Assembly: GCA_021432605.1 (NCBI GenBank)
Contig: MU271160.1
Location: forward strand, 1 to 64,000
Direction of reading: 5' to 3'
Source of the DNA: Coniochaeta sp. PMI_546
Lineage: Eukaryota > Ascomycota > Sordariomycetes > Coniochaetales > Coniochaetaceae
Length of the DNA: 64,000 nt
A program made the position numbers and the translations under genes. Under the pieces are notes generated by a model, which worked only from the letters and a program-made list of their open reading frames with translations, made no database searches and was not told the origin of the DNA. The number at the start of each line of letters is the position of its first letter. Position 1 is the first letter of the stretch. Shown in pieces: positions 1 to 64,000 of this stretch.

Positions 1-94
1 CCTAACCCTAACCCTAACCCTAACCCTAACCCTAACCCTAACCCTAACCCTAACCCTAACCCTAACCCTAACCCTAACCCTAACCCTAACCCTA
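1..94. repeat. Telomere repeat array (CCCTAA)n
   Basis: About 15-16 perfect tandem copies of the hexamer CCCTAA begin at the first base. Read outward on the other strand this is TTAGGG, the usual telomere repeat of filamentous ascomycetes. The array marks this end of the window as a true chromosome end. Confidence 0.98.
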
Positions 95-134
95 AGTAAC
101 CCTAAGTAACCCTAAGTAAGTAACCCTAAGTACC
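92..134. repeat. Variant telomere repeats with GTAA insertions
   Basis: After the perfect hexamers the unit changes to ten-base units of the form CCCTAAGTAA, repeated about three times, then an irregular AAGTAACCCTAAGTAC. These look like degenerate or mis-templated telomere repeats at the junction between the array and the subtelomere. The bases just inside the junction belong to a decayed coding frame. Confidence 0.85.
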
Positions 135-1761
135 TTGCGAACTCCGCCTAGAACGCGAGTACCGTTTCTACGTCTACCTCGTCCAGTTCCTTCGGTTGTC
201 TTTCGAAGCCGGCCTCCAAAAAGAACAGCCGCGACCACCATAGTACGCCAGCGAGCAACCTTGTATACAAATGCGGCTCGGTAAAGCCTAACGGCCGCGC
301 CGTAATGCCTATTATTACGCAAAAGTATAGTAGCGGGCTTGCGTACGTTCTACCGCCGACCTTCTACTTGATAGAAGCTACTATGAGTAAAAATACCGCC
401 CGGTCGAGCTTGTCGGTCGGTCTCGTCGCGTTGTCGCCTACGCTATCCCCTATATCGTCCCCTACGTTATCTCTTACGTCGTCACTTTCGCTTCCTTCGT
501 CCTACTCTTCGTCTCCTCTGTCGTTAGAATACCCGTTATCCTAGCTACAGTTCTCTAGCTCGCTTAGCGCGTCTAATTCGTATACTACGTCTCCTAGCAA
601 GCTCTACTGTTCGTCCGTAAAGTAAACGGCTAGTTGGTCATACGCCTGCTCGCGCCTTACCTAGTATGCCCGTAAGCAAAAGCCCAAATAGCGTTGGCCG
701 ACCGACTTATACTTGCCTATCGACGTCTCTTTGCCTTTCCGCCCGAACGGCACGCCGGCCACGGCTATCGACGATATGCCCGCCAACTATTATAGCGACT
801 CGATCGGTACGCTATCTAGCCTCCAGTAATATCGTTTTACCTCTCGGTCGAAGCTTTCCGCTAGCCGTATCAAACGTATCCGTTCGCGGAACGTGTTTTC
901 GTCTTCGGCCTATTGCTACCGGTCCTTCGCCCCTCTTGCCCTAACCTACTCGGCGGCCTTATATACCTCGAGCTTATCCCTACTGCCGAAATGCCGTACC
1001 TAGCCTAGCCTTTTTACCCAAGCCGAATCGCGGTCTAAGTCCTCCTCGACGTCGCCCTATCGTAGCCGTACCTTGTCTTCCGCCTCTAGTTCTGTTACGG
1101 ACTCGGCGATTATCTTTTCCGCCGTGCTATCGTTCGTTACGTATTCTTCGTCCTACTTCTCGGCCCCGTACTTGACGATCTAATACCGTACGTAGTTACC
1201 GTGTAGCCAAGTCTGTAGCCGTACTTGTATCCATCTTGTTTCGGCTATACCGTATCTTGCCGTCCTCTAGTACCGTATGATATTGTCGTATGTCTTAGTT
1301 AAATACCGGTACGCTATATAGCTAAACCTATATATTACCTTAAGCGGCTGGATCGTTACGGTGCCGTCGGCCGGTAGCTTTGCGGTCTTCGGATCGCTTA
1401 GCTGTACGTTATTATAATAGTCCCGGATATCGTATAAGATCTGTCTTTTGAGCTGATACTCTCGTCTGAAATACGGTTCGATACTACGGCCCGGGCGGAC
1501 TACAGTTGTATATAGTCGATATATAAGCATCTGGTACGCCTCCTCCACTTTTACGTACTACTCTATTGTATCTGAACGTATAGTTAGTTCGGTGATTGAA
1601 GTATACCTTGCTTTTCTATCGTATATATTCTTTAGTATATACCTAAATGCGACCGTCTTGTACGGGTTGACGCGTTCAACTATCGCCGTAATTACGCTTA
1701 TTTGGTTACCCCTATCAGCCCCTATTCCTAGCTCTAGTCCGACCGCGACAACCTCAATCAC
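135..1761 (-). pseudogene. RIP-inactivated, telomere-truncated telomere-linked helicase-type ORF
   Basis: One minus-strand frame can be read from about 1761 to the telomere junction with no frameshift, broken only by TAG/TAA codons (for example at 1558-1560 and 1267-1269). Many stops sit where Trp or Gln is expected: in the frame near 1000 a WVKRLG segment is followed by a stop and then VRHF, as if TGG became TAG. TpA is very common and CpA nearly absent: bases 1261-1320 hold 12 TpA and no CpA. This is the RIP signature (CpA to TpA on both strands). The order of recognisable blocks, a W-x-K-R-x-G-W-like motif and then a LDRA...SPLLYF...LLAGVLWW region, resembles the large subtelomeric ORFs often linked to RecQ-like telomere-linked helicases in ascomycetes. 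That family assignment is from memory and tentative. The frame runs straight into the telomere repeats, so the gene's 3' part is lost. Confidence 0.6.
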
Positions 1762-2108
1762 CCGTTACTAAGCTTACTACGTATGAGCTTTACGTGCCGC
1801 CAAGTAGTCAAGTGCCTAAGAGCGTAAACTAAGCTGTAGTCTTGGTGCTCATGAGCACTAACGCTTTACCTTGTTACAATACTCACGAGCGTAAATAGGC
1901 GGGTTACGCCGGGGAAGCTAACCCAAACCCTAAGCTTGACTCCATGTGAACCCTAAGTTTTGGACCAATCAATTGGCGGGCCTTACGACAACCGTTTCTG
2001 TAGCAAAGCTCGGGCTACCTTTTCCGCTTTGTATGGCCGTTTATGGCAGAAACGGCCGCGAATAATACCTAGGATCACCTTCTTAGAAGAGTAAGCTTTC
2101 CTGTCGCA
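1762..2108. other. Spacer at the inner edge of the RIP tract
   Basis: CpA and TpG become common again from about 1780 onward. Two telomere-like ACCCTAAG strings occur near 1928 and 1950. No coding frame is supported. Confidence 0.5.
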
Positions 2109-3449
2109 GTGTCCGAGAACAACGAGCAGAAGGTCGCAGAGGACGACCCCGACCAGGCTCCCCGCCGCAGCATTATCGGCCATGCGCCAAGGATACCCTA
2201 CCCTTGTCCAACTGCAACGAGTCAGACCTCTATAATCACCTGCCAGAGCAACCCTAACGTAGAGTTTCCGACTACCCCTTCTGTCACCTCTTCCCAGACT
2301 ACGAATACATCGACCAAATCCCGAGCACGCAGTCTCAGCCCGACCAAGAAGACACAGAACCCTGGTGGCGCTGAGAAAGCCGATCCATCATATCGCGATC
2401 CAGGACAACGCGACCAACCAACCGCCACAAGACGTTCGCGGACTTTACAATCGGCTGTACGACATCACGGTGGAGCACTGACGCATTCTTGCTGGGGGAA
2501 GCACGGGAAATATCTGTCAGGCTGTAGGACGAAGGATAATATTTCGGAAGAGGGAGGGCGATGCATCTACAGTTGGTACCTCATCTTGCGGAGAGGATAC
2601 TCGGAAGGCGCAGGAACAAGCATGCACAACCGCTCTAACCGAGCTTGACAGGTTGCGCAAGCTCGAAAATGCAACATGGGAGTGCCGCGGACTCGGCCGC
2701 TGGGAGGCAGCCTGGAACTTGGAGGTTCATAGCCCACTCCTTGAGCTCGGCCTAGCTCATCATGGCCATACAAGGAGGGAACTAGTCACAATGGCGCAGA
2801 TCTCGAAAGCCTTTCTCCCACCTATGGATTCATTTTCTGCTACCGACTACGTTGACAGTAAGATGGTGGATTTCGTCCTAGTGCTCGCCCACATGGCTCG
2901 CGACATGATGAACAAACACCTGGGGAAAACGACAGCTCCAATGCTGGAGACAAGGGCGAGTATGGGCGCCTGGCACAGGCATTCAAGGAGGAGGTATAAT
3001 CGCAGCCACTAGGCTTCCAGTCTATCAATCAGACGGTGTACACGCCGTTGCTCTCCACGCCGATTGGGGTCAGTATCGAGACCAATGCAGATGGCGTAAG
3101 CGAAGAAGGGCGGATTCAGCTCGCTATCTGGGAGGCCGCATGGCATCAAATGATGAGCTATTCCCTCGGGGAACGCCGTGGCCGTAGTAGAGGGCCTGAT
3201 GGTTCCAGCCTCGTCTCGGATGGCGAGACTAGCAGGGTTGTCACGCTGCCGGCTCTTCTTATCATTGAGCACACATGGGTGCTATCGTTTGTTTGCGATA
3301 GAGGTGACAGGCTTGAGATTGTTAGAGATATGCCCCTAGATGACACAGGGAGTATCCTAGGATCATATACACTTCTAGCTGTAGTCCGCGAGCTGGGAGA
3401 CTGGATTCAAGGGCTATTTCGGTCATGGATCAGCGACTTGCTGTCTTGA
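2109..3449 (+). pseudogene. PD-(D/E)XK nuclease-like domain protein, frameshifted
   Basis: Three plus-strand pieces (about 2109-2648, 2653-2940 and 2943-3449) align in order with the fungal PD-(D/E)XK nuclease-like family. The start is a low-complexity Ser/Thr/Pro-rich N-terminus with an SLSPTKK motif. Next comes WNLEVHSPLLELGL, then KMVDFVLVL. After that follow PIGVSIETN, an LQ-x-WEAAWH-like helix, and a C-terminal GSYTLLAVVRELGDWIQGLF helix. The pieces lie in different frames. The frame that gives the C-terminus carries a TAA at 2997-2999, and two or more indels are needed to join the protein. Unlike its telomere-side neighbour it shows no RIP bias. The family is common in ascomycete subtelomeres and its members have no settled function. 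An unrecognised intron could explain one of the joins, so complete loss of function is likely but not proven. Confidence 0.65.
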
Positions 3450-3780
3450 AGGTCCTTGGCTAGCTAAATTCTTCGACTATATCCATTGGATTCTGTCTTC
3501 CAACCTTTATCACGAGGCATATAGTCACGTAAAGATCTGTCTAGATTGAAATCGTCTGCCGTTTGTCCAGGCGGCAAGATAGAAATCGAGGTGGCCGAGA
3601 AATCAGAGCTTGCACGTGGGGGCTGGCAGACCTGGAGCGGTGCTAGGCCAGTCGCGCTACGTATTGGGCGATTGAATTCGTGCACAGCGGCTGCCCTGCG
3701 AGGTGAACAGAGTTGGTCAAGTATGACCATCTTGACAGTATAAAGATAGATAACATCTGGCAGTATCTTGAACCTGGTTA
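3450..3780. other. Intergenic, no feature seen
   Basis: Spacer between the nuclease-like pseudogene and the converging FAD monooxygenase. Short open frames on both strands look random. Confidence 0.5.
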
Positions 3781-5397
3781 CTACATTACCGGCTGTGGAC
3801 TGAAAGCCTCCAGATCGAATTTCGTGTCAACGATCTCAGCTTTAACCTGTCCCGGTCTCAGGGCCTCGAAATGACCGCCAGCGGGAACCGCAAGTTCAAA
3901 TATGGTTCCCTTCTTACCGCTCTTGACTTCCTCGGCGATCCGGTCAAAGTGCTCATCGACATTGGCACGCGCATCGTGCTCAAATACCCAGTCTAGCCGG
4001 GGGATACTGAGCACGCCAGGGTGCTGCTCTATGAACTCGCGTGTCCACTCGATCTTGTGATATCCATCTCGATTCGAGATCGAAGACATGTGGATCACAT
4101 GCTGCCTGTTGAATCGGATGCGTTCAAACACTCGCAGCGCCAGCGGAACATCACCTTTCGCTTTGTCAAGGCATGAGGCGATGGCGACGCCATCCTCGAT
4201 TGACTGCGACGCTCCTTGGCCCGAAGTCGGGAGGTGGCAGTGGGCAGCATCGCCAAGAACAATCATTCGCGGGTTGTCCTGACGAGGTAGCCAAGAGGCA
4301 AGAGGGCCCCTCCAAACGAGCTTATAGTCGAGCAGGTTCTTGGGAGGCGTGATGCGTACCACTTCCTTGAACAGCTCGGGAAACCCTGTCTCGTCGAGAT
4401 AGGCCATCACATCTTCTACCTTGCCCGGAAAGCTCCAACCCTCCGTGATGTCGCCGTCATCCTTGTGAGTTAAGACCCAGCCCAGATCGCGTCCCTTGTT
4501 CCAACTGTAGATGAGACCGTGGAGATCGGTCCCTACCCACATGCCGGTAAAGTCATGATCAGGATCTGATCGAAGAGGAATTAGTTCGTCGTCAAGAAGG
4601 AGAGCAGATAGACGAGTGATGGGGACCGGGGTGCGATTATACGTACCACAGAATCTAGAGAGATGGATATTCTTTCTCATCTCTGGCGTAAGGGTGTAAT
4701 GCGCTCGAAAAATAGCATAGCCAGAGTTGATCTTGTTGTCTGGGAGTCCGAGAACCTTCTGTCTTGCTAGGGACTTGGGACCGTCGCAGCAGAGGACAAC
4801 ATCTCCCATGACCTTGAGACCGCTCTTACAAACAACGCCGACTCTGCGATCGACACCTTCGACACCTTCATCAACATAATCCACAACCTGCTCTCCGAGC
4901 TTGAACTCGACACCAAGACTCGTGGCGTAGTTGCTGATGACCTCGTGCATCTCCCCGCGATGGCCTGCAAACTGCTGGCAATCAGCATGGTTGATTCCTC
5001 AACCCAGTCTCGAGATGGTACTTACTTGTCGGCGCCTGTGGTGTGGGTATTTGAGCCATGGCTCTTCGGAGAGAAGCTCGTTCTTGGCATTGAAGATCTT
5101 GAATGTGTCGTTGTTGTTGATGCTCGTGCGCAGCAACTGATCGGCTATGCGACCATTGTCCCACGACTCCAGAATCATGCCACCGTTGCTGAAAAAGTCG
5201 ATGACGTCTCCTTGTGTCCTCGAGGTCGGGTACATCTCGATGACGGTCACGTTCATCTTCCGCAAGCGGCAGTCGATGGCAGCGGTCAAGCCGCAGAAGC
5301 CGAGGCCAACGATGACCACATCCAGCCCTACCGCCCCGGAGTCTGAACCGTCCGGAGCGGTGCTTCTGACAAAGTCGTCTACTGGCACGGATCCCAT
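3781..5397 (-). CDS. FAD-dependent monooxygenase, PHBH fold (salicylate-hydroxylase-like)
   Basis: Likely a flavoprotein hydroxylase that uses FAD and NAD(P)H to hydroxylate an aromatic or polyketide-type substrate. The model has two exons, complement(3781-4974, 5026-5397), joined in phase by a 51-nt GTAAGT...CAG intron, and gives 521 aa. The N-terminus has the dinucleotide-binding fold (DVVIVGLGFCGLTAAID, residues ~26-42). The C-terminal half has the FAD ribityl-binding GDAAHCHLPTSGQGASQSIEDG block near residue 365, where the canonical GDAAH is intact. There is no signal peptide, so it is probably cytosolic. The ATG at 5397 is the first in frame and leaves a plausible 25-residue leader. It is the outermost intact gene of the chromosome end and opens a block of oxidative genes. 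The substrate cannot be told from sequence. Confidence 0.87.
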
Positions 5398-6345
5398 GCT
5401 GTCGAATATCTCTTGGGGTATCTAGGGACTGTGGTTGCCTTGACGTGGGGTTCTTCGGACAGGTCTGCCTTCTTCTGTCTTAATGTCGAGGGGAGTTATA
5501 GGAAAGTCTAGAATAAATACCCTTCGCACTAGTGATACCATAGGTTGGGTACCTATAGATCATCACCACATGCCCCTGATAGCCAAGCGGGCGGAGTGGA
5601 TTTTAGATAGGTACTCCCTGGCTGTGTTTTTTTGGCCGAATGCCCTAGTGTATTTGGCTAGCGAAACTTTTGGATGCGCTAGGAAAGATCAGGACAGTCA
5701 ATTTGGCGGTCGAGGGCCATTACAGACGCGCAAAGGTTATCAAAATGGTCGCTCGAAATAAGGAGTTGGAGCCGGCCGATGGTGGCAGTTCTAAACTCGT
5801 CCGATCCCATACTGCAGCCACATACTACGAAGAAAATGTCCGAAAACATTTGTGGCCAGATCACCCAGGGCGCCAAACGAAATTACTCCGAAGCGTACGA
5901 CAGTCTGCAATCTGTATTGCTTTGTTGGTACGAGGTGATAGGCAAACAACGACCATGGTCGACGGGGCGGCCGATAATCACAGTACCCTTGAAGCAATAA
6001 CTCCTATACTAGGCGGCATCTGATCCTCATCCGGCGCAGCACATGGCCAAAGAGCTCTGGCGAATCAAATCTCGACGGACAATTACCTAGCGTGCGCTTA
6101 TCGGTATCACTGCGGAGAAACTCCAGCTGAAGGCGTGTGGAATGGAATCCGGGCTATTTCTTATCGCCACGACACTGGAAAGTAGTTCACTCACCTTGGC
6201 GTCCTGCACTGATGCAACCGAATATACCCGAGCGGACTTTCCCTCGCAGTGCCGCCTCGGGATTTTGCTTATGGGATTCCGCTCCATGAGACGAAACAGT
6301 ATACCATTAGAATCTCAGCTGCTCGTCTAACTGACTCTGGACGAC
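5398..6345. other. Intergenic between divergent monooxygenase and regulator genes
   Basis: Holds the promoters of the monooxygenase (-) and the first Zn2Cys6 regulator (+). Overlapping short frames at 5670-6023 show no recognisable motif and were not called. Confidence 0.5.
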
Positions 6346-9180
6346 ATGGCGGGTATGCTGCTTCTGGCCTGTGAAAACTGTCGGAAGCGCAAAGTAAGAC
6401 AGCCGCACGGCCTCTGAGGATCGTGAACACTGGACTGCATACCATAGCTGTGTCGCTGACCACGGAGCCCTCAGGTACGATGCTCAGGAACCCCGACGAT
6501 TGCATGCAGTAACTGCGAGAAGCAGAATGTTCCATGCCACTTTGACCTCAACAGGCGAAGGCGTGGTCCACGCCCGAAATGTCTGAACGGTGTCGGAGAG
6601 GCGCGGCGCCCTCAACAAAAGCATCCCGCCCCGACTTCAACGACGTCCGAGCCCGCCGCCGTTCTCCACCGCCACGCCGCTCGTGATCCGGGCGAGCTCA
6701 CCGAGAGGGAAGCTTCATTTTGTTCTGGTTCCATGGGGACTTGGAAATCACGCCTCATTGAGCTTTTCGGAGCTCAAGAGTACCGGTTGAATAGGTAGAT
6801 TCCCCTCCCTGTCCTCACCGTTCTGACGACGAGCTACGTGGTAGATGAAAGTGATCCGATTGCTTACATATTCAGCGAGTCTCTGGTGACTGTTGATCAG
6901 ACCTTACATCTGATCCTAATATTCTGTCTCACTGTCAACAGCCAACAATGCCCGGTATTATCGCCTTCAGCGGTCTTGCTCCTGCTGGAGAATGGCAAAA
7001 TCACGAGACACCTCTGCCACGCCATGTGTGCCGCCAGCACCCGATACTCGCAGCACGCTACGAGCAGAGGCTTTACGATAGGAGAAGCTTTCGCTGCCGA
7101 TGCAAGGGAGGCCTTGGCCTCACCATCACCAAATATAGACGTCGAAAATGCGCGGTTCCAGCAGCTGCTCAGCCTCTCTGTGCTTTCCTTGCATGAGACT
7201 TCTCGGGGCAACGGTCTCCAGGCTTGGTATGATATGAGTGAGTCTATGCAGTTTGGTCTTGTATCGAGCATCGTCATGGCGATTGTTAACAAGGTCTCTT
7301 CGAAGCCGCGGCGACTGCCGTTCTATCTTCTTTCCGGCACGACGTCGCGACTGCTCAAGATGCCCAATTACGCAGTGGGCTTGATATGGTCGCATCGTTT
7401 CTGCGAGTCGCGTCTGTGCTCCATTCGATCGGACAGTCGGTTCACTCTACCACCATTTCCTCGATGGACCTCAGTACCTCGCTCGAAGATACATCCTTAT
7501 TACTCGGCGCTTCATTTTCGCCTGGGATCTTGGTCCGACTTTCGGATCTCATGGCCCGGTGCATCGCTTTTTCACGAAAGGATCAAACGAAACTAACGCC
7601 AGCCCCTTGGTCGAGAGATTCGACATACATGGCGTTGAAGAAAGAGTTGGATGTCCTTTACATCATACATGGCGCCAATCGCGCAGTAGATATCGAGACT
7701 CTAGAGTTGCTGCAGAGGCAGGAGCTCGGTGCCGGGTACTATATTCTGTGCATAAGCATGCTCCACGTGATGAGGATGTTGCTTGACGCAGTCTTTGTGC
7801 CTATTCCTCTGGTGCCCATCACGAATTTGGCCCACAACGGGGACCGTGACTCAACCGTCTCACCCACGAGTCGAAGGCTTTCGACGCCTCGGAAGTCGAT
7901 GTATTTTCCAGCAGCTCCGCGAGTCTTTTGGTGCGAAAGGATGGCATGGTGTGCCCGAAGCGCCCGTGCTGTCACTTTGTTATGTCAGTTGATTATGAGG
8001 CAGCCGAGCGTTATACTGGTATGTCCCCAAGAGTCTCCGCGCACTTCTAGTCTCTAACGCTGCGTGGAAGCCGCCGTTCTTAGGCTACAGCCTGTTCCTT
8101 GCAGGGCTGGTTTTCCTCAATCAACTGCAGATGGAGACAGACAGTACCCGACTGGACGACTGCATCGACTACCTGAAGACCATCTTCACCGTGCTCAATG
8201 CCATGGGATCTTTCTTTGCTCCAGCACGTCTATGGGTCAACATGCTCTTTCAAGTCCATACTCTTGATCCAATGTCCGAGACAGAAGCGTTCGCGGCTGA
8301 CTCTTGCGATGTTTTTTCGTCCTTCTCGCGTCGGTTTCTGCGGCGCCTCGATGGACCGCGAGAGCCTCCGTACTGCCCACTCTCTGCGGATGATATCACA
8401 TTGGCTAAGGCTTCTCCGCCTTCAGCGGCTGGCCCAACTCGGGTCGCAAGCAGGTGGGATGCTCCTAACAGCTCGATCCAAATTGACCCGACGCTTGATC
8501 AAGCGCCTCAGGAGCCACTAGATCGATATCACGAAAGCCCCTCCGGCAACTCGACCAGCAGCCCAGATGCAAGTCCCAAGGGTTTACTTGAATCTTACAG
8601 GGCCGCTATAATAGAAACGGTGGAAAAAATGGGGGAGGAAGACCCCGAGAACTCACTAGAAATTGAATCGAACCCAGGATTCACGCAAAACGCAACATCT
8701 AAACGGGCGACGCAGGGCAGTCGGGAGAGCCCGCCGACCAGCGGTTTATACCACAGAGCAATGGATCAAAATTCTCGGTTAGCGTCTTGCCCTACTCCTA
8801 ATCATGTCGTAGACACGGAGACCCTGTCTATGTATACTGAGACGCGGAAGGACGATGTGGTGAGGAGTGGCGCCCTCAGTGCCGAATCTGGGTCCAATAC
8901 TCAACTGAACCTCGAATCCCACACGCTGGGACAAGATCTCTTCGCCCCCCTAGAGGACGAGCAGGTGGCAGCATTTTTTGTCTCAGATTTGGGCGTATCG
9001 GACCCGGGAAGCTTCGGTAGACACGCTCATAACGAAATCAGTGTTAACCAGGACATGATGGGTAGCTCATTTCCCAAGTTCTCGGTTGATTGGATGAACT
9101 CGAGACTTTCGTTGGACAGTGCACTGATGCGTCGAGACGGGGACTCGGACACAGCACCTGATCCCGACGACGAGACTTAG
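6346..9180 (+). CDS. Zn(II)2Cys6 fungal-specific transcription factor (exon model partly uncertain)
   Basis: A binuclear zinc cluster regulator. Exon 1 (6346-6393) encodes MAGMLLLACENCRKRK. An 81-nt GTAAGA...CAG intron (6394-6474) follows, and exon 2 continues with VRCSGTPTIACSNCEKQNVPC, completing the six-cysteine cluster and a basic RRRRGPRPK linker. The fungal transcription-factor middle homology region is recognisable: HLCHAMCAASTRYS and RGNGLQAW near 7010-7230, then a WSRDSTYMALKKELD segment near 7600-7680. The last intron (8019-8083, GTATGT, CTAAC branch, TTAG) joins in phase to exon 8084-9180, which has GYSLFLAGLVFL and a long Ser/Asp-rich acidic tail that may activate transcription. 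The stretches 6790-6970 and 7230-7560, and the join near 7830, need introns that I could not fix. A frameshift there is possible, so the gene could be damaged. It sits between the monooxygenase and a transporter and is a candidate local regulator. Confidence 0.7.
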
Positions 9181-10001
9181 TCGAATCTGAACTGTCACAT
9201 ACGACAACCCGTTGAATTGTCTTGGTCTACTTTAGACTTGAGAAGACGAAATCGTGACTCGCAGCACCAACGAAACCAGAATACCCACGTGGTAATTCAT
9301 TTGGGAGCCTTAAGTCTAGAACGACATGTTATTAACTGCATAGACACATATAAGTCGAAGCTTGGGGAGTGCTTCGCGTCGTGCCCACTGCTACGGCGAC
9401 AACACAGCAGAATTGAACAGAAATCTGGCCATGTTGCTTCTCAAGCACCAATGTTAGCGATTTTTATACTGTGTTTACTTGATCAGCAAGGGTTATCGCG
9501 ATGATAACAATCCAGTATAAGGAGATTATACCAAAAAAAGCACCGGCGCTACATGTCACTTTTCACGTGGCCTGATCAAGATTCCCAAATAGCGTTCATG
9601 GCGGAATGTCACCATAGACCGAGAGATGATATAGCCGTGAATGAAATAATCCATATCCGGTGCCATTGCTGAACTTCTGTGCGCCGGGAACCATGGTAAC
9701 CAAGATAAACAGTCGACATGGCTGTTGAGATGGAACAGGCAAAGAGGTCCGTGTCAACAGACCCGAAGCTATAGGGGTCTCAGCGTGCAAGGGCAGTGTT
9801 ACCTTTCCCAATAGTTGTTCAACAGACAATTAAGCTTTGCCATTAAAGCACTGATTTGAGCAACCGCAACAGCGGCAGGTGTGCAAAAGGGGGCATGATC
9901 AGCTTCTTCTGCATAGTCAACGGCTTGTCACCGAGCCATATCAATAATTACGATACAAGAACCATGTTCTATTGCTTCAAACTTGGGGTCTAACATGAGT
10001 T
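9181..10001. other. Intergenic, 3' sides of regulator and MFS transporter
   Basis: Convergent gene ends. No coding frame or repeat is supported in this stretch. Confidence 0.5.
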
Positions 10002-11755
10002 TTAGAGGCTCTTCTTACTTGCTTCCTTTTCTGATGTGTGAATTACCTCGACGGCATCCGTGAATTGAAAGTGAACAGTACCATCGAAGATCGCGTCCAC
10101 CTCTTCAAGGGTTTTGCCTGTAGTGAAGTGTCAGACAGTGCACAAGCCAGCATGTTATAGGAGATGATCTTGGGAAGCTGACCTTTCGTTTCAACGAATA
10201 GCCACCATATAATGACGACAGTACCTGCATCCCAAATCTGCGATGATTAGTGTACCGGTGAATAAATACGTGACAGGGGTAAGCTTACAGCGTTGATGGC
10301 ATAAAATTTCCAGCCGATGCGTTCCAGTGCCATGGGAAGAGTGTAGTTTAGCATGAGCTGAAAGAGATAGCCGATCAATTGAGCCAGGGCTGTACCCTTT
10401 CCTCGAAGGGAAAAGCGGAGGATTTCGACTGGGTACGTATACTCCAGAATCATCCAACAACTGGCAGCAGCCCACCAGAAGATGAAGGTCACCGCGATCG
10501 CTCCGTGACCTCTTCCATTTTCGGGGCCGAGGGCAGTAAGAACGGCCAACAACGCGAGACACACCGTCACGATGCTCGTGTTGGTAAGCATGATCGTCCT
10601 GCTCCCAAATCTATGACAAATCCACACACCCGACACAACCGAGAGGGCACCCCACACCGTGAGGCCCAGGTTGAGGTAAAGAACGGTATACGTCTCAGAG
10701 ATCCCTAGAGAGGCGAGGACCAGAGTGAAAAAGTATGGCAGGGTGTTTGCGCCGCAAGTCTGATAGAACACGTTAGTCAGAATGGCGATGATGAATCGAC
10801 GCCTGTCAGACGGCTTCTCTATAAGCGCCCTGAAGCTCTCATTGCTTTGCCGCTCAAACTCGATCGTCTGGGCGATTTCTTCGTACTCGGCGCGAATTAC
10901 GTCGTCTCTGTCGCCCTCAGTGGCAGGGTGAATGCGGTCCAAGACTCGTTTCGCGTCGTCTGCTCGGTCCTTGTATACCAGCCACCGGGGCGACTCGGGA
11001 GCGAGCAGTAGGACGAAACACGAGAGAAAAGGGGCAATGGCCTCGCCGAGGATGATGCCTCGCCAGCCCCAGTCGGTATCTGACTCGTAGACTGCAATGC
11101 CAGCAGCTGACACGACGATCCCTGTGAATGGCAGGCCAACCATGGTAACGTTTGCCAAGATGGCGTGCAGATGGCCCGTCGCTGCCTCCGCCACCAGGGT
11201 GGGCGCACAAACCCCGTTGATACCCAGGGATATACCAACAAGCGTGCGCCCAGCAAGTAACATCCCGACTGCGCACGACGGTCAGCTGTAGTCCATCTTG
11301 GCTTGTCAGAGGGCGGGGGGGGGGGGGGGGGGGGGGGCATACTGTTCTGCGCTGCAGCCTGTATGGCCACGCCGACCATGCCAATGCAGTTGCCAAGCCA
11401 TATAGTCCTCTTGCGGCCCAGGGAATCCATCAATGGTCCAACGAAGGGGGCAATTACTAGATTTCCAACATTGACGATGGCGATGCATAGTCCGATCCAT
11501 GTACTGTCAAGCGCGAAGTCTATTGAGAAATACCTTGTCAGCGAATGGGGGTTTCCTCAAGTGTGCTTCGCCGGTCGGCTCAGTTCTGCGACTTGAAAAT
11601 GCATATCAGAGGCGAGAGAAATACTCACACTCAAAATACCTCTCGCTGATCAGGAGCTGGTTCATCATGCCGGCATCGTAGGAGAAGTTCACTATGGCCA
11701 AGGTGGCCGAGAGCACCGTGGCTATCGAGGTGAGGGCTGATCTAGAGAGAGCCAT
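10002..11755 (-). CDS. MFS sugar-type transporter
   Basis: Plasma-membrane major facilitator of the sugar porter family, probably taking up a sugar, quinate or another polar carbon source. Five exons join in phase: complement(10002-10117, 10183-10237, 10289-11268, 11343-11519, 11629-11755), 484 aa. Family landmarks in order: NFSYDAGMMNQ at the end of helix 1, PLMDSLGRKRT (loop 2-3 motif), PESPRWL after helix 6, and the C-terminal VETKGKTLEEVD signature. The hydrophobic profile fits 12 helices. Intron 2 (11269-11342) contains a run of 23 consecutive C on the coding strand. It shares a 911-bp divergent promoter with the aldehyde dehydrogenase gene, which suggests joint control. Confidence 0.9.
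11315..11337. repeat. Poly-G/poly-C homopolymer, 23 bases
   Basis: An uninterrupted run of 23 G on the plus strand, inside intron 2 of the MFS gene just after its 5' splice site. Such runs are hypermutable and error-prone in sequencing. The exact length should be treated as uncertain. Confidence 0.9.
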
Positions 11756-12666
11756 TTCGAATGCGATGTTGATGCCTTGTAGTCATTCCGGTCAGTGCTC
11801 TTCTTGTCTTGTCTACTGGAGTCGTGGAATCTACATTAGGACGCATGGTGATATTATAGACAACTACGGCTGCGAGTGTCTTGTTCGAATTCCCTAGAAC
11901 AAAAGCCGGTGCTTATCTCGACGGCGATCCACAGCTTCACGATAAGACTACTGGATTCGCACAGAGGGCAATCTAGCAGAGAGATGTTTCTCTGTGTCGA
12001 GATAGCTAATCAACTCGCTTTGGGCTGGTCGTGATATGGGAAATAGACCTATCTGCTGGAGCTCAAGGAAGGCCAGTTGCCGTAGGGTTTTCACAAAATT
12101 TCACAGTTGCGAAACGTGATGCAAGCAGGATAGCCCGAGATAAAGCTGAGACGCCTCTATCTCGTAGCGTGGAGTTTTTCTGATTGGTTGCTTGCCCTTT
12201 GTCGGAGCCCTAGAGTCCAATTTTATCCGCGCCAAGCTACCAGCTCGGAGTTATTCTGTAGAGGCGCCACGCCGCAAGGGGCAAAGCGTAGTGTAAGGTG
12301 AGGGACGATTGGCAGCAGACGAGTCGTGCCTTCTTCGCATCACATTGGCGAAAGGCTCGCGTTGTATCGCTGCTGGTTCGCCATCTCCAGCAGTGACAAG
12401 TGTCGTTGGACCAGCCCTATCCCCTGCAACGCCGGTCTGTCTGGTCAATCGGCATGGCCTTTGACTTTCTCGGACAATCGGCCTTCGGCCGGTGACAGCG
12501 CCCCGTGCTTAGGGATCATGATTTCCTAAGGACTAAGGGTCGAATCTACTGTCTTCGTAGCCTTGAAATATAGCCATGCTTGCTACCGGCGGCCATACCC
12601 AGCCAGGACTTCACGTTATCTAAGACTTTCACCCTATTAGCATTCACACTTTCGCTCCCTTTGGAA
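11756..12666. promoter_or_regulatory. Divergent promoter region of MFS transporter and aldehyde dehydrogenase
   Basis: The 911 bp between the two start codons hold both upstream regions. I see no coding frame and no definite operator. Confidence 0.5.
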
Positions 12667-14233
12667 ATGTCAACCGAGCCGGAGGGACGCCTCTTCATCA
12701 ACAATAAGGTCTGCTGGTCTCCAGAAGCTTGGACACTGGGTTGTGCTGATGTCTGCGTTCCCAGTTCCAAGCCTGCACGTCCGGGCTTACAACATCGGTG
12801 ATCAATCCGTTCAACCATGCAATCGTCACATCCTCAGTGCACTGCGCGTCAGTTTGTATTCCGGCTGCCTTTGGGAGGCTGACAACCGCTGACTCTCGAG
12901 CAGCGGCAAAGACGATGTAGACCTGGCCGTCGAGGCCGCGGCTGCGGCGTACAAGTCCTGGCGCAAAACTGCTCCGACGCGACGAGCGGAGCTACTACAT
13001 CGGCTCGCCGACCTCGTCGACCAGAATGTCAAAGAGCTAGGCAGCCTAGAGACGTGCGCCATGGGTGCGCCCAGCTTCATTGCTGAGCACGGTGCTCGGT
13101 CGCTTGCGCAGTCACTACGCTACTATGCCGGTTGGACTGACAAGCTCGGCGGGAGCGCATATCCGGATCATTCTGGGGACGGTACGTACCAGGTCGTCAA
13201 TTATGAGCCTCTTGGAGTGTGCGCCGGCATTGCAGCATGGAACGCTACCTTCGTGTTCATCGGATGGAAGGTGGCCCCGGCCATTGCAGCCGGTAACACA
13301 TATGTCTTCAAGATATCGGAGAAATCACCTCTCGGTGCCCTCGCGCTGGGAAGGCTTGTGGTGGAGGCCGGTTTCCCACCTGGAGTCATCAACTTCATCA
13401 ACGGTATGGGTGAGGCTGGTGGCGCCCTTGCCTCTCACATGAAGGTAGCCAAGGTCAGCTTCACCGGATCCACCGCAACGGGCAGGGGAGTGCAGATCGC
13501 AGCAGCCAGCAGCAACCTCAAGAAATGCACTCTGGAACTTGGGGGCAAGTCGGCGGCTTTGGTCTTTGATGACGCCAACATCGATAACGCTCTGAGTTGT
13601 CTGTCACAGGGTTTTCTTATCAACACGACACAAGTCTGCGCAGCGACGACCAGGCTCCTGGTTCAGGATACCATTGCGGATGACTTCATCTCGAAATTGA
13701 AGACGAGATTCGAGCAGGCATCGGCAAGCTTCGGCGATCCCACGTTGCCAGACACACTTGGTGGGCCTGTCGCAGATAAGGCTCAGTTCGAGCGCATCAT
13801 GGGCTTCATCGACAGTGCGAAGCACGAAGGCGTCCGGCTTGTGACAGGCGGAAAGCGGCTTGGAAAACAGGGCTATTTTGTGCAGCCTACCCTCTTTGTC
13901 GATCCCCCGGTCTCGAGCGCCATCTACCGAGAAGAAATATTCGGACCGGTCCTCTGCGTCTTGAGGTTCAAGACTGAGGAGGAGGCCATCACCATGGCGA
14001 ATGACAGCAACTACGGACTGGGGGCCAGCGTTTACACTGGTTCCATAGCTCGTGGCTTGAGAATCAGCCAAGAGATCGAGGCGGGCATGGTAGGTATCAA
14101 TCAGCCCTTGGTGCCAGAAAACCGAGTGCCTATGGGCGGGACGAAACAGAGTGGTTATGGCCGAGAGAATGGAAAGGAGGGGATAATGGCTTACCTCGAC
14201 ACGAAGACTGTCTCCATCAGCATGAAGGCGTAG
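12667..14233 (+). CDS. NAD(P)+-dependent aldehyde dehydrogenase
   Basis: Oxidises an aldehyde to the carboxylic acid. Three exons join in phase: 12667-12708, 12765-12847, 12904-14233, 484 aa, a normal length for the family. The short first exon encodes MSTEPEGRLFINNK. Exon 2 gives the VINPFN strand and exon 3 the rest. Catalytic features: general-base Glu in LELGGKSAA (about residue 252), nucleophile Cys in INTTQVCAATTR (about residue 286), FTGSTATGRGV in the cofactor domain, and a C-terminal MGGTKQSGYGRENGKEG. The usual GQxC context is TQVC here, a modest deviation. Intron 1 has a weak GTCTGC donor, but the joined protein matches the family well. It resembles betaine/aryl aldehyde dehydrogenases, and with the neighbouring monooxygenase and sugar-type permease could act in aromatic or alcohol catabolism (inference). 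Confidence 0.9.
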
Positions 14234-14821
14234 GCGAAGACCTGGTTCTATAGAATAGCATACGTCTTGTTTCTCGCACGCGTTTCAAAGCCCGCGAGTT
14301 GTGAAAAGTACACTTGGTTGACTGTGGTCAAGGTGCAGCGGCGGTGCGACCTGTGCCAACTAGCAACACGCTCTGACATGATGCAGGTACATGTGCGGGA
14401 GACTGCAGCGCAGCCACGCCACCTCTCGTGCAGCTGTCCACTGCCTACCGGTATTGCACAGGCCATCGCGCTTTACCTAAATCATTCTTACCTGTAGGTA
14501 CCTTACCTTGAGCCTCCCTTACCTTAGGTACAGGGGAAGCAGTGTGACGGCTCCCAAGGTGTCGCACACGTGGGGCTTTAGCGTTCCAGCAAACCGTCAA
14601 ACGGATCAGCGCGCTAGCGACGCCACGGCACTGCCGGACCAGGACCTGAGTTCCCTGAGGACCGTAGATAAGAACCCGCAGAGATAAGAGACAACGAATG
14701 GTGGCGAGAGCTTTTAACAATGTGCCGCCCTCCCCCGCACCGGTTGTCCGCAGCGTGTGTTGCGGTTTCCCCAAACAGCGTGCAGTACACACAGCGTGTA
14801 ACGCCGGCTTGATTGACCACC
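14234..14821. other. Intergenic with short inverted AGGTACCTTA motifs
   Basis: Two related strings, CCTGTAGGTACCTTACC (14491-14507) and TTACCTTAGGTACAGG (14519-14534), form an imperfect inverted pair upstream of the second regulator. The same core recurs near 50666-50695. Confidence 0.5.
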
Positions 14822-16599
14822 ATGTCCAGACCCATTCCCGAGCTCGAGATATCCAATCCTACAGGTGCATGCTGGACGTGTTTCAAGGACCAGGACCGAA
14901 TATCGTGCGATGGAGGGCTACCAGGTGAACACCTTGCGAGACGCTCACGATTTGAAATGATTGAGGATCATGCAGCTGACTCCATTTCCGGGAACAGCCT
15001 GTTCAACCTGCACCAGGAGCGGTCGGGTGTGCGAGGGTTACCACGTCCGGCTGCATTCGCCTCAGATAGCACGACGTCCAAGGAAACTGGCCAAGGTTCA
15101 TCTCGGTGAGGAAGCAGAAAAGGCTGGAAAATCATAACACTGACAGGTAACATCTAACCAATTGAACAGCTATATCTACCGCGGTGTCCTCTCTCGGTCT
15201 TCCTGCAAGCGAAAACCGGCTACTTCAGCACTTCCTCAGTGAGTACTGACATGGTGCCGCTCGACACTCAATCCTCACGCTCGAAGCGCATCTGATTGAC
15301 CGGCCGCAGAGAATTTCTCTAGGATTTCCCTGGCGATAGACTATGACGGAAACGGGTGGAGGAGGCTTGTCGGCGTTGGACTAAACGATCCCGCCCTTCA
15401 GAACGCGCTTCTAGCCGTGTCCGAGTCACACCTATCGCGGTGGCAACACAAGAGCGGGCCCCAGTCGCGTGTCTACCTTCGAAGGTCCCTCCAACACTTA
15501 CAACAGCGGATGGACAATCCTTCATTATTGCGGAGTGAAATTACCCTCATGGCACTATTGGTTCTCTTAGCGTACGAGGCAAGTAGCCAACGCCCTGCCT
15601 CCGGTCACTCAGACGCTGACAGAAGGACTTGATAGCTATGTGAGGGGAACGATCGATGGAAGCAACATTTTTCCGGGGCTGTAGCATGGTTCCAAAGCCG
15701 CGAGGACTTCACAGATCTGGACCCGTTCCTCACAACCATGATAGCCATGATGGCCAGCCAAGTGATCTTGCATACGCCGGGCGAATTCCGTCAGCGAGGT
15801 TACCTGCTGCTGGAGATGTTGGAACCTTCCTGGGAGGGCTCAGATGCCGTGGAAGTGGTGCTCGGTGGCTCCGTCGCCCTTCCCCAACTAATTGTGAGTT
15901 CCTAGGTGAAGCGCTCGTCGTGTCCAGCTGTGATCCTAAAAAGTTGAGCAGATGGAGGCTGGTCGTCTCGAGGATGACTTGAAGACGGCGAGGGCAGTGT
16001 CTGAGCCGAGGTTGATGGAAGATATCCTCGTGCGCGCCAAGGCCCTTCAGTTACGGATCAAACGTACGCAGTTCGCGGCCCATAGCCAGCCACGTTTCAG
16101 CTTGCTTGGGCGACAGAGGAAGTCGTCCTTAACAGGCGACGAGATGCTATCACCAGCCGATCCATTTGAGGATTTTGACCTGCACGAGGCGGCCCGCTCC
16201 TCAGCAGAAATCTTCCGGCATGCCTTACATGTGTACGTACACAGGATCATACACGACCCGCTCTCGACCAGCGAGCCAAGCCCCATAGTGCAGGAAGCCG
16301 TGTCCGAAAGCCTGATGCTTCTGCCGGTGATTCCAGATATCACGGGTCCAGGAACATTCTTGGGCTGGGCATTGGTTGTCCTTGGCGCCGAAATAGACGC
16401 GTTGGACCATAGAGAGTTCATCAAGGGCCGGCTGGAAAGCCTCACTCTTCTATCCGTCAATCATGGCCATCTGGCTTTGGTGGTATTAGACGAAGTATGG
16501 CGTAGAAGAGATGCGATACGACTGGGCAGAAGCATATGTCGACGTGTGCGGTGGCAGGAAGTCATGGAAGATATGGGAGTGGATCAAGCACTGGTGTAG
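14822..16599 (+). CDS. Zn(II)2Cys6 transcription factor with fungal TF domain 2
   Basis: A pathway-type regulator of 484 aa. Six exons join in phase: 14822-14924, 14998-15105, 15170-15238, 15310-15578, 15636-15893, 15952-16599. The zinc cluster is split by intron 1: GACWTCFKDQDRISCDGG then ACSTCTRSGRVC. A basic ARRPRKLAK linker follows. The middle region (FSRISLAIDYDGNGW, ALLAVSESHLSRWQ, ITLMALLVLLAYELCEGN) and the C-terminal helices match the fungal-specific TF domain 2 family, often next to metabolic clusters. Intron 4 (15579-15635) uses a GC donor (GAG|GCAAGT). The LAYE-LCEG join it produces fits the family. It lies between the aldehyde dehydrogenase and the P450 and is a candidate regulator of the block. 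Confidence 0.87.
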
Positions 16600-16757
16600 A
16601 TCGATCAGACAGTTCATCGTCACAACGAGCGTCTGGAAAACAGCGAAATCAAACTATATGCAGCGAAGCGACGCAGCATGATTCAAATCGGCAACCCTCG
16701 GGTTTGTTGGGAACGTGATAACTCGCGTTGTCTCGTCGTATAGAGTGCAACAGACTA

Positions 16758-18647
16758 CTAAGAGCTCGCCCTCCTCTCCAGCATGACCTTCAACCCAGTT
16801 TGCATAGTAAAAAAGTAATTTTCCACCGAGATGTCAGGTTGGCCGATTCCCCATCTCATGTCATATCGCAAGACGAGGCTTGCGATCAACTTCGTCATTT
16901 CGAGCATGGATACGTGCTGCCCCGAGCAACTATGTCTTCCAGCGCCAAAAGCGATCCAGGCCCGATTCATACGAATGAGATGGTCGGGTTCAGAGTCAAT
17001 CCATCTCTCCGGGATAAACATTTCAGGATCCGGGAAGACCTCAGGATCTCTGTGCATGATCCACGGATTGAACCCGATCTCAGCGCCAGCGCCGATGGAG
17101 TACTTTTCGCCCGATTCGCTGACAAAAGTGACACCACCATGCGGAACTCCACGAGCCAATATCATGCCAACAGACGGATGCAGTCGCATGGCTTCACGTA
17201 TGACAGCCGTAAGAAACGCAACTTGGGAGGCCGCAGCGTAGGGCACGACAGGTGATCCGCGGTCAAGGCCTGCCTTTCGAAGCTCGGCGAGCAAACGCTC
17301 CATGGCGCGAGGGTTGCGGATGAGATAGTATAGAGTTGCCTTCACGGCAGTCGAGGTAGTGTCGCCGCCTTAGAAAAGTTCGTCAGGACCTGCTCAAGGG
17401 TACTGCCAGAGATAATTGGTCTTTTTCTTTTCAAATTCAGGTACGTACCGGCAAGGATGTTTCCAAACGTATGTGAGTTTACCTCCCGGTCCGTGATGGA
17501 TCCAGGATTCTTGGCTTTGTTTCTCAACAGCCTCAAGAGAAAGGTACAAGGGGCTGTTTCGCTGTCTTCCAAGCCGATCTCTTTCTCGGCAGCCTCGCGC
17601 TGTTCGATTGCGATCTCCATGACCTTACCAGCAAACGAGTCTCCACCTCCTTGAAAGAACTTGGCCAGCAGTGGGTTACCCAGTAAAAACCGATGTGCCC
17701 ATGGTATCTGTCCAATCTACAAGCCAAGTCAGAAATCTTTGCCGGCTGTAACACCATTAATATCGAGTGAGGGTGTTGGAGGGGTTTGAAACGGTTCGCA
17801 GTCGCACTCACACAAGAGATGTAGGGTAGACCTTGTCGTATCTGCTCACAAAGTTGCTTTGTATCGCCTTTCCTGGTAAAGTCCAAGTTTTTACCAAAGG
17901 TCACTGTGAAAATTGCATCCTGGAACCCGAAGCAATCAGCATTCATACCTAAATAGCAAGGCGGGTTGACCGATATCGGTTTATGACTGGACGTAAGTGA
18001 CGCCTAGTCATGGGAGCGGACAACAAATAGAAGGGTTCAGCCTGCGAGCAGGCAAGTGTCCATACCACAGCAAAGTAGAGCATGTATGAGCCCAGATCGC
18101 ACAACTTCCCCTTCCCAGCATATTCCTTATCCAGGTGAGTGAGAAGACCATCCAAGACCACGTCTAGCAGGGGTTCAAGCTGGATAAGGGCTTGGAGGGA
18201 ATAAGCGTTCGCAGCACTGCGCTTCATGCGGGTGTGCGTTGCCTTGTCGCTGAGCACAAATGGATCAGGGATAAGACCCTCCTCGTCGTAGAAGCGAACT
18301 GGCTCGTAGAATCCAGCTTTGTGGAACTTGCTAGATATGCCGTATATCGCCTCGAAGAGACCTAGATCAACGACAGATACCGTCGTCGGCGATAGTCGCA
18401 CAATCTTACCATATTTTTTATGATGTTCGTAATCATCCAGATGGGAACTCCCCTTGGCGACAGACCACAGACGGGGCAGCACCGAGACCGAGTTAACAAA
18501 TGGTCCAGGGATAGAGTTGAGGCGATATTTGAAGTGGTTGGCGATGAGGTTAGAGACATAGATTATGAGCAGTAGGAAAGATCCCACCAAGACGACATCC
18601 GGTACACCAAGTGGCCGAAGATTGAGATGTGAAAGCATGATGGGCAC
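16758..18647 (-). CDS. Cytochrome P450 monooxygenase
   Basis: Microsomal haem-thiolate monooxygenase. Four exons join in phase: complement(16758-17368, 17449-17716, 17812-17919, 18066-18647), 522 aa. The N-terminus has a membrane anchor (DVVLVGSFLLLIIYVSNLI) and a proline hinge (NSIPGP). The I-helix oxygen-activation motif GGDTTST is rebuilt across intron 3. The K-helix EAMR lies in VIREAMRLHPSVG, the PERF-like motif is FIPERW, and the haem-binding loop is FGAGRHSCSG with the axial Cys near residue 467. All essential motifs are present. It resembles the CYP families of fungal secondary metabolism, but the subfamily cannot be fixed by eye. It diverges from the dioxygenase across a 685-bp shared promoter. 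Confidence 0.92.
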
Positions 18648-19332
18648 AATGACATCTCAATAGGTGATACCAGAACTGTACAACTCACAGAGGTGTATTT
18701 GATTTACACCTTTAAACAAGGTACTCGCTCGCTCTAGGCTCTTATTCGACTCCTCAACCGGGACTAAATGGAGCATGCCCATCAAGTGTAGCCAATAGAG
18801 TCTGAAACTCGGGCGCATCCTTCGGAAGTCAATGAGATCTTTGATGAAGCTGATCCTTATGTGTGGGGCATGTATTTCTTTGCTATCTATACTCTATCTC
18901 GCTACTGAACTCGGAGAAATACAACGCAGGCCAGGCTCGACTTTAGACTACCAGTAATATGATCGGAGATAAAAATCGTCTCACCGGAACAATATGCCGC
19001 GGACACTATGATTACTCCGACGTGGCTTATCGATACTAGATTTCTAGCAGGGTCGACTTACATGCGGCTCTACGCTAGGAAGCAAGTCACCATTACTACC
19101 TTGTGCTATTTGGCATAATAGTTATATAGATATGCACCACAATCAGCTTCACCTTAGCCCAAGCTCACAGCAGCCAGATTCTCTGCAGCTCTGAAGCAAA
19201 CTCGACGACTCAACCTTGACACAGTCAGCATATATTTAGCTAGCCCACTTACCTTTATTTCACTTTGTCTTGAATTTCATTGTCCCAAATCTTACCTGTC
19301 CCAGGCCACATTCTTCTCCACCATACGTCACC
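18648..19332. promoter_or_regulatory. Shared divergent promoter of P450 and dioxygenase
   Basis: The 685 bp between the two start codons must contain both promoters. Its A+T content is higher than the flanking exons. I did not find a convincing CGG-type inverted site for a zinc cluster protein by eye. Confidence 0.6.
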
Positions 19333-20462
19333 ATGTCCATGACCTTTACTGTTCACGCCCCTCCGGCTCCGCAGGAGACTCTCACACTTAGAGGCGAGCC
19401 GGAATTCCCCATCAAGGCCTTCGACTGGGATATTAGCAACCTCGATCAGATCATAGAGGCGCTGAAGCACTCGGGCTGTGTTCGAGTGAAATCTTTCCTC
19501 AATGCTGAGGAAATTGCCGAGGCTGAGGCTGCTGTGCGGCCGGCTGTTGATGCCGCCCGATACAGCAGTCCTGAGGACCCTACGAAGCGCCTCGCTCGCC
19601 TTCCCCAACATGCTCCGGCTCTGACAACGAAGATTTTGACGGACAAACTCTACTTGGGCGTCATGGATAAGTTTTTGACCATCCACAGCACTACCTGGCT
19701 GGGTACGTCAAAACGATTCGAGGTCACCGAAGTCCCGATTGTTGCCATGTCATCAATCTTCGAAGTCGGACCTGGGATGCACATGCAGGACCTGCACCGT
19801 GATGACGCGATCTGGTTCAACGACAAACCCGCCATCAAGCCCGAAGAGTATGAATTCGGCCGAGACGTGTCTATCAGTTTCTTCGTGGCAGGCAGCAAGA
19901 CTACCGTCGCCAACGGCGCCACGAAGATCATCCCTGGGAGCCACCTAACCGCTCAGGATTCTCAGCCCGATCCTTCCAAAGCTGTAGATGCGGAGCTCGA
20001 TGCAGGAGATGCCTTCTTCATGCTGTCGAGCTGCTATCACGGGGCTGGCGAAAACAGCACAAAGGATGAGAAGAGGCTTGTGTATGCCCTTTTTATGCAG
20101 AAAGCCCACCTCCGTCAAGTACGTAGCAATTCATTCCTGGATGACACATCGCATCGTCGTGTCACCTTAAATTGATCGGAATAGTTGACTGATGATCACA
20201 ATAGGAAGAGAATTTCGCTTTATGTCTGGACCACGATCTGGTCAGGTCCTATCCCCTGGACGTTCAACGTCGCCTCGGCTATGACGTGGCACTTCCGAAC
20301 TTGGGCTGGGTTGACCATGCATCTCCCCTGGAAAGCGTGTTAAAACAAGGCGGCGCTGACAAGCGCGTCCTGCCGGGATACAACCCTGTGGAGGGCATCG
20401 CCGAAGAACGCTCAAAGGATAACTGGCATCAGGTTGAGGCCAAGGCCATGGCAGCTGCATGA
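19333..20462 (+). CDS. Phytanoyl-CoA dioxygenase-family Fe(II)/2-oxoglutarate oxygenase
   Basis: A non-haem iron oxygenase of the PhyH family, 347 aa. Two exons join in phase (19333-20118, 20205-20462) across an 86-nt intron. The facial triad is visible: HMQDLHRDD supplies His and Asp (about residues 155-157), and CYHGAGENST supplies the distal His (about 235). A downstream Arg in KDEKRLVYALF is placed to bind 2-oxoglutarate. The pattern around QDLHRDDAIWFND and NGATKIIPGSHL resembles fungal tailoring enzymes such as verruculogen synthase FtmF and AusE-like dioxygenases more than peroxisomal phytanoyl-CoA hydroxylase. No C-terminal peroxisomal signal is present. The start is set at the ATG in an ACCATGTCC context (19333); an in-frame upstream start would add 21 residues. 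Probably works with the divergent P450. Confidence 0.9.
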
Positions 20463-21459
20463 CTGTATTTCCAGCATGATTGTCAGATCTCGCTCCGAGC
20501 TACAACAACATTTCGATAGTTCATTTTGTAGCTGATCAATATCAATCTTTCTTACTAATGTGATTTATTCTTGTCAGAGCACACTTAAATTGCACTTCAT
20601 GGTCGCATGTGATTCAACACCATCTGGTGTATGTATACCTTCTATTCAATACTTCAAGGTCTTGCCAATAGTTGAGATCACATCCTACAAGTTGGCCTCA
20701 ACCTTTTGGTTCCCTCTGCTTCTCCCTAACTCTAATATATAGTCTCGTATGCCACTTGTTTAGTTACCCATAGCTCTAGTCACCATATACCGTTTCTAGC
20801 TTCTGATAGCTGGCGATGATTTCCGCGTCCTTGCAGGCGGGAAAGACGAAGAGGATCTCTATGTATTCATTTTGTCAAGACTTGAATGTAGTGGCCTTAG
20901 CTTCTGGGTGAGAGCCTTTGAACCTTGTTTAATAACCTGCTCATATCGTCACTTTCTATGTCGGATGTCATGTTTTATATGCAGCGATGCCTTAAGTCTA
21001 GCAATTGCTCAATCATGTGGATTCATACTAGGTAGCGCTAGGAAGGTACTGAACTGTGTACCTATTCTCTGACCCGAGACATAACTATGCAGACCTATCA
21101 TCCAGCCTCCGGGAAGCAATTGTCCGTTTCGCGGCCTCGGATGAATCGAACATTTGTATGGTAATTATTCCATTTCGTGGATTTCGTATCTGTTCCAAAA
21201 AGTTGGCCAATAGAGTGGAGAATGCGTCTTTTGCAGTAACTCCGGCTGCTAGCGCTCTTATGGAGAAAGTCCGAGCTATGGGCCAGAACTGAGACACTAA
21301 ATTGAGTGAGCAGTTCTGTACAGAGGTCCGTCCACTGGATAAATACTCTATACGATGTTTTTTTCTTTTCTTTTTTTCTTGGGGGTGTACTTGTTAAACA
21401 TAATGGGTATCAATGCCTGAAACTAACGGGTAGATCACACCTACCTGCCGACGAATGCG
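20463..21459. other. Intergenic, no feature seen
   Basis: Upstream region of the DHA1 transporter, with a T-rich tract (TTTTTTTCTTTTC-like) near 21359-21380. No gene is supported. Confidence 0.5.
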
Positions 21460-23163
21460 ATGACTCTGCTGAAGGAGATGGGCTCGACCCCGAGGAGACG
21501 AACTGCCCAGCACAGTTGGCTTCATTTCGTAATCACGTCGTCCTTCCTCAATGATGAGATCGAAACACATGTCTACCCAGGAAGTGGAACCTCTGAGGAC
21601 CCCTACGTCGTCTCCTGGCTAGAGGACGACATCAGAAACCCATTGAACTTCCCTCAATCTAAGCGATGGCTTATAGCGATACTGGCGGCAATATCGTGTT
21701 TCTCCATTGCCTTCACCAGCTCGGTGTATACCGGAGGCATCAACGGGGTCGTCGAGGACCTCAAGGCGACAAATGCCACAGCTCAGTTAGGCGTGAGCCT
21801 GTTTGTCCTAGGGTTTGCTGTTGGCCCTTTGTTTTGGGCGCCCTTGAGTGAGATCTACGGTCGGCAGCCTGTTTTCATTGGCACACTCGGAGCCATGGTC
21901 CTATTCAATGCACTCTGTGCAAATGCTGGGTCTCTTACACAGCTTCTCATTTTTCGGGCCTTAGCAGGTGAGAATAGATCTATTTCCTTGTCAACATTTT
22001 CCGGTTCCGCATTCGCGCAGAGTGTTGACTTTCGACCAGGGGCAGTAGGCTCCTCTCCCCTGACCAACGCAGGAGCTTTAATTGCCGACATCTTCCCAGC
22101 AAGTGAACGTGGCCTAGCGTTAGGTTTCTTCAGCTTCGGCCCGTTCATGGGGCCGGTCGTCGGTCCTATTGTCGGGGGTTATCTTGGCGCCATCGAGTCA
22201 GGCTGGAGAGCAGTCCTTTGGCTGTGTACTGGCCTGTGTGGAACGCTGTTTATAGCATGTGCCTCGTTGACACCTGAAACGTATGCTCCTGTGCTTCTTG
22301 ACCGACGCGCGCGGACGCTATCGAAAAAAACTGGAGAAGTCTACATCAGCATCTCGAGACTCGGCGCAACAGTACAGACGCCTTCTGCAGCACTGTGGAC
22401 GAGCGTGGTCAGGCCGTGGGCTCTCCTTGTCTTGGAGCCGATCTGTCTGATACTTTCAATCTACATAGCAATTGTCTATGCGACCATGTACATGCTCTTC
22501 GCCGTTTATCCCGATATCTTCCAACTTCAGCGAGGCTGGTCAGCTGGCGAGTCAGGAACGGCGTTCATCGCCATGGCGATTGGGATGATAGCGGCTTTGA
22601 CGTACATGGTGTACGAGAATGAGCGATACAAGAAACGAATGGCGCGTGCCGGCGGTCGAGCACCTCCGGAAGCTAGGCTGCCGGTCTGCATGGTAGGCGG
22701 CTGTCTGGTTCCTATCGGTCTGTTTTGGTTCGCCTGGACCAACTCGCCAAACATTCACTGGACGGTGTGCCTCCTCGGCACGGCTGTTTTCGGGGCGGGG
22801 AATGTGCTGCTCTACTTGTCCTGCCTGAACTACCTCGTCGATACTTACGTCATCTACACTGCCTCATGTATGGCAGGTTCCTCCGTCCTACGGTCCGTCT
22901 TAGGGGCGGCTTCTCCCTTGTTCACGAAACCGATGTACGCGAATCTTGGTATCCATTGGGCTTCCAGCGTCCCAGCATTCTTAGCGCTTGCTTGCGTCCC
23001 TTTTCCCTTCTTGTTCTTCAAATATGGAGCCGCTATCAGAAGGAAGTGCGGGTACGCTGCCAAGGCGCAAGAATTGACTGATAGAATGGCAGAGAAATCC
23101 CCGGCCCAAGTCAGTATCAGTGACATTGAAGGAGGAATGACCGAGCCTACGAAGGTTCCTTGA
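21460..23163 (+). CDS. MFS multidrug/polyamine-type exporter (DHA1)
   Basis: A 12-helix drug:H+ antiporter-like exporter. The leader EDPYVVSWLEDDIRNPLNFP is typical of the fungal DHA1 group. Motif A is in GPLFWAPLSEIYGRQP and motif C in FGPFMGPVVGPIVGGYLG. The C-terminal tail is acidic and cytosolic. A 72-nt intron (21968-22039, G|GTGAGA...CCAG|GG) is inferred because removing it restores RALAGAVGSSPLTNAG, the family consensus. The intron has a length divisible by three and no stop, so the unspliced frame is also open. The spliced protein is 543 aa if the ATG at 21460 is used. The N-terminal ~30 residues are doubtful and an upstream exon is possible. It could export the product of the neighbouring P450/dioxygenase. 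Confidence 0.85.
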   Translation: MTLLKEMGSTPRRRTAQHSWLHFVITSSFLNDEIETHVYPGSGTSEDPYVVSWLEDDIRNPLNFPQSKRWLIAILAAISCFSIAFTSSVYTGGINGVVEDLKATNATAQLGVSLFVLGFAVGPLFWAPLSEIYGRQPVFIGTLGAMVLFNALCANAGSLTQLLIFRALAGENRSISLSTFSGSAFAQSVDFRPGAVGSSPLTNAGALIADIFPASERGLALGFFSFGPFMGPVVGPIVGGYLGAIESGWRAVLWLCTGLCGTLFIACASLTPETYAPVLLDRRARTLSKKTGEVYISISRLGATVQTPSAALWTSVVRPWALLVLEPICLILSIYIAIVYATMYMLFAVYPDIFQLQRGWSAGESGTAFIAMAIGMIAALTYMVYENERYKKRMARAGGRAPPEARLPVCMVGGCLVPIGLFWFAWTNSPNIHWTVCLLGTAVFGAGNVLLYLSCLNYLVDTYVIYTASCMAGSSVLRSVLGAASPLFTKPMYANLGIHWASSVPAFLALACVPFPFLFFKYGAAIRRKCGYAAKAQELTDRMAEKSPAQVSISDIEGGMTEPTKVP

Positions 23164-25159
23164 CACATTCACGAGGTGAGTCCCTAAGAAGGGGCACATT
23201 GAGATCGGGAACCTTTGACAAGGAGATCACGAATCACGAAGCAGGGGTATCACCAACTTGCACTTTGTATATAGTACTGAATGAGTTGGATATTCTATCA
23301 AGTTTCACAATGTAGATATATGCCAAGAATAGCACTTTTTTTCACAATCTCCGTGTTCAAATAGGCAGATTGATCAGATTTGTCCCCGGGCCGAGACTGA
23401 TAGTGAATCACTACGTACCTTAAGCTCACAGCGCTACATTGATTTATCGTCTTCAGTCCCCGCTGGGCTAGTAGTCTCGACTCCGAGAGAGGTCGAGAGG
23501 CTGTAGAGAGGTTCCCACCGAAATTCGTATGGAGGGAAGGAATGGGCAACGAACCGCGCTGACAGCGTCACAGACGGAGTCACACCGCGAACCGCTTTTC
23601 TTACAAGAAGATGGCAGAATTAAAACCTTGGAGCAGCCTTTATAACGCCTACGCTCTTCCACGGATCCTACACTTTCTAACCCCATCATTCCATCAACCA
23701 CCACCACCGAGGTCATCAAGTCTAGCTTGTGATGCTCTTTCTTACCGTAGTTAAGACGGACAATTTCTAGACTTGTTATGCTTTTTCCGAACTTGGTCTC
23801 GTCGGGTACCCTTGACATTCTTGGTTCGGCGTGACTACCTTACGCGATGCTACCGTATCAACGTCCTTTTATGCCGTTGCAACGTCATGGCCTGGGTTCC
23901 TGGGTAAGGCTTTGTATTCGTCGATGATTTCACTAGAGTATAAACTGACCGCCAACCCCAGATGTTTTGCTTATTGGGCGACGAACGGTGTTGCGGCCCT
24001 CGGCGACAACCTCGACAATGGTAATTCCCCACAAGTCGTCCCAGTTGGCATGGAAGAGTTTTTGAGAGCCCATAAGAAGGAGGACATCGCTATTGCGGAC
24101 CAGCTGCTTGGACTTTGAATGGGCACTTGCCACGCTGGGAATTGCTACTATCTTAGACTCTAGTCGCATTGTTATCTCATTTGGGATTAGTTACAACAGC
24201 CAGCACCTGGCTTAAGTAAGGGAGAGTTGAATTTGTGAGCTACAGTCGTAACAAAGCTTTAATTTTCCTTTCTGTGTAGGCACTTCTGTGTCAGTCACAT
24301 GCTGTTGGTATTGCATGTCTCCATAAACAGCTTCGTGGTCGCAGGCAATGGCTATGACAGCCGTAACTGTGGACATTCGACCTCAGACAGGGCAGCGGCG
24401 CGGAGCAATACTTGGAGCACGACCGGTGCGAATTTTAAGCCTACCGCCTCGCCTCCGACTCATTGTGGCGCAGAAACCTCATCTTGGCCTGGGACTGGGA
24501 CGCTGATTAAGGTTGTGGACCAGTGATTACCACCGACTTCTTGCATCCTCCAATCACGAAAGATAATGACTGTGGGGCGTGGAAGCGAGAGCGAGTCGAA
24601 CACGTGCTGCCTTTCGCTCTCGCTCTCAGAGCCCAAGATCCCCCACCTTGACTCCTGTCCCAGCCAATCGCTTTTAGTTCCGATACGCTGGAAATAACCA
24701 ACTAAGGTAACCCATCCTCCTTCTCAACCCCGCCCCGTTCGCATTGGTTCCAAATCCATTTCACAAGACCTGAGCAACCAACCTTGAATGTTGCGAATGC
24801 GAGTATCCAGATTTGCTGCATTTCGCGGCTTCAACGCTGACCATTTCCACGGTTTGAGATACTTCAGCACAACACCACCACAATGATTGCCTATAAGTAT
24901 GGCCATCGGGTCCTCTGGATCTCGAGACCTCTCTGCAGAGATCATCATCAACACGACATAACAACACTAAGAACAACAACCTCAATCAACAACATCTCTC
25001 AATCACCCTCCACGACTTGAAGTAACTTACCACGAACGACAACTTCTTCATCACATAGGACAGCCTACCTGATCCATCATCTAAACTCTACCTGCCTTAT
25101 TGGTATCAGCCAATTCACCTTTCCAACCTTGACCATTCAACATCAACATCAACATCAAC
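23164..25159. other. Intergenic, no supported gene
   Basis: About 2 kb. Open frames at 23831-24118 (+) and 23468-23818 (-) have no recognisable motif. The last 150 bp form the CA/CT-rich leader of the next gene. Confidence 0.5.
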
Positions 25160-25161
25160 AT
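25138..25161. repeat. Hexanucleotide microsatellite (CAACAT)4 at the start codon
   Basis: Four copies of CAACAT end in the ATG of the monooxygenase gene, so the last unit contributes the A and T of the start codon. The preceding leader is rich in CAA and CATC. Confidence 0.8.
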
Positions 25162-26570
25162 GAGCCCTTCTACCAATTTTAAGGTCATTGTAGTCGGAGG
25201 CGGTCCCGTTGGACTTACGGCAGCCCACGCCCTTATGCGGGCCGGCATTGACTTCGTCCTCCTCGAGAGTCGCCCTGACATTGTTATCGACGCCGGCTCT
25301 AATCTGGTGCTTCAGCCCATGGGCCTGCGTCTGCTGAGCCAGCTCGGCCTGTTCGACGCCCTGTGCGCTGTCAGCTCACCCATGGCTGAGATCCAGCGCC
25401 TTGACCACTCCGGCCGCGATCTTGGCCAGAGCGACATCTTTGTCCACCTCCGAGACAAGTAGGCCAATACTCTCTCTCTCTTCTTTTCTTCGAGCCATCA
25501 GTAACTGACATAAACCCCCCCACAGCCACGGCTTTGCCCTTAGAATCATCAGTCGTCACCTGTTGACCAAGGTCCTGTATGACACCCTGCCGCAGGAGGT
25601 CCAAGACCACATGTTTAGCAACAAGAAGGTCTCCCAGATCGCCAACACGGCCGACGGCGTCGTCGTCAGCTGCACTGACGGCTCCTCCTTCGAGGGCTCC
25701 ATGGTCATTGGTGCCGACGGCGCCCACAGCCTGGTCCGCCGCCAGATGCGAAACCTCGCCCTGCAGGCCAATGCCGCCGAGGCCAACGACGAGCAGCCAT
25801 TCCTGACCACCTACCGCGCTTTGTGGGTGCGCTTCCCGACCCAAGCTGACTTGCAGCCCGGCAACGCCATCGAGACGCACGGCAAGGACTGTGCTATCCA
25901 GGTCTTCGCCGGCGAGGACACCTCTGTCATCGGCTTGTATGAGCGTATCGAAACGGGGCCGACTACGGAGCGAGCCCGCTACTCCGCCGCCGATGAGGAG
26001 GCCCTTATCGACCGCTGGGGCCACCTACCCATCTCACCTGCTGGACTGACAGTCCGCGACGCCTATACCACCCGCGAACAGGCCGGCATGGTCAACCTTG
26101 AGGAGGGCGTTGTCGAGCACTGGAGCTTCGGCGGCCGCGTCGTGCTCGTTGGTGACGCTGCCCACAAGTTCACGCCCAGCACCGGAGCCGGCTGCAACAA
26201 CGGGATTGCCGATATCGCCGTCCTTGTCAGCCAGTTGCGCCTCGCCGTCGAGGCCGCTGAGGCCACGGCGCCGTCGGCGCGCCAGCTAGGTGCCGCTTTT
26301 GACGCCTACCAGACCAGCCGCTTCGCCGCCGTCGAGTCCGGCTGCTCAGGTGCGAGCAACGCCACCGCCACCGCAACATGGGGCAGCCACATCCTAAAGT
26401 TCGTTGACCGACACGTCATGGCGAGCCGCACCCTCCAAAGCTTCTTCATGTCGCGGGCTGCCCCGAGCATCGCAAAGGCGCCCGTGCTAGACTATCTCGA
26501 GACCAAGGACCAAAGTGGGAAGGTCCCCTGGGTGCAAACTGTGCAGCTCAGCTCCGTGGCGGCCCGTTAG
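25160..26570 (+). CDS. FAD-dependent monooxygenase, PaxM-like
   Basis: A flavoprotein monooxygenase or epoxidase of 447 aa. Two exons join in phase (25160-25458, 25526-26570) by a 67-nt intron with a C7 tract before its acceptor. The Rossmann motif VIVVGGGPVGLTAAHAL lies at residues ~10-26, the DG motif in IGADGAHSLVRR, and GDAAHKFTPSTGAGCNNGIAD near residue 308. The last pattern matches the group containing indole-diterpene epoxidase PaxM and meroterpenoid FAD monooxygenases (AusM/Trt8 type). A C-terminal membrane helix seen in some relatives is not evident. The coding sequence is notably G+C-rich compared with its flanks. No prenyltransferase or cyclase is nearby in the window, so the pathway is unknown. 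Confidence 0.9.
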
Positions 26571-27864
26571 AGGGCTGTCGTTGCGAGAGGCTTAGACCTT
26601 GGTTGGGCTCAGCGTCGTGTTTTTCCCTGCTCTATACATACATGTACTTATGGGCAAGCGCTTGATTACAGGATGGAGGATGCGTACTATCGTTGTCAAA
26701 CGGTGTGGCTAGATACTCAGCATTTTGGAGAAGAAGGGTAAGCGATTGGGTATAGATGCAAGATGACGGCAAAAATCACTAGATGGGCGTTTTTAGACAC
26801 TGGGCAAATTTAATAGACAAGAACATTTAATACAACAATATCATCAGCCTTGGAACATACATCATCGTCCTATGGGCGAAAATTCAGCGCTTCTCGACAC
26901 CTTCACAAGCAAAATGGATTTGCGCTTAAGGCCTGACAATCTGCTACGTCTGCGTCGAACTTTCACATGCGCATCTACTTCCTAACAATCTGGATCTTAG
27001 GTTAGAAACCACTTACTGACGAATCGTATGGCTGTCGATCAGGGACAACCTTGTACAAGAACCCAAGGTGCATGGGAATCGAGTTAACGCGCGTGTCAAT
27101 CCCACCGGGTCGAAATGTAGACAACATAATAACTATACAAAACACCATATAGTAGGAAGAGAAGAACGACGTCATATCAACTTTAGCAGCTACTCACCTT
27201 CCCATCCCATTCGCTTCGTCACCTAACCTGCTCACCGTGCCCCCAATGTCACGCAAGCAGGTGCTAGGAGAGTGATATAACGCTAGGATTCTAGGGAGAG
27301 CCGTCAAGGTTTTGTGGACATTTGTTCGAGATCAAACGCGAAGGGCAAGCAAATTTCTACAGCTGGAATGCAATATCGCCCTGCTGTTGTTGAATGACGG
27401 TGTATAAAGTTAGCGGCTCCGAGCGTTGAATAGCGCATGTCCGTCGCTGGGCTTGAGTGGGTAGAAACTAGAACCACACCTGAGCACAAATTATGAGAAG
27501 CTGCAACCGAACGCGTAAGCCAAAGGAACAATCCACATTCCTCGCTGCCCAATAGAGGAAAATCCGCATTCCTCGCCGTCTATACACTACCTACTCTACC
27601 ATAGTAGAGATGATTCTTCAACCTACTTATTTCCGTCGTCTTCCAATTACTCAATTTCTAACACCCTTTCTCTTGCTCCTAAGCTGCCAATAATCCTGTC
27701 TTACCACGTGTGAGCCGCATCGATTGCGTCCCTACCACCTCGCGCCTTCAACTACACTACCATAGGTCTTCCTTGAACCCTTCCGGGGCAGTGCGGACAC
27801 ATCTAACATGGGATAAACAATGCACCAAACTCATAGCCATACTTATTTTCGGGAAATGAAGCAC

Positions 27865-27897
<33 letters not shown>

Positions 27898-28629
27898 GTA
27901 ACAAGGGAGCATTACGATTGCGCAGCTACCTAATTACCGGTCATTTGAACCTGTTAATCGTTGTCTTCCACAACCCACAACATCACAAAGTAGAGTCTCA
28001 AGCAACGGCTCCCTATCTGAAATTTGTAACAGTGCAACAACGACCCAGTCATGATGCTCGTGTCGCCGCTCGGAATACAAAGCTTGGCCTGCCGATCTGT
28101 CAATGAGACCGATTCTCAGCGCGATAAGAGAGCGGTAGTCGGCAAAATGACCCTTACTCTTCATTCCAGACCAGTCAACGATCTAAGCTTGTTCCGGGTG
28201 GCAACCTGGGACATTTTCTTTCTCGGCCGACACAATACCACCTGTTCCTAGACTGATTCATGTCGCCTAGACTTAATCTAACCATAGACTGCGATCGAAG
28301 GGGGGCACTGCAAGTTATACTACATCCGTTACTATAAAGGTAGGACGAAATCTTACCCCTGGGACTCTCCTTCTCCATCTGGAACACCTCCACCACGATG
28401 TCTCAGACGTGCTACTCAAGCAAAGACTCTGACCCGCCCGTACTCAACGTCGTTCCACTTTAGCCATGTGTTCGGCCAAGTGTCTTGCTCTATTCTTATC
28501 ATGGTCAAGATCTTGAGATTTACTTAAACCCCTCGGTCTCACCTGCTCATGCAACCTAGGCGAAAACCTATGAGATATCTCGAGTGTGGCATATTTTCCC
28601 TCATCTCTCATATCTTCGTCTTTGACGTA
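26571..28629. other. Intergenic with a 30-base poly-A tract
   Basis: About 2 kb without a supported gene. It holds a run of 30 A at 27866-27895. The last few hundred bases form the upstream region of the WSC protein gene. Confidence 0.55.
27866..27895. repeat. Poly-A tract, 30 bases
   Basis: An uninterrupted run of 30 A. No coding frame, reverse-transcriptase relic or clear target-site duplication is seen beside it, so it is recorded only as a homopolymer. Confidence 0.85.
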
Positions 28630-31404
28630 ATGAGATTCCGGATTGAGTTTGTGGCCACTGCCACGGTCTTTGCTGCGATTGGCAAGGTCGATGCCTTTTG
28701 GCGAAGTATGTCTCAGTCTAACAATATGCTGGCCTCTTGCTGATCTCTTGAAGTGAGCTGTGGTATAATCCAGGTTGGACGCATCGATCCCGTTGTCAGC
28801 TATGGCAATATAGCCAACCACGTCCACAAAATCGCGGGTGCCTCTAATATTGGCATCGACTCTTCATATACCAGTCTCCAACAATCCGAGTGCACGAGTT
28901 GCACCATCCAAGCCGACAAATCTGCTTACTGGACTCCAGCACTTTACTATCTGCACGCGGACGGGACATATGAAGAGGTTCCCAACACTGGAATGACCGT
29001 CTACTACCTTGGCCGCGGATCTGATCCTCACGGCAACAAAACGGCCAACCCATTTCCACCCGGGCTCAAGATGCTTAGTGGTAGTACTACTGCTCGCACA
29101 CAGGACCTCACAACCAAGACATGGGGCAACTCGACATATCCGTCTCGTCTTGTCTCTGAGGCTGTTTCCATGGTCTGTATCAACTACAACCCCGGTGCTG
29201 GATCTCAGACCGTCAACATGACCAACATGAACTGCCCAGACGGATTCCGGGCCCAGATACAGATGCAGACCTGCTGGGACGGCAGGAACCTCTACCTACC
29301 TGACCAGTCACACGTTGCACATCTCAGTCAGATCGACAACGGCATTTGCCCACCGACTCATCCTATTTTACTGCCTCATCTATTCTACGAAGTGTTTTAC
29401 TCGGTCACGTCCTTTGTTGGGGGTGACGGGCAGTTTGTTTTTGCCAATGGCGATATGACCGGCTTCGGGTTTCACGGCGACTTCATCAATGGTTGGGACA
29501 TACCCACGCTAGTCCAAGCCATTGATCAGTGCTTAATCAAGAATTCTAATGGTGTGGTCGAGGACTGTCCAGCATTTAGTACGTCTAACAATCCAAATTC
29601 TGCACAGATCTGCCCTGAGAGGAGCCCTATTTTTCCTTGCGAGGCAGTCAAGGGTCGCATAAGCAAATTGCCAGGATGTATCACTCCCAAAGGCTACGGA
29701 CAAGTTGTCACTTCGGCAGACATTACATGTCCTGGAGGCAATATTGCTGCGTGCGACCCCGTTAACTCGCAGCGGCCTCTGCCGTGGGCCGGTGATGCAA
29801 CCTACTCATCTCTTGGATGTTACACGGAGGCCGTCAAGGGAAGAGCTTTGACCGGAAAGTCATACTCAAACTCGACCAACATGACTGCCGGTATCTGCAG
29901 GGATATCTGCTATGGTTATAAATATTTTGGTGTCGAATACGGCCAAGAGTGTTATTGTGGCAATAACATGAACACTGGCGCGGTTTCGACCAACTCTTCG
30001 CAGTGCGATATGGACTGCGCTGGTAACCAATGGGAACTATGTGGAGGTCGCAGCCGTTTAAACATGTTTCAGATGAATGCCACCCTCTACCAGGCTCCCG
30101 CCGTCCCGACTGTATATGCTGGGGACTCGCTTTACTCGCCGATGGGTTGCTACACGGAGGCTACCAACGGACGTGCCCTCGGCTCGAAGTCCTACACCGA
30201 TGTGAACAACATGACTGCAGAGAGCTGTGAGGCATATTGTGGCACGGCTTATGCTTATTTCGGCGTTGAATGGTCGCAGGAATGCTATTGTGGGAACCAG
30301 CTGAACGCGGGGGCGGTACTCACCAGTTCAAGTGAATGCAACCATCTCTGCAGTGGCAACAAGCTGCAGTACTGCGGCGGTTCATCTCGTCTGAACCTCT
30401 TCAAACGTCTCGATGGCCCGATCTCCAATGCCACCACTGTTAGGTCGACCTCTGCCTCGTCATTGCTCACCCCTCCATCATCGCGAGCGTCTGCCTCGTC
30501 CAGTACTTTCCCTGACTCCGCAAAGCAGACCTCTTCGTCGTCGACTTCCTTGTCGATCAGTTTTTTAGCGACCACTTCTGCAACAGGTACATCGTCAACG
30601 ATAGTTACTCCATCCGTGACCTCGACAACTCTCCCATCGTCATCGGGTTCATCCGCCTCACGCTTCTCTGTCAAGTATGCAGAGCCGGCAACAATAGGGA
30701 CCTCAACGATTGGCCTGTGGGAGTATCAGGGGTGTTTTACAGAAGCAACCTCCGGCCGCGCCCTGTCCAGCAAGCAGATCTACGGCTCCTCTTCCAACGG
30801 CAATATGAATCTAGATACCTGTGCAAGTTTCTGCTTCGACAACGGCTACACCATGTTCGGTGTTGAATATGGTCAGCAATGCTATTGTGGCAATAATCTC
30901 AATGCTGGCTCGGTTTGGGCGCCAAACCAGGATGAATGTTCCACGCCATGTCCAGGGAACAGTTCCCAATTCTGCGGGGCCGGTAAGCATCTCAACGTGT
31001 ACTCGCTGGTGCCCGGCAGTGGATTTGATCCGTCCACTCATTTCTCGACAAAGTATCCCGAGCCTCTCAGGATCGGCAATGCGAGCATTGGCATCTGGAA
31101 TTACACAGGCTGCTACACCGAAGCTACTGCCGGCCGAGCCTTGTCGTCCGCAAAGCTGTCAGGGTCATCAGCTACGTTCGGAATGACCATCGATACCTGC
31201 ATCAAGTTCTGCTACGGAAAGGGGTACACAATGTCTGGTGTTGAATACGGCCAAGAGTGCTATTGTGGTAATAAACTGAACGCTGGCTCCGTGCTGGCTA
31301 TCAATCAGAACGACTGTTCTACCAAATGTCCAGGCAACAGTACCCAGTACTGCGGCGCTGGCAGTCGTCTTAATCTCTACTCACTTTTGCCGAACACTAG
31401 ATGA
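28630..31404 (+). CDS. Secreted DUF1996 protein with four WSC domains
   Basis: A large extracellular or wall-associated protein, 908 aa. Two exons join in phase (28630-28705, 28754-31404). The first encodes a signal peptide (MRFRIEFVATATVFAAIGKVDAFWR), and the join gives AFWRMSCG, the usual start of mature DUF1996 proteins. DUF1996 covers about residues 30-290 (RIDPVVSYGNIANHVHKIAG, DKSAYWTPALYY, GFGFHGDFINGWD). Four WSC cysteine-rich modules follow at about 377-460, 487-570, 682-775 and 808-905. Each has G-C-Y/F-TEA, FGVE-x2-QECYCGN and a final C-x-G-x5-LN-x-(F/Y). A Ser/Thr-rich linker (about 580-660), probably O-glycosylated, separates the second and third. WSC modules bind or sense wall glucans and the DUF1996 role is unsettled. 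No C-terminal membrane helix or GPI signal is visible. Confidence 0.9.
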
Positions 31405-34088
31405 AAGGTTGAGTTGGCTCGGAAATCCAGGAAAGACGGTTGAATGCTGCATTACTGTTGCGCAGTCGGCATGCATATAGTACAAAACATTGAGTGTGCA
31501 CGTGTGTTTATATAGAGGTTGGAAACTTCGGGAAGCGACCTCCTCCGTAGCTAGCATTGCGCAGGAGTTGTTATGGGTTGATTACATATTGTTCGTCTCA
31601 GTTGCATAAACACACTCGGTCTCTGATATGCTCCAGTTTCCAAGTCTCTCTATTTATTATATTCTATGCTCACCGAGAAGCTGATAAATACGACTGCGTC
31701 CAACAAATATTTGCTTCCCTCACTTGATCAAGTCTCGGTGGCTGTTGTTTGTTGCTGACTGCCGGCTGCTGGGAGGATGCTAAACGTTAATCATTAGTTA
31801 GCATGAGGATCAGCAATACTCTCCAGCTCGATTAAGTCCGACCGCTGTTCTCAGCCTTTCCCTTGTTACTGGAGAAAAGCGTCGCGAAGGTAATTCTCGT
31901 CAGGATACGGATCGGAATATATCATAGCCTCCCTTCTGACTGATGGAGCGTACAGACCCCTAAGTCAAGCTTCCTACCATGCCCGTCGATGATGCCCGCC
32001 TGCTGCAGGGCGGCTACTGCGTCAAACACTTCGACCAGTCGCTTAACTGTGCTATTCATTCGTGCCCTGTGACGGTTGCAAGTTTGGCCACTATTGGAGA
32101 CAAAGACATCCGTGCTTTCGTGAGCCATCTGGGTGGCTTTGTCGGGGGATCAATGCCCTTATGGCAAGCTTCTATCGTCCGGCTGTGCCTAGCCACCAAT
32201 TCCGCAAGAATATCGGTGCGACAAGCTATGCTGACGGATTGATTTGGTCTGGGTCAGAATGGAGCCTTTCTTGTGATTCAGGCCGCAAGGTATCGCCCCC
32301 ACGCTGTCCTGCCTGAGGGGCCACGCGTGTCTGTTCTTGCTGCCCGTTCTCACCCATCAGAAACCGTCGGCGCGATCAAGTCGTGCATTGTGAGCACATT
32401 CTCTTGAATTCGCAGGGTTTGGATATAGAGTGAGCTCAGCAGCGGAGTTCTAGACTATGGTATGGCCTTTAGCTCGGGCCTCAAGGCGCTCTCACGGCCG
32501 GCCCATGACGGCCGTCAATGGCTTGGGAATCGGACCTCACCAGATGTCTCCGAACACGCCCGGGTCAGTGAGAATGGGCCACAGGGCGAGATAAGCGGTC
32601 GGGACTGAGTTGCCGAGAAGACTGTATCGGTGCTCATGGCCGTACCTCGCAGTCCGGCGTCGGGGAAGACAAAGCTGTATGCAAGCTCATCCACTCCAAA
32701 CATGATTTGGACCCCCTGGCTCTAAAAGTCGATGTTTTGAGGGAGGATTTTGCACGATTTGCGACGTATCTTCCACATTCGTCTGTTGTCACTGCCAGCG
32801 GCCATATTGCAGAATACATCATCAACAGGTCTTGAGCCGGGCATGGTTTGGGAGTTGGCCAGCGCAGTGCGTGGATAGTATGGGCCAGAAGCCGTTCCGG
32901 ATCAGTATCTTCTAGTCTTCCACTACTCCTGGGTTGGGCCCGATGTCTAGCACGTCGCCTTGTCCTTGATGTCAATGGCTGACCTCAGCCCGTCGAGCCG
33001 CAAGGTCCCGATCCTGGGAAACGCTATCTGACAATCGAGCTGTTGACCAGTACTGCAAGTTTCTGAGATATTAGTCGAAGAGGACCCGTTCATGGCCGGA
33101 TCCAGCAGTCATACGACGTGATCTTGCGCTGTTGAGCTTTTAGGCGTGGACTGTGGCGTGCTCTAGTCCTACTACGGCAGGCATCGTACAACCAAGGGTC
33201 GGCGTGGCGGTCGATGGCGTGTTCGGAGGCGTCCCGGTCACTGTCGCGGATGGCGTCGTGATACTGGCCGTGCCCGCCCCTGCGGCGGGAGGAGAATACC
33301 CCGATGGCGTACCGCCCGCACCCTGTTCTTGGTAACTCCAGCTGCAATGTATCCATGCCGATGACCGGGATCGATAATGCCCGTATAGGAGTCGAGGATT
33401 TCATTGCCTATTAAAGGGTACTCTATTTTGTTTATAGCGGAATTGTACTGGAAGGCCATGCAGCCGTGGGTAACCAGGTTGCTTTTTGTTTGCAGAAGCT
33501 TGTGGGATTGCTGATGCGTGTTGTGAATCTTTGAAACCGACTTTCAAAACCAGCGACGAACCCCAACCGAACTCTCCTGGTGATCGGTTTTCCATGATCA
33601 TTGATGAAGAGAGGCAAAAATGGAGTGGCTTGTTAGGCTGGTCGCTACATCTTTCAAAATCATTAGGCGCTCCAGATGCAGGGAAGTGTACCATGATGGA
33701 TTGCAGATAGGCTGCTGGTGGCCTGACGCGACACGACTCGCATGAGACGAGATTGTGTTTCCTGCAATGCGAAATGGACAAATGGTCGCTCAGGTGGGAT
33801 GCTGCAGGCGAATGGCTCCTCATTTGAGGCCATTGTTGTCCCTCTCGCAGTGGAGCGTTGCATCGAAAATGGATCATGCAAGGACAAGGGTCGGGAACCT
33901 CGGCGAGGATCATGATCCTTGTGCTGCGTTCACCCTACACGTATACATGTGCACGACCTGAAAGCAAGTTCAAAATATCCATACCTAGGCCACATTGTTG
34001 CTTTACCATACATATCAACTCATTCATCACACGAAGTGTTGATATATGTATGTGCCGACCGGGAAAAGACAGAAGAGGAAATCAGAAA
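31405..34088. other. Long intergenic stretch with possible coding relics
   Basis: About 2.7 kb without a gene I can support. A 60-codon plus-strand frame at 32653-32835 reads like conserved protein, and another stretch near 32260-32400 also has protein-like composition. I recognise no family, and both are flanked by stops and frame changes. Confidence 0.45.
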
Positions 34089-35570
34089 ATGACTAGCAAC
34101 CCAATCCTGATTGTGGGCTCGGGAGTCAGCGGCCTATTGCTGGCTCAGTATCTCCGCAAGACCGGACGTCCCTTTCAAATCTTCGAACGTGACATGGATC
34201 TCGCGACAAGAGGGCTTGGCTGGGGTCTTACGCTCCATTGGTCACTCCCAGCTCTACGGTCTCTGCTCCCCGACGATTTGGTCCTCCGTCTACCGGAAGC
34301 ATACGTGGACAGGGCAGCTGTTGAGCAAGGCAAGGCCTCAACATTCCCTTTTTTCGATCTGAGTACAGGAGAGCTAAAGGCTTCGACGCCCAAGGCATCG
34401 ACGGACACCAGAATCAGGGTTAGCCGTGACAAATTCAGGCGCCTGTTGGCTACTGGTTTAGAAATCCAGGCATGCTTACATTTTCACTTGATCTCCCTCG
34501 TCATCTTTGTGTCAACGAGGCAGCTGACTTGACGTTTTTTATCTATAGTGGAACAGAGCAGCAAAACGATTTGAGACTCACAGTGATGGATCTGTGACTG
34601 TGTATTTTGATGATGGGAGCTCGTCTCAAGGCAGCATGATCGTGGCTTGTGATGGGGGAAACTCGCGGATCCGTCGACATCTAATTCCTGGGCAAGAGAA
34701 CTACCAGATTCCGGTGCGCTTGATTGGGGTGAAACTCAACGTCACGCCAGAAGAGGTTGAACCACTCCGGCAACTCGACCCCTATTTTCTTCAAGGAACA
34801 GCGTCGCAGAATGACAGCTATCTCTATTTCAGTGGCAGGTCTCTTCAATTCTCCTTTTCTTTGATCCATGCTCATCGGCTACACATAGTGCTCGACGCGC
34901 CTAGTAATGACGGCGACAACTCCAATAGTGATCAGGGAACCTACAGCTGCCAGGTCATCGTCTCCTGGCCGGTTCGCGGGGGGTTCTTTGGGTCGCCATC
35001 TCCGATCCCTGTTCCCGACACAGACGAGGGTTGCCTGTTGTTGATGAAAAGATTCGCCTCAACATGGGCTGACCCTTTCCGGTCTCTGATACTGAGCATC
35101 CCGGCAGAAACAGAAATCAAGCGACTCAACCTCTCCGACTGGCCACCACCATCAAATCTGCGCACATCTGGCAGCGTTGCACTCATAGGCGATGCGTTGC
35201 ATCCGATGGCCATGTGTGAGTTCACCTCTTCCCCTGCCGATAAAATCAAACTGCTTTGCTAAGGCTTGTGTGATTAGACAGAGGTGAAGGCGCAAACCAC
35301 GCCATAGTAGATGTTCTAGACTTTGTGGAGATGGTTGTACCCCATCTCACTGGCGACGGGCTCAGGGACGGTGCTGTGCGATCCGCGCTTGATCGGTATG
35401 AGGACAAGGTCGTGGCGCGAGCCCGCCCCGCCGTGTTTGCATCACGCCAGGCATGTCTAGACGCCCATAATTGGCGCCACATCAACTCGCAGAGTCCTCT
35501 CCTCACAAAGCGTACCATGAATGTGGAGTTTAATGAGACGAATACAGACCATGTTGAGCGGCTCGAATGA
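34089..35570 (+). CDS. FAD-dependent monooxygenase, PHBH fold
   Basis: A third flavoprotein hydroxylase, 446 aa. Three exons join in phase: 34089-34469, 34549-35215, 35278-35570. Motifs: ILIVGSGVSGLLLAQYL at residues 5-21, the DG motif in VACDGGNSRIRRHL, GDALHPM near residue 341, and EGANHAIVDVLDF completed across intron 2. The second intron is standard (GTGAGT...GATTAG). The first needs a GC donor (CAG|GCATGC...CTATAG) to give the expected LEIQWNRAAKRFE join. If that intron is not spliced, the protein ends soon after residue 150. The closest resemblance is to fungal monooxygenases with an FAD_binding_3 domain and no membrane anchor. Substrate unknown. It stands alone between long non-coding stretches. 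Confidence 0.82.
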
Positions 35571-36393
35571 TTGGTCATGCTCAAGGGCTTGTATTTTACC
35601 TTCTTTTTTTCCACCTCCCCGTCCTTTCTTTTCCTCCTTCTTGTGGCGTGAGGACGGAATTACACCGAAACTGTTACGGGCGTTGGAATAAACATTGCGG
35701 AGGCCATTAGCGGAGAATACAAGCAGTGGAACAAGGGGTCCAATCCGCAACGGCGCCAGGGGTGCGACCGTTGGCTGCAAGGTGTGGTTTAGTGTGGAAA
35801 GTGTCAGGGGTCGTGGCGTTTGCTTTATCTGCAACATCAAAACAGGAAAATTGTGCTCGAGGGACGAAAATCCCTCACCCAATACCAGATTCCACGCCAT
35901 ACCCAACTGAGACAGTAGAAACGATTCATTGTGGTCATGTCATATCGGAGCTTTGCAACGGCGGAGACCGGGATTATAGGGTAGTTTCATAGCATACCAA
36001 GGTACTTCCAGAACGTTACCATCGTTACCGTCCCAAACATTAGCCACCACGAATGAGGATGCCCTACAACACTCCAAACTCAAAGTCTCTGATAGCTCGT
36101 CTTGACGACCCCTGACTTTATCATGATGGTGATATGAGCACTGCTTCAGAAATGGAAGGACGAGACCTACGACAGGGAGTAATCTGGTGAACTCTAGCTG
36201 GACATTCTGTATTGAGCAGAAAATACTCGTTTGTATGGTCTCTGACCAAAACCTGCTAGATAGAGCATCTATTCTAAGGCTCTAAGAAAAACTTCCAAAG
36301 ATCTATATTTGGTATCCAACCACTCACTTGCGAAATGACTGGTTGTCAACTTAGTGCCAATGTGTTCTGATAGCGTACACCCTAAGGCACCTT
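35571..36393. other. Intergenic between convergent genes
   Basis: No supported gene. A T/C-rich stretch follows the monooxygenase stop near 35600-35645. Confidence 0.5.
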
Positions 36394-37570
36394 CTAGTCA
36401 ACTCTTACAGTATACGTGACCGACTTCATGATGGAGCCGTCTGGGCTGTTCTTGAGAATGTTTTCTTCGCTGCCGGTGTCGTGATCGGTGCCTTTGGCAG
36501 AAGCAAAATGACCTTTGCGATTGCTGGAGATGCTGCTCAGCTTGTAGGCGTCGTTCGACTTGCCGAGCTTGTGGGCCCCACTGCCGGACACGCCGTAGCC
36601 GTTGCCGCTACCAGCCGAGTACTTGCTCTTGTATTCTCGCGCTTTGCGAAGGAAGATAGGCGCCAGGAAGGGCAGCGAGGACACAATGTTCTGTCCATGG
36701 TCAGTCATTCATAATGCCATTGAGAAGGGAACAGGACCTACTCCAACGTTGAACTCGATTACACCCCATAGAATCAGCATGGTGGAATTGCCGTCGCCGT
36801 TCTGAATACGGTCGATTTGCAAGTACCTGAATACTGAGCACAGTGTGGTGAAAAGGCCGAGCAGGAAGATGACTATAAGACCGATCTTCTTGCTCGTGCT
36901 GACCTTGAGCTGCAGTAGAACAGGAATCGGAATGACAGCAACAAGAACGTCCGAAATAATCGTGACGATGGCGTACGCGGTGAATGATGGCCCGCTCGGA
37001 AGGCAAGTACCTGGCGTTAGCGGATCCCACGACTTATGTACGGGCTGGCATGCTAAAATGAGTGTCAGAGCACATCCGAGATGCCCAGCGACAACAAAAA
37101 GTATGGTCGCCCAGACGACCCTTCGGTATATGGTATGGTTTGTTCCTTTGAATAATCGCAGATAACTGATCAACAGAGCGACTTTGAAGAAGCTGATTCC
37201 CAGTTGATAGATTGGGCGACCGGCGTAGTTGCTTCGAGTATATGGGATGAGGTTCGCAGTTGGGCGTTTCTTCAACGCTAGTCCGAGGCCGTACTTCGTC
37301 TCTGGTACTTTTGTTAGTAAGAGGAACTATGGGGGCTGGCAATCTCCTGCACTTACGGACAATGCAAAGAATAGAGTATAGCAGCGCAAAGAACATAGAC
37401 AGTGTAGCCATCCAGTCGTCAGCGGCAAGGCCATGATTCTTGTAGCGGATCCATAGCCGGGTACAAACAACCGTGATTGACAGGACCGAAAGCACGGTAC
37501 ATATGGCGATGATGGTTGGGTATTGAGACTCTGCATCGACTTCGGGCGATGCGTTGTTGACCCAGACCAT
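36394..37570 (-). CDS. Fungal rhodopsin-domain integral membrane protein
   Basis: A seven-helix membrane protein of the fungal rhodopsin-domain family (PTH11-like, without a CFEM domain), 356 aa. Three exons join in phase: complement(36394-36690, 36742-37301, 37357-37570). Helices are evident in TIIAICTVLSVLSITVVCTR, DWMATLSMFFALLYSILCIV and later segments, with conserved TKYGLG, YQLGISFFKVALLISYLR and LLGLFTTLCSVFR motifs. The cytosolic tail is rich in Ser, Gly and Lys. A Met 21 codons upstream (37633) would extend the N-terminus. The 37570 start fits the family better. The family may sense or transport at the plasma membrane, but most members have no known ligand. Confidence 0.85.
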
Positions 37571-39193
37571 AGTTACAGTAGATTGCGATCTGCGATGAAC
37601 TAGACTACCGGGTCCTGTTGCGGGGGAATACACTAAGTGAGGAGAATTGCGAAATATGTACGATCGACAGGCTATCCCGCAGCAATGGGGATAGCAAGAT
37701 CAAAATAAAAGATGTGTCAGGCAGGAGGTCAGTTCTGCACATCAACTCGAACCTGGCGAGGAACATCGACCATTTGTGTCCTGATATGGACACCTTGAGA
37801 GACATCGGGCACGACGTGCACAACCCATGAAAGCTTTCTACGGCTCAAAGGTAACTGTAACCGAAGCCAGCCCTTGGTCGAGGGTCTCGCAGAATTGCAA
37901 TCAAACTGTAGCCTATCGTCATTCAGGGGTATGGGGGAAAAGCGCGGGATTGAACCATGGATCGTATCAGAGAAGCCTCGCCAGGTCTGGAAAGAGTATA
38001 TTGAGCTGTTGGAACAGGGATCCAGTTCACTTCGCTTTGCATGTCGTTTCAGTCCTCATATGCAAACTACACGTGTAGTGTATGCTGGCAGCAAATCCTC
38101 AGACAAGAAGTCGACCCACCTGTATACGACGACAGTCTCAACACCCTGTACGAATTCATTGCCGAACGGCAGGAAGTTGAAAGAGAGATGCAATACTGAA
38201 TACCTTTGTGACAGCTTTCATCTGACCTAAAGCAAGTCCGACTACCACCAGCCGCCCAATCTCTCTCTGGATTGCTGGATGACCGAAAGTACGAGAGTTG
38301 AGTAATGGCTTGTCTCAAAATACGTGCTTTCGGCCAGTCCTTCCTGGATTTTCGTGCAAATCGCACAGCTCGCACGCCTGCCACGCAATGGAAAAAAATA
38401 TTCCCTCGCAGTCTCTTCACGTTGCAGTGTTCTGCAGCATTAAAAAAAAAAAGGAAACGGTTCTCCCGCGCATTTGCTGGGCTGTCCTGGTTGCGATGTA
38501 ACATTGGGTTCGCTTCTGAGCCTTTGTCCGACTCGAATGCTATATCTGCACCATGTGAAATTTTGGGACAAGGGTGCGGCCGGGAGTATGTGCGGTGCAG
38601 GGAGAGGCCATTGGCTGGACGGGAGGACCCCGATATGTGGGTGGGGGTGAGAAGGGCCGGGGATGCCTTCCGTTCGAGAACCGCATCAACACCCCTGCTC
38701 GTGGCGCCAACTTGGAATCCCCATTTGGAGACAGCACGACTCTACTGTGCAGCCTGTGGTAGGTGTATGTAGTATTGTCCCCTGCAATGTCAGTCCATTG
38801 TCCATACACATCTTAGATGAGCGATGATTGCTACAAACCTGGTGCATATCCTTGACATGCTGCTGCAGCTCGGCACCAACGTCCATAAACCGGGACCTCG
38901 CCTACTGTGTTTTTGCTTCTCCTCGTCTGATTTCGTCCCTCTCCTGCGAAGTGATTACCCCCTCGCTCAAGACATCCATTCCTCCTTCCTGAAGGGTCCG
39001 ACTGAGTGCGACCTCTTTTCCGTCCCGTCGGCACCGCGACCTCAGTGTAACGTTTCCGGCCTTCTTTCCATCTTTCCATTTTCTCTTCCGCCCATCCTTA
39101 CCACTCTGCCGGTCTCTTCCGCACTTTCGTACCGTCTTTTCTCCTGCATAAGGCACTGTCTCAGGTTTATCGTTCATCGCATTCCCGACCGCC
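37571..39193. other. Intergenic divergent region
   Basis: About 1.6 kb between the start codons of the rhodopsin-domain gene and the MFS permease. A pyrimidine-rich stretch (about 39060-39170) precedes the permease ATG, consistent with a fungal promoter/leader. Confidence 0.5.
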
Positions 39194-41002
39194 ATGTCGA
39201 CATCGGAGAAGGACAGCAACCACGGGGGTGATCCCAAGGAGCAATTCAACATAGCCGAGACTGAGGCTCAGGCAGGCGACAACACCTCTACCGAGGTCGA
39301 TGCTGCGTGGAAATATCTCGATGGACATCGACATGCCGCGGCCGTCGAAGCTATTGATCTCACGGCCTTGCGCCGCCGGATCGACTTTCGCATCGTGCCC
39401 CTGATGTTCTTGTGCTACACGCTCCAATTCTTGGACAAAGTCATCCTCAATGTGAGAAATGCCCGCCTCCACTGCAGTTCCGCGTGTTCATAGATTCCAC
39501 CGACGGGTCAAATAGCATGACATTTTCCAAAGTATCGACTGATCATGATGTGTAGTATGCCGCTGTGATGGGCATCAACAAGGACCTGAACCTTCAGGGC
39601 AATGACTTCTCGAATATCGCAACCTTCCTCTTTGTGGGTCTATTGTGCTTCGAAATCCCAAACAGTAAGCTTTGTCCTTCCTTTGTACGACAGGCGTGGA
39701 TAAACTGACAGAGAGGACAGTTTACCTGCTCCAGGTCGTGCCTGCTGCTAAATGGCTGGGATTGAACGTCATCCTCTGGGGTACCGCTGCCGCTTGTGGT
39801 GCTGCTGCGACGAACTATCAGACCCTTCTCGTCTCTCGAGTGTTCCTCGGTATCTTCGAGGCTACGATCGGACCCTCATTGATGCTGATCAGCAGCCAGT
39901 GGTACACCAAGTCCGAATCGGCTCCCCGTTTCTCGTTCTGGTACCTTGGTCTTGGTCTGGGCCAGATCGTTGGTGGCCTTGTCTCCTACGGCTTTCAGCA
40001 CATGGGCCCGAATGCCCGTCTCGCTGGCTGGCGAACCATGTTCCTCACACTTGGTCTCGTCACTGTGCTTGTTGGATCCTCTGTGATACTCTTCCTCCCT
40101 GATACCCCTATGAAGGCGAAGTGGTTGAGTGACAATGAGAAGGTGGCTCTCCTCAAGCACGTTAGTGTCAACAAGACCGGCGTCGAAAACCGCAAATTCC
40201 GGGCAAAGGAGATATTTGAGGCTCTGCTTGACCCTCAGATCTACCTACTGCTTGTGTCCGTCGTGCTAGTAAGTAATGATATCTGGAGAAGTTGCACCAT
40301 ACCTGGCTGACGTCGATTTAGCTTTCGGTTTCCAGCGGAGTCGTCACGACCTACTCCGCCACTCTTATCCGCAACCTAGGCTACGACAGCAAGAAAGCGG
40401 CGCTCATGAATACTCCATCAGGTGCCGTTAGCATCTTCTTCACTCTGCTGGTCGGATACGGTATCCGCCGCAGCTCCCACCGCTGGGCCTGGATCATTGT
40501 CTGCATCATTCCTGCCATCATCGGTGGTGCACTGATGTCCTTCCTTCCCACGAGCAACTCCTCTGGTATCCTTGCTGGTATCTACCTCGTCAATGCTGTC
40601 GTCGCCCCTCTGGCCGTTTTTTATAATGTAAGCTGATATCTCTCAATGTCACAAAAACTCAATGCTAACAGAACGCAGTGGACTGTCGCCAACGTAGCCG
40701 GCCCTACCAAGCGAGCCTTTGCTGCGGCCATCATCAGCGGCTCCTTTTCTCTAGGCAACATCATTGGTCCACAGACCTTCCAGGCCCGCGATGCTCCCGA
40801 GTATCGCCCGGCAAAGATCGCCGTGATGGGCACCCAGGCCGGCTGCGCGCTTACCACGTTCCTTCTCTTTGTCTACTACGTCTGGCAAAACAAAAAGCGG
40901 AACAACGCCTCTGACAGCGACAACGAGGATGCTTTCATGTCTCCCAAGGTCTGGGCTCGGATGACAGATAAGGAGAACGAGAAGTTCCGTTACACTTATT
41001 AG
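39194..41002 (+). CDS. MFS permease, anion:cation symporter family (Dal5-like)
   Basis: An uptake transporter for an organic anion such as allantoate, nicotinate or another carboxylate. Five exons join in phase: 39194-39451, 39556-39664, 39721-40268, 40322-40627, 40679-41002, 514 aa. Landmarks: LRRRIDFRIVPLMFLCYTLQFLDK before and in helix 1, YAAVMGINKDLNL, LVSRVFLGIFEATIGPSLML, the central FLPDTPMKAKWL loop, and NVAGPTKRAFAAAI in the C-terminal half. All are typical of the fungal ACS family. Twelve helices are plausible and the acidic C-terminal tail is cytosolic. It is not obviously tied to its neighbours. Confidence 0.9.
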
Positions 41003-41992
41003 CAGTGTCAAAGTCTCATCTTTTGAGGGATATAGAACATGTTTGTCATGTTACGTAACAGTTTGGTTATCACTACGGTGTTCTCAAATGATGAAACCAT
41101 GTGATTCTGAATCACATGCAATTTTGGCGTTTATCCTCTTCGATATAAGAATACCCGTCAGAGATTTTGCATCTTTGCAAGTCCCTCTAGTCAATGTGAG
41201 ATCTTGAACATGATGAAGTAATCTTCACAATCCATGTAATTTCCGTTGCTAATCGACTCACCGCCGTGAGTTTCGTCCTTACTGTTGACCATCGGTTCTA
41301 TTCGCGGTGTATCGACTGGTAGCCTGCACCGTCCAGTCGAGCTGGTTTTAGTATGAATGCCTGACACAATGGCAGAATGTACAAGTCATCGCTCGCATCC
41401 TGAGTTTCTGGCCCACTGTGTCTTCCCTGCACCTCCGTTCTTAAGCCTCTCGCATAGTCGCAAATTGTGATTATGGGGCGCATTTCAGTGCTTTGCTAGC
41501 AAGATACCACATTATTTGAACACGATCGTGTTAGCGAATTGACATCTAGTTTCGCCTCATGAGCAAGTTTGGAATCCTCCCCGCCAAACCAGGAGTAGGG
41601 TCTACCGGTTGTCCGGATCTTACTAAGACGGCCAGTAATTCGCGGAGGTGTACAGCAAAGCGTTTTCGCTGTCACTATACTTTCATCCATAAAACTGGGA
41701 CGGCGTCATATGTCATGCGATGGGCGTTCTGCCATTAGAGTTTTTCCCCAAAGGCGTACACATGACTGAGCCTGCTGTGCTCGTGGCTTGCTACATCCCC
41801 AAGGCGATCGAGTGTGTGGATGCGTATATAATAAACCCAGTTCTCCCTGCAACAAACAATTCTTTGTCTGCGGGACGAATATTGACTGAACCACAACTCG
41901 GCAGTGTATTCTCTTTAAGATTGCTGCTCCCAGTCTTCTGCTGATACTCAGCGACTTATTTTAATTCGTACACTCTAACCAAAAGCTCCACA
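41003..41992. other. Intergenic upstream of the MDR oxidoreductase
   Basis: No gene supported. Contains a TATA-like TATATAATAA at about 41825. Confidence 0.5.
41825..41834 (+). promoter_or_regulatory. TATA-like element
   Basis: TATATAATAA lies about 160 bp upstream of the ATG at 41993, a plausible position for a fungal core promoter with a leader of ~100 nt. This is positional inference only. Confidence 0.4.
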
Positions 41993-42973
41993 ATGGCGAC
42001 AATGAAAGCTATCGTGATCACTCGCTTCGGAGGGCCGGAAGTTTTAGAGCTTCAAGTTCTACCCAAACCAGATCCCGTTCTCGGCGAGGCTCTCATCCGC
42101 GTTGAAGCGTTCGGCCTCAATCATGCCGAAATCCACATGCGCAAAGGGGAGTGGGACGAATGGAACCCTATCAGCGGCCTCGAGTGCGTCGGGATCGTCG
42201 ACGCGTGCCCGGGTGGCGAACTCCCAGTTGGCAGCAAGGTAATCGGAGTAATGGGAGGCATGGGGCGTAGTCGACCCGGCGGCTACGGTGAATTTGTGAA
42301 TGTGCCGGTCACAAACGTGGCGGCGGTCCAAACGAGCCTGGCATGGGAGCAGTTGGCTGTTGTACCCGAGGTATACTCCACAGCGTGGACATGCCTCTTC
42401 ACAATCCTTGATCTTCAAAAGAGTGAGCGCCTTCTGATCCGGGGTGCGACGTCAACAATCGGGCAAGCGGCAGTGCATCTTGCTGTCGACGCTGGTGCTG
42501 TGGTCACAGCGACTACTCGGCAACAACAACGTTTTCCGCTGCTTCTTCAAATGGGTGTTTCCGACGTGAAGGTCGAGAAAGATAACCTCATCACAGAGTT
42601 TCAAGTTCCCCCACAGTTCGATAAGGTGCTCAATCTGATTGGAAACCGCGTTCTAGTCGAGAGCATCGCTTTAACGCGTGCGGGAGGACGGATGTTGCAG
42701 GCTGGCTGGCTAGGAGGACTGGCACCCGTGAAAGACTTCAACCCGATGCTGGAGATGGAGTCCGGAGTGCACTTCAGTTTGTTCCATAGCAAGATGCTCG
42801 GTTCACCGGCTTTCCCACTTTCTGGCATCCCGTTGCAGGACATCGTCACGAAAATCGAACACGGCGTATGGGATGCCCAGCCAAGCCACGCATTCGAATA
42901 CGAGGACATCCAAACTGCTCATAAGATGCTGGACTCTGGAGCGGCTGGAGGGAAAATCGTAGTAAAACACTAG
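41993..42973 (+). CDS. Quinone-oxidoreductase-like MDR protein
   Basis: An intronless 326-aa member of the medium-chain dehydrogenase/reductase superfamily, probably an NADPH-dependent quinone or enone reductase. It starts MKAIVITRFGGPEVLEL, has the GroES-like fold with LNHAEIHMRKGEW and GLECVGIV, then a Rossmann domain with RGATSTIGQAAVHLAVDAGA near residues 150-170. The zinc-ligand set of alcohol dehydrogenases is absent, as in quinone oxidoreductases. The canonical A-x-G-x-x-G is replaced by ATSTIG, a slight deviation at the cofactor loop that relatives share. The ATG at 41993 precedes another Met at residue 4. Confidence 0.9.
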   Translation: MATMKAIVITRFGGPEVLELQVLPKPDPVLGEALIRVEAFGLNHAEIHMRKGEWDEWNPISGLECVGIVDACPGGELPVGSKVIGVMGGMGRSRPGGYGEFVNVPVTNVAAVQTSLAWEQLAVVPEVYSTAWTCLFTILDLQKSERLLIRGATSTIGQAAVHLAVDAGAVVTATTRQQQRFPLLLQMGVSDVKVEKDNLITEFQVPPQFDKVLNLIGNRVLVESIALTRAGGRMLQAGWLGGLAPVKDFNPMLEMESGVHFSLFHSKMLGSPAFPLSGIPLQDIVTKIEHGVWDAQPSHAFEYEDIQTAHKMLDSGAAGGKIVVKH

Positions 42974-45483
42974 ATTCTGGCTCGCACGATGTCAGAGGGC
43001 GGGGACAACCTTGGAATCGCCTTCGGACATATCCATCACCACCCGAAAGCTGTTTTAAAAAATAAAGGATTGAGACCACTTCCTACCGAATTTCGTGCTA
43101 TATCATGATTATTGTAGTTCTAATGTCTGATTGCTGGTAATGCCAATGACGGCTAGCCTAACCACCGGCCCTAATGAGACTCTAAAAACATTTACGAGTC
43201 CGGCAAAGAGGGTTCTTGTAAATGGTATCAACACGTGCAGTCCCGAAACGATTTAACTTGCGTTGTACAAAGAACTGTCAGCATGTGAGCATGGCGAAAG
43301 ATTCGGCCCAGGAATCCGAAAAAGATGATATGAAACCCAGGCTACTTGTGCTGCGTCCCCACATTTTGTCGTCGAGTGAGTGACACGAGATATGACAGAT
43401 GTAGTTGGTACGAACCAGGACTTCTCCTACTGAGTTAGTGAGAATTAACCAAAGCGAGGAGTTTCACAGGTCCAAATAGGCGATTGTTCGTGGGAGGGTT
43501 ACATAGATTGCTGCACAGATGAAAATTGGTGCTGATGTGACGCGAAATATAAGTCCGTATCATATCAATGGACGTAAGTACACAACGCAAGTTCACCGGG
43601 GCATAATTACTATCTGGAAAACAGAACCCTTAAACATCCAGCACCCATGCTGAGTACACAGCCTCAGGTGCGCCGGCGAAAGCCTCGGTGCTTACTTACT
43701 TCACTTTTGAACTGTTTGGTCAACGATCTGGCAAGCGACTGAAGCCTTATTTATACTGATTACTAAACGTTAGAGTACACTCTCAATCCGAGCTATGGGT
43801 AGGAGCATCAAGTGTGTTAACCGGGACCTCCTATCTAACCGCTATCTAATAACCACTTGAGTGATATTGTTTTATCCTTCTTGATCTGCATCCTCGGCTG
43901 CCAACTTGATAGCTGCGACATGATTCACGGGGCGAGTGATATACTTGCCGCATACTACGCCTCACAATATAGCATAGCTTGCTGAAACTCAGCTTCCAGT
44001 CCCTGAAATGCTCCCGTCGGTAAGACTAATCTACACGTTGCGGGATCTTGCAGTTACGGAAGGATGTGCCCCATATTCAACCCGAGGGCGGCGGCACATT
44101 TCGTGGCGAAGGAGAGGGTGTTCAGCATGTGGCCAACGCAAAAAAAAAAGGCACGAAGTCCGTCTGATCATCCATAACTCTGTGACACAAGGCTAACACT
44201 GTTGTGCCTGTAGTGCGATGAGCACCAGCCGCGATGCGATGTAAGGCTTTCATTCGAATGGAGCTCGAATGCACATAGCCCGCAACCCCGCCCTTGTCAA
44301 CGGAGTCTGGTGGATCGACAGCGGTCTTGTTGGCCGCCGATAGCCATGGTGCCGGAAGCACGATCGGGTTGTTCAAGCCACTGCGCTCATTCACTGGAAT
44401 TGTCAAAGCTGTGTACATGATGATGTATTACTATTGCGTCGTAGCTAGCTTACGCAAAGCATGTTATGAACTCTCAGAACAGATAAGGACACCACAGAGT
44501 CCCGCGCGATTTTATCGTTACCATTGTGGTAGCCAACTTCGAGGTTGTGTTCTATTCTTGCAAAGCTGTCTGCCAGCTTGTATTCCAGTCTGAGCTCCAT
44601 CGAGGGTTCGTGAAACTTCTATGCATCGGGGATCAGGAAGTGCTGACACGTCCATGATGACTACCTACCATAGTCTTTCACTGGCAACTGCCCTAGTGGG
44701 CAGATCTTCCTGCTCTTGAGAGCTAGCCGGCAGCTCATTCTATGGCTCATCGACAGCGAAAAGAACCGACCTCTCGACAACAGATCAGGTTGGAGATTGG
44801 TTCGGATGTGGGTAGATAGATTGAGCATCCTGGCTCAGAGCTGTGGTGAGCTCAGGGTGGGAATACGTTACCCCGCGAAACTGATATGTGGGTACTGCTG
44901 CAGCGGGACGGCCCGCATGCTCCAGCCAGGCCAAAAGTTCCAATTGAAATCGCAACACCAAGGAAAATAATGCGGCTGCATCGCCAACAGTGTAGGTGAA
45001 GGGACGGTCATTGAGGAAAATGAGTGAATCAAGTAGCAGGCAGCATTTTGACAATGAACAGCTATTTCGGGCATACTGCTAATTTTTTTTGTCCCCATCA
45101 GATGGGTCCCGGTTTCGTACGGTGAAGTGGTGGTTGCCTTTTTCTAGACCTAAATTCACCCAAAACGCGAACTTGACCATTCACTTGAACTTTCGGCGCC
45201 CTCTCACCACCTGCTCAATAAGGTAATAAACCTTGCCTTCACCCAAAACGCGAACTTGGAAATTCACTTGAACTTTCGGCGTACCTATTTAACCTTGCCC
45301 TTGACCTTTTTCTCTCCCTTCTTCTTTTCTTCTTGAGCCTTGCAACCTTCCTTTCACCCAAAATCCACACACCTTGATCCTCGCCAGAAAACCTCAATCT
45401 CACATTTTGCCCTCAACTCTCACATTCTCACGACCTCAAACCTTTCAATTGCCACCCACTTATCATCGCCCTCTTCATCCAGC
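42974..45483. other. Long intergenic stretch with a 44-bp promoter duplication at its end
   Basis: About 2.5 kb without a supported gene. The last 330 bp carry a duplicated 44-mer and a CT-rich leader for the following gene. Confidence 0.5.
45155..45281. repeat. Direct duplication of a 44-bp promoter segment
   Basis: Copies at 45155-45198 and 45238-45281 begin TTCACCCAAAACGCGAACTT and end ATTCACTTGAACTTTCGGCG. They differ at about three internal bases and are offset by 83 bp. Within each copy CACTTGAA follows AACTTG, so shorter sub-repeats exist too. They lie 200-330 bp upstream of the coiled-coil gene. Confidence 0.85.
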
Positions 45484-46890
45484 ATGCCGCGCAAGATCAG
45501 AGACGAGCGTATCGCTGACCGCGCTCGTCGTGAAGCCGAGGCCGCTGTTGCTGATGCTGCCAACGTGAGTATTTCAACATCGCGCGCCCTTGCGGCATTG
45601 AGTCGGTTCACTAAGGTCCTGTTCCACTGCAGACGGACGTCGACATGACAACAGGCGAAGACGCCAGCAACGACCAAAACGTAAGTCTATCTTTTTTTTT
45701 GCCTCTCAGTTCATCAACAGTCTTCAAGATATTCTCAACTCGCCAACTTCCTCAAGTTCTCAACCGATTCCATCTACATACATGAGAACGAGTGACTAAC
45801 TATATGAAGATTCTGCTCCTCACTGAGGCTGCCGCCAATCTGTCGGTAAGTCCAGTTCTTTTGCACTTTGTGCCTTCATCCGCCCAGTTCTTGTCTTGCA
45901 TTCGTTCCTGGATGTGCTGCCAAAAACATTCAAGTGACGTAATCTGAAGCTCGACCACGCCTGTTCTTATTCTCCCTTCTCTGCCACGGATCTTTCTCGC
46001 TGGGGATGGGGAAGGGCCAGTCAGTCCCCATGTTTCATATCGACCTGCCTCGAGTTCAAAGCTCAGCCAAGGTCTAATTTTGGTGGCATCGGTCTGGAGC
46101 CTGGGTGCTGACTGGGAGATCACTGGTGTCTGAAGCTCCCCTTGATCACAATCAGAGATGAATCTCGACTGGGGTCTACCTTGGTCGCCATTCGGGGAGC
46201 AAACCCCCGTTGTTTGTGGGTATACCCACGGGCAAAAGGCATCTAAGGTCAGGGGTTGTCACTCTGAATGAGTCCCTCGGCGGTAGTCAGCTCGGCCCTC
46301 TTCGGATTAAAGACTGCTTGGTCGGCAGTCGGGTGGGTAGGTTTGACAGTCTTCTGGCTGGTCTTTGCGCTTAACGGAGGTTCTGTGGGGCCTGCCACAG
46401 GTGGTCCGGTGTTTCCATCGCATCTGTGGAGCAACAGGCCTCCGGGGCGGCGGGACATGGATGGTCCGGTGTTTCCATCGCATTCATGCGCCTGAACCGC
46501 CCTGCCGATACTGCAGTGCCATCCAGGAATGCAATCTCTCGAGTACTGGGGCCGGGCTTACTTAGTTGGGTTCTCCTGCTAACTGGATGAAGCTTCAGAA
46601 TGTTGCCTTGTCCGTCGTCGCCATTCACGACAAAATGCAGGAGAAAATGAAGGCTCAAGCCGAGATCATCAACGAGCAAGAGTTGAAGATTAAGGAGCTT
46701 GAGGAGGATGTCCAGATCTTGGCAGAGAACTATGACGAGACTTCCCAGGCAGTTCGTGCGCTCAAGGAGCAGGTTCAGATTCTACTGGTAAGTCATGGTC
46801 CCTGACTACCAAAAGGACAGAGCTCACGCTAACTGCATACTGTTTTAGAAGATTATGTCCCAGCCGTCGAGCGACCACCTCAAGAAGTAA
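45484..46890 (+). CDS. Small coiled-coil protein, five exons
   Basis: A 131-aa hydrophilic protein I do not recognise. Exons join in phase: 45484-45564, 45633-45680, 45810-45845, 46599-46787, 46849-46890. It begins MPRKIRDERIADRARREAEA (basic/charged) and continues with a short acidic stretch. A heptad-like coiled coil fills exon 4 (QAEIINEQELKIKELEEDVQ region). The 3' exon is short. All introns have GTRAGT donors. Intron 3 is 753 nt, far longer than any other here, so an extra exon inside it or an insertion is possible. The gene looks expressed (CT-rich leader, clean splice sites), but the function is unknown. It could be a scaffold or subunit. Confidence 0.65.
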
Positions 46891-47448
46891 GGCAGGGTGA
46901 GGAGAGAACAACCGGAAAGATGAAAAGAGGAGACGTACTTGGTGTCCCTTTATGTCGATAGATCTCTGCAAATGAAATTGTTCTTTCCTGTGATATGCTC
47001 GGTCATTTAGACGCATAGAACACCATGTTCCGAGTTATTTTATCTCTGAAGTTATGTCCGACAACTCTAGCCGGGGCTTTGTTACCAAAGCAGGTGCGTC
47101 CCGAGTCGGACCTCCTCGGCTACCGTCTCCCAGCACATCACATCTTATCACTATGGCTCAAGCCATGCCTTACTATGCAACGCGATGCCTAGAATATGTT
47201 CTGGGTCACGAAAACTGTCCAGGTAGATGATGTAGCTTATGGTACGACTTTTTCGCAGGTCGCGTCGAGCCTTATCAGTGATGCTAGCACGTCATCTGAG
47301 ATTCATATCGCGAGAGCAAGGGGCCACGCCGCGATTTATCAGCACTAGCTAATCCACTGACAAAGAGACATGTTTTCCATTTTGTGTTTCTTGACTATAA
47401 AGCTCGGATAACTGTGGGATAGAAGACATATTTGGACGTGTTCGCGAG
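46891..47448. other. Intergenic, no feature seen
   Basis: Upstream region of the fourth monooxygenase. No repeat or coding frame supported. Confidence 0.45.
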
Positions 47449-48897
47449 ATGACTGTCCAACGGCCTGTGAAACACCTGAAAGTGGCCATCATCGGTGGTG
47501 GGCCAGGGGGCTTGAGCACTGCAATCGCCTTATCTGGGATACCAAATGTCGATGTGGCAGTATACGAACAAGCCAAGATATTAAGAGAAGTTGGAGCTGG
47601 CATCAGTATCGGACCGAATACCTGGAATGTGTTGGAGCTCCTGGGGGTGGCCGACTCACTCACGAGCGGCCACCCCACGGCGACTATCCTCAACATGTGA
47701 GCGCCCATCCACACTTCAAGACAAGCTCCGTCGAAGAATTTATTGAGTCTGACTCCGTTTTACAGGAATGGAAAGACCGGAGAGGAAGTGCACAGGATGG
47801 AAAGGGTCGGGTTGGAAAGCGGGAAGCGTCCCAATATTCGGACCCAGCGCACGAAACTGCAGTCAGCCCTTCTGTCCCATGTCAACCCGGAACTCATTCA
47901 TCTGTCTAAGAAGGTGGTCTCGCTCTCCGATAAAGGAGTCGAAGGGGTTGAGTTGCATTTCCAAGATGGTACAGTCACGGTGGCAGATTTGGTTGTTGGG
48001 GCTGATGGTATTCGCTCGGTTGGTTCTTGTGCAGACTCTGGATTAATCAAGTGTTGGCTTGTCAAGCTAACCTTGACGCTTCTTAGGTTGTTAGGGATAC
48101 AGCATGGCCGGACTATGAGATCAAGTTCACAGGGACAACCATCTGGCGAGCGCTGCTTCCATGGGAGGACGTCGAGAAACTGGACCATCGGTTCAACACA
48201 ACGGCATGGTGGCATGGGCCGACAACACATGTCTATCTCTCACCGGTAGGCGAAGGTCTCGGCGAAATTGCGGCAAGAGCTTGGCATGACCCCCAGATTC
48301 ACAGCGCAAGCAAAGTTAGCTGGGGTGTACCGGTTGCCAAGGAACACGTCGAAAGCCATTTCCAGGTGTGTGCAGATAACCATCTCATCTGATTGAAGAA
48401 TACTGACTCATACACAGGAATACCTTCCCCAAATCCGCGAGGTCCTCGGCATGGTGACAGAGGGCGACTGGCGTGAATTTGCCGCATTTTCAGGACCCGA
48501 GCTATCTCGACTAACAGCATGGAACAACAAGATCGTCCTCGTGGGTGACTCCTCGCACGCATTGTCCGGTGCTTTCGGGTCAGGGGCCGGCTTCGCAATG
48601 GAAGACGGATACATCTTAGCCAGGGCACTAGAGTACTTCCGCAACGATGTGCACCGTGCTCTCCCCCTCTTCGACGCCATCCGTCTTCCGTACTACTCTC
48701 GCATGTACGAGTACCTGGCAGGGGAGGCTGCAAAGCGGGCGGGAAAGCTCAAGGACCTGGGTGACAGCGCCAGCTACGATGATCAAGTCAGAGTCAAGAT
48801 TGTCAAGGGAGGAGCTGACATGAGCTGGATCTATAACAATGACATTGGTTCTGTTTGGAGATCCGCTGCTGAGCGGCTAGATTCGGACAGGCATTGA
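47449..48897 (+). CDS. FAD-dependent monooxygenase (salicylate-hydroxylase-like)
   Basis: A flavoprotein hydroxylase of 419 aa. Four exons join in phase: 47449-47696, 47766-48018, 48087-48365, 48418-48897. Motifs: KVAIIGGGPGGLSTAIAL at residues ~11-28, GAGISIGPNTWNVLELLG typical of salicylate hydroxylases, LVVGADGIRS-VVRD joined across intron 2, and GDSSHALSGAFGSGAGFAMEDG near residue 302. The usual GDAAH is GDSSH. The ribityl-phosphate contact Asp is kept. Intron 1 splits the codon for the Met in LNMNGKTGEE. It is probably cytosolic. Related enzymes decarboxylate and hydroxylate salicylate or act in secondary metabolism; the substrate here is unknown. Confidence 0.9.
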
Positions 48898-49267
48898 GAG
48901 ACTACAGACGAACAGTGCTCATCAGCGATAAAAGACGAGTAGACGAGCAGACGAGCGGATAAATAGATGAAAAGAAAGAACAAAAGAGTATCATATATAT
49001 AAGACTTATCGAGTATTACTTGGGACCGGTAGAATACCTAAGTTAATCTGGTAGACTGGTTGCTCTGCTGGCGTTTAACTGGGAAAGGTTCCCTTGACAT
49101 CGGATATCTACAGATTGAGATCAAACTAAAGAGCAAAAGAAAAACAAAATGACTCTGGGTATCTAGTCATGTACTCCTGCTGATTTGACGCCTGTGACAT
49201 GTCGAACTACCAAAGGGAAGACAGAGGAAAAAACGACTCGTGAAGGCGTAGATAGACTCCTCGGGTA
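48898..49267. other. Intergenic between convergent genes
   Basis: A/T-rich, with AGACGAGCAGACGAGC short repeats just after the monooxygenase stop. No gene supported. Confidence 0.45.
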
Positions 49268-50459
49268 TCAATCTTTAACCTCGACATATTCTCGACACAT
49301 TCGCAAAAACCTTTGGCGGTACTCTTCGGGTGTCGTGGTGATGCTCATAGGGCCGTGGCGATGGATGAGGAGATTCCAGGCGTTGATGAGGAATGTCATG
49401 AACATCGGCTGTAGTTTGTGCTTAGCCCAAAAGAAATCCAATACAGCTGCACGGTACACATGTTTGCCGTCTGAAGAGGGGACACCGGTCCGCCACGATG
49501 GTGGCTGCGGAGGGACAGCCGGCGGGTCTTGTGGAATGACGCTCTGCCCGGTGGAGCTTTGCTGGTCCGGGTCCGCTACACGTTCTGCCTCACCGCTCTC
49601 GGTCTTGATGCGGACCAAGAACAACGAGTAATCGACAGCGTTGTACTTGGCAAGCAGCGCAGTGTCTTCCTCGAGGGACGAAAAGAGCTGATCTGCCTGG
49701 GCCTTGCTCAGAACGATCTTGTCGGGAAACTCGTCCGCAAGTTGGCTCTTGGTAGCCTCACTAGTCAATCTGCCGTCGGCAATGTCCCGCTCGGGATAGA
49801 AATATGATGTCGGCTTCAGATCCCACTGTTCCCAATCCACGTCTCCCCTGGCCTTCGCTTCTTTCTGACCATACATGATGTTCTCCATCACGATGTGATG
49901 CGACGGTGCCAACCTCAGGATCTTGCCAAGGGAAAGACGCGGAGATGCCAGGAAATCGCTGATGCGAACCAGCAGAGACCTTGGCTGGGCAGCCATGTGT
50001 TGAACATAGGGTGTGAGGAGATCGTCGCGGAAAAAAGAGTGTTCGGAATGGCGTGGCACGGACTTGATGAGATATTTCTGATCGGCAGTAGCGTAGAATG
50101 TCTGAGAGGACGCATCCAGACATTAGCAATCGAATCAGCGAATGGCAAAGGCGAAAAGGAAAACTTCCACGTACAGATCCTGAGAAGCCCATGTCTCCAA
50201 TCGCTTTCAGACTCTCCCCGGGTTTTTCCTCTCCCTCTGGACAGAATGAGTCGAGGTAGGCATCGTCAGTGACATCCCAGTGATTCCGGCGCAAGTTCGC
50301 AAAGTCTGTTGGACGGACTTTCTCGAAATGAAGCTGGTAGAGAGAGAAGAAGGCGGAGAAAAAGGCAAGGATCCAAGCCAAAGCGTTGCGCGACCGCCTT
50401 TGGGTACCGTTGATCAAAGCCAGCACGATGGAACGCGCAATAGCTTCCTGGCGGCCCAT
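49268..50459 (-). CDS. PIP-kinase-like (phosphatidylinositol-4-phosphate 5-kinase core) protein
   Basis: A 372-aa protein made almost only of a lipid-kinase-like fold. Two exons join in phase: complement(49268-50101, 50175-50459). Motifs seen: GFSGS-TFYATADQKYLIKS (glycine loop and the Lys of the nucleotide site), RHSEHSFFRDDLL, SHHIVMENIMYG in the hinge, DYSLFLVRI, and AVLDFFWAKHK in the position of the IID metal-binding motif. A C-terminal SITTTPEEYRQRF matches the PIPK ending. The N-terminal RPTDFANLRRNHWDV block is typical of PIPK cores. It lacks the extra domains of yeast Mss4 or Fab1. The expected I-I-D reads V-L-D. A Pro-rich insert (about 49490-49570) separates the last motifs. Activity is likely but not certain. 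Confidence 0.82.
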
Positions 50460-51316
50460 GTTCCTCGGACTGACTACTCGATATATCGAGCCTGGTGAAT
50501 CCGCGACGATAGAGTTCTCAAGGTGCCTGCCTGTGTTGGTGCCTTTAATGTGAAGTTGTCAGCGATACCACGGTATATTTCTTGTGAAAGCTGTCAATGT
50601 GTAAATGACGTCAGAATTGCTCCATTTCCAGACCATCTCAACGGCCCGCCCTATCCGCAGCGGACACCTAAGGTACCTACACTACGGTACCTAAGCCCAA
50701 GCCGAATCTGGCACTAACCCTGTTCCCGTCAGCATTTACCTTGGTGCCTGACTTTTCTGTATTGCCTCATGCAGCAACATGTGCTCGTAGCCACCTCGTC
50801 CATGCGACGATAGGAACGCATATTGTCAAGCAGACTTGCGGATGGGTTCAGTCAGAACGTCAAGATAGTGTCTACGGACTCCGAGTATCGTTGACGAAGG
50901 CGTACGGTCATTTCGTCCACCTTGTCAGAATGTCGTGACAGGCTTGCTGCAGTGCGTTCGGCACAAACGAGGATCTCTGAGGTTTTCTACGTCTTCTTCA
51001 TCATTGACCTTGAGTCATCGACGATGATTTCTACACAGTCACTGTGCTTGTGCCCTCCTTACTCTCCAGGGAGCAAAAGTAGAGTCCATACGCATCGCCA
51101 AGATGACCAACAGTCGAGCATTCACCCTATGGAGCAATTTCAACATCAAGTGAAATATACTAGATGAAATACCTATCAAAAAAGCAACCTCTATTCCTCA
51201 TCCTACTGTGCCATCCTAGATAGCCTGCCAAGGTCTTAGCAGTTCACCGAGTCTCTCCCTCCCGTCCATCCACCAGATACTAGACGTCACCAGGAACTAC
51301 ACAGTTCATTCTCAGC
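50460..51316. other. Intergenic with AGGTACCTTA-type motifs
   Basis: Upstream region of the PIPK-like gene. ACCTAAGGTACC (50666-50677) and GGTACCTAAG (50686-50695) repeat the core seen near 14497-14530. No gene supported. Confidence 0.5.
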
Positions 51317-51583
51317 ATGTGCATCAACATCATCTACAAATTCCCATGTGGATGCCGGGTCTCGCCGGTGGGGGCGCCTCATCGCCAGAAATGTGCCAGA
51401 GCAGCAAAGACATGGAGGGAGTGCTGGGTCGTCACGGAGGAGAAGGATGAGATGTGGCCTGGGAAGGAAGTGTGCCAGAAACATGGTGGTAAAGAGCCTC
51501 GGAGCACGCTCGAGAATCTGGACGCCGATGGGCAGGCATACGGGCAAGAACTGATGCCAAAACAAAACCAGAAAAAATCCTGA
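51317..51583 (+). CDS. Small conserved-type Cys-containing protein
   Basis: A single-exon 88-aa frame starting MCINIIYKFPCGCR and continuing with CARAAKTWRECWVVTEEKDE and a second CQKHGG. It resembles the many short fungal proteins that begin MC-x-x-x-I/T-Y-x-x-x-CGC and hold a C...W-x-EC-x-V block, which may form a small zinc site. Family function is unknown and the match is from memory. No signal peptide. Antisense frames here are shadows. Confidence 0.5.
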   Translation: MCINIIYKFPCGCRVSPVGAPHRQKCARAAKTWRECWVVTEEKDEMWPGKEVCQKHGGKEPRSTLENLDADGQAYGQELMPKQNQKKS

Positions 51584-51854
51584 TCGACGACATCAAGTCA
51601 GCGACTGCTACGGAGAAATATCTTTCTTATAGCCTTGCGCAAGCATAATCGGACGCCTCTTTGACACCTCAAGTACAATGACCGGATCGCTAGCCATACG
51701 CTGTGGCTCCCGTAGACATAAAGAGAAGAGGGGAAGAAAAACTCATTGACCCCTATGAGCCATCCCGAAAATGCAACGTGATTGTGATACACTGAATAGA
51801 TGGTACATGAACGGCGCTGCCGAGTCACAAGAACGGCCAGGAATATTGAGCAGC

Positions 51855-52394
51855 TTATGGGACCCTCGTCTTCAACTGGACGCCGTGCCAGTTTTTCATC
51901 AAGTCTCCTAGGACAGCATTGACCATCCGCTGCTGCTTCAACATATTGGCGCCTCGAAACTTCTCGGAACTGATCTCGATGCCATACATCGACCCGCAGC
52001 CTCCCGAGATGTCTTGCACGACAAGTTCCGTCGGTGCAAACTCAGCCACCAGCATATCCCATATGGTGGACTCCGCTTCGTTCAAGAAGTCGGGCTTTTC
52101 GAGAGACGTAGCGTCATTGGTAGACTCGGTCTGCGAGGCCTGAGGCTCGACTGACGCCGACGTCGAGTATGTTCTTTGCCCAAACCTCAAGACGAGACGA
52201 CGCGGACTTTGCGAACTGGGTGAACTCTGAGAGTGATAACTCCTTGTAGGCGCGGGATGCGGGAGTTCTGAGCGGTGTGTTTGAGGCAGGGAAGGTTTCG
52301 ATATGCGCACTGACGTGGAGGAGATTCGCGGAAGCACCGTGGATAAGGACGACTGACGGCCAACTGCCGCACGTAAGCAACTACGGCACAGCAT
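51855..52394 (-). CDS. Mitochondrial BolA-like protein (BOLA3/Bol3 type)
   Basis: A 179-aa intronless protein. The first ~85 residues are rich in Arg, Ser and Thr with almost no acids (MLCRSCLRAAVGRQSSLSTV start), as in a mitochondrial presequence. The C-terminal ~80 residues form the BolA fold: APTELVVQDISGGCGSMYGIEISSEKFRG and a helix QRMVNAVLGDL. The Cys in GGCGSMY is the position characteristic of the mitochondrial BOLA3 group, which helps deliver 4Fe-4S clusters to lipoate synthase and similar targets together with a monothiol glutaredoxin and Nfu1. It is a housekeeping gene and marks the inner part of the window as more core-like. Confidence 0.88.
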   Translation of the reverse strand: MLCRSCLRAAVGRQSSLSTVLPRISSTSVRISKPSLPQTHRSELPHPAPTRSYHSQSSPSSQSPRRLVLRFGQRTYSTSASVEPQASQTESTNDATSLEKPDFLNEAESTIWDMLVAEFAPTELVVQDISGGCGSMYGIEISSEKFRGANMLKQQRMVNAVLGDLMKNWHGVQLKTRVP

Positions 52395-53541
52395 GTCTTG
52401 TTATCTAAGCCAAGGAGAGGCACAGTCAGTTTATACCCTGCATCGTGCCATCTGTCGTGGAGTCCATACCTATCGGATGTTCCCTGGAACTTGGTAGTGA
52501 GCGTGTCAAAGGTGAGGGCGCTTCGGTACTGATTTGTGGATGTCGCGGCCAAATCGCATCGTCATGGTAGCTTGGGGAAAATCTGCTATGGCGCTGACCT
52601 GATTGGCTGAAGCTGCTGTGGGGGGCCGCAACTGCAGATCCGTCCAATCGGCAGGTGCTTCCGTCCCGCCGTCATCGGCTGTCGGCGTTGTCTGTCGCAT
52701 GGTCCGCGGCCGTGTATGGTGTATGTCGACGGTATGGTTGCTCTACCCTGCTGTGGAGTTTGAGACGAATCAATTAGCCTTTCCATTGCACTTCCAGCTA
52801 GGTGGCATCTTCATCCTGGGGACCGTAGGATTAGTAGTGCCACTGCCTGCAGTGGAGGATCTGGGCTAGAGCTCACTGGTAGTCTGGACTTGATCGTTCT
52901 GTCTGTGGTTGATAAACTGTATCGGAAGTGCGGAATCCGTGGGAGAGCTCAAATGGCGGGCTTCAGGCTTTTGAAGCCTGCAGCACAGCCTGAGTCTGCT
53001 CTAACTCCGTTGGTGGTGCCGTCCGGCGATTTTGAATTTGCGCGTAGGCGGTGAGTGTTAAGATCGAGATTCGTCTACTATGGCTGGAATGGGCAGTGCG
53101 TATTTGAGCAGAATATCGAATACTGGAAACAAGAAACAGAGACCTTCTGCTAGGTGCGGCCCAGATGTTCATTAGCTTGATTTAGGCAGGAAGGTGGAAC
53201 CTGGGCTGCGGCACCGTATCTTAGCCAATTTCTGGCTGCTGGAACAGGGCAGCTCTCTGAGAACAAACACAATCAACAAGCTTACCTTCCTCCTTTAACT
53301 TTAACTAATTACCTGATCAAATGCATCTTCCAAAACGACATGCCTTACCTTATTCGACTCCGCGCGCAGCACGACGCCCCACTCCTACCCTTCCACAAAT
53401 CCGGAAGGCTTGACCTTGACGTGCTCAGCCCGCAAAGGAATGACCGTTGGGCGGCATCAAACTCCAACTGCAGACATGGACAATATATAATGATCAGATG
53501 GCTTCGAATGCAAAGGAGGAGGAGCGGCTCCTGTCCCCGAA
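52395..53541. other. Intergenic, no feature seen
   Basis: About 1.1 kb upstream of the BolA-like gene. Overlapping short frames on both strands, none with recognisable motifs. Confidence 0.45.
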
Positions 53542-54201
53542 GTGTACCTTGAGAAGCCGGGACAAGAATCTCTAGAACGCATCGTCGAGTACATCAACTG
53601 CTGGAAGGAGGTCAAGGCGAATAAATGGCTACGAGACATCGATGTGGTCAAGCAGCTCCAGGTCAATGCTGTGGGCTGTACTGCGACAGGCCTAACAAAA
53701 TACTGCGGTGTTTTTGCGGCTCGGGGGAAGGAGGCTGCTGAGACTCGGGAGTCCGACATCACGTCGGCTCTTTATCCGTCACTAAAGCGACTGGCCCTGG
53801 TCGGGACCATACGCAATCTGCGCTGTTCTGGAACGTCGGATGGCTTGTATAGTAAGCGTACGACCTCGACCTGTCCTTGCTCGAACACGTTGTCAATTAT
53901 CTTGGCGCTCCTATATCATATTGGACGAGCAACTCAGCCTGCCACTGACCTCCGGACCACTGTGAGTATCTTTTCACCTTCGGTTGCTCTACTCGACAAG
54001 ATGTATGTATTCGGGCTGCCCGTTGGCGATTTGGCTGACAGTCCTCTCCAGGAGCTACCGGTCGCTGCACGTTCCCGCGGGACTATCCCGCAGCACAAAA
54101 AATTGCACAAGCCTCGCGACGAACATGCGACGAGGACGAGGACGAGATATCCGAGATCATTGAGTTCCCGGTACCTCAGCTCCCTAGCACATCGTCATTG
54201 A
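53542..54201 (+). pseudogene. Relic of an NFX1/ZNFX1-like SF1 helicase
   Basis: The plus-strand frame from 53542 reads INCWKEVKANKWLRDIDVVK, then QVNAVGCTATGLTKY, then EAAETRESDITSALYPSLKR and LALVG. This order matches the region around motif Ia to the Walker B motif (E-E-A-x-E) and motif III of Upf1-like helicases of the NFX1-type zinc finger family. The usual G-D-H-x-Q-L after LALVG is lost, and several expected residues between TKY and EAAE are missing. The frame then drifts into Arg/Ser-rich sequence. The N-terminal RecA lobe and the downstream domains are not found. This is an inferred dead fragment. Its original ends cannot be fixed, and more decayed sequence may extend to about 54990. 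Confidence 0.5.
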
Positions 54202-55377
54202 CGTCCAGGGAGATCACGAAGCCGAAGAAGACGCCTACTCCGAGGATAAAGTCAGCAGGTTTCGGACTTCAGCAATTGTACTGCATCGACTGCTTTGAGC
54301 CACTCCTGCTTTCTACGCATTATTTACTTCCCCGGCCCAATTTCAGGGATATGGCGATACGTGCCAGAAAACCATTCCGATAGACGAGCTGCTCAAGCAT
54401 TTATCCTCTTCAGCCTTCGAGACGGTGCCACGGCAGTCAGGCAAGCCATACATCACACCCGCCCACTCGAATTCCGCCATCAAAAGACTACGAAGTGCAG
54501 ATAGTCCCGCAAATCTACCAGGTCGCTCCTTCGGTCGTCCACACGTACACCAGGTATTTGGCAGTTACTTGCAACACGTGAAACGGATCGTATACTCAAC
54601 AGACCTATGGCAAGCTCCTATACTTCATATTCGAGGAGCAGCAGGAGCTTCTCAAGGCAGTGCGGGAGCTCCGCCTAAGGTTTTACCGCTATCGAAGGTC
54701 CCGGCTGCAACCATATGACACCTATCACAATTCTGGACAGTCTCGCTTCTTCCACAAGCTTGTCGAGTCTATCCAATATAATCGCCAGTCAAGTATCAAT
54801 ATACCTGCTCAAGTTGAGCTACAACCAGCAATCCACAACACACTTCTCGGTGCCCTGCACGAGTGCCCGACCAACCGCGCCTCCAATGCACCGTCCAGGT
54901 ACAAGGATGGTCTATCACCTGCCCAGTCTGTTCGAAATAAGATACCTTACGAGGTCGAACAATAACACCCACCAGGGATCCTCAGCCTCAGCACGTTAAA
55001 GACTCAGTGGAGAATCGTCAGGAAACGGCATAGCACTCATGGAGTGTGCAGAGATCGGCCAATTAGGTTCAAAAAGCTTTAAGGCCATCATAGTCCGTTG
55101 TGAACGTGTCTAGCGCCGAGGTACCCGACATCGGCACCAACACATTGTCCTTCAACCGCCATCGCACGTGTTGTTGCATCTTCATCTTACCCTCAATCCG
55201 TCATTGGCCTTGGCTCCGGAACCCGCAGAAGCCATGTCTTGAACAAACACCTCTGTTCAAACGGATGCGACGTCATGAGGCTGACCGTTGATCAGTCACT
55301 AGAAGGGCTATCCTAGTCTTTCGGTGCCTTACACAAGTAGAGAACAAAGAGAAGATACCCCCAGGTAATAACCGCCA

Positions 55378-55719
55378 ATGTTACGCTACACCGAAGCATT
55401 AGTGGTAAATTCCGGATATAGTCCGTTCAATGATAAGTCCCTCTGGGCAAAGGATGGTTCGCAGCCATTCGTCTGGAGCTTCGGGGACAAGACCGGATAT
55501 GGAATCCACGGCGACTATGTGTTTGGCTGGAAGGGCGACGCACTGCAAAGGGCGATGGATGCCAACTGCAACAGTGACCTGTTTGCGAACAAGATCAACT
55601 GCCCGACACTGAAGACCCAGGCGATTGAGACTGCCAATAAATGCACGAAGCCGTCATCAGTCAAGGAAGACCTGGATGGCTGGCTGCCGGAGCTTCCGGG
55701 CGGTATGGGTGCCATGTGA
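55378..55719 (+). pseudogene. Orphan C-terminal fragment of a DUF1996 protein
   Basis: A 113-codon frame encoding [23 protein letters not shown] and then [24 protein letters not shown], the second half of a DUF1996 domain. It ends in a [10 protein letters not shown] tail and a stop. It aligns with the GFGFHGDFINGWD region of the WSC protein near 29460 but is clearly a different, simpler paralogue. The N-terminal two-thirds (signal peptide, DPLVNPG-like region) are not found upstream. It is therefore a truncated remnant, unless very distant exons exist. Confidence 0.65.
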
Positions 55720-56154
55720 GGCGGGGGTGAAATCTGGGATAAGGGGCCGAAAAGTTGGCCTACTCCTCGACGACAGGTCCGTAGTTTGATCGTCTAAGGA
55801 GCAATATCGCCATGGCTCAGCACCAGACCCAAGGTTGAATTAGTCTAATTTAAGCTTAATGTTCCCCCACGAAGTCACGTGCTCAGCTGAACAGCCAACC
55901 CACGCGGCAGCAGAGCTGAAACCTTTAACCCTGCGTGCCTCTGTCTCCTGTCAGCGCCAGTAGATTGGAAAAGGGTCAGAAATCGACTCTGATCTCAGCT
56001 CATCCCCCCCGAAAAAAAATCAACGACAGACAAATCTTTTTGAATTGCAACAAGACCAAGACTTTGATCTACCCGAGTCGTGCCTGCCCGGAACGCCCGA
56101 GATACACAAGGAGAATACGTGAACCACTTGGTGTGCCCCACGCCATACCCCACA
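55720..56154. other. Intergenic upstream of the CorA-type gene
   Basis: Promoter and leader of the transporter, with a C8/A8 tract (55984-56021 region). No other feature seen. Confidence 0.45.
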
Positions 56155-58094
56155 ATGTCTCGCGCCGGCAAATCTCCCGAACGGCCTGCGGCTACTCCCG
56201 ACATCCACGATGCTGCCGGTGAGGAGGAGGACGACGACGACAATTCTCCGTCGACAGCTGGCCAGTCCGATAATGACAGCGGCCATGTCAGTCATTCAGT
56301 CAGGCTGTCATTGCAGCACGGCAGTCGAAGACGCCATGACTTATCACAGCATCGGCTGCGCCGTCGTATGACGCGAGCTGGCACCGTACACATTGTCGAT
56401 AACCTCGTCGAACAGCTGGACGACCGTCCCGGATGGCGTCCAGGGTCCGAGCCTGGCATCGACACCTCTAAACCCGATGGTGGTCACGGCTCCATGGTCA
56501 ATCTGAGCGCCAAGTGTCAGATTACCATTGTCGACTTCTCCGAGGACGACATTGTAATCCACGAGTTTGAGAACGACGAGATGATCGCTTTCCTGAAGGT
56601 TCCCCAGCAAAAGTGGGTCAAGTGTCGATGGATCAACGTCAATGCCCTGAGCTGGGACGTTATTCAAGCCCTTGGCCAGTACAAGGAGCTGCATAGCCTG
56701 GCCATCGAGGATCTGATGAATACGCAGAACCGGACGAAAGCTGACTGGTGAGCATTGGCACGATGCACTGGAGCGGGTGTCTCCTTCTCAGCTGTTTGCT
56801 AATGGTTTCGTTGCACAGGTACCATAACCACGCATTCCTGATTCTCACTCTGCAGAAGCTTGTCCGTATCGTCGACCCCAAACAAGAAGCTCGAGAGTCC
56901 AGCGAGACGAGCGAGACGAGCGCTACGGGGCTTTTGCGGAAGATGACGGGTCTGGGGAGGACCAAAGACGACGCAGGCTTTCCAGAAGATGGTATAGAGA
57001 GCGGCGTCTATCCTAGACCTACCGCCTCATTTGGTAGGCAGCCGTCGGGGATCACAATCACTGAAGTCACCGACAAGCATTCGTTGCGGACGCTACAAAG
57101 CTTCCATGCCAGCCCCAACGCGGCGAGGACCGAGTTCATGGAGAAGAACTCTGCTCTGGCGTCCAGAAACCTCGTTGCTGTTGCCGAACAAGTGTCTATC
57201 TTCGTTACAAACGATAATACCCTTATCGCCTTCTTCGAAAACTCTGCCGACGACGTTGAAGTACCAATACTGACTCGTCTGAAGTCGCCATCTACCATCT
57301 TGCGGCAATCGTGCGACGCGTCTATGGTGGCGCAAGCTATAATAGACGTGATCATCGACATGGCCATACCTGTCCAGGTCGCGTTTGCCGACGTCATCGG
57401 GGACATTGAGCTCGATGTCCTGACGCGGCCGAGCATTCAGCAGTCTAAGAGTCTTTATATCATCTCTTCCGAGATAGCCAAGATGCGAAGTTTCATCCAG
57501 CCCATCGTCACCGTCATAAATGCTCTTCGCGATCACAAGATCGTTGTGTCGGGTTCGAGCGGCCAGACGAGAGAGTACTCGCCTGGGAAGGAAGACCTTC
57601 GGGACCCTTCGAAAGGCGTCATTATCTCGCCACTCACATATGTCTATCTCGGTGATGCCCTTGATCATTGCGTTCTCATCAACGAGAACCTTCTCCAGAT
57701 TGCCAAGGCGGCGGACAATATGATTGATCTCATTTTTAATACCATTGCCGCCAGGCAGAACGAGGTTCTCCAATTATTAACCAATGTGACGATCGTATTC
57801 TTGCCCATGACCTTTTTGACCGGGTATTTTGGTCAAAACTTCCAACCGTTCCCGGAGCTGGACCAGGGCATCACTCTCTTGTAAGCCTTTCCGCAACATT
57901 GTTCCCCATCTGGCTATTTCGATGGACAAGCTGACGCTTTTTGACGCAGTTGGAAGATCGCAATTCCGCTTATGGTGGGCACGATCCTCGTTGTCATGTC
58001 ACCCCAGATTCTTGAATATATGAGGACCTTGAACCAGAGGCGCCATATAGGGACAATGCGAAGAAGAAGGGGCCGCCGGGGTAAGGCAGCTTGA
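56155..58094 (+). CDS. CorA-type divalent metal ion transporter with GQN pore motif
   Basis: A magnesium or related metal transporter of the CorA/Alr/Mnr superfamily, 599 aa. Three exons join in phase: 56155-56747, 56819-57880, 57950-58094. The N-terminal ~100 residues are disordered (acidic Ser run, then basic). The cytosolic alpha/beta domain includes VDFSEDDIVIHEFEN, CRWINVNALSWDVIQALG and LHSLAIEDLMN. A long helical region follows, with a charged insert (ESSETSETSATGLL). The two C-terminal helices are LLTNVTIVFLPMTFLTGYFGQNF and WKIAIPLMVGTILVVM. The signature after helix 1 is YFGQN rather than the canonical GMN, near residue 535. The basic C-terminus RRRRGRRGKAA is cytosolic. Fungal CorA-like proteins with GQN are known, so it is probably functional, perhaps with altered ion choice. 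Confidence 0.9.
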
Positions 58095-58897
58095 GCTCCG
58101 ACCAGGCAGGCCCTGTGGGATCCGTGGGCTACCAAGCTCATGCGAATCGGGCTGTGCAAGTAGTCGCACCCGAACCAGTGCTGTTCCAGTCTTTTTACTC
58201 TGGGTTGAATGTATCTGTGCTGTATAGGTGTTCTAGCGTTCATGATGTCAATGTCTTCTTGGTTCTGTTCTCGGCTGCGGTACCTCTGGAATTGGTTCCC
58301 CTAGAGTTCTGCTTACTCATATCCTGTCGCAATGACGCACTCACTTGCTGCAATACACGTACACAAGCACAAAAAGACCGGCATAGTGATCTATTAGGAT
58401 CTCATTGCGGAGAGTCACAATCTAATCACCTTCTGAACCTCACCCTGGGTGCGGTTCTCCGGGCCCATGGTGCTCTACAAGCCGTGGTCAGATTGTGTAT
58501 GATGTCGACCTAGTAATCCTCCACAAGCTGCACCGAGCAAGCCTGCCTAAATCCGATCTCGAAGGAGAAGCCGAGCTGGACAAGCGGCGGGACACCAGCT
58601 TGCGACAGGATCAATCATCCTGATCTTGCCGCACACTGTACTGCTCTTAATTGGACGCAGGGGACCAGCTGAGATCGGAGGACGGGGTGCTGTAGATAAC
58701 TGAAGTTAAGGCAGGGCAGAGGGTCTTCATACAGACTGCACCCACACCGGATGCGTGCTGACGATTTCACGAATGTCATGTGAGGCTACATGACTTTCAA
58801 CAAGCGCAGCAAATACATCTTATTATTGCTTTGCGTATGTACTTCTATCTTCTCTTGTTCGTGCAAATATGTAGTCTACCAGTTTTATCCTCTAAGA
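58095..58897. other. Intergenic between convergent genes
   Basis: No gene supported between the CorA-type stop and the subtilase stop. Confidence 0.45.
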
Positions 58898-61680
58898 TTA
58901 CAGCTTCGAGTACCTAATCCTAAAGGAAACCGTCTCTGTAGAGTCATACTCAGACGCTAACTTCGGGTCACCGAATATGCGCAGCGCCTTGACCGCCAGC
59001 TTGTACACACCTGACGGCGCGTATGTGCCGTCCGCGAGCTTGCCGTCCCAACTCGATGTGAACTGGCCGCGCGGCTGGTAGACAAAAGGAGAGTTGGCGA
59101 TCTGACCGATGGTCGTGGTGCCGAGGACGGTCGTCGAGTTCACAGGCTTGCATGTCGAGATCGGGACTACGTCCACACGCACCAGGGCGCTGCCCATCGC
59201 GAGCTCTACCACTGCCTTGGGGAGGTCGGTCTTGTTCGCGTAAGCGGTGTCGTTGACGTGGCCGGGCGGGGGGAGGACGAAGGTGTGGTTGGCTGGGACC
59301 GCCGTGTCGTTGGTGTCCAGCTTGCTGCTGAGGAAGGTGGCTGGCGCGTTGAGGACTGGTGACGAGTGCATGCTCCCGTAGACGCCTATATAGGGGAGAG
59401 ACAGAGATGAGCCATCGGTGCCGTTGATTGCGATATATCCAGAATATACTGGCAGTCGCTTTGCGTCCAGACCGTTTGGGGCCACGGCGGTGACCGTGAT
59501 GATCTTACGCTGTCCAGCCGGGATGGTGACGGATGCACCAGGTCCAAAGGAGATGCCAGCGAAGATGGGAACCAGCTCGTTAGGGAAAGTGTCGGGCAAG
59601 ATGCTTGTGTCGTCCGCAAAGGTGTACCCAGTCAGTGCTCCGACAGAGCTTAACTTATAAGTAACTTCTGCTGACCCTGTGTTGGAGATGCTAAAATTCT
59701 TGACAGGGTCGAAATGGTCGGTATCATTGAACGATAGGCTCGACACGCTCAGAAGGGTCGTTGCATAAGCAGCATCGTACGCTTGAATGAGGCCAGAGCC
59801 TTGCTGCGGCACTGGCGCGAGGTAAGGCACTGTCGTGCGGCCGTCATTGAAGAGATTGGGATTGGACGTCGAAGACAGGAGATTCTCGATAGTCGCGGGG
59901 TCCTTGGTCCCTCGGGCCTCCATGATGAGAGCGTAAACGGCCGCGCTCAGCGGACAGGCCATCGAAGTACCTGACAGGACAGCGTAGCTACCCAGAGCCC
60001 GAGGGTAGGTTGACAGGATCATGCCCCCTGGGGCTGCGAGCTGTGGTTTAACGTCAATCTCAAAAGTAGGCCCCCAACTCGTGTACGTGCTCATAAAGCC
60101 AGGCGACAGGGTGTTTTGAAAGTTGACCAAGAACTTTGGCGCTGTTTCAGGATCTGTCATTGCGACCACAACTCTTGAGCCGGCGGCAAGCTTGCTGATC
60201 CACTCGGCTCCTTGATCGGATGTAACCATAGCAATGCCCTGCACACCGGGAACAACTGCTTCGACAGCGGAGCTCCCAGCCACATTGTTGTAAATGATTA
60301 CATACTTGGCGCCCTTATTGGCAGCATTGGTAACCTTTTGGACAAAAGTGCAGGTACCACGGCGGACCAAGACGATATAACCCGACAGATCCGGGGTCGA
60401 GGCCGGGTAAGGGTCGCAGCCATTGGCAGGATCCGCGGTGTTGAAATTAACAGCGAAGAGCGGAAGATTGACACCAGCCCATTTGGCAGGATTACCGGGG
60501 GTGTACCCGAATGACTGGTTGGCGCCGCCATCCACAGTGTAGGTGGCGTTCGAGAGAAGCGCGGGTGAGATTATATTATCCGTAGAGGCGATAGCAGTGA
60601 CCTTTTTGCCATTTGCGGCAGTTGATGCATAAAAAAGACCCTCACTACCATCGTTGCCGGCAGAGACCACGCAGGGCACGCCGGCTTCGACAATACGCTG
60701 GACAGCAACGGCCCAGTCGTCCTCAGACCAGCCGCTTGGGCCGCCTATCGAAGCGGTGATGAGATCAGCTCCAGCCTCGTATGCCATGTGATATGCGGCG
60801 ATGAGCACGTCATTGGGTGTGTCTCCTTCACAGCCAAAGACTCGGTACGTTCCAAGACTGACACCTTGCGCCGCTCCAATAATACCGTAAGGATTGTTTG
60901 ACTGGGCAGCAATGATGCCAGCGACATGGCTACCATGACCATTGCATGAATCTAACGGGTCTGAATCGGGAACTCTAGCGTTAGACCCATTGAAAGCATC
61001 TCCGACTAGGTCCGCACCGAATGAGACTAGGCATCCGGGTCCAAAGCAGCCCCCTAGAGCCGGGTGCAAGTAGTCCGTCTGGATATTATGTTAGCGAATG
61101 GACCACGGCGAGCGAGCATCAGACCGAAATATGCATCGATGCCCACTTACACCGGTGTCGATCACTGCGATCTTGATGCCCTTTCCCGTGATTCCCTTGT
61201 TCCTCAGCTGGTTGACCTGAGTCATGACATGCGGCGTGAAGGTGTCATTGCTGGCCTCTTGCCTCCTGCTGATTCCACCAGCAGCAGCGTCACCGACCGA
61301 AAGGACGGTGTGCTGCGGAACGCTAAACAGCTTCACCGGCCAGATATTCTTCACCGCAGGCATGCTGGCAATCTCCGAGACCTTGTCCTCGGCCTTGTCT
61401 ACATCGTGGAACCTGATCGACACTCCCTTGAAGAGCTTATAGTTCAGGTCCATCCGTTTCGAGGCATCTTCCCCAATGGAGCTCAAGACTTCGTTTGGGT
61501 CCTGCAATCCGCGCAGTCAGTTCTAGACGCACATGCAGATCAGGCACCGTGAAGGATACTCACATGATTATCTTCATACTCGATGATGTAGGCACCCGGG
61601 ACAATAGCTGGAGTCATCTTCGCAGCTTGGACGACCGTCGCAGTGGCAAGTAGCAGCGCTGCAAGACCAACACGAACCAT
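58898..61680 (-). CDS. Secreted subtilisin-like serine protease (S8) with PA domain
   Basis: A large extracellular protease, 882 aa. Three exons join in phase: complement(58898-61078, 61151-61501, 61564-61680). Exon 1 encodes a signal peptide (MVRVGLAALLLATATVVQAA) and the start of the I9-like propeptide. The catalytic triad is complete: Asp in KIAVIDTG (about 154, split from DYLHPALG by intron 2), His in NGHGSHVAG (about 204), Ser in SGTSMACP (about 527). A PA domain is inserted between His and Ser (YIVLVRRGTCTFVQKV region). A C-terminal Fn3-like region (SSLSFNDTDHFDPVKNFSIS onward) follows, then a jelly-roll-like tail. This layout is that of the Vpr/C5a-peptidase-like group found in fungal secretomes. 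Role: extracellular protein degradation. Confidence 0.92.
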
Positions 61681-62610
61681 CCTGATGGGTCCTAAGTGAG
61701 GCGCTAAGAACAAGAAGTAAAAAGGGACAAGCCGAAGGAAGCCTAACAAGTAACGAAAGGATGGCTGACTACAACCGGCAGTACCGAGACGACTACCTCT
61801 TGTAGAGCACAGTCGAAGTCCGTCTCGTGGAGGGTAGGACTGCTTCCCACAGGGGGGGAGCAAGGCATCATATATTATAGTGTAATAGCAGCGAGGGTGG
61901 TACGCGTTGTTGGGGACAACATCCTGCTGGTGGACTTTACCCAGAGTAACACCAGAGCGTTATCTCTGGGACAATTGACGATAGCCATTGGCTGGAAGGT
62001 ACCAAGCAGACGGAAACACGCTTTTACAACCATGATGACATGGTCGGGAGGGCTGATTAGTTGGTTAATTCCACCAAGTCAGATTGGTCTTGCTTGAGGA
62101 GGCAGGTGGAATAAGGAGAAAGCAACCCGATGTACCTGCCAAGACCTGAGCCACGGCTGGGTTCTATTAATCTGGGCGATGCAAATGAGTCCAGAGGGTT
62201 CATTCTAATGCGCTTCCGAAGCGCCCAGAACCCTGTGAGGCAGTTGCCTCAGGGGTGGTATCGAGGACCTGGCCATTACGCGATGCTAGCCCGCGGACGG
62301 ACACGGGCACGCTTGATGTTGCGATGTGGCCGTTAAGCCACTGAGATTGAGTTGCCCCATAGAGCCTAAGGTGCCAATCAAATCCATGCAGGGAATCAAT
62401 CTGCCGGGCCATGGCGCACGGCTTGGCGCTGTCCTCCCCTGTCTTGGACCTCCCTTTCCTGGATAGCGGCCCCGATCCTATCGAGCCAGGGCATGGAGCG
62501 ATCTGGATCGCCCTGGCACGCAGGGCGGGCTGACGGTTGATTGAGGGGCTACTTTGCAGCTTTGGTAAGGTAGACAGCGAGATTCCGATAACGTCGAGGA
62601 CAAGGGTCGG
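61681..62610. other. Intergenic, upstream of the subtilase
   Basis: About 0.9 kb. Holds the subtilase promoter. No gene supported. Confidence 0.45.
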
Positions 62611-63212
62611 TAAGGCTCATACCTTACGCTCAGCCGCCCCTGGTATCCTTGCGCTATCGCTGGCCGCGGAGTATCAAAACCCCTTTTGACGGCGTACGCG
62701 ATACCTCAAATTACGGCTACAGCTATATGCAGTACACTGGAACCTTCAATATGTCCGAGGACTGCTTGAACCTGAACGTCATCCGCCCGGCTGGAGAGCA
62801 CAAGAAGCTTCCGGTCGTGGTCTGGAATTTTGGAGGGGGATGTTACGCTGCTAGTGGTTTCATTGCCGACCCTCAGTACAACCTCTCCGGCATCGTCAAG
62901 GTCAGTCAGGAGATGGGGCAGTCCGTCATTGCCGTTGACATGAACTACCGCCTAAATATGTTTGGCTTCCTCCAAACCCCTCAGACCCTAGCCGAAGGTT
63001 CAAGCAATGCTGGCTTGCTCGACCAGCGTCTTGCTCTGCCATGGGTGCACGAGAACATCGCGGCCTTTGGCGGGGATCCTTCGCGTGCAGTTTCGTGGGG
63101 CGAAGTGCAGGCGCCCCCCTGTCCTTCGCGACGGAATCTTTTGCCTTATCCTTATAGCTTGTCGACCAAGAGGTCAAATGAGCAGGTTCCTTGCCAGTCT
63201 ACTTGTGGATAA
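62611..63212 (+). pseudogene. Type-B carboxylesterase, truncated at both ends
   Basis: The frame from about 62617 reads IPYAQPPLVSLRYRWPRSIK, then SEDCLNLNVIRPAG, VVVWNFGGGCYAASG (oxyanion hole), DMNYRLNMFGFL and DQRLALPWVHENIAAFGGDP. These are the ordered motifs of the N-terminal third of type-B carboxylesterases. Immediately before the nucleophile, where G-E-S-A-G is expected, the frame gives WGEVQAPPCPS and ends soon after, so the catalytic Ser is absent. The start (FKGIPYA-like) is also degraded and no signal peptide exon is seen. Only about 190 of the usual ~550 residues remain. The break at the GESAG site suggests deletion or rearrangement rather than a missed intron, because no esterase motif follows. 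Confidence 0.7.
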
Positions 63213-63840
63213 ACGTAATGAAAGTCCCGTGAATGCGGTCCTTATCCTCGTCATCATCAGCAATGTTCTCGAAGTCATCCTCGTACTCATAGTCCTCACG
63301 ATTGTACTCCTCATCATCGCTAGCGAGATGCTTATCACAATACATGTCGCGAACCACCTCGGCTCCATACATTCGCCGGCAACCCAAAGTGAGAATGGTC
63401 CATAGGGTCGTTGAATTGCAGTTTGCTCCATATCGTCGTCGACCAGGGAGTGACCACCGCTGTAGTCCGCAATAGCTTCAAGTGCTTCATGGATATTGAT
63501 GGGCGCCGTCGGCGAGTCGCTTAGCTTCTGCGTGGCTGGTTCCTGCGAAAAGCTTCTGGTGTCACGTCTGTCGAGCAAGCATGCGAGGTTAGCAAGTGCT
63601 TTAACGCAATCAAATATCCTCACCTATAGGCTATACCCACATGAAGGGATGGTTGGGATTGATCGTCTCGAGATATGATGTGACACAGCGCCTCAGCTCG
63701 GCATTGTCTCCTTCGGTGAGGTCGTCATTGTCAAGCGTCGTGTGCCGTTGTGACTTGAGCCGCGGTACGGTTCTTCTTCTTACGAATGTAGATAAAAGCG
63801 TGTGATTCTAGCGTCGAGAAGGGGAGAAGGTTAACCTGAG
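63199..63840 (-). CDS. Hypothetical acidic protein, possibly broken (window edge)
   Basis: I do not recognise this gene. Minus-strand pieces with protein-like composition occur in order: RLKSQRHTTLDNDDLTEGDN and RRCVTSYLETINPNHPFM (about 63640-63760). INIHEALEAIADYSGGHSLV follows (about 63400-63620). Last is a very acidic end, HLASDDEEYNREDYEYEDDF and ENIADDDEDKD, stopping at 63199. A GTGGGT donor follows HPFM, so at least one intron is likely. The pieces near 63400 and 63760 change frame in ways I could not resolve with splice sites, so frameshifts are possible. It overlaps the end of the truncated esterase on the other strand by about 14 bases. Confidence 0.35.
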
Positions 63841-64000
63841 GCAATATGATACAAGGGGACGGAGGGGCGAGAGGGAGGTCGTACTCATGAGTTGAAGCTG
63901 ATGGCTTGATTCGGTAACGCTAAGGCTGCTGAGCCGCAACACCTCCTAGAACTTGATAGGCAATGGAGGAGGCATGATTGACTGGGGGTTGCTATGCTGC

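What the first reader, a model, noticed from the sequence alone, without database searches (positions are those of the whole stretch)
135..1780. RIP-mutated subtelomeric ORF still readable in one frame
Over about 1.6 kb the minus strand keeps one uninterrupted frame, apart from TAG/TAA stops at sites that read as former Trp or Gln codons. CpA is nearly absent and TpA is extreme (12 TpA and 0 CpA in 1261-1320). Change by transitions with no indels points to RIP acting on a once multi-copy gene, most likely a telomere-linked helicase-type ORF. The family call is from memory.
Basis: partly seen in the sequence, partly recalled or inferred. Interest (0 to 1): 0.75.

Follow-up and report, generated by a model that had tools for sequence, protein, structure and literature searches.

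The report
RIP-scarred telomere helicase element
The end of this fungal chromosome carries the broken front part of a telomere-linked helicase gene, a known kind of chromosome-end repeat, apparently inactivated by the fungus's own repeat-mutating defence; related copies in the same genome share one exact edge, as a mobile element would.

Summary
Window 135-1780 has TpA/ApT 1.89 and (CpA+TpG)/(ApC+GpT) 0.38; 302 sliding windows of the rest never exceed 0.92 or fall below 1.06. The same genome yielded seven more copies, four of them long. Across the eight, 335 of 336 variable columns are transitions and the alignments have no gaps; 315 of the 335 lie at CpA or CpT, and CpG is spared. Where one copy has a stop and another a sense codon, that codon is always Gln or Trp. 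This is RIP.

The gene is a telomere-linked helicase (TLH). The window copy, cut by its telomere, keeps the N-terminal OrsD region (matched on the C1 copy); the C5 copy continues in frame into DEAD and Helicase_C. No unmutated copy was among the matches.

New here: the element ends at window 2073. All eight copies stop there, one a base short, against different flanks, facing away from the telomere in 7 of 7 telomere-bearing contigs. Five testable junctions share bases with related unfilled sites. This suggests a terminus-specific, directional chromosome-end element. A tyrosine-recombinase domain is possible but unproven.

The parts
1..95 (.). perfect telomere array (CCTAAC)n
87..132 (.). variant telomere words CCCTAAGTAA at the telomere-element junction; seen at 6 of 10 chromosome ends examined
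131..2073 (-). TLH-1 element, window copy, cut by the telomere on its distal side; RIP-mutated
135..1764 (-). remaining N-terminal part of the TLH reading frame; 17 of the 21 stops of 135-1780 lie here
1258..1548 (-). OrsD (PF12013, formerly DUF3505) region; the match is on the C1 copy (E 1.2e-7), the window's own piece gives none
2035..2057 (.). inverted repeat just inside the terminus, 11-base arms; folding z-score about -2
2058..2073 (.). fixed terminus GCGAATAATACCTAGG, shared by eight copies (C21 one base short)
2074..2300 (.). flank beyond the terminus; no other match to it in the genome

Best explanation
The window ends in a telomere-linked helicase (TLH) element of at least about 4.3 kb. 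Its long gene reads from a fixed centromere-side terminus (window 2073) towards the telomere: OrsD-type N-terminal region, a middle region, then a RecQ-like DEAD/Helicase_C core. Near-identical copies became attached in one direction to several chromosome ends. Most were shortened from the telomere side and capped by telomere repeats, so that the window copy keeps only the N-terminal part. The copies were recognised as repeats and mutated by RIP (C to T at CpA and CpT on both strands), which put stops into every long copy. Shown: copies, fixed end, shared direction, telomere capping, transition-only divergence, domains. Inferred: that attachment is an activity of the element, that telomerase did the capping, the order of events, and that the mutations came from the RIP machinery itself (no RID gene was sought).
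For: Seven further copies in the genome. 335 of 336 variable columns are transitions, no gaps; 166 of 176 C/T columns at CpT or CpA and 149 of 159 A/G columns at TpG or ApG; 85 of 88 CpT sites have an invariant T. CpG count 173-174 in each of the five long copies. Stop-to-sense comparison only CAG, CAA, TGG. DEAD (E 6.7e-7) and Helicase_C (E 4.8e-5), both over Pfam's cut-offs, in the C5 frame. OrsD on the C1 copy. Shared terminus in eight of eight copies. Six copies capped directly by telomere repeats.
Against: No unmutated copy was found, so the ancestral gene and the native composition are not known. The Pfam scores are modest, only 0.5 to 3.6 bits above the helicase cut-offs. No RID or other RIP gene was looked for. 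The species is unknown. The spread could be recombination between ends (see rivals).
Confidence: 0.88

Rival explanations
1. The TLH spread only by ordinary recombination or break-induced copying between chromosome ends, with no activity of its own; 2073 is simply the edge of the first duplicated block.
For: Known for subtelomeric families; one shared direction is expected from end-to-end copying; the C. higginsianum authors explain nearby segmental duplications by recombination at such repeats (PMC5576322, passages).
Against: Copying by homology should carry flanking homology past the edge; here different sequence starts at the same base in eight copies, and a second family shows the same style of end and shared junction bases.
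Confidence: 0.45
2. No RIP: the composition is native to a CpG-rich and TpA-rich repeat and the stops are ordinary decay.
For: G+C is not lowered (0.495) and CpG is high, unlike the AT-rich RIP product beyond the C5 copy (G+C about 0.3).
Against: 335 of 336 differences between copies are transitions, 315 of them at CpA or CpT, with no indels; stops correspond only to Gln and Trp codons.
Confidence: 0.03
3. Helitron-like rolling-circle element: the 2073 end, with a hairpin 11 bases before CTAG, is a Helitron 3' end.
For: Inverted repeat 2035-2057 followed by 11 bases and CTAG; REPET gave the comparable C. higginsianum family a DHX code (PMC5576322, passages; that DH stands for Helitron is recalled).
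Against: The base after CTAG is G in seven copies and A in one, never the T expected of a Helitron (expectation recalled). No Rep domain in the C5 copy, though that copy may lack its far end. The helicase gene would be antisense. The hairpin is only about two standard deviations better than shuffles.
Confidence: 0.05

Closest known systems
Subtelomeric repeat families DHX_G198, DHX-chim_G203 and DTX-chim_G199 of Colletotrichum higginsianum (PMC5576322, passages read)
   Same: Helicase plus DUF3505 (OrsD) domains; one direction relative to the telomere; lie between telomere and chromosome-unique sequence; CpG-rich-looking base composition (42% A+T in DHX_G198)
   Different: Those are 11-18 kb, full length and at all 24 subtelomeres; here every copy found is truncated and RIP-mutated, and several telomeres lack it. 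A base-exact terminus is not mentioned in the passages I saw
TLH regions of Fusarium oxysporum (PMC12857005, passages read)
   Same: Helicase genes at chromosome ends, full and truncated copies
   Different: There they sit with FoTeR retrotransposons; RIP is reported there for FoTeRs; no such retrotransposon was seen in the window copy
Subtelomeric RecQ family of Zymoseptoria tritici / Mycosphaerella graminicola (PMC4522978, passages read)
   Same: RecQ-like subtelomeric family, full and truncated copies, in a genome with CpA-to-TpA RIP-like bias
   Different: G+C 34.7% there, about 50% here
Subtelomeric RecQ helicases of Agaricus bisporus var. burnettii (PMC7473861, passages read)
   Same: Subtelomeric RecQ-like family, partly truncated
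   Different: The authors found no domain besides the helicase core in these or other fungi; here OrsD matches, and the middle region looks recombinase-like to me (unproven)

Membership tests
Telomere-linked helicase (TLH) | RecQ-like helicase core | tested here: met
   PF00270 and PF00271 over cut-off in the C5 copy; the window copy lacks this part
Telomere-linked helicase (TLH) | several copies next to telomeres | tested here: met
   six copies capped directly by telomere repeats, a seventh about 2 kb from one
Telomere-linked helicase (TLH) | OrsD/DUF3505 region, as in C. higginsianum | tested here: met
   C1 copy E 1.2e-7; not detected in the window or C5 copies
RIP | C:G to T:A transitions in repeated DNA | tested here: met
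   335 of 336 variable columns in eight copies
RIP | CpA preference | tested here: met
   CpA and TpG depleted 2- to 4-fold; CpT is also hit
RIP | RID methyltransferase and passage through the sexual cycle | not tested
   no search for RID was made
Tyrosine recombinase element (Crypton-like) | recombinase fold with R, H/K-x-x-R and Y boxes | tested here: inconclusive
   motif by eye; no Pfam, PHROGs or PDB match; hhalign without power
Helitron | Rep domain | tested here: inconclusive
   none in the C5 copy, which may be incomplete
Helitron | T directly after the CTRR end | tested here: not met
   G in seven copies, A in one; feature recalled

The most novel reading that the evidence does not exclude
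TLH elements are true mobile elements: one protein joins an OrsD-type N-terminus, a tyrosine-recombinase-like domain and a RecQ-like helicase. The recombinase joins the element's fixed TAG(G)-ending terminus, in one direction, to G-rich sites at or near chromosome ends, and the far side is capped by telomere. Subtelomeric helicases would then be selfish chromosome-end transposons and not host genes that happen to lie there.
Probability: 0.3. Interest if true: 0.8.

Novelty: new member of a known kind. Interest (0 to 1): 0.42.

Why it matters
Why RecQ-like helicase genes sit at so many fungal chromosome ends is an open question, often answered by a host role in telomere upkeep. A family whose copies end at one base, in one direction, against different flanks points instead, or as well, to an element that gets itself to chromosome ends, and gives a concrete terminus and target to test. 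The copies are also a clean RIP record: eight copies, 335 of 336 differences transitions, CpA and CpT hit, CpG left alone.

Tried and rejected
Rejected or set low: non-RIP decay; Helitron; frame openness as evidence for the gene. A relative of the middle region was sought in viral contigs and not found. Rfam and tRNA scans of the window were empty. The host was not identified: a paper search on its genome size gave no paper; no 5.8S rRNA was found; uL3 is closest, among PDB chains, to 7r81 (Neurospora crassa, recalled); a scytalone dehydratase exon is clearly diverged from 4std (Pyricularia, recalled).

Recombinase idea. No sequence search supports it: Pfam, PDB, PHROGs, hhalign against XerD (probability 0.16) and against a mixed XerD, lambda and P2 set (0.32), hhalign against the DUF3435 match of this genome (0.23). 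The XerD test has little power: the DUF3435 match, a family of fungal tyrosine recombinases (recalled), also fails it (0.77), although lambda and P2 integrases pass (94.3 and 99.0). The first-box pattern occurs in 17 of 20,000 shuffles, both boxes in range in 1 of 20,000, and in none of 194 ORFs of the window and three loci; but it was written after I saw the sequence, and it hits 0 of 81 XerD proteins, so it is a lead only. For it: the second family keeps this stretch (50% over 30 residues, E 1.2e-5).

Junction count. Of ten centromere-side junctions (eight TLH-1, two TLH-2) five could be compared with a related unfilled site. C18, C21, C1 and the TLH-1 junction of C16 had no related site: for C18 in the whole genome, for the others only among loci held. 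At C7 the junction was not resolved. Shared bases: C24 3 at two of three related places, 0 at the third and weakest; C5 4 (one place); C23 1 at nine of 12 places, 2 at two, 4 at one; C11 2 and 1 (two places). TLH-2 in TLH-1 on C16: 5 against the ATAGG of six of the seven other TLH-1 copies, but only 2 against the ATGGG of C1, which may be the unmutated state. The sum is 14 (chance 4e-6), 11 with the C1 reading (1.2e-4), 8 if C24 is also set to 0 (0.003). The related sites are not proven to be the true targets.

Papers. Nine paper searches were read as listings; passages were read of PMC12857005, PMC8381367, PMC5576322, PMC4522978, PMC7473861 and PMC3627910; no paper was read whole. I do not claim that a recombinase domain in TLH is not in print: searches listed no paper on one, in a library that lacks most subscription papers and all preprints.

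Full report
What was claimed and what is there. The composition is real: 135-1780 has TpA/ApT 1.89 and (CpA+TpG)/(ApC+GpT) 0.38, against 0.68 and 1.23 for 2074-64000; of 302 sliding windows of equal length there, none exceeds 0.92 or falls below 1.06. In 500-base steps the four windows up to 2000 stand apart from the other 124. The frame has 18 TAG, 3 TAA and no TGA, but one plus-strand frame is more open, so the frame needed other support.

Copies. The genome that holds the window (G000, 33.5 Mb, 24 contigs; the window is C18:1-64000) gave seven more copies: C24, C5, C23, C1, C21, C11 and C16. Each aligns to its part of window 131-2073 without a gap; C21, C11 and C16 are short (707, 259 and 179 columns). 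Of 336 variable columns 176 are C/T, 159 A/G and one A/C. The C of C/T columns is followed by T (88), A (78), C (5) or G (5); the G of A/G columns is preceded by T (101), A (48), C (8) or G (2). The T of the CpT sites is invariant in 85 of 88 columns, so these are real CpT sites. CpG counts are 174, 173, 173, 173 and 174 in the five long copies. This is RIP with CpA and CpT as substrates and CpG spared, which explains why G+C stays near 0.5. Strand balance differs by copy: C5 has 66 CpA and 27 TpG, C18 43 and 71.

Stops. In the window's frame 38 codons are stops in at least one copy; 7 are stops in every copy present, and at the other 31 the sense codon of another copy is always CAG, CAA or TGG. 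The five long copies have 10 to 22 stops each over the stretch compared. Searches of the genome with the window stretch, the distal element, the helicase and the middle region returned no unmutated copy; the other helicase matches are open frames at C2 (28% identity) and C14 (20%). These searches score only the best candidates.

What the gene is. The C5 copy is the longest (about L041:104-4443). Its frame, X at each stop, gives PF00270 DEAD (E 6.7e-7, 29.6 bits, cut-off 26) and PF00271 Helicase_C (E 4.8e-5, 24 bits, cut-off 23.5). C23 matches that region at 85% with six stops. OrsD (PF12013, formerly DUF3505) is matched on the C1 copy at C1:4341795-4342085, which is window 1258-1548, E 1.2e-7 alone; the window's own piece gives none, and neither does the C5 frame. 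Helicase plus DUF3505 at chromosome ends, in one direction, between telomere and unique sequence, is what was described for Colletotrichum higginsianum (PMC5576322, passages). TLH families are described in Fusarium oxysporum, Zymoseptoria tritici and Agaricus. The object is a member of a known kind.

The fixed end. All eight copies end at window 2073, C21 one base short, and different sequence follows in each. Seven lie on contigs whose near end is telomere repeats, and in all seven this end faces away from the telomere. On the other side six copies are cut at different points directly by telomere repeats. A variant word CCCTAAGTAA lies at the inner edge of the telomere at 6 of 10 ends examined, C4 right among them, which has no TLH match. 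C24 sits beside GAGGTCT-type minisatellite on both sides; its contig start has no telomere. Not all telomeres carry TLH-1: C2 left and C4 right do not, and C5 right, C7 right and C12 right, listed with telomere repeats, gave no match.

A second family. On C16 the 179-base TLH-1 remnant is joined to another OrsD-bearing (C16:1229-1549), RIP-like sequence that aligns without gaps to C7:5724-7027 at 89% over 1304 bases. The alignment ends in GGATAGG; at C7 two more 21-base units follow, the last ending GGATAG. So this family too ends in TAG or TAGG. It keeps the middle stretch of TLH-1 (50% over 30 residues, E 1.2e-5) and at C7 is followed by LTR-retrotransposon sequence (type by my reading).

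Junctions. Four TLH-1 flanks lie in repeats with relatives, so that an unfilled site can be compared, and at C16 the neighbour is TLH-1 itself. Shared bases: C24 3 (0 at the weakest of three places), C5 4, C23 1 or more, C11 1-2, C16 5 or 2. Sums of 14, 11 and 8 have chance probabilities of 4e-6, 1.2e-4 and 0.003. A recombinase with a short core or microhomology joining would both do this.

Possible recombinase. Between OrsD and the helicase the C5 and C23 copies have a stretch that to my eye shows the three boxes of tyrosine recombinases: R-x-P-E-L-x-x-L-x-Y-N-D, a Y-R stretch, and Y (perhaps once H) with Y nine residues on (knowledge of the boxes is recalled). No search supports it, and the profile test has little power. 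It stays a hypothesis.

Weights. A RIP-inactivated TLH element: 0.88. Given that, spread by a terminus-specific activity of the element and not only by recombination between ends: about 0.5. That the enzyme is a tyrosine recombinase in the same protein: 0.3. The order of events is inferred. One transversion column in 336 says that the copies were almost identical when RIP acted and that little other mutation has followed.

Noticed in passing
G000 C16:747-2050 and C7:5724-7027: A second, divergent TLH family, RIP-mutated, next to telomeres; on C16 it is joined to a 179-base remnant of the first family.
   Followed up: partly
window 87-132; ends of C23, C1, C21, C16, C4: Variant telomere word CCCTAAGTAA at the inner edge of the telomere at 6 of 10 ends examined, with or without the element; perhaps a trace of how new telomeres are started.
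   Followed up: partly
G000 C16:546-742: An LTR-like stretch of about 195 bases with some 40 matches in the genome, several in pairs about 6.4 kb apart.
   Followed up: no
G000 C3:598224-599303 (L066): A DUF3435 (PF11917) match, the family of Starship captain recombinases (recalled), with three stops inside.
   Followed up: partly
L041:4501-8500 (C5): AT-rich (G+C 0.26-0.32) DNA, almost free of CpA and TpG up to about 8000, directly inside the C5 copy: RIP-mutated transposon DNA of quite different composition from the TLH.
   Followed up: no
window 2073-3012: Two overlapping plus-strand open frames in different phases right at the element edge, perhaps the remains of a gene cut by the attachment.
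   Followed up: no
C24:12926-12935: Ten N with the same sequence on both sides, probably an assembly join.
   Followed up: no
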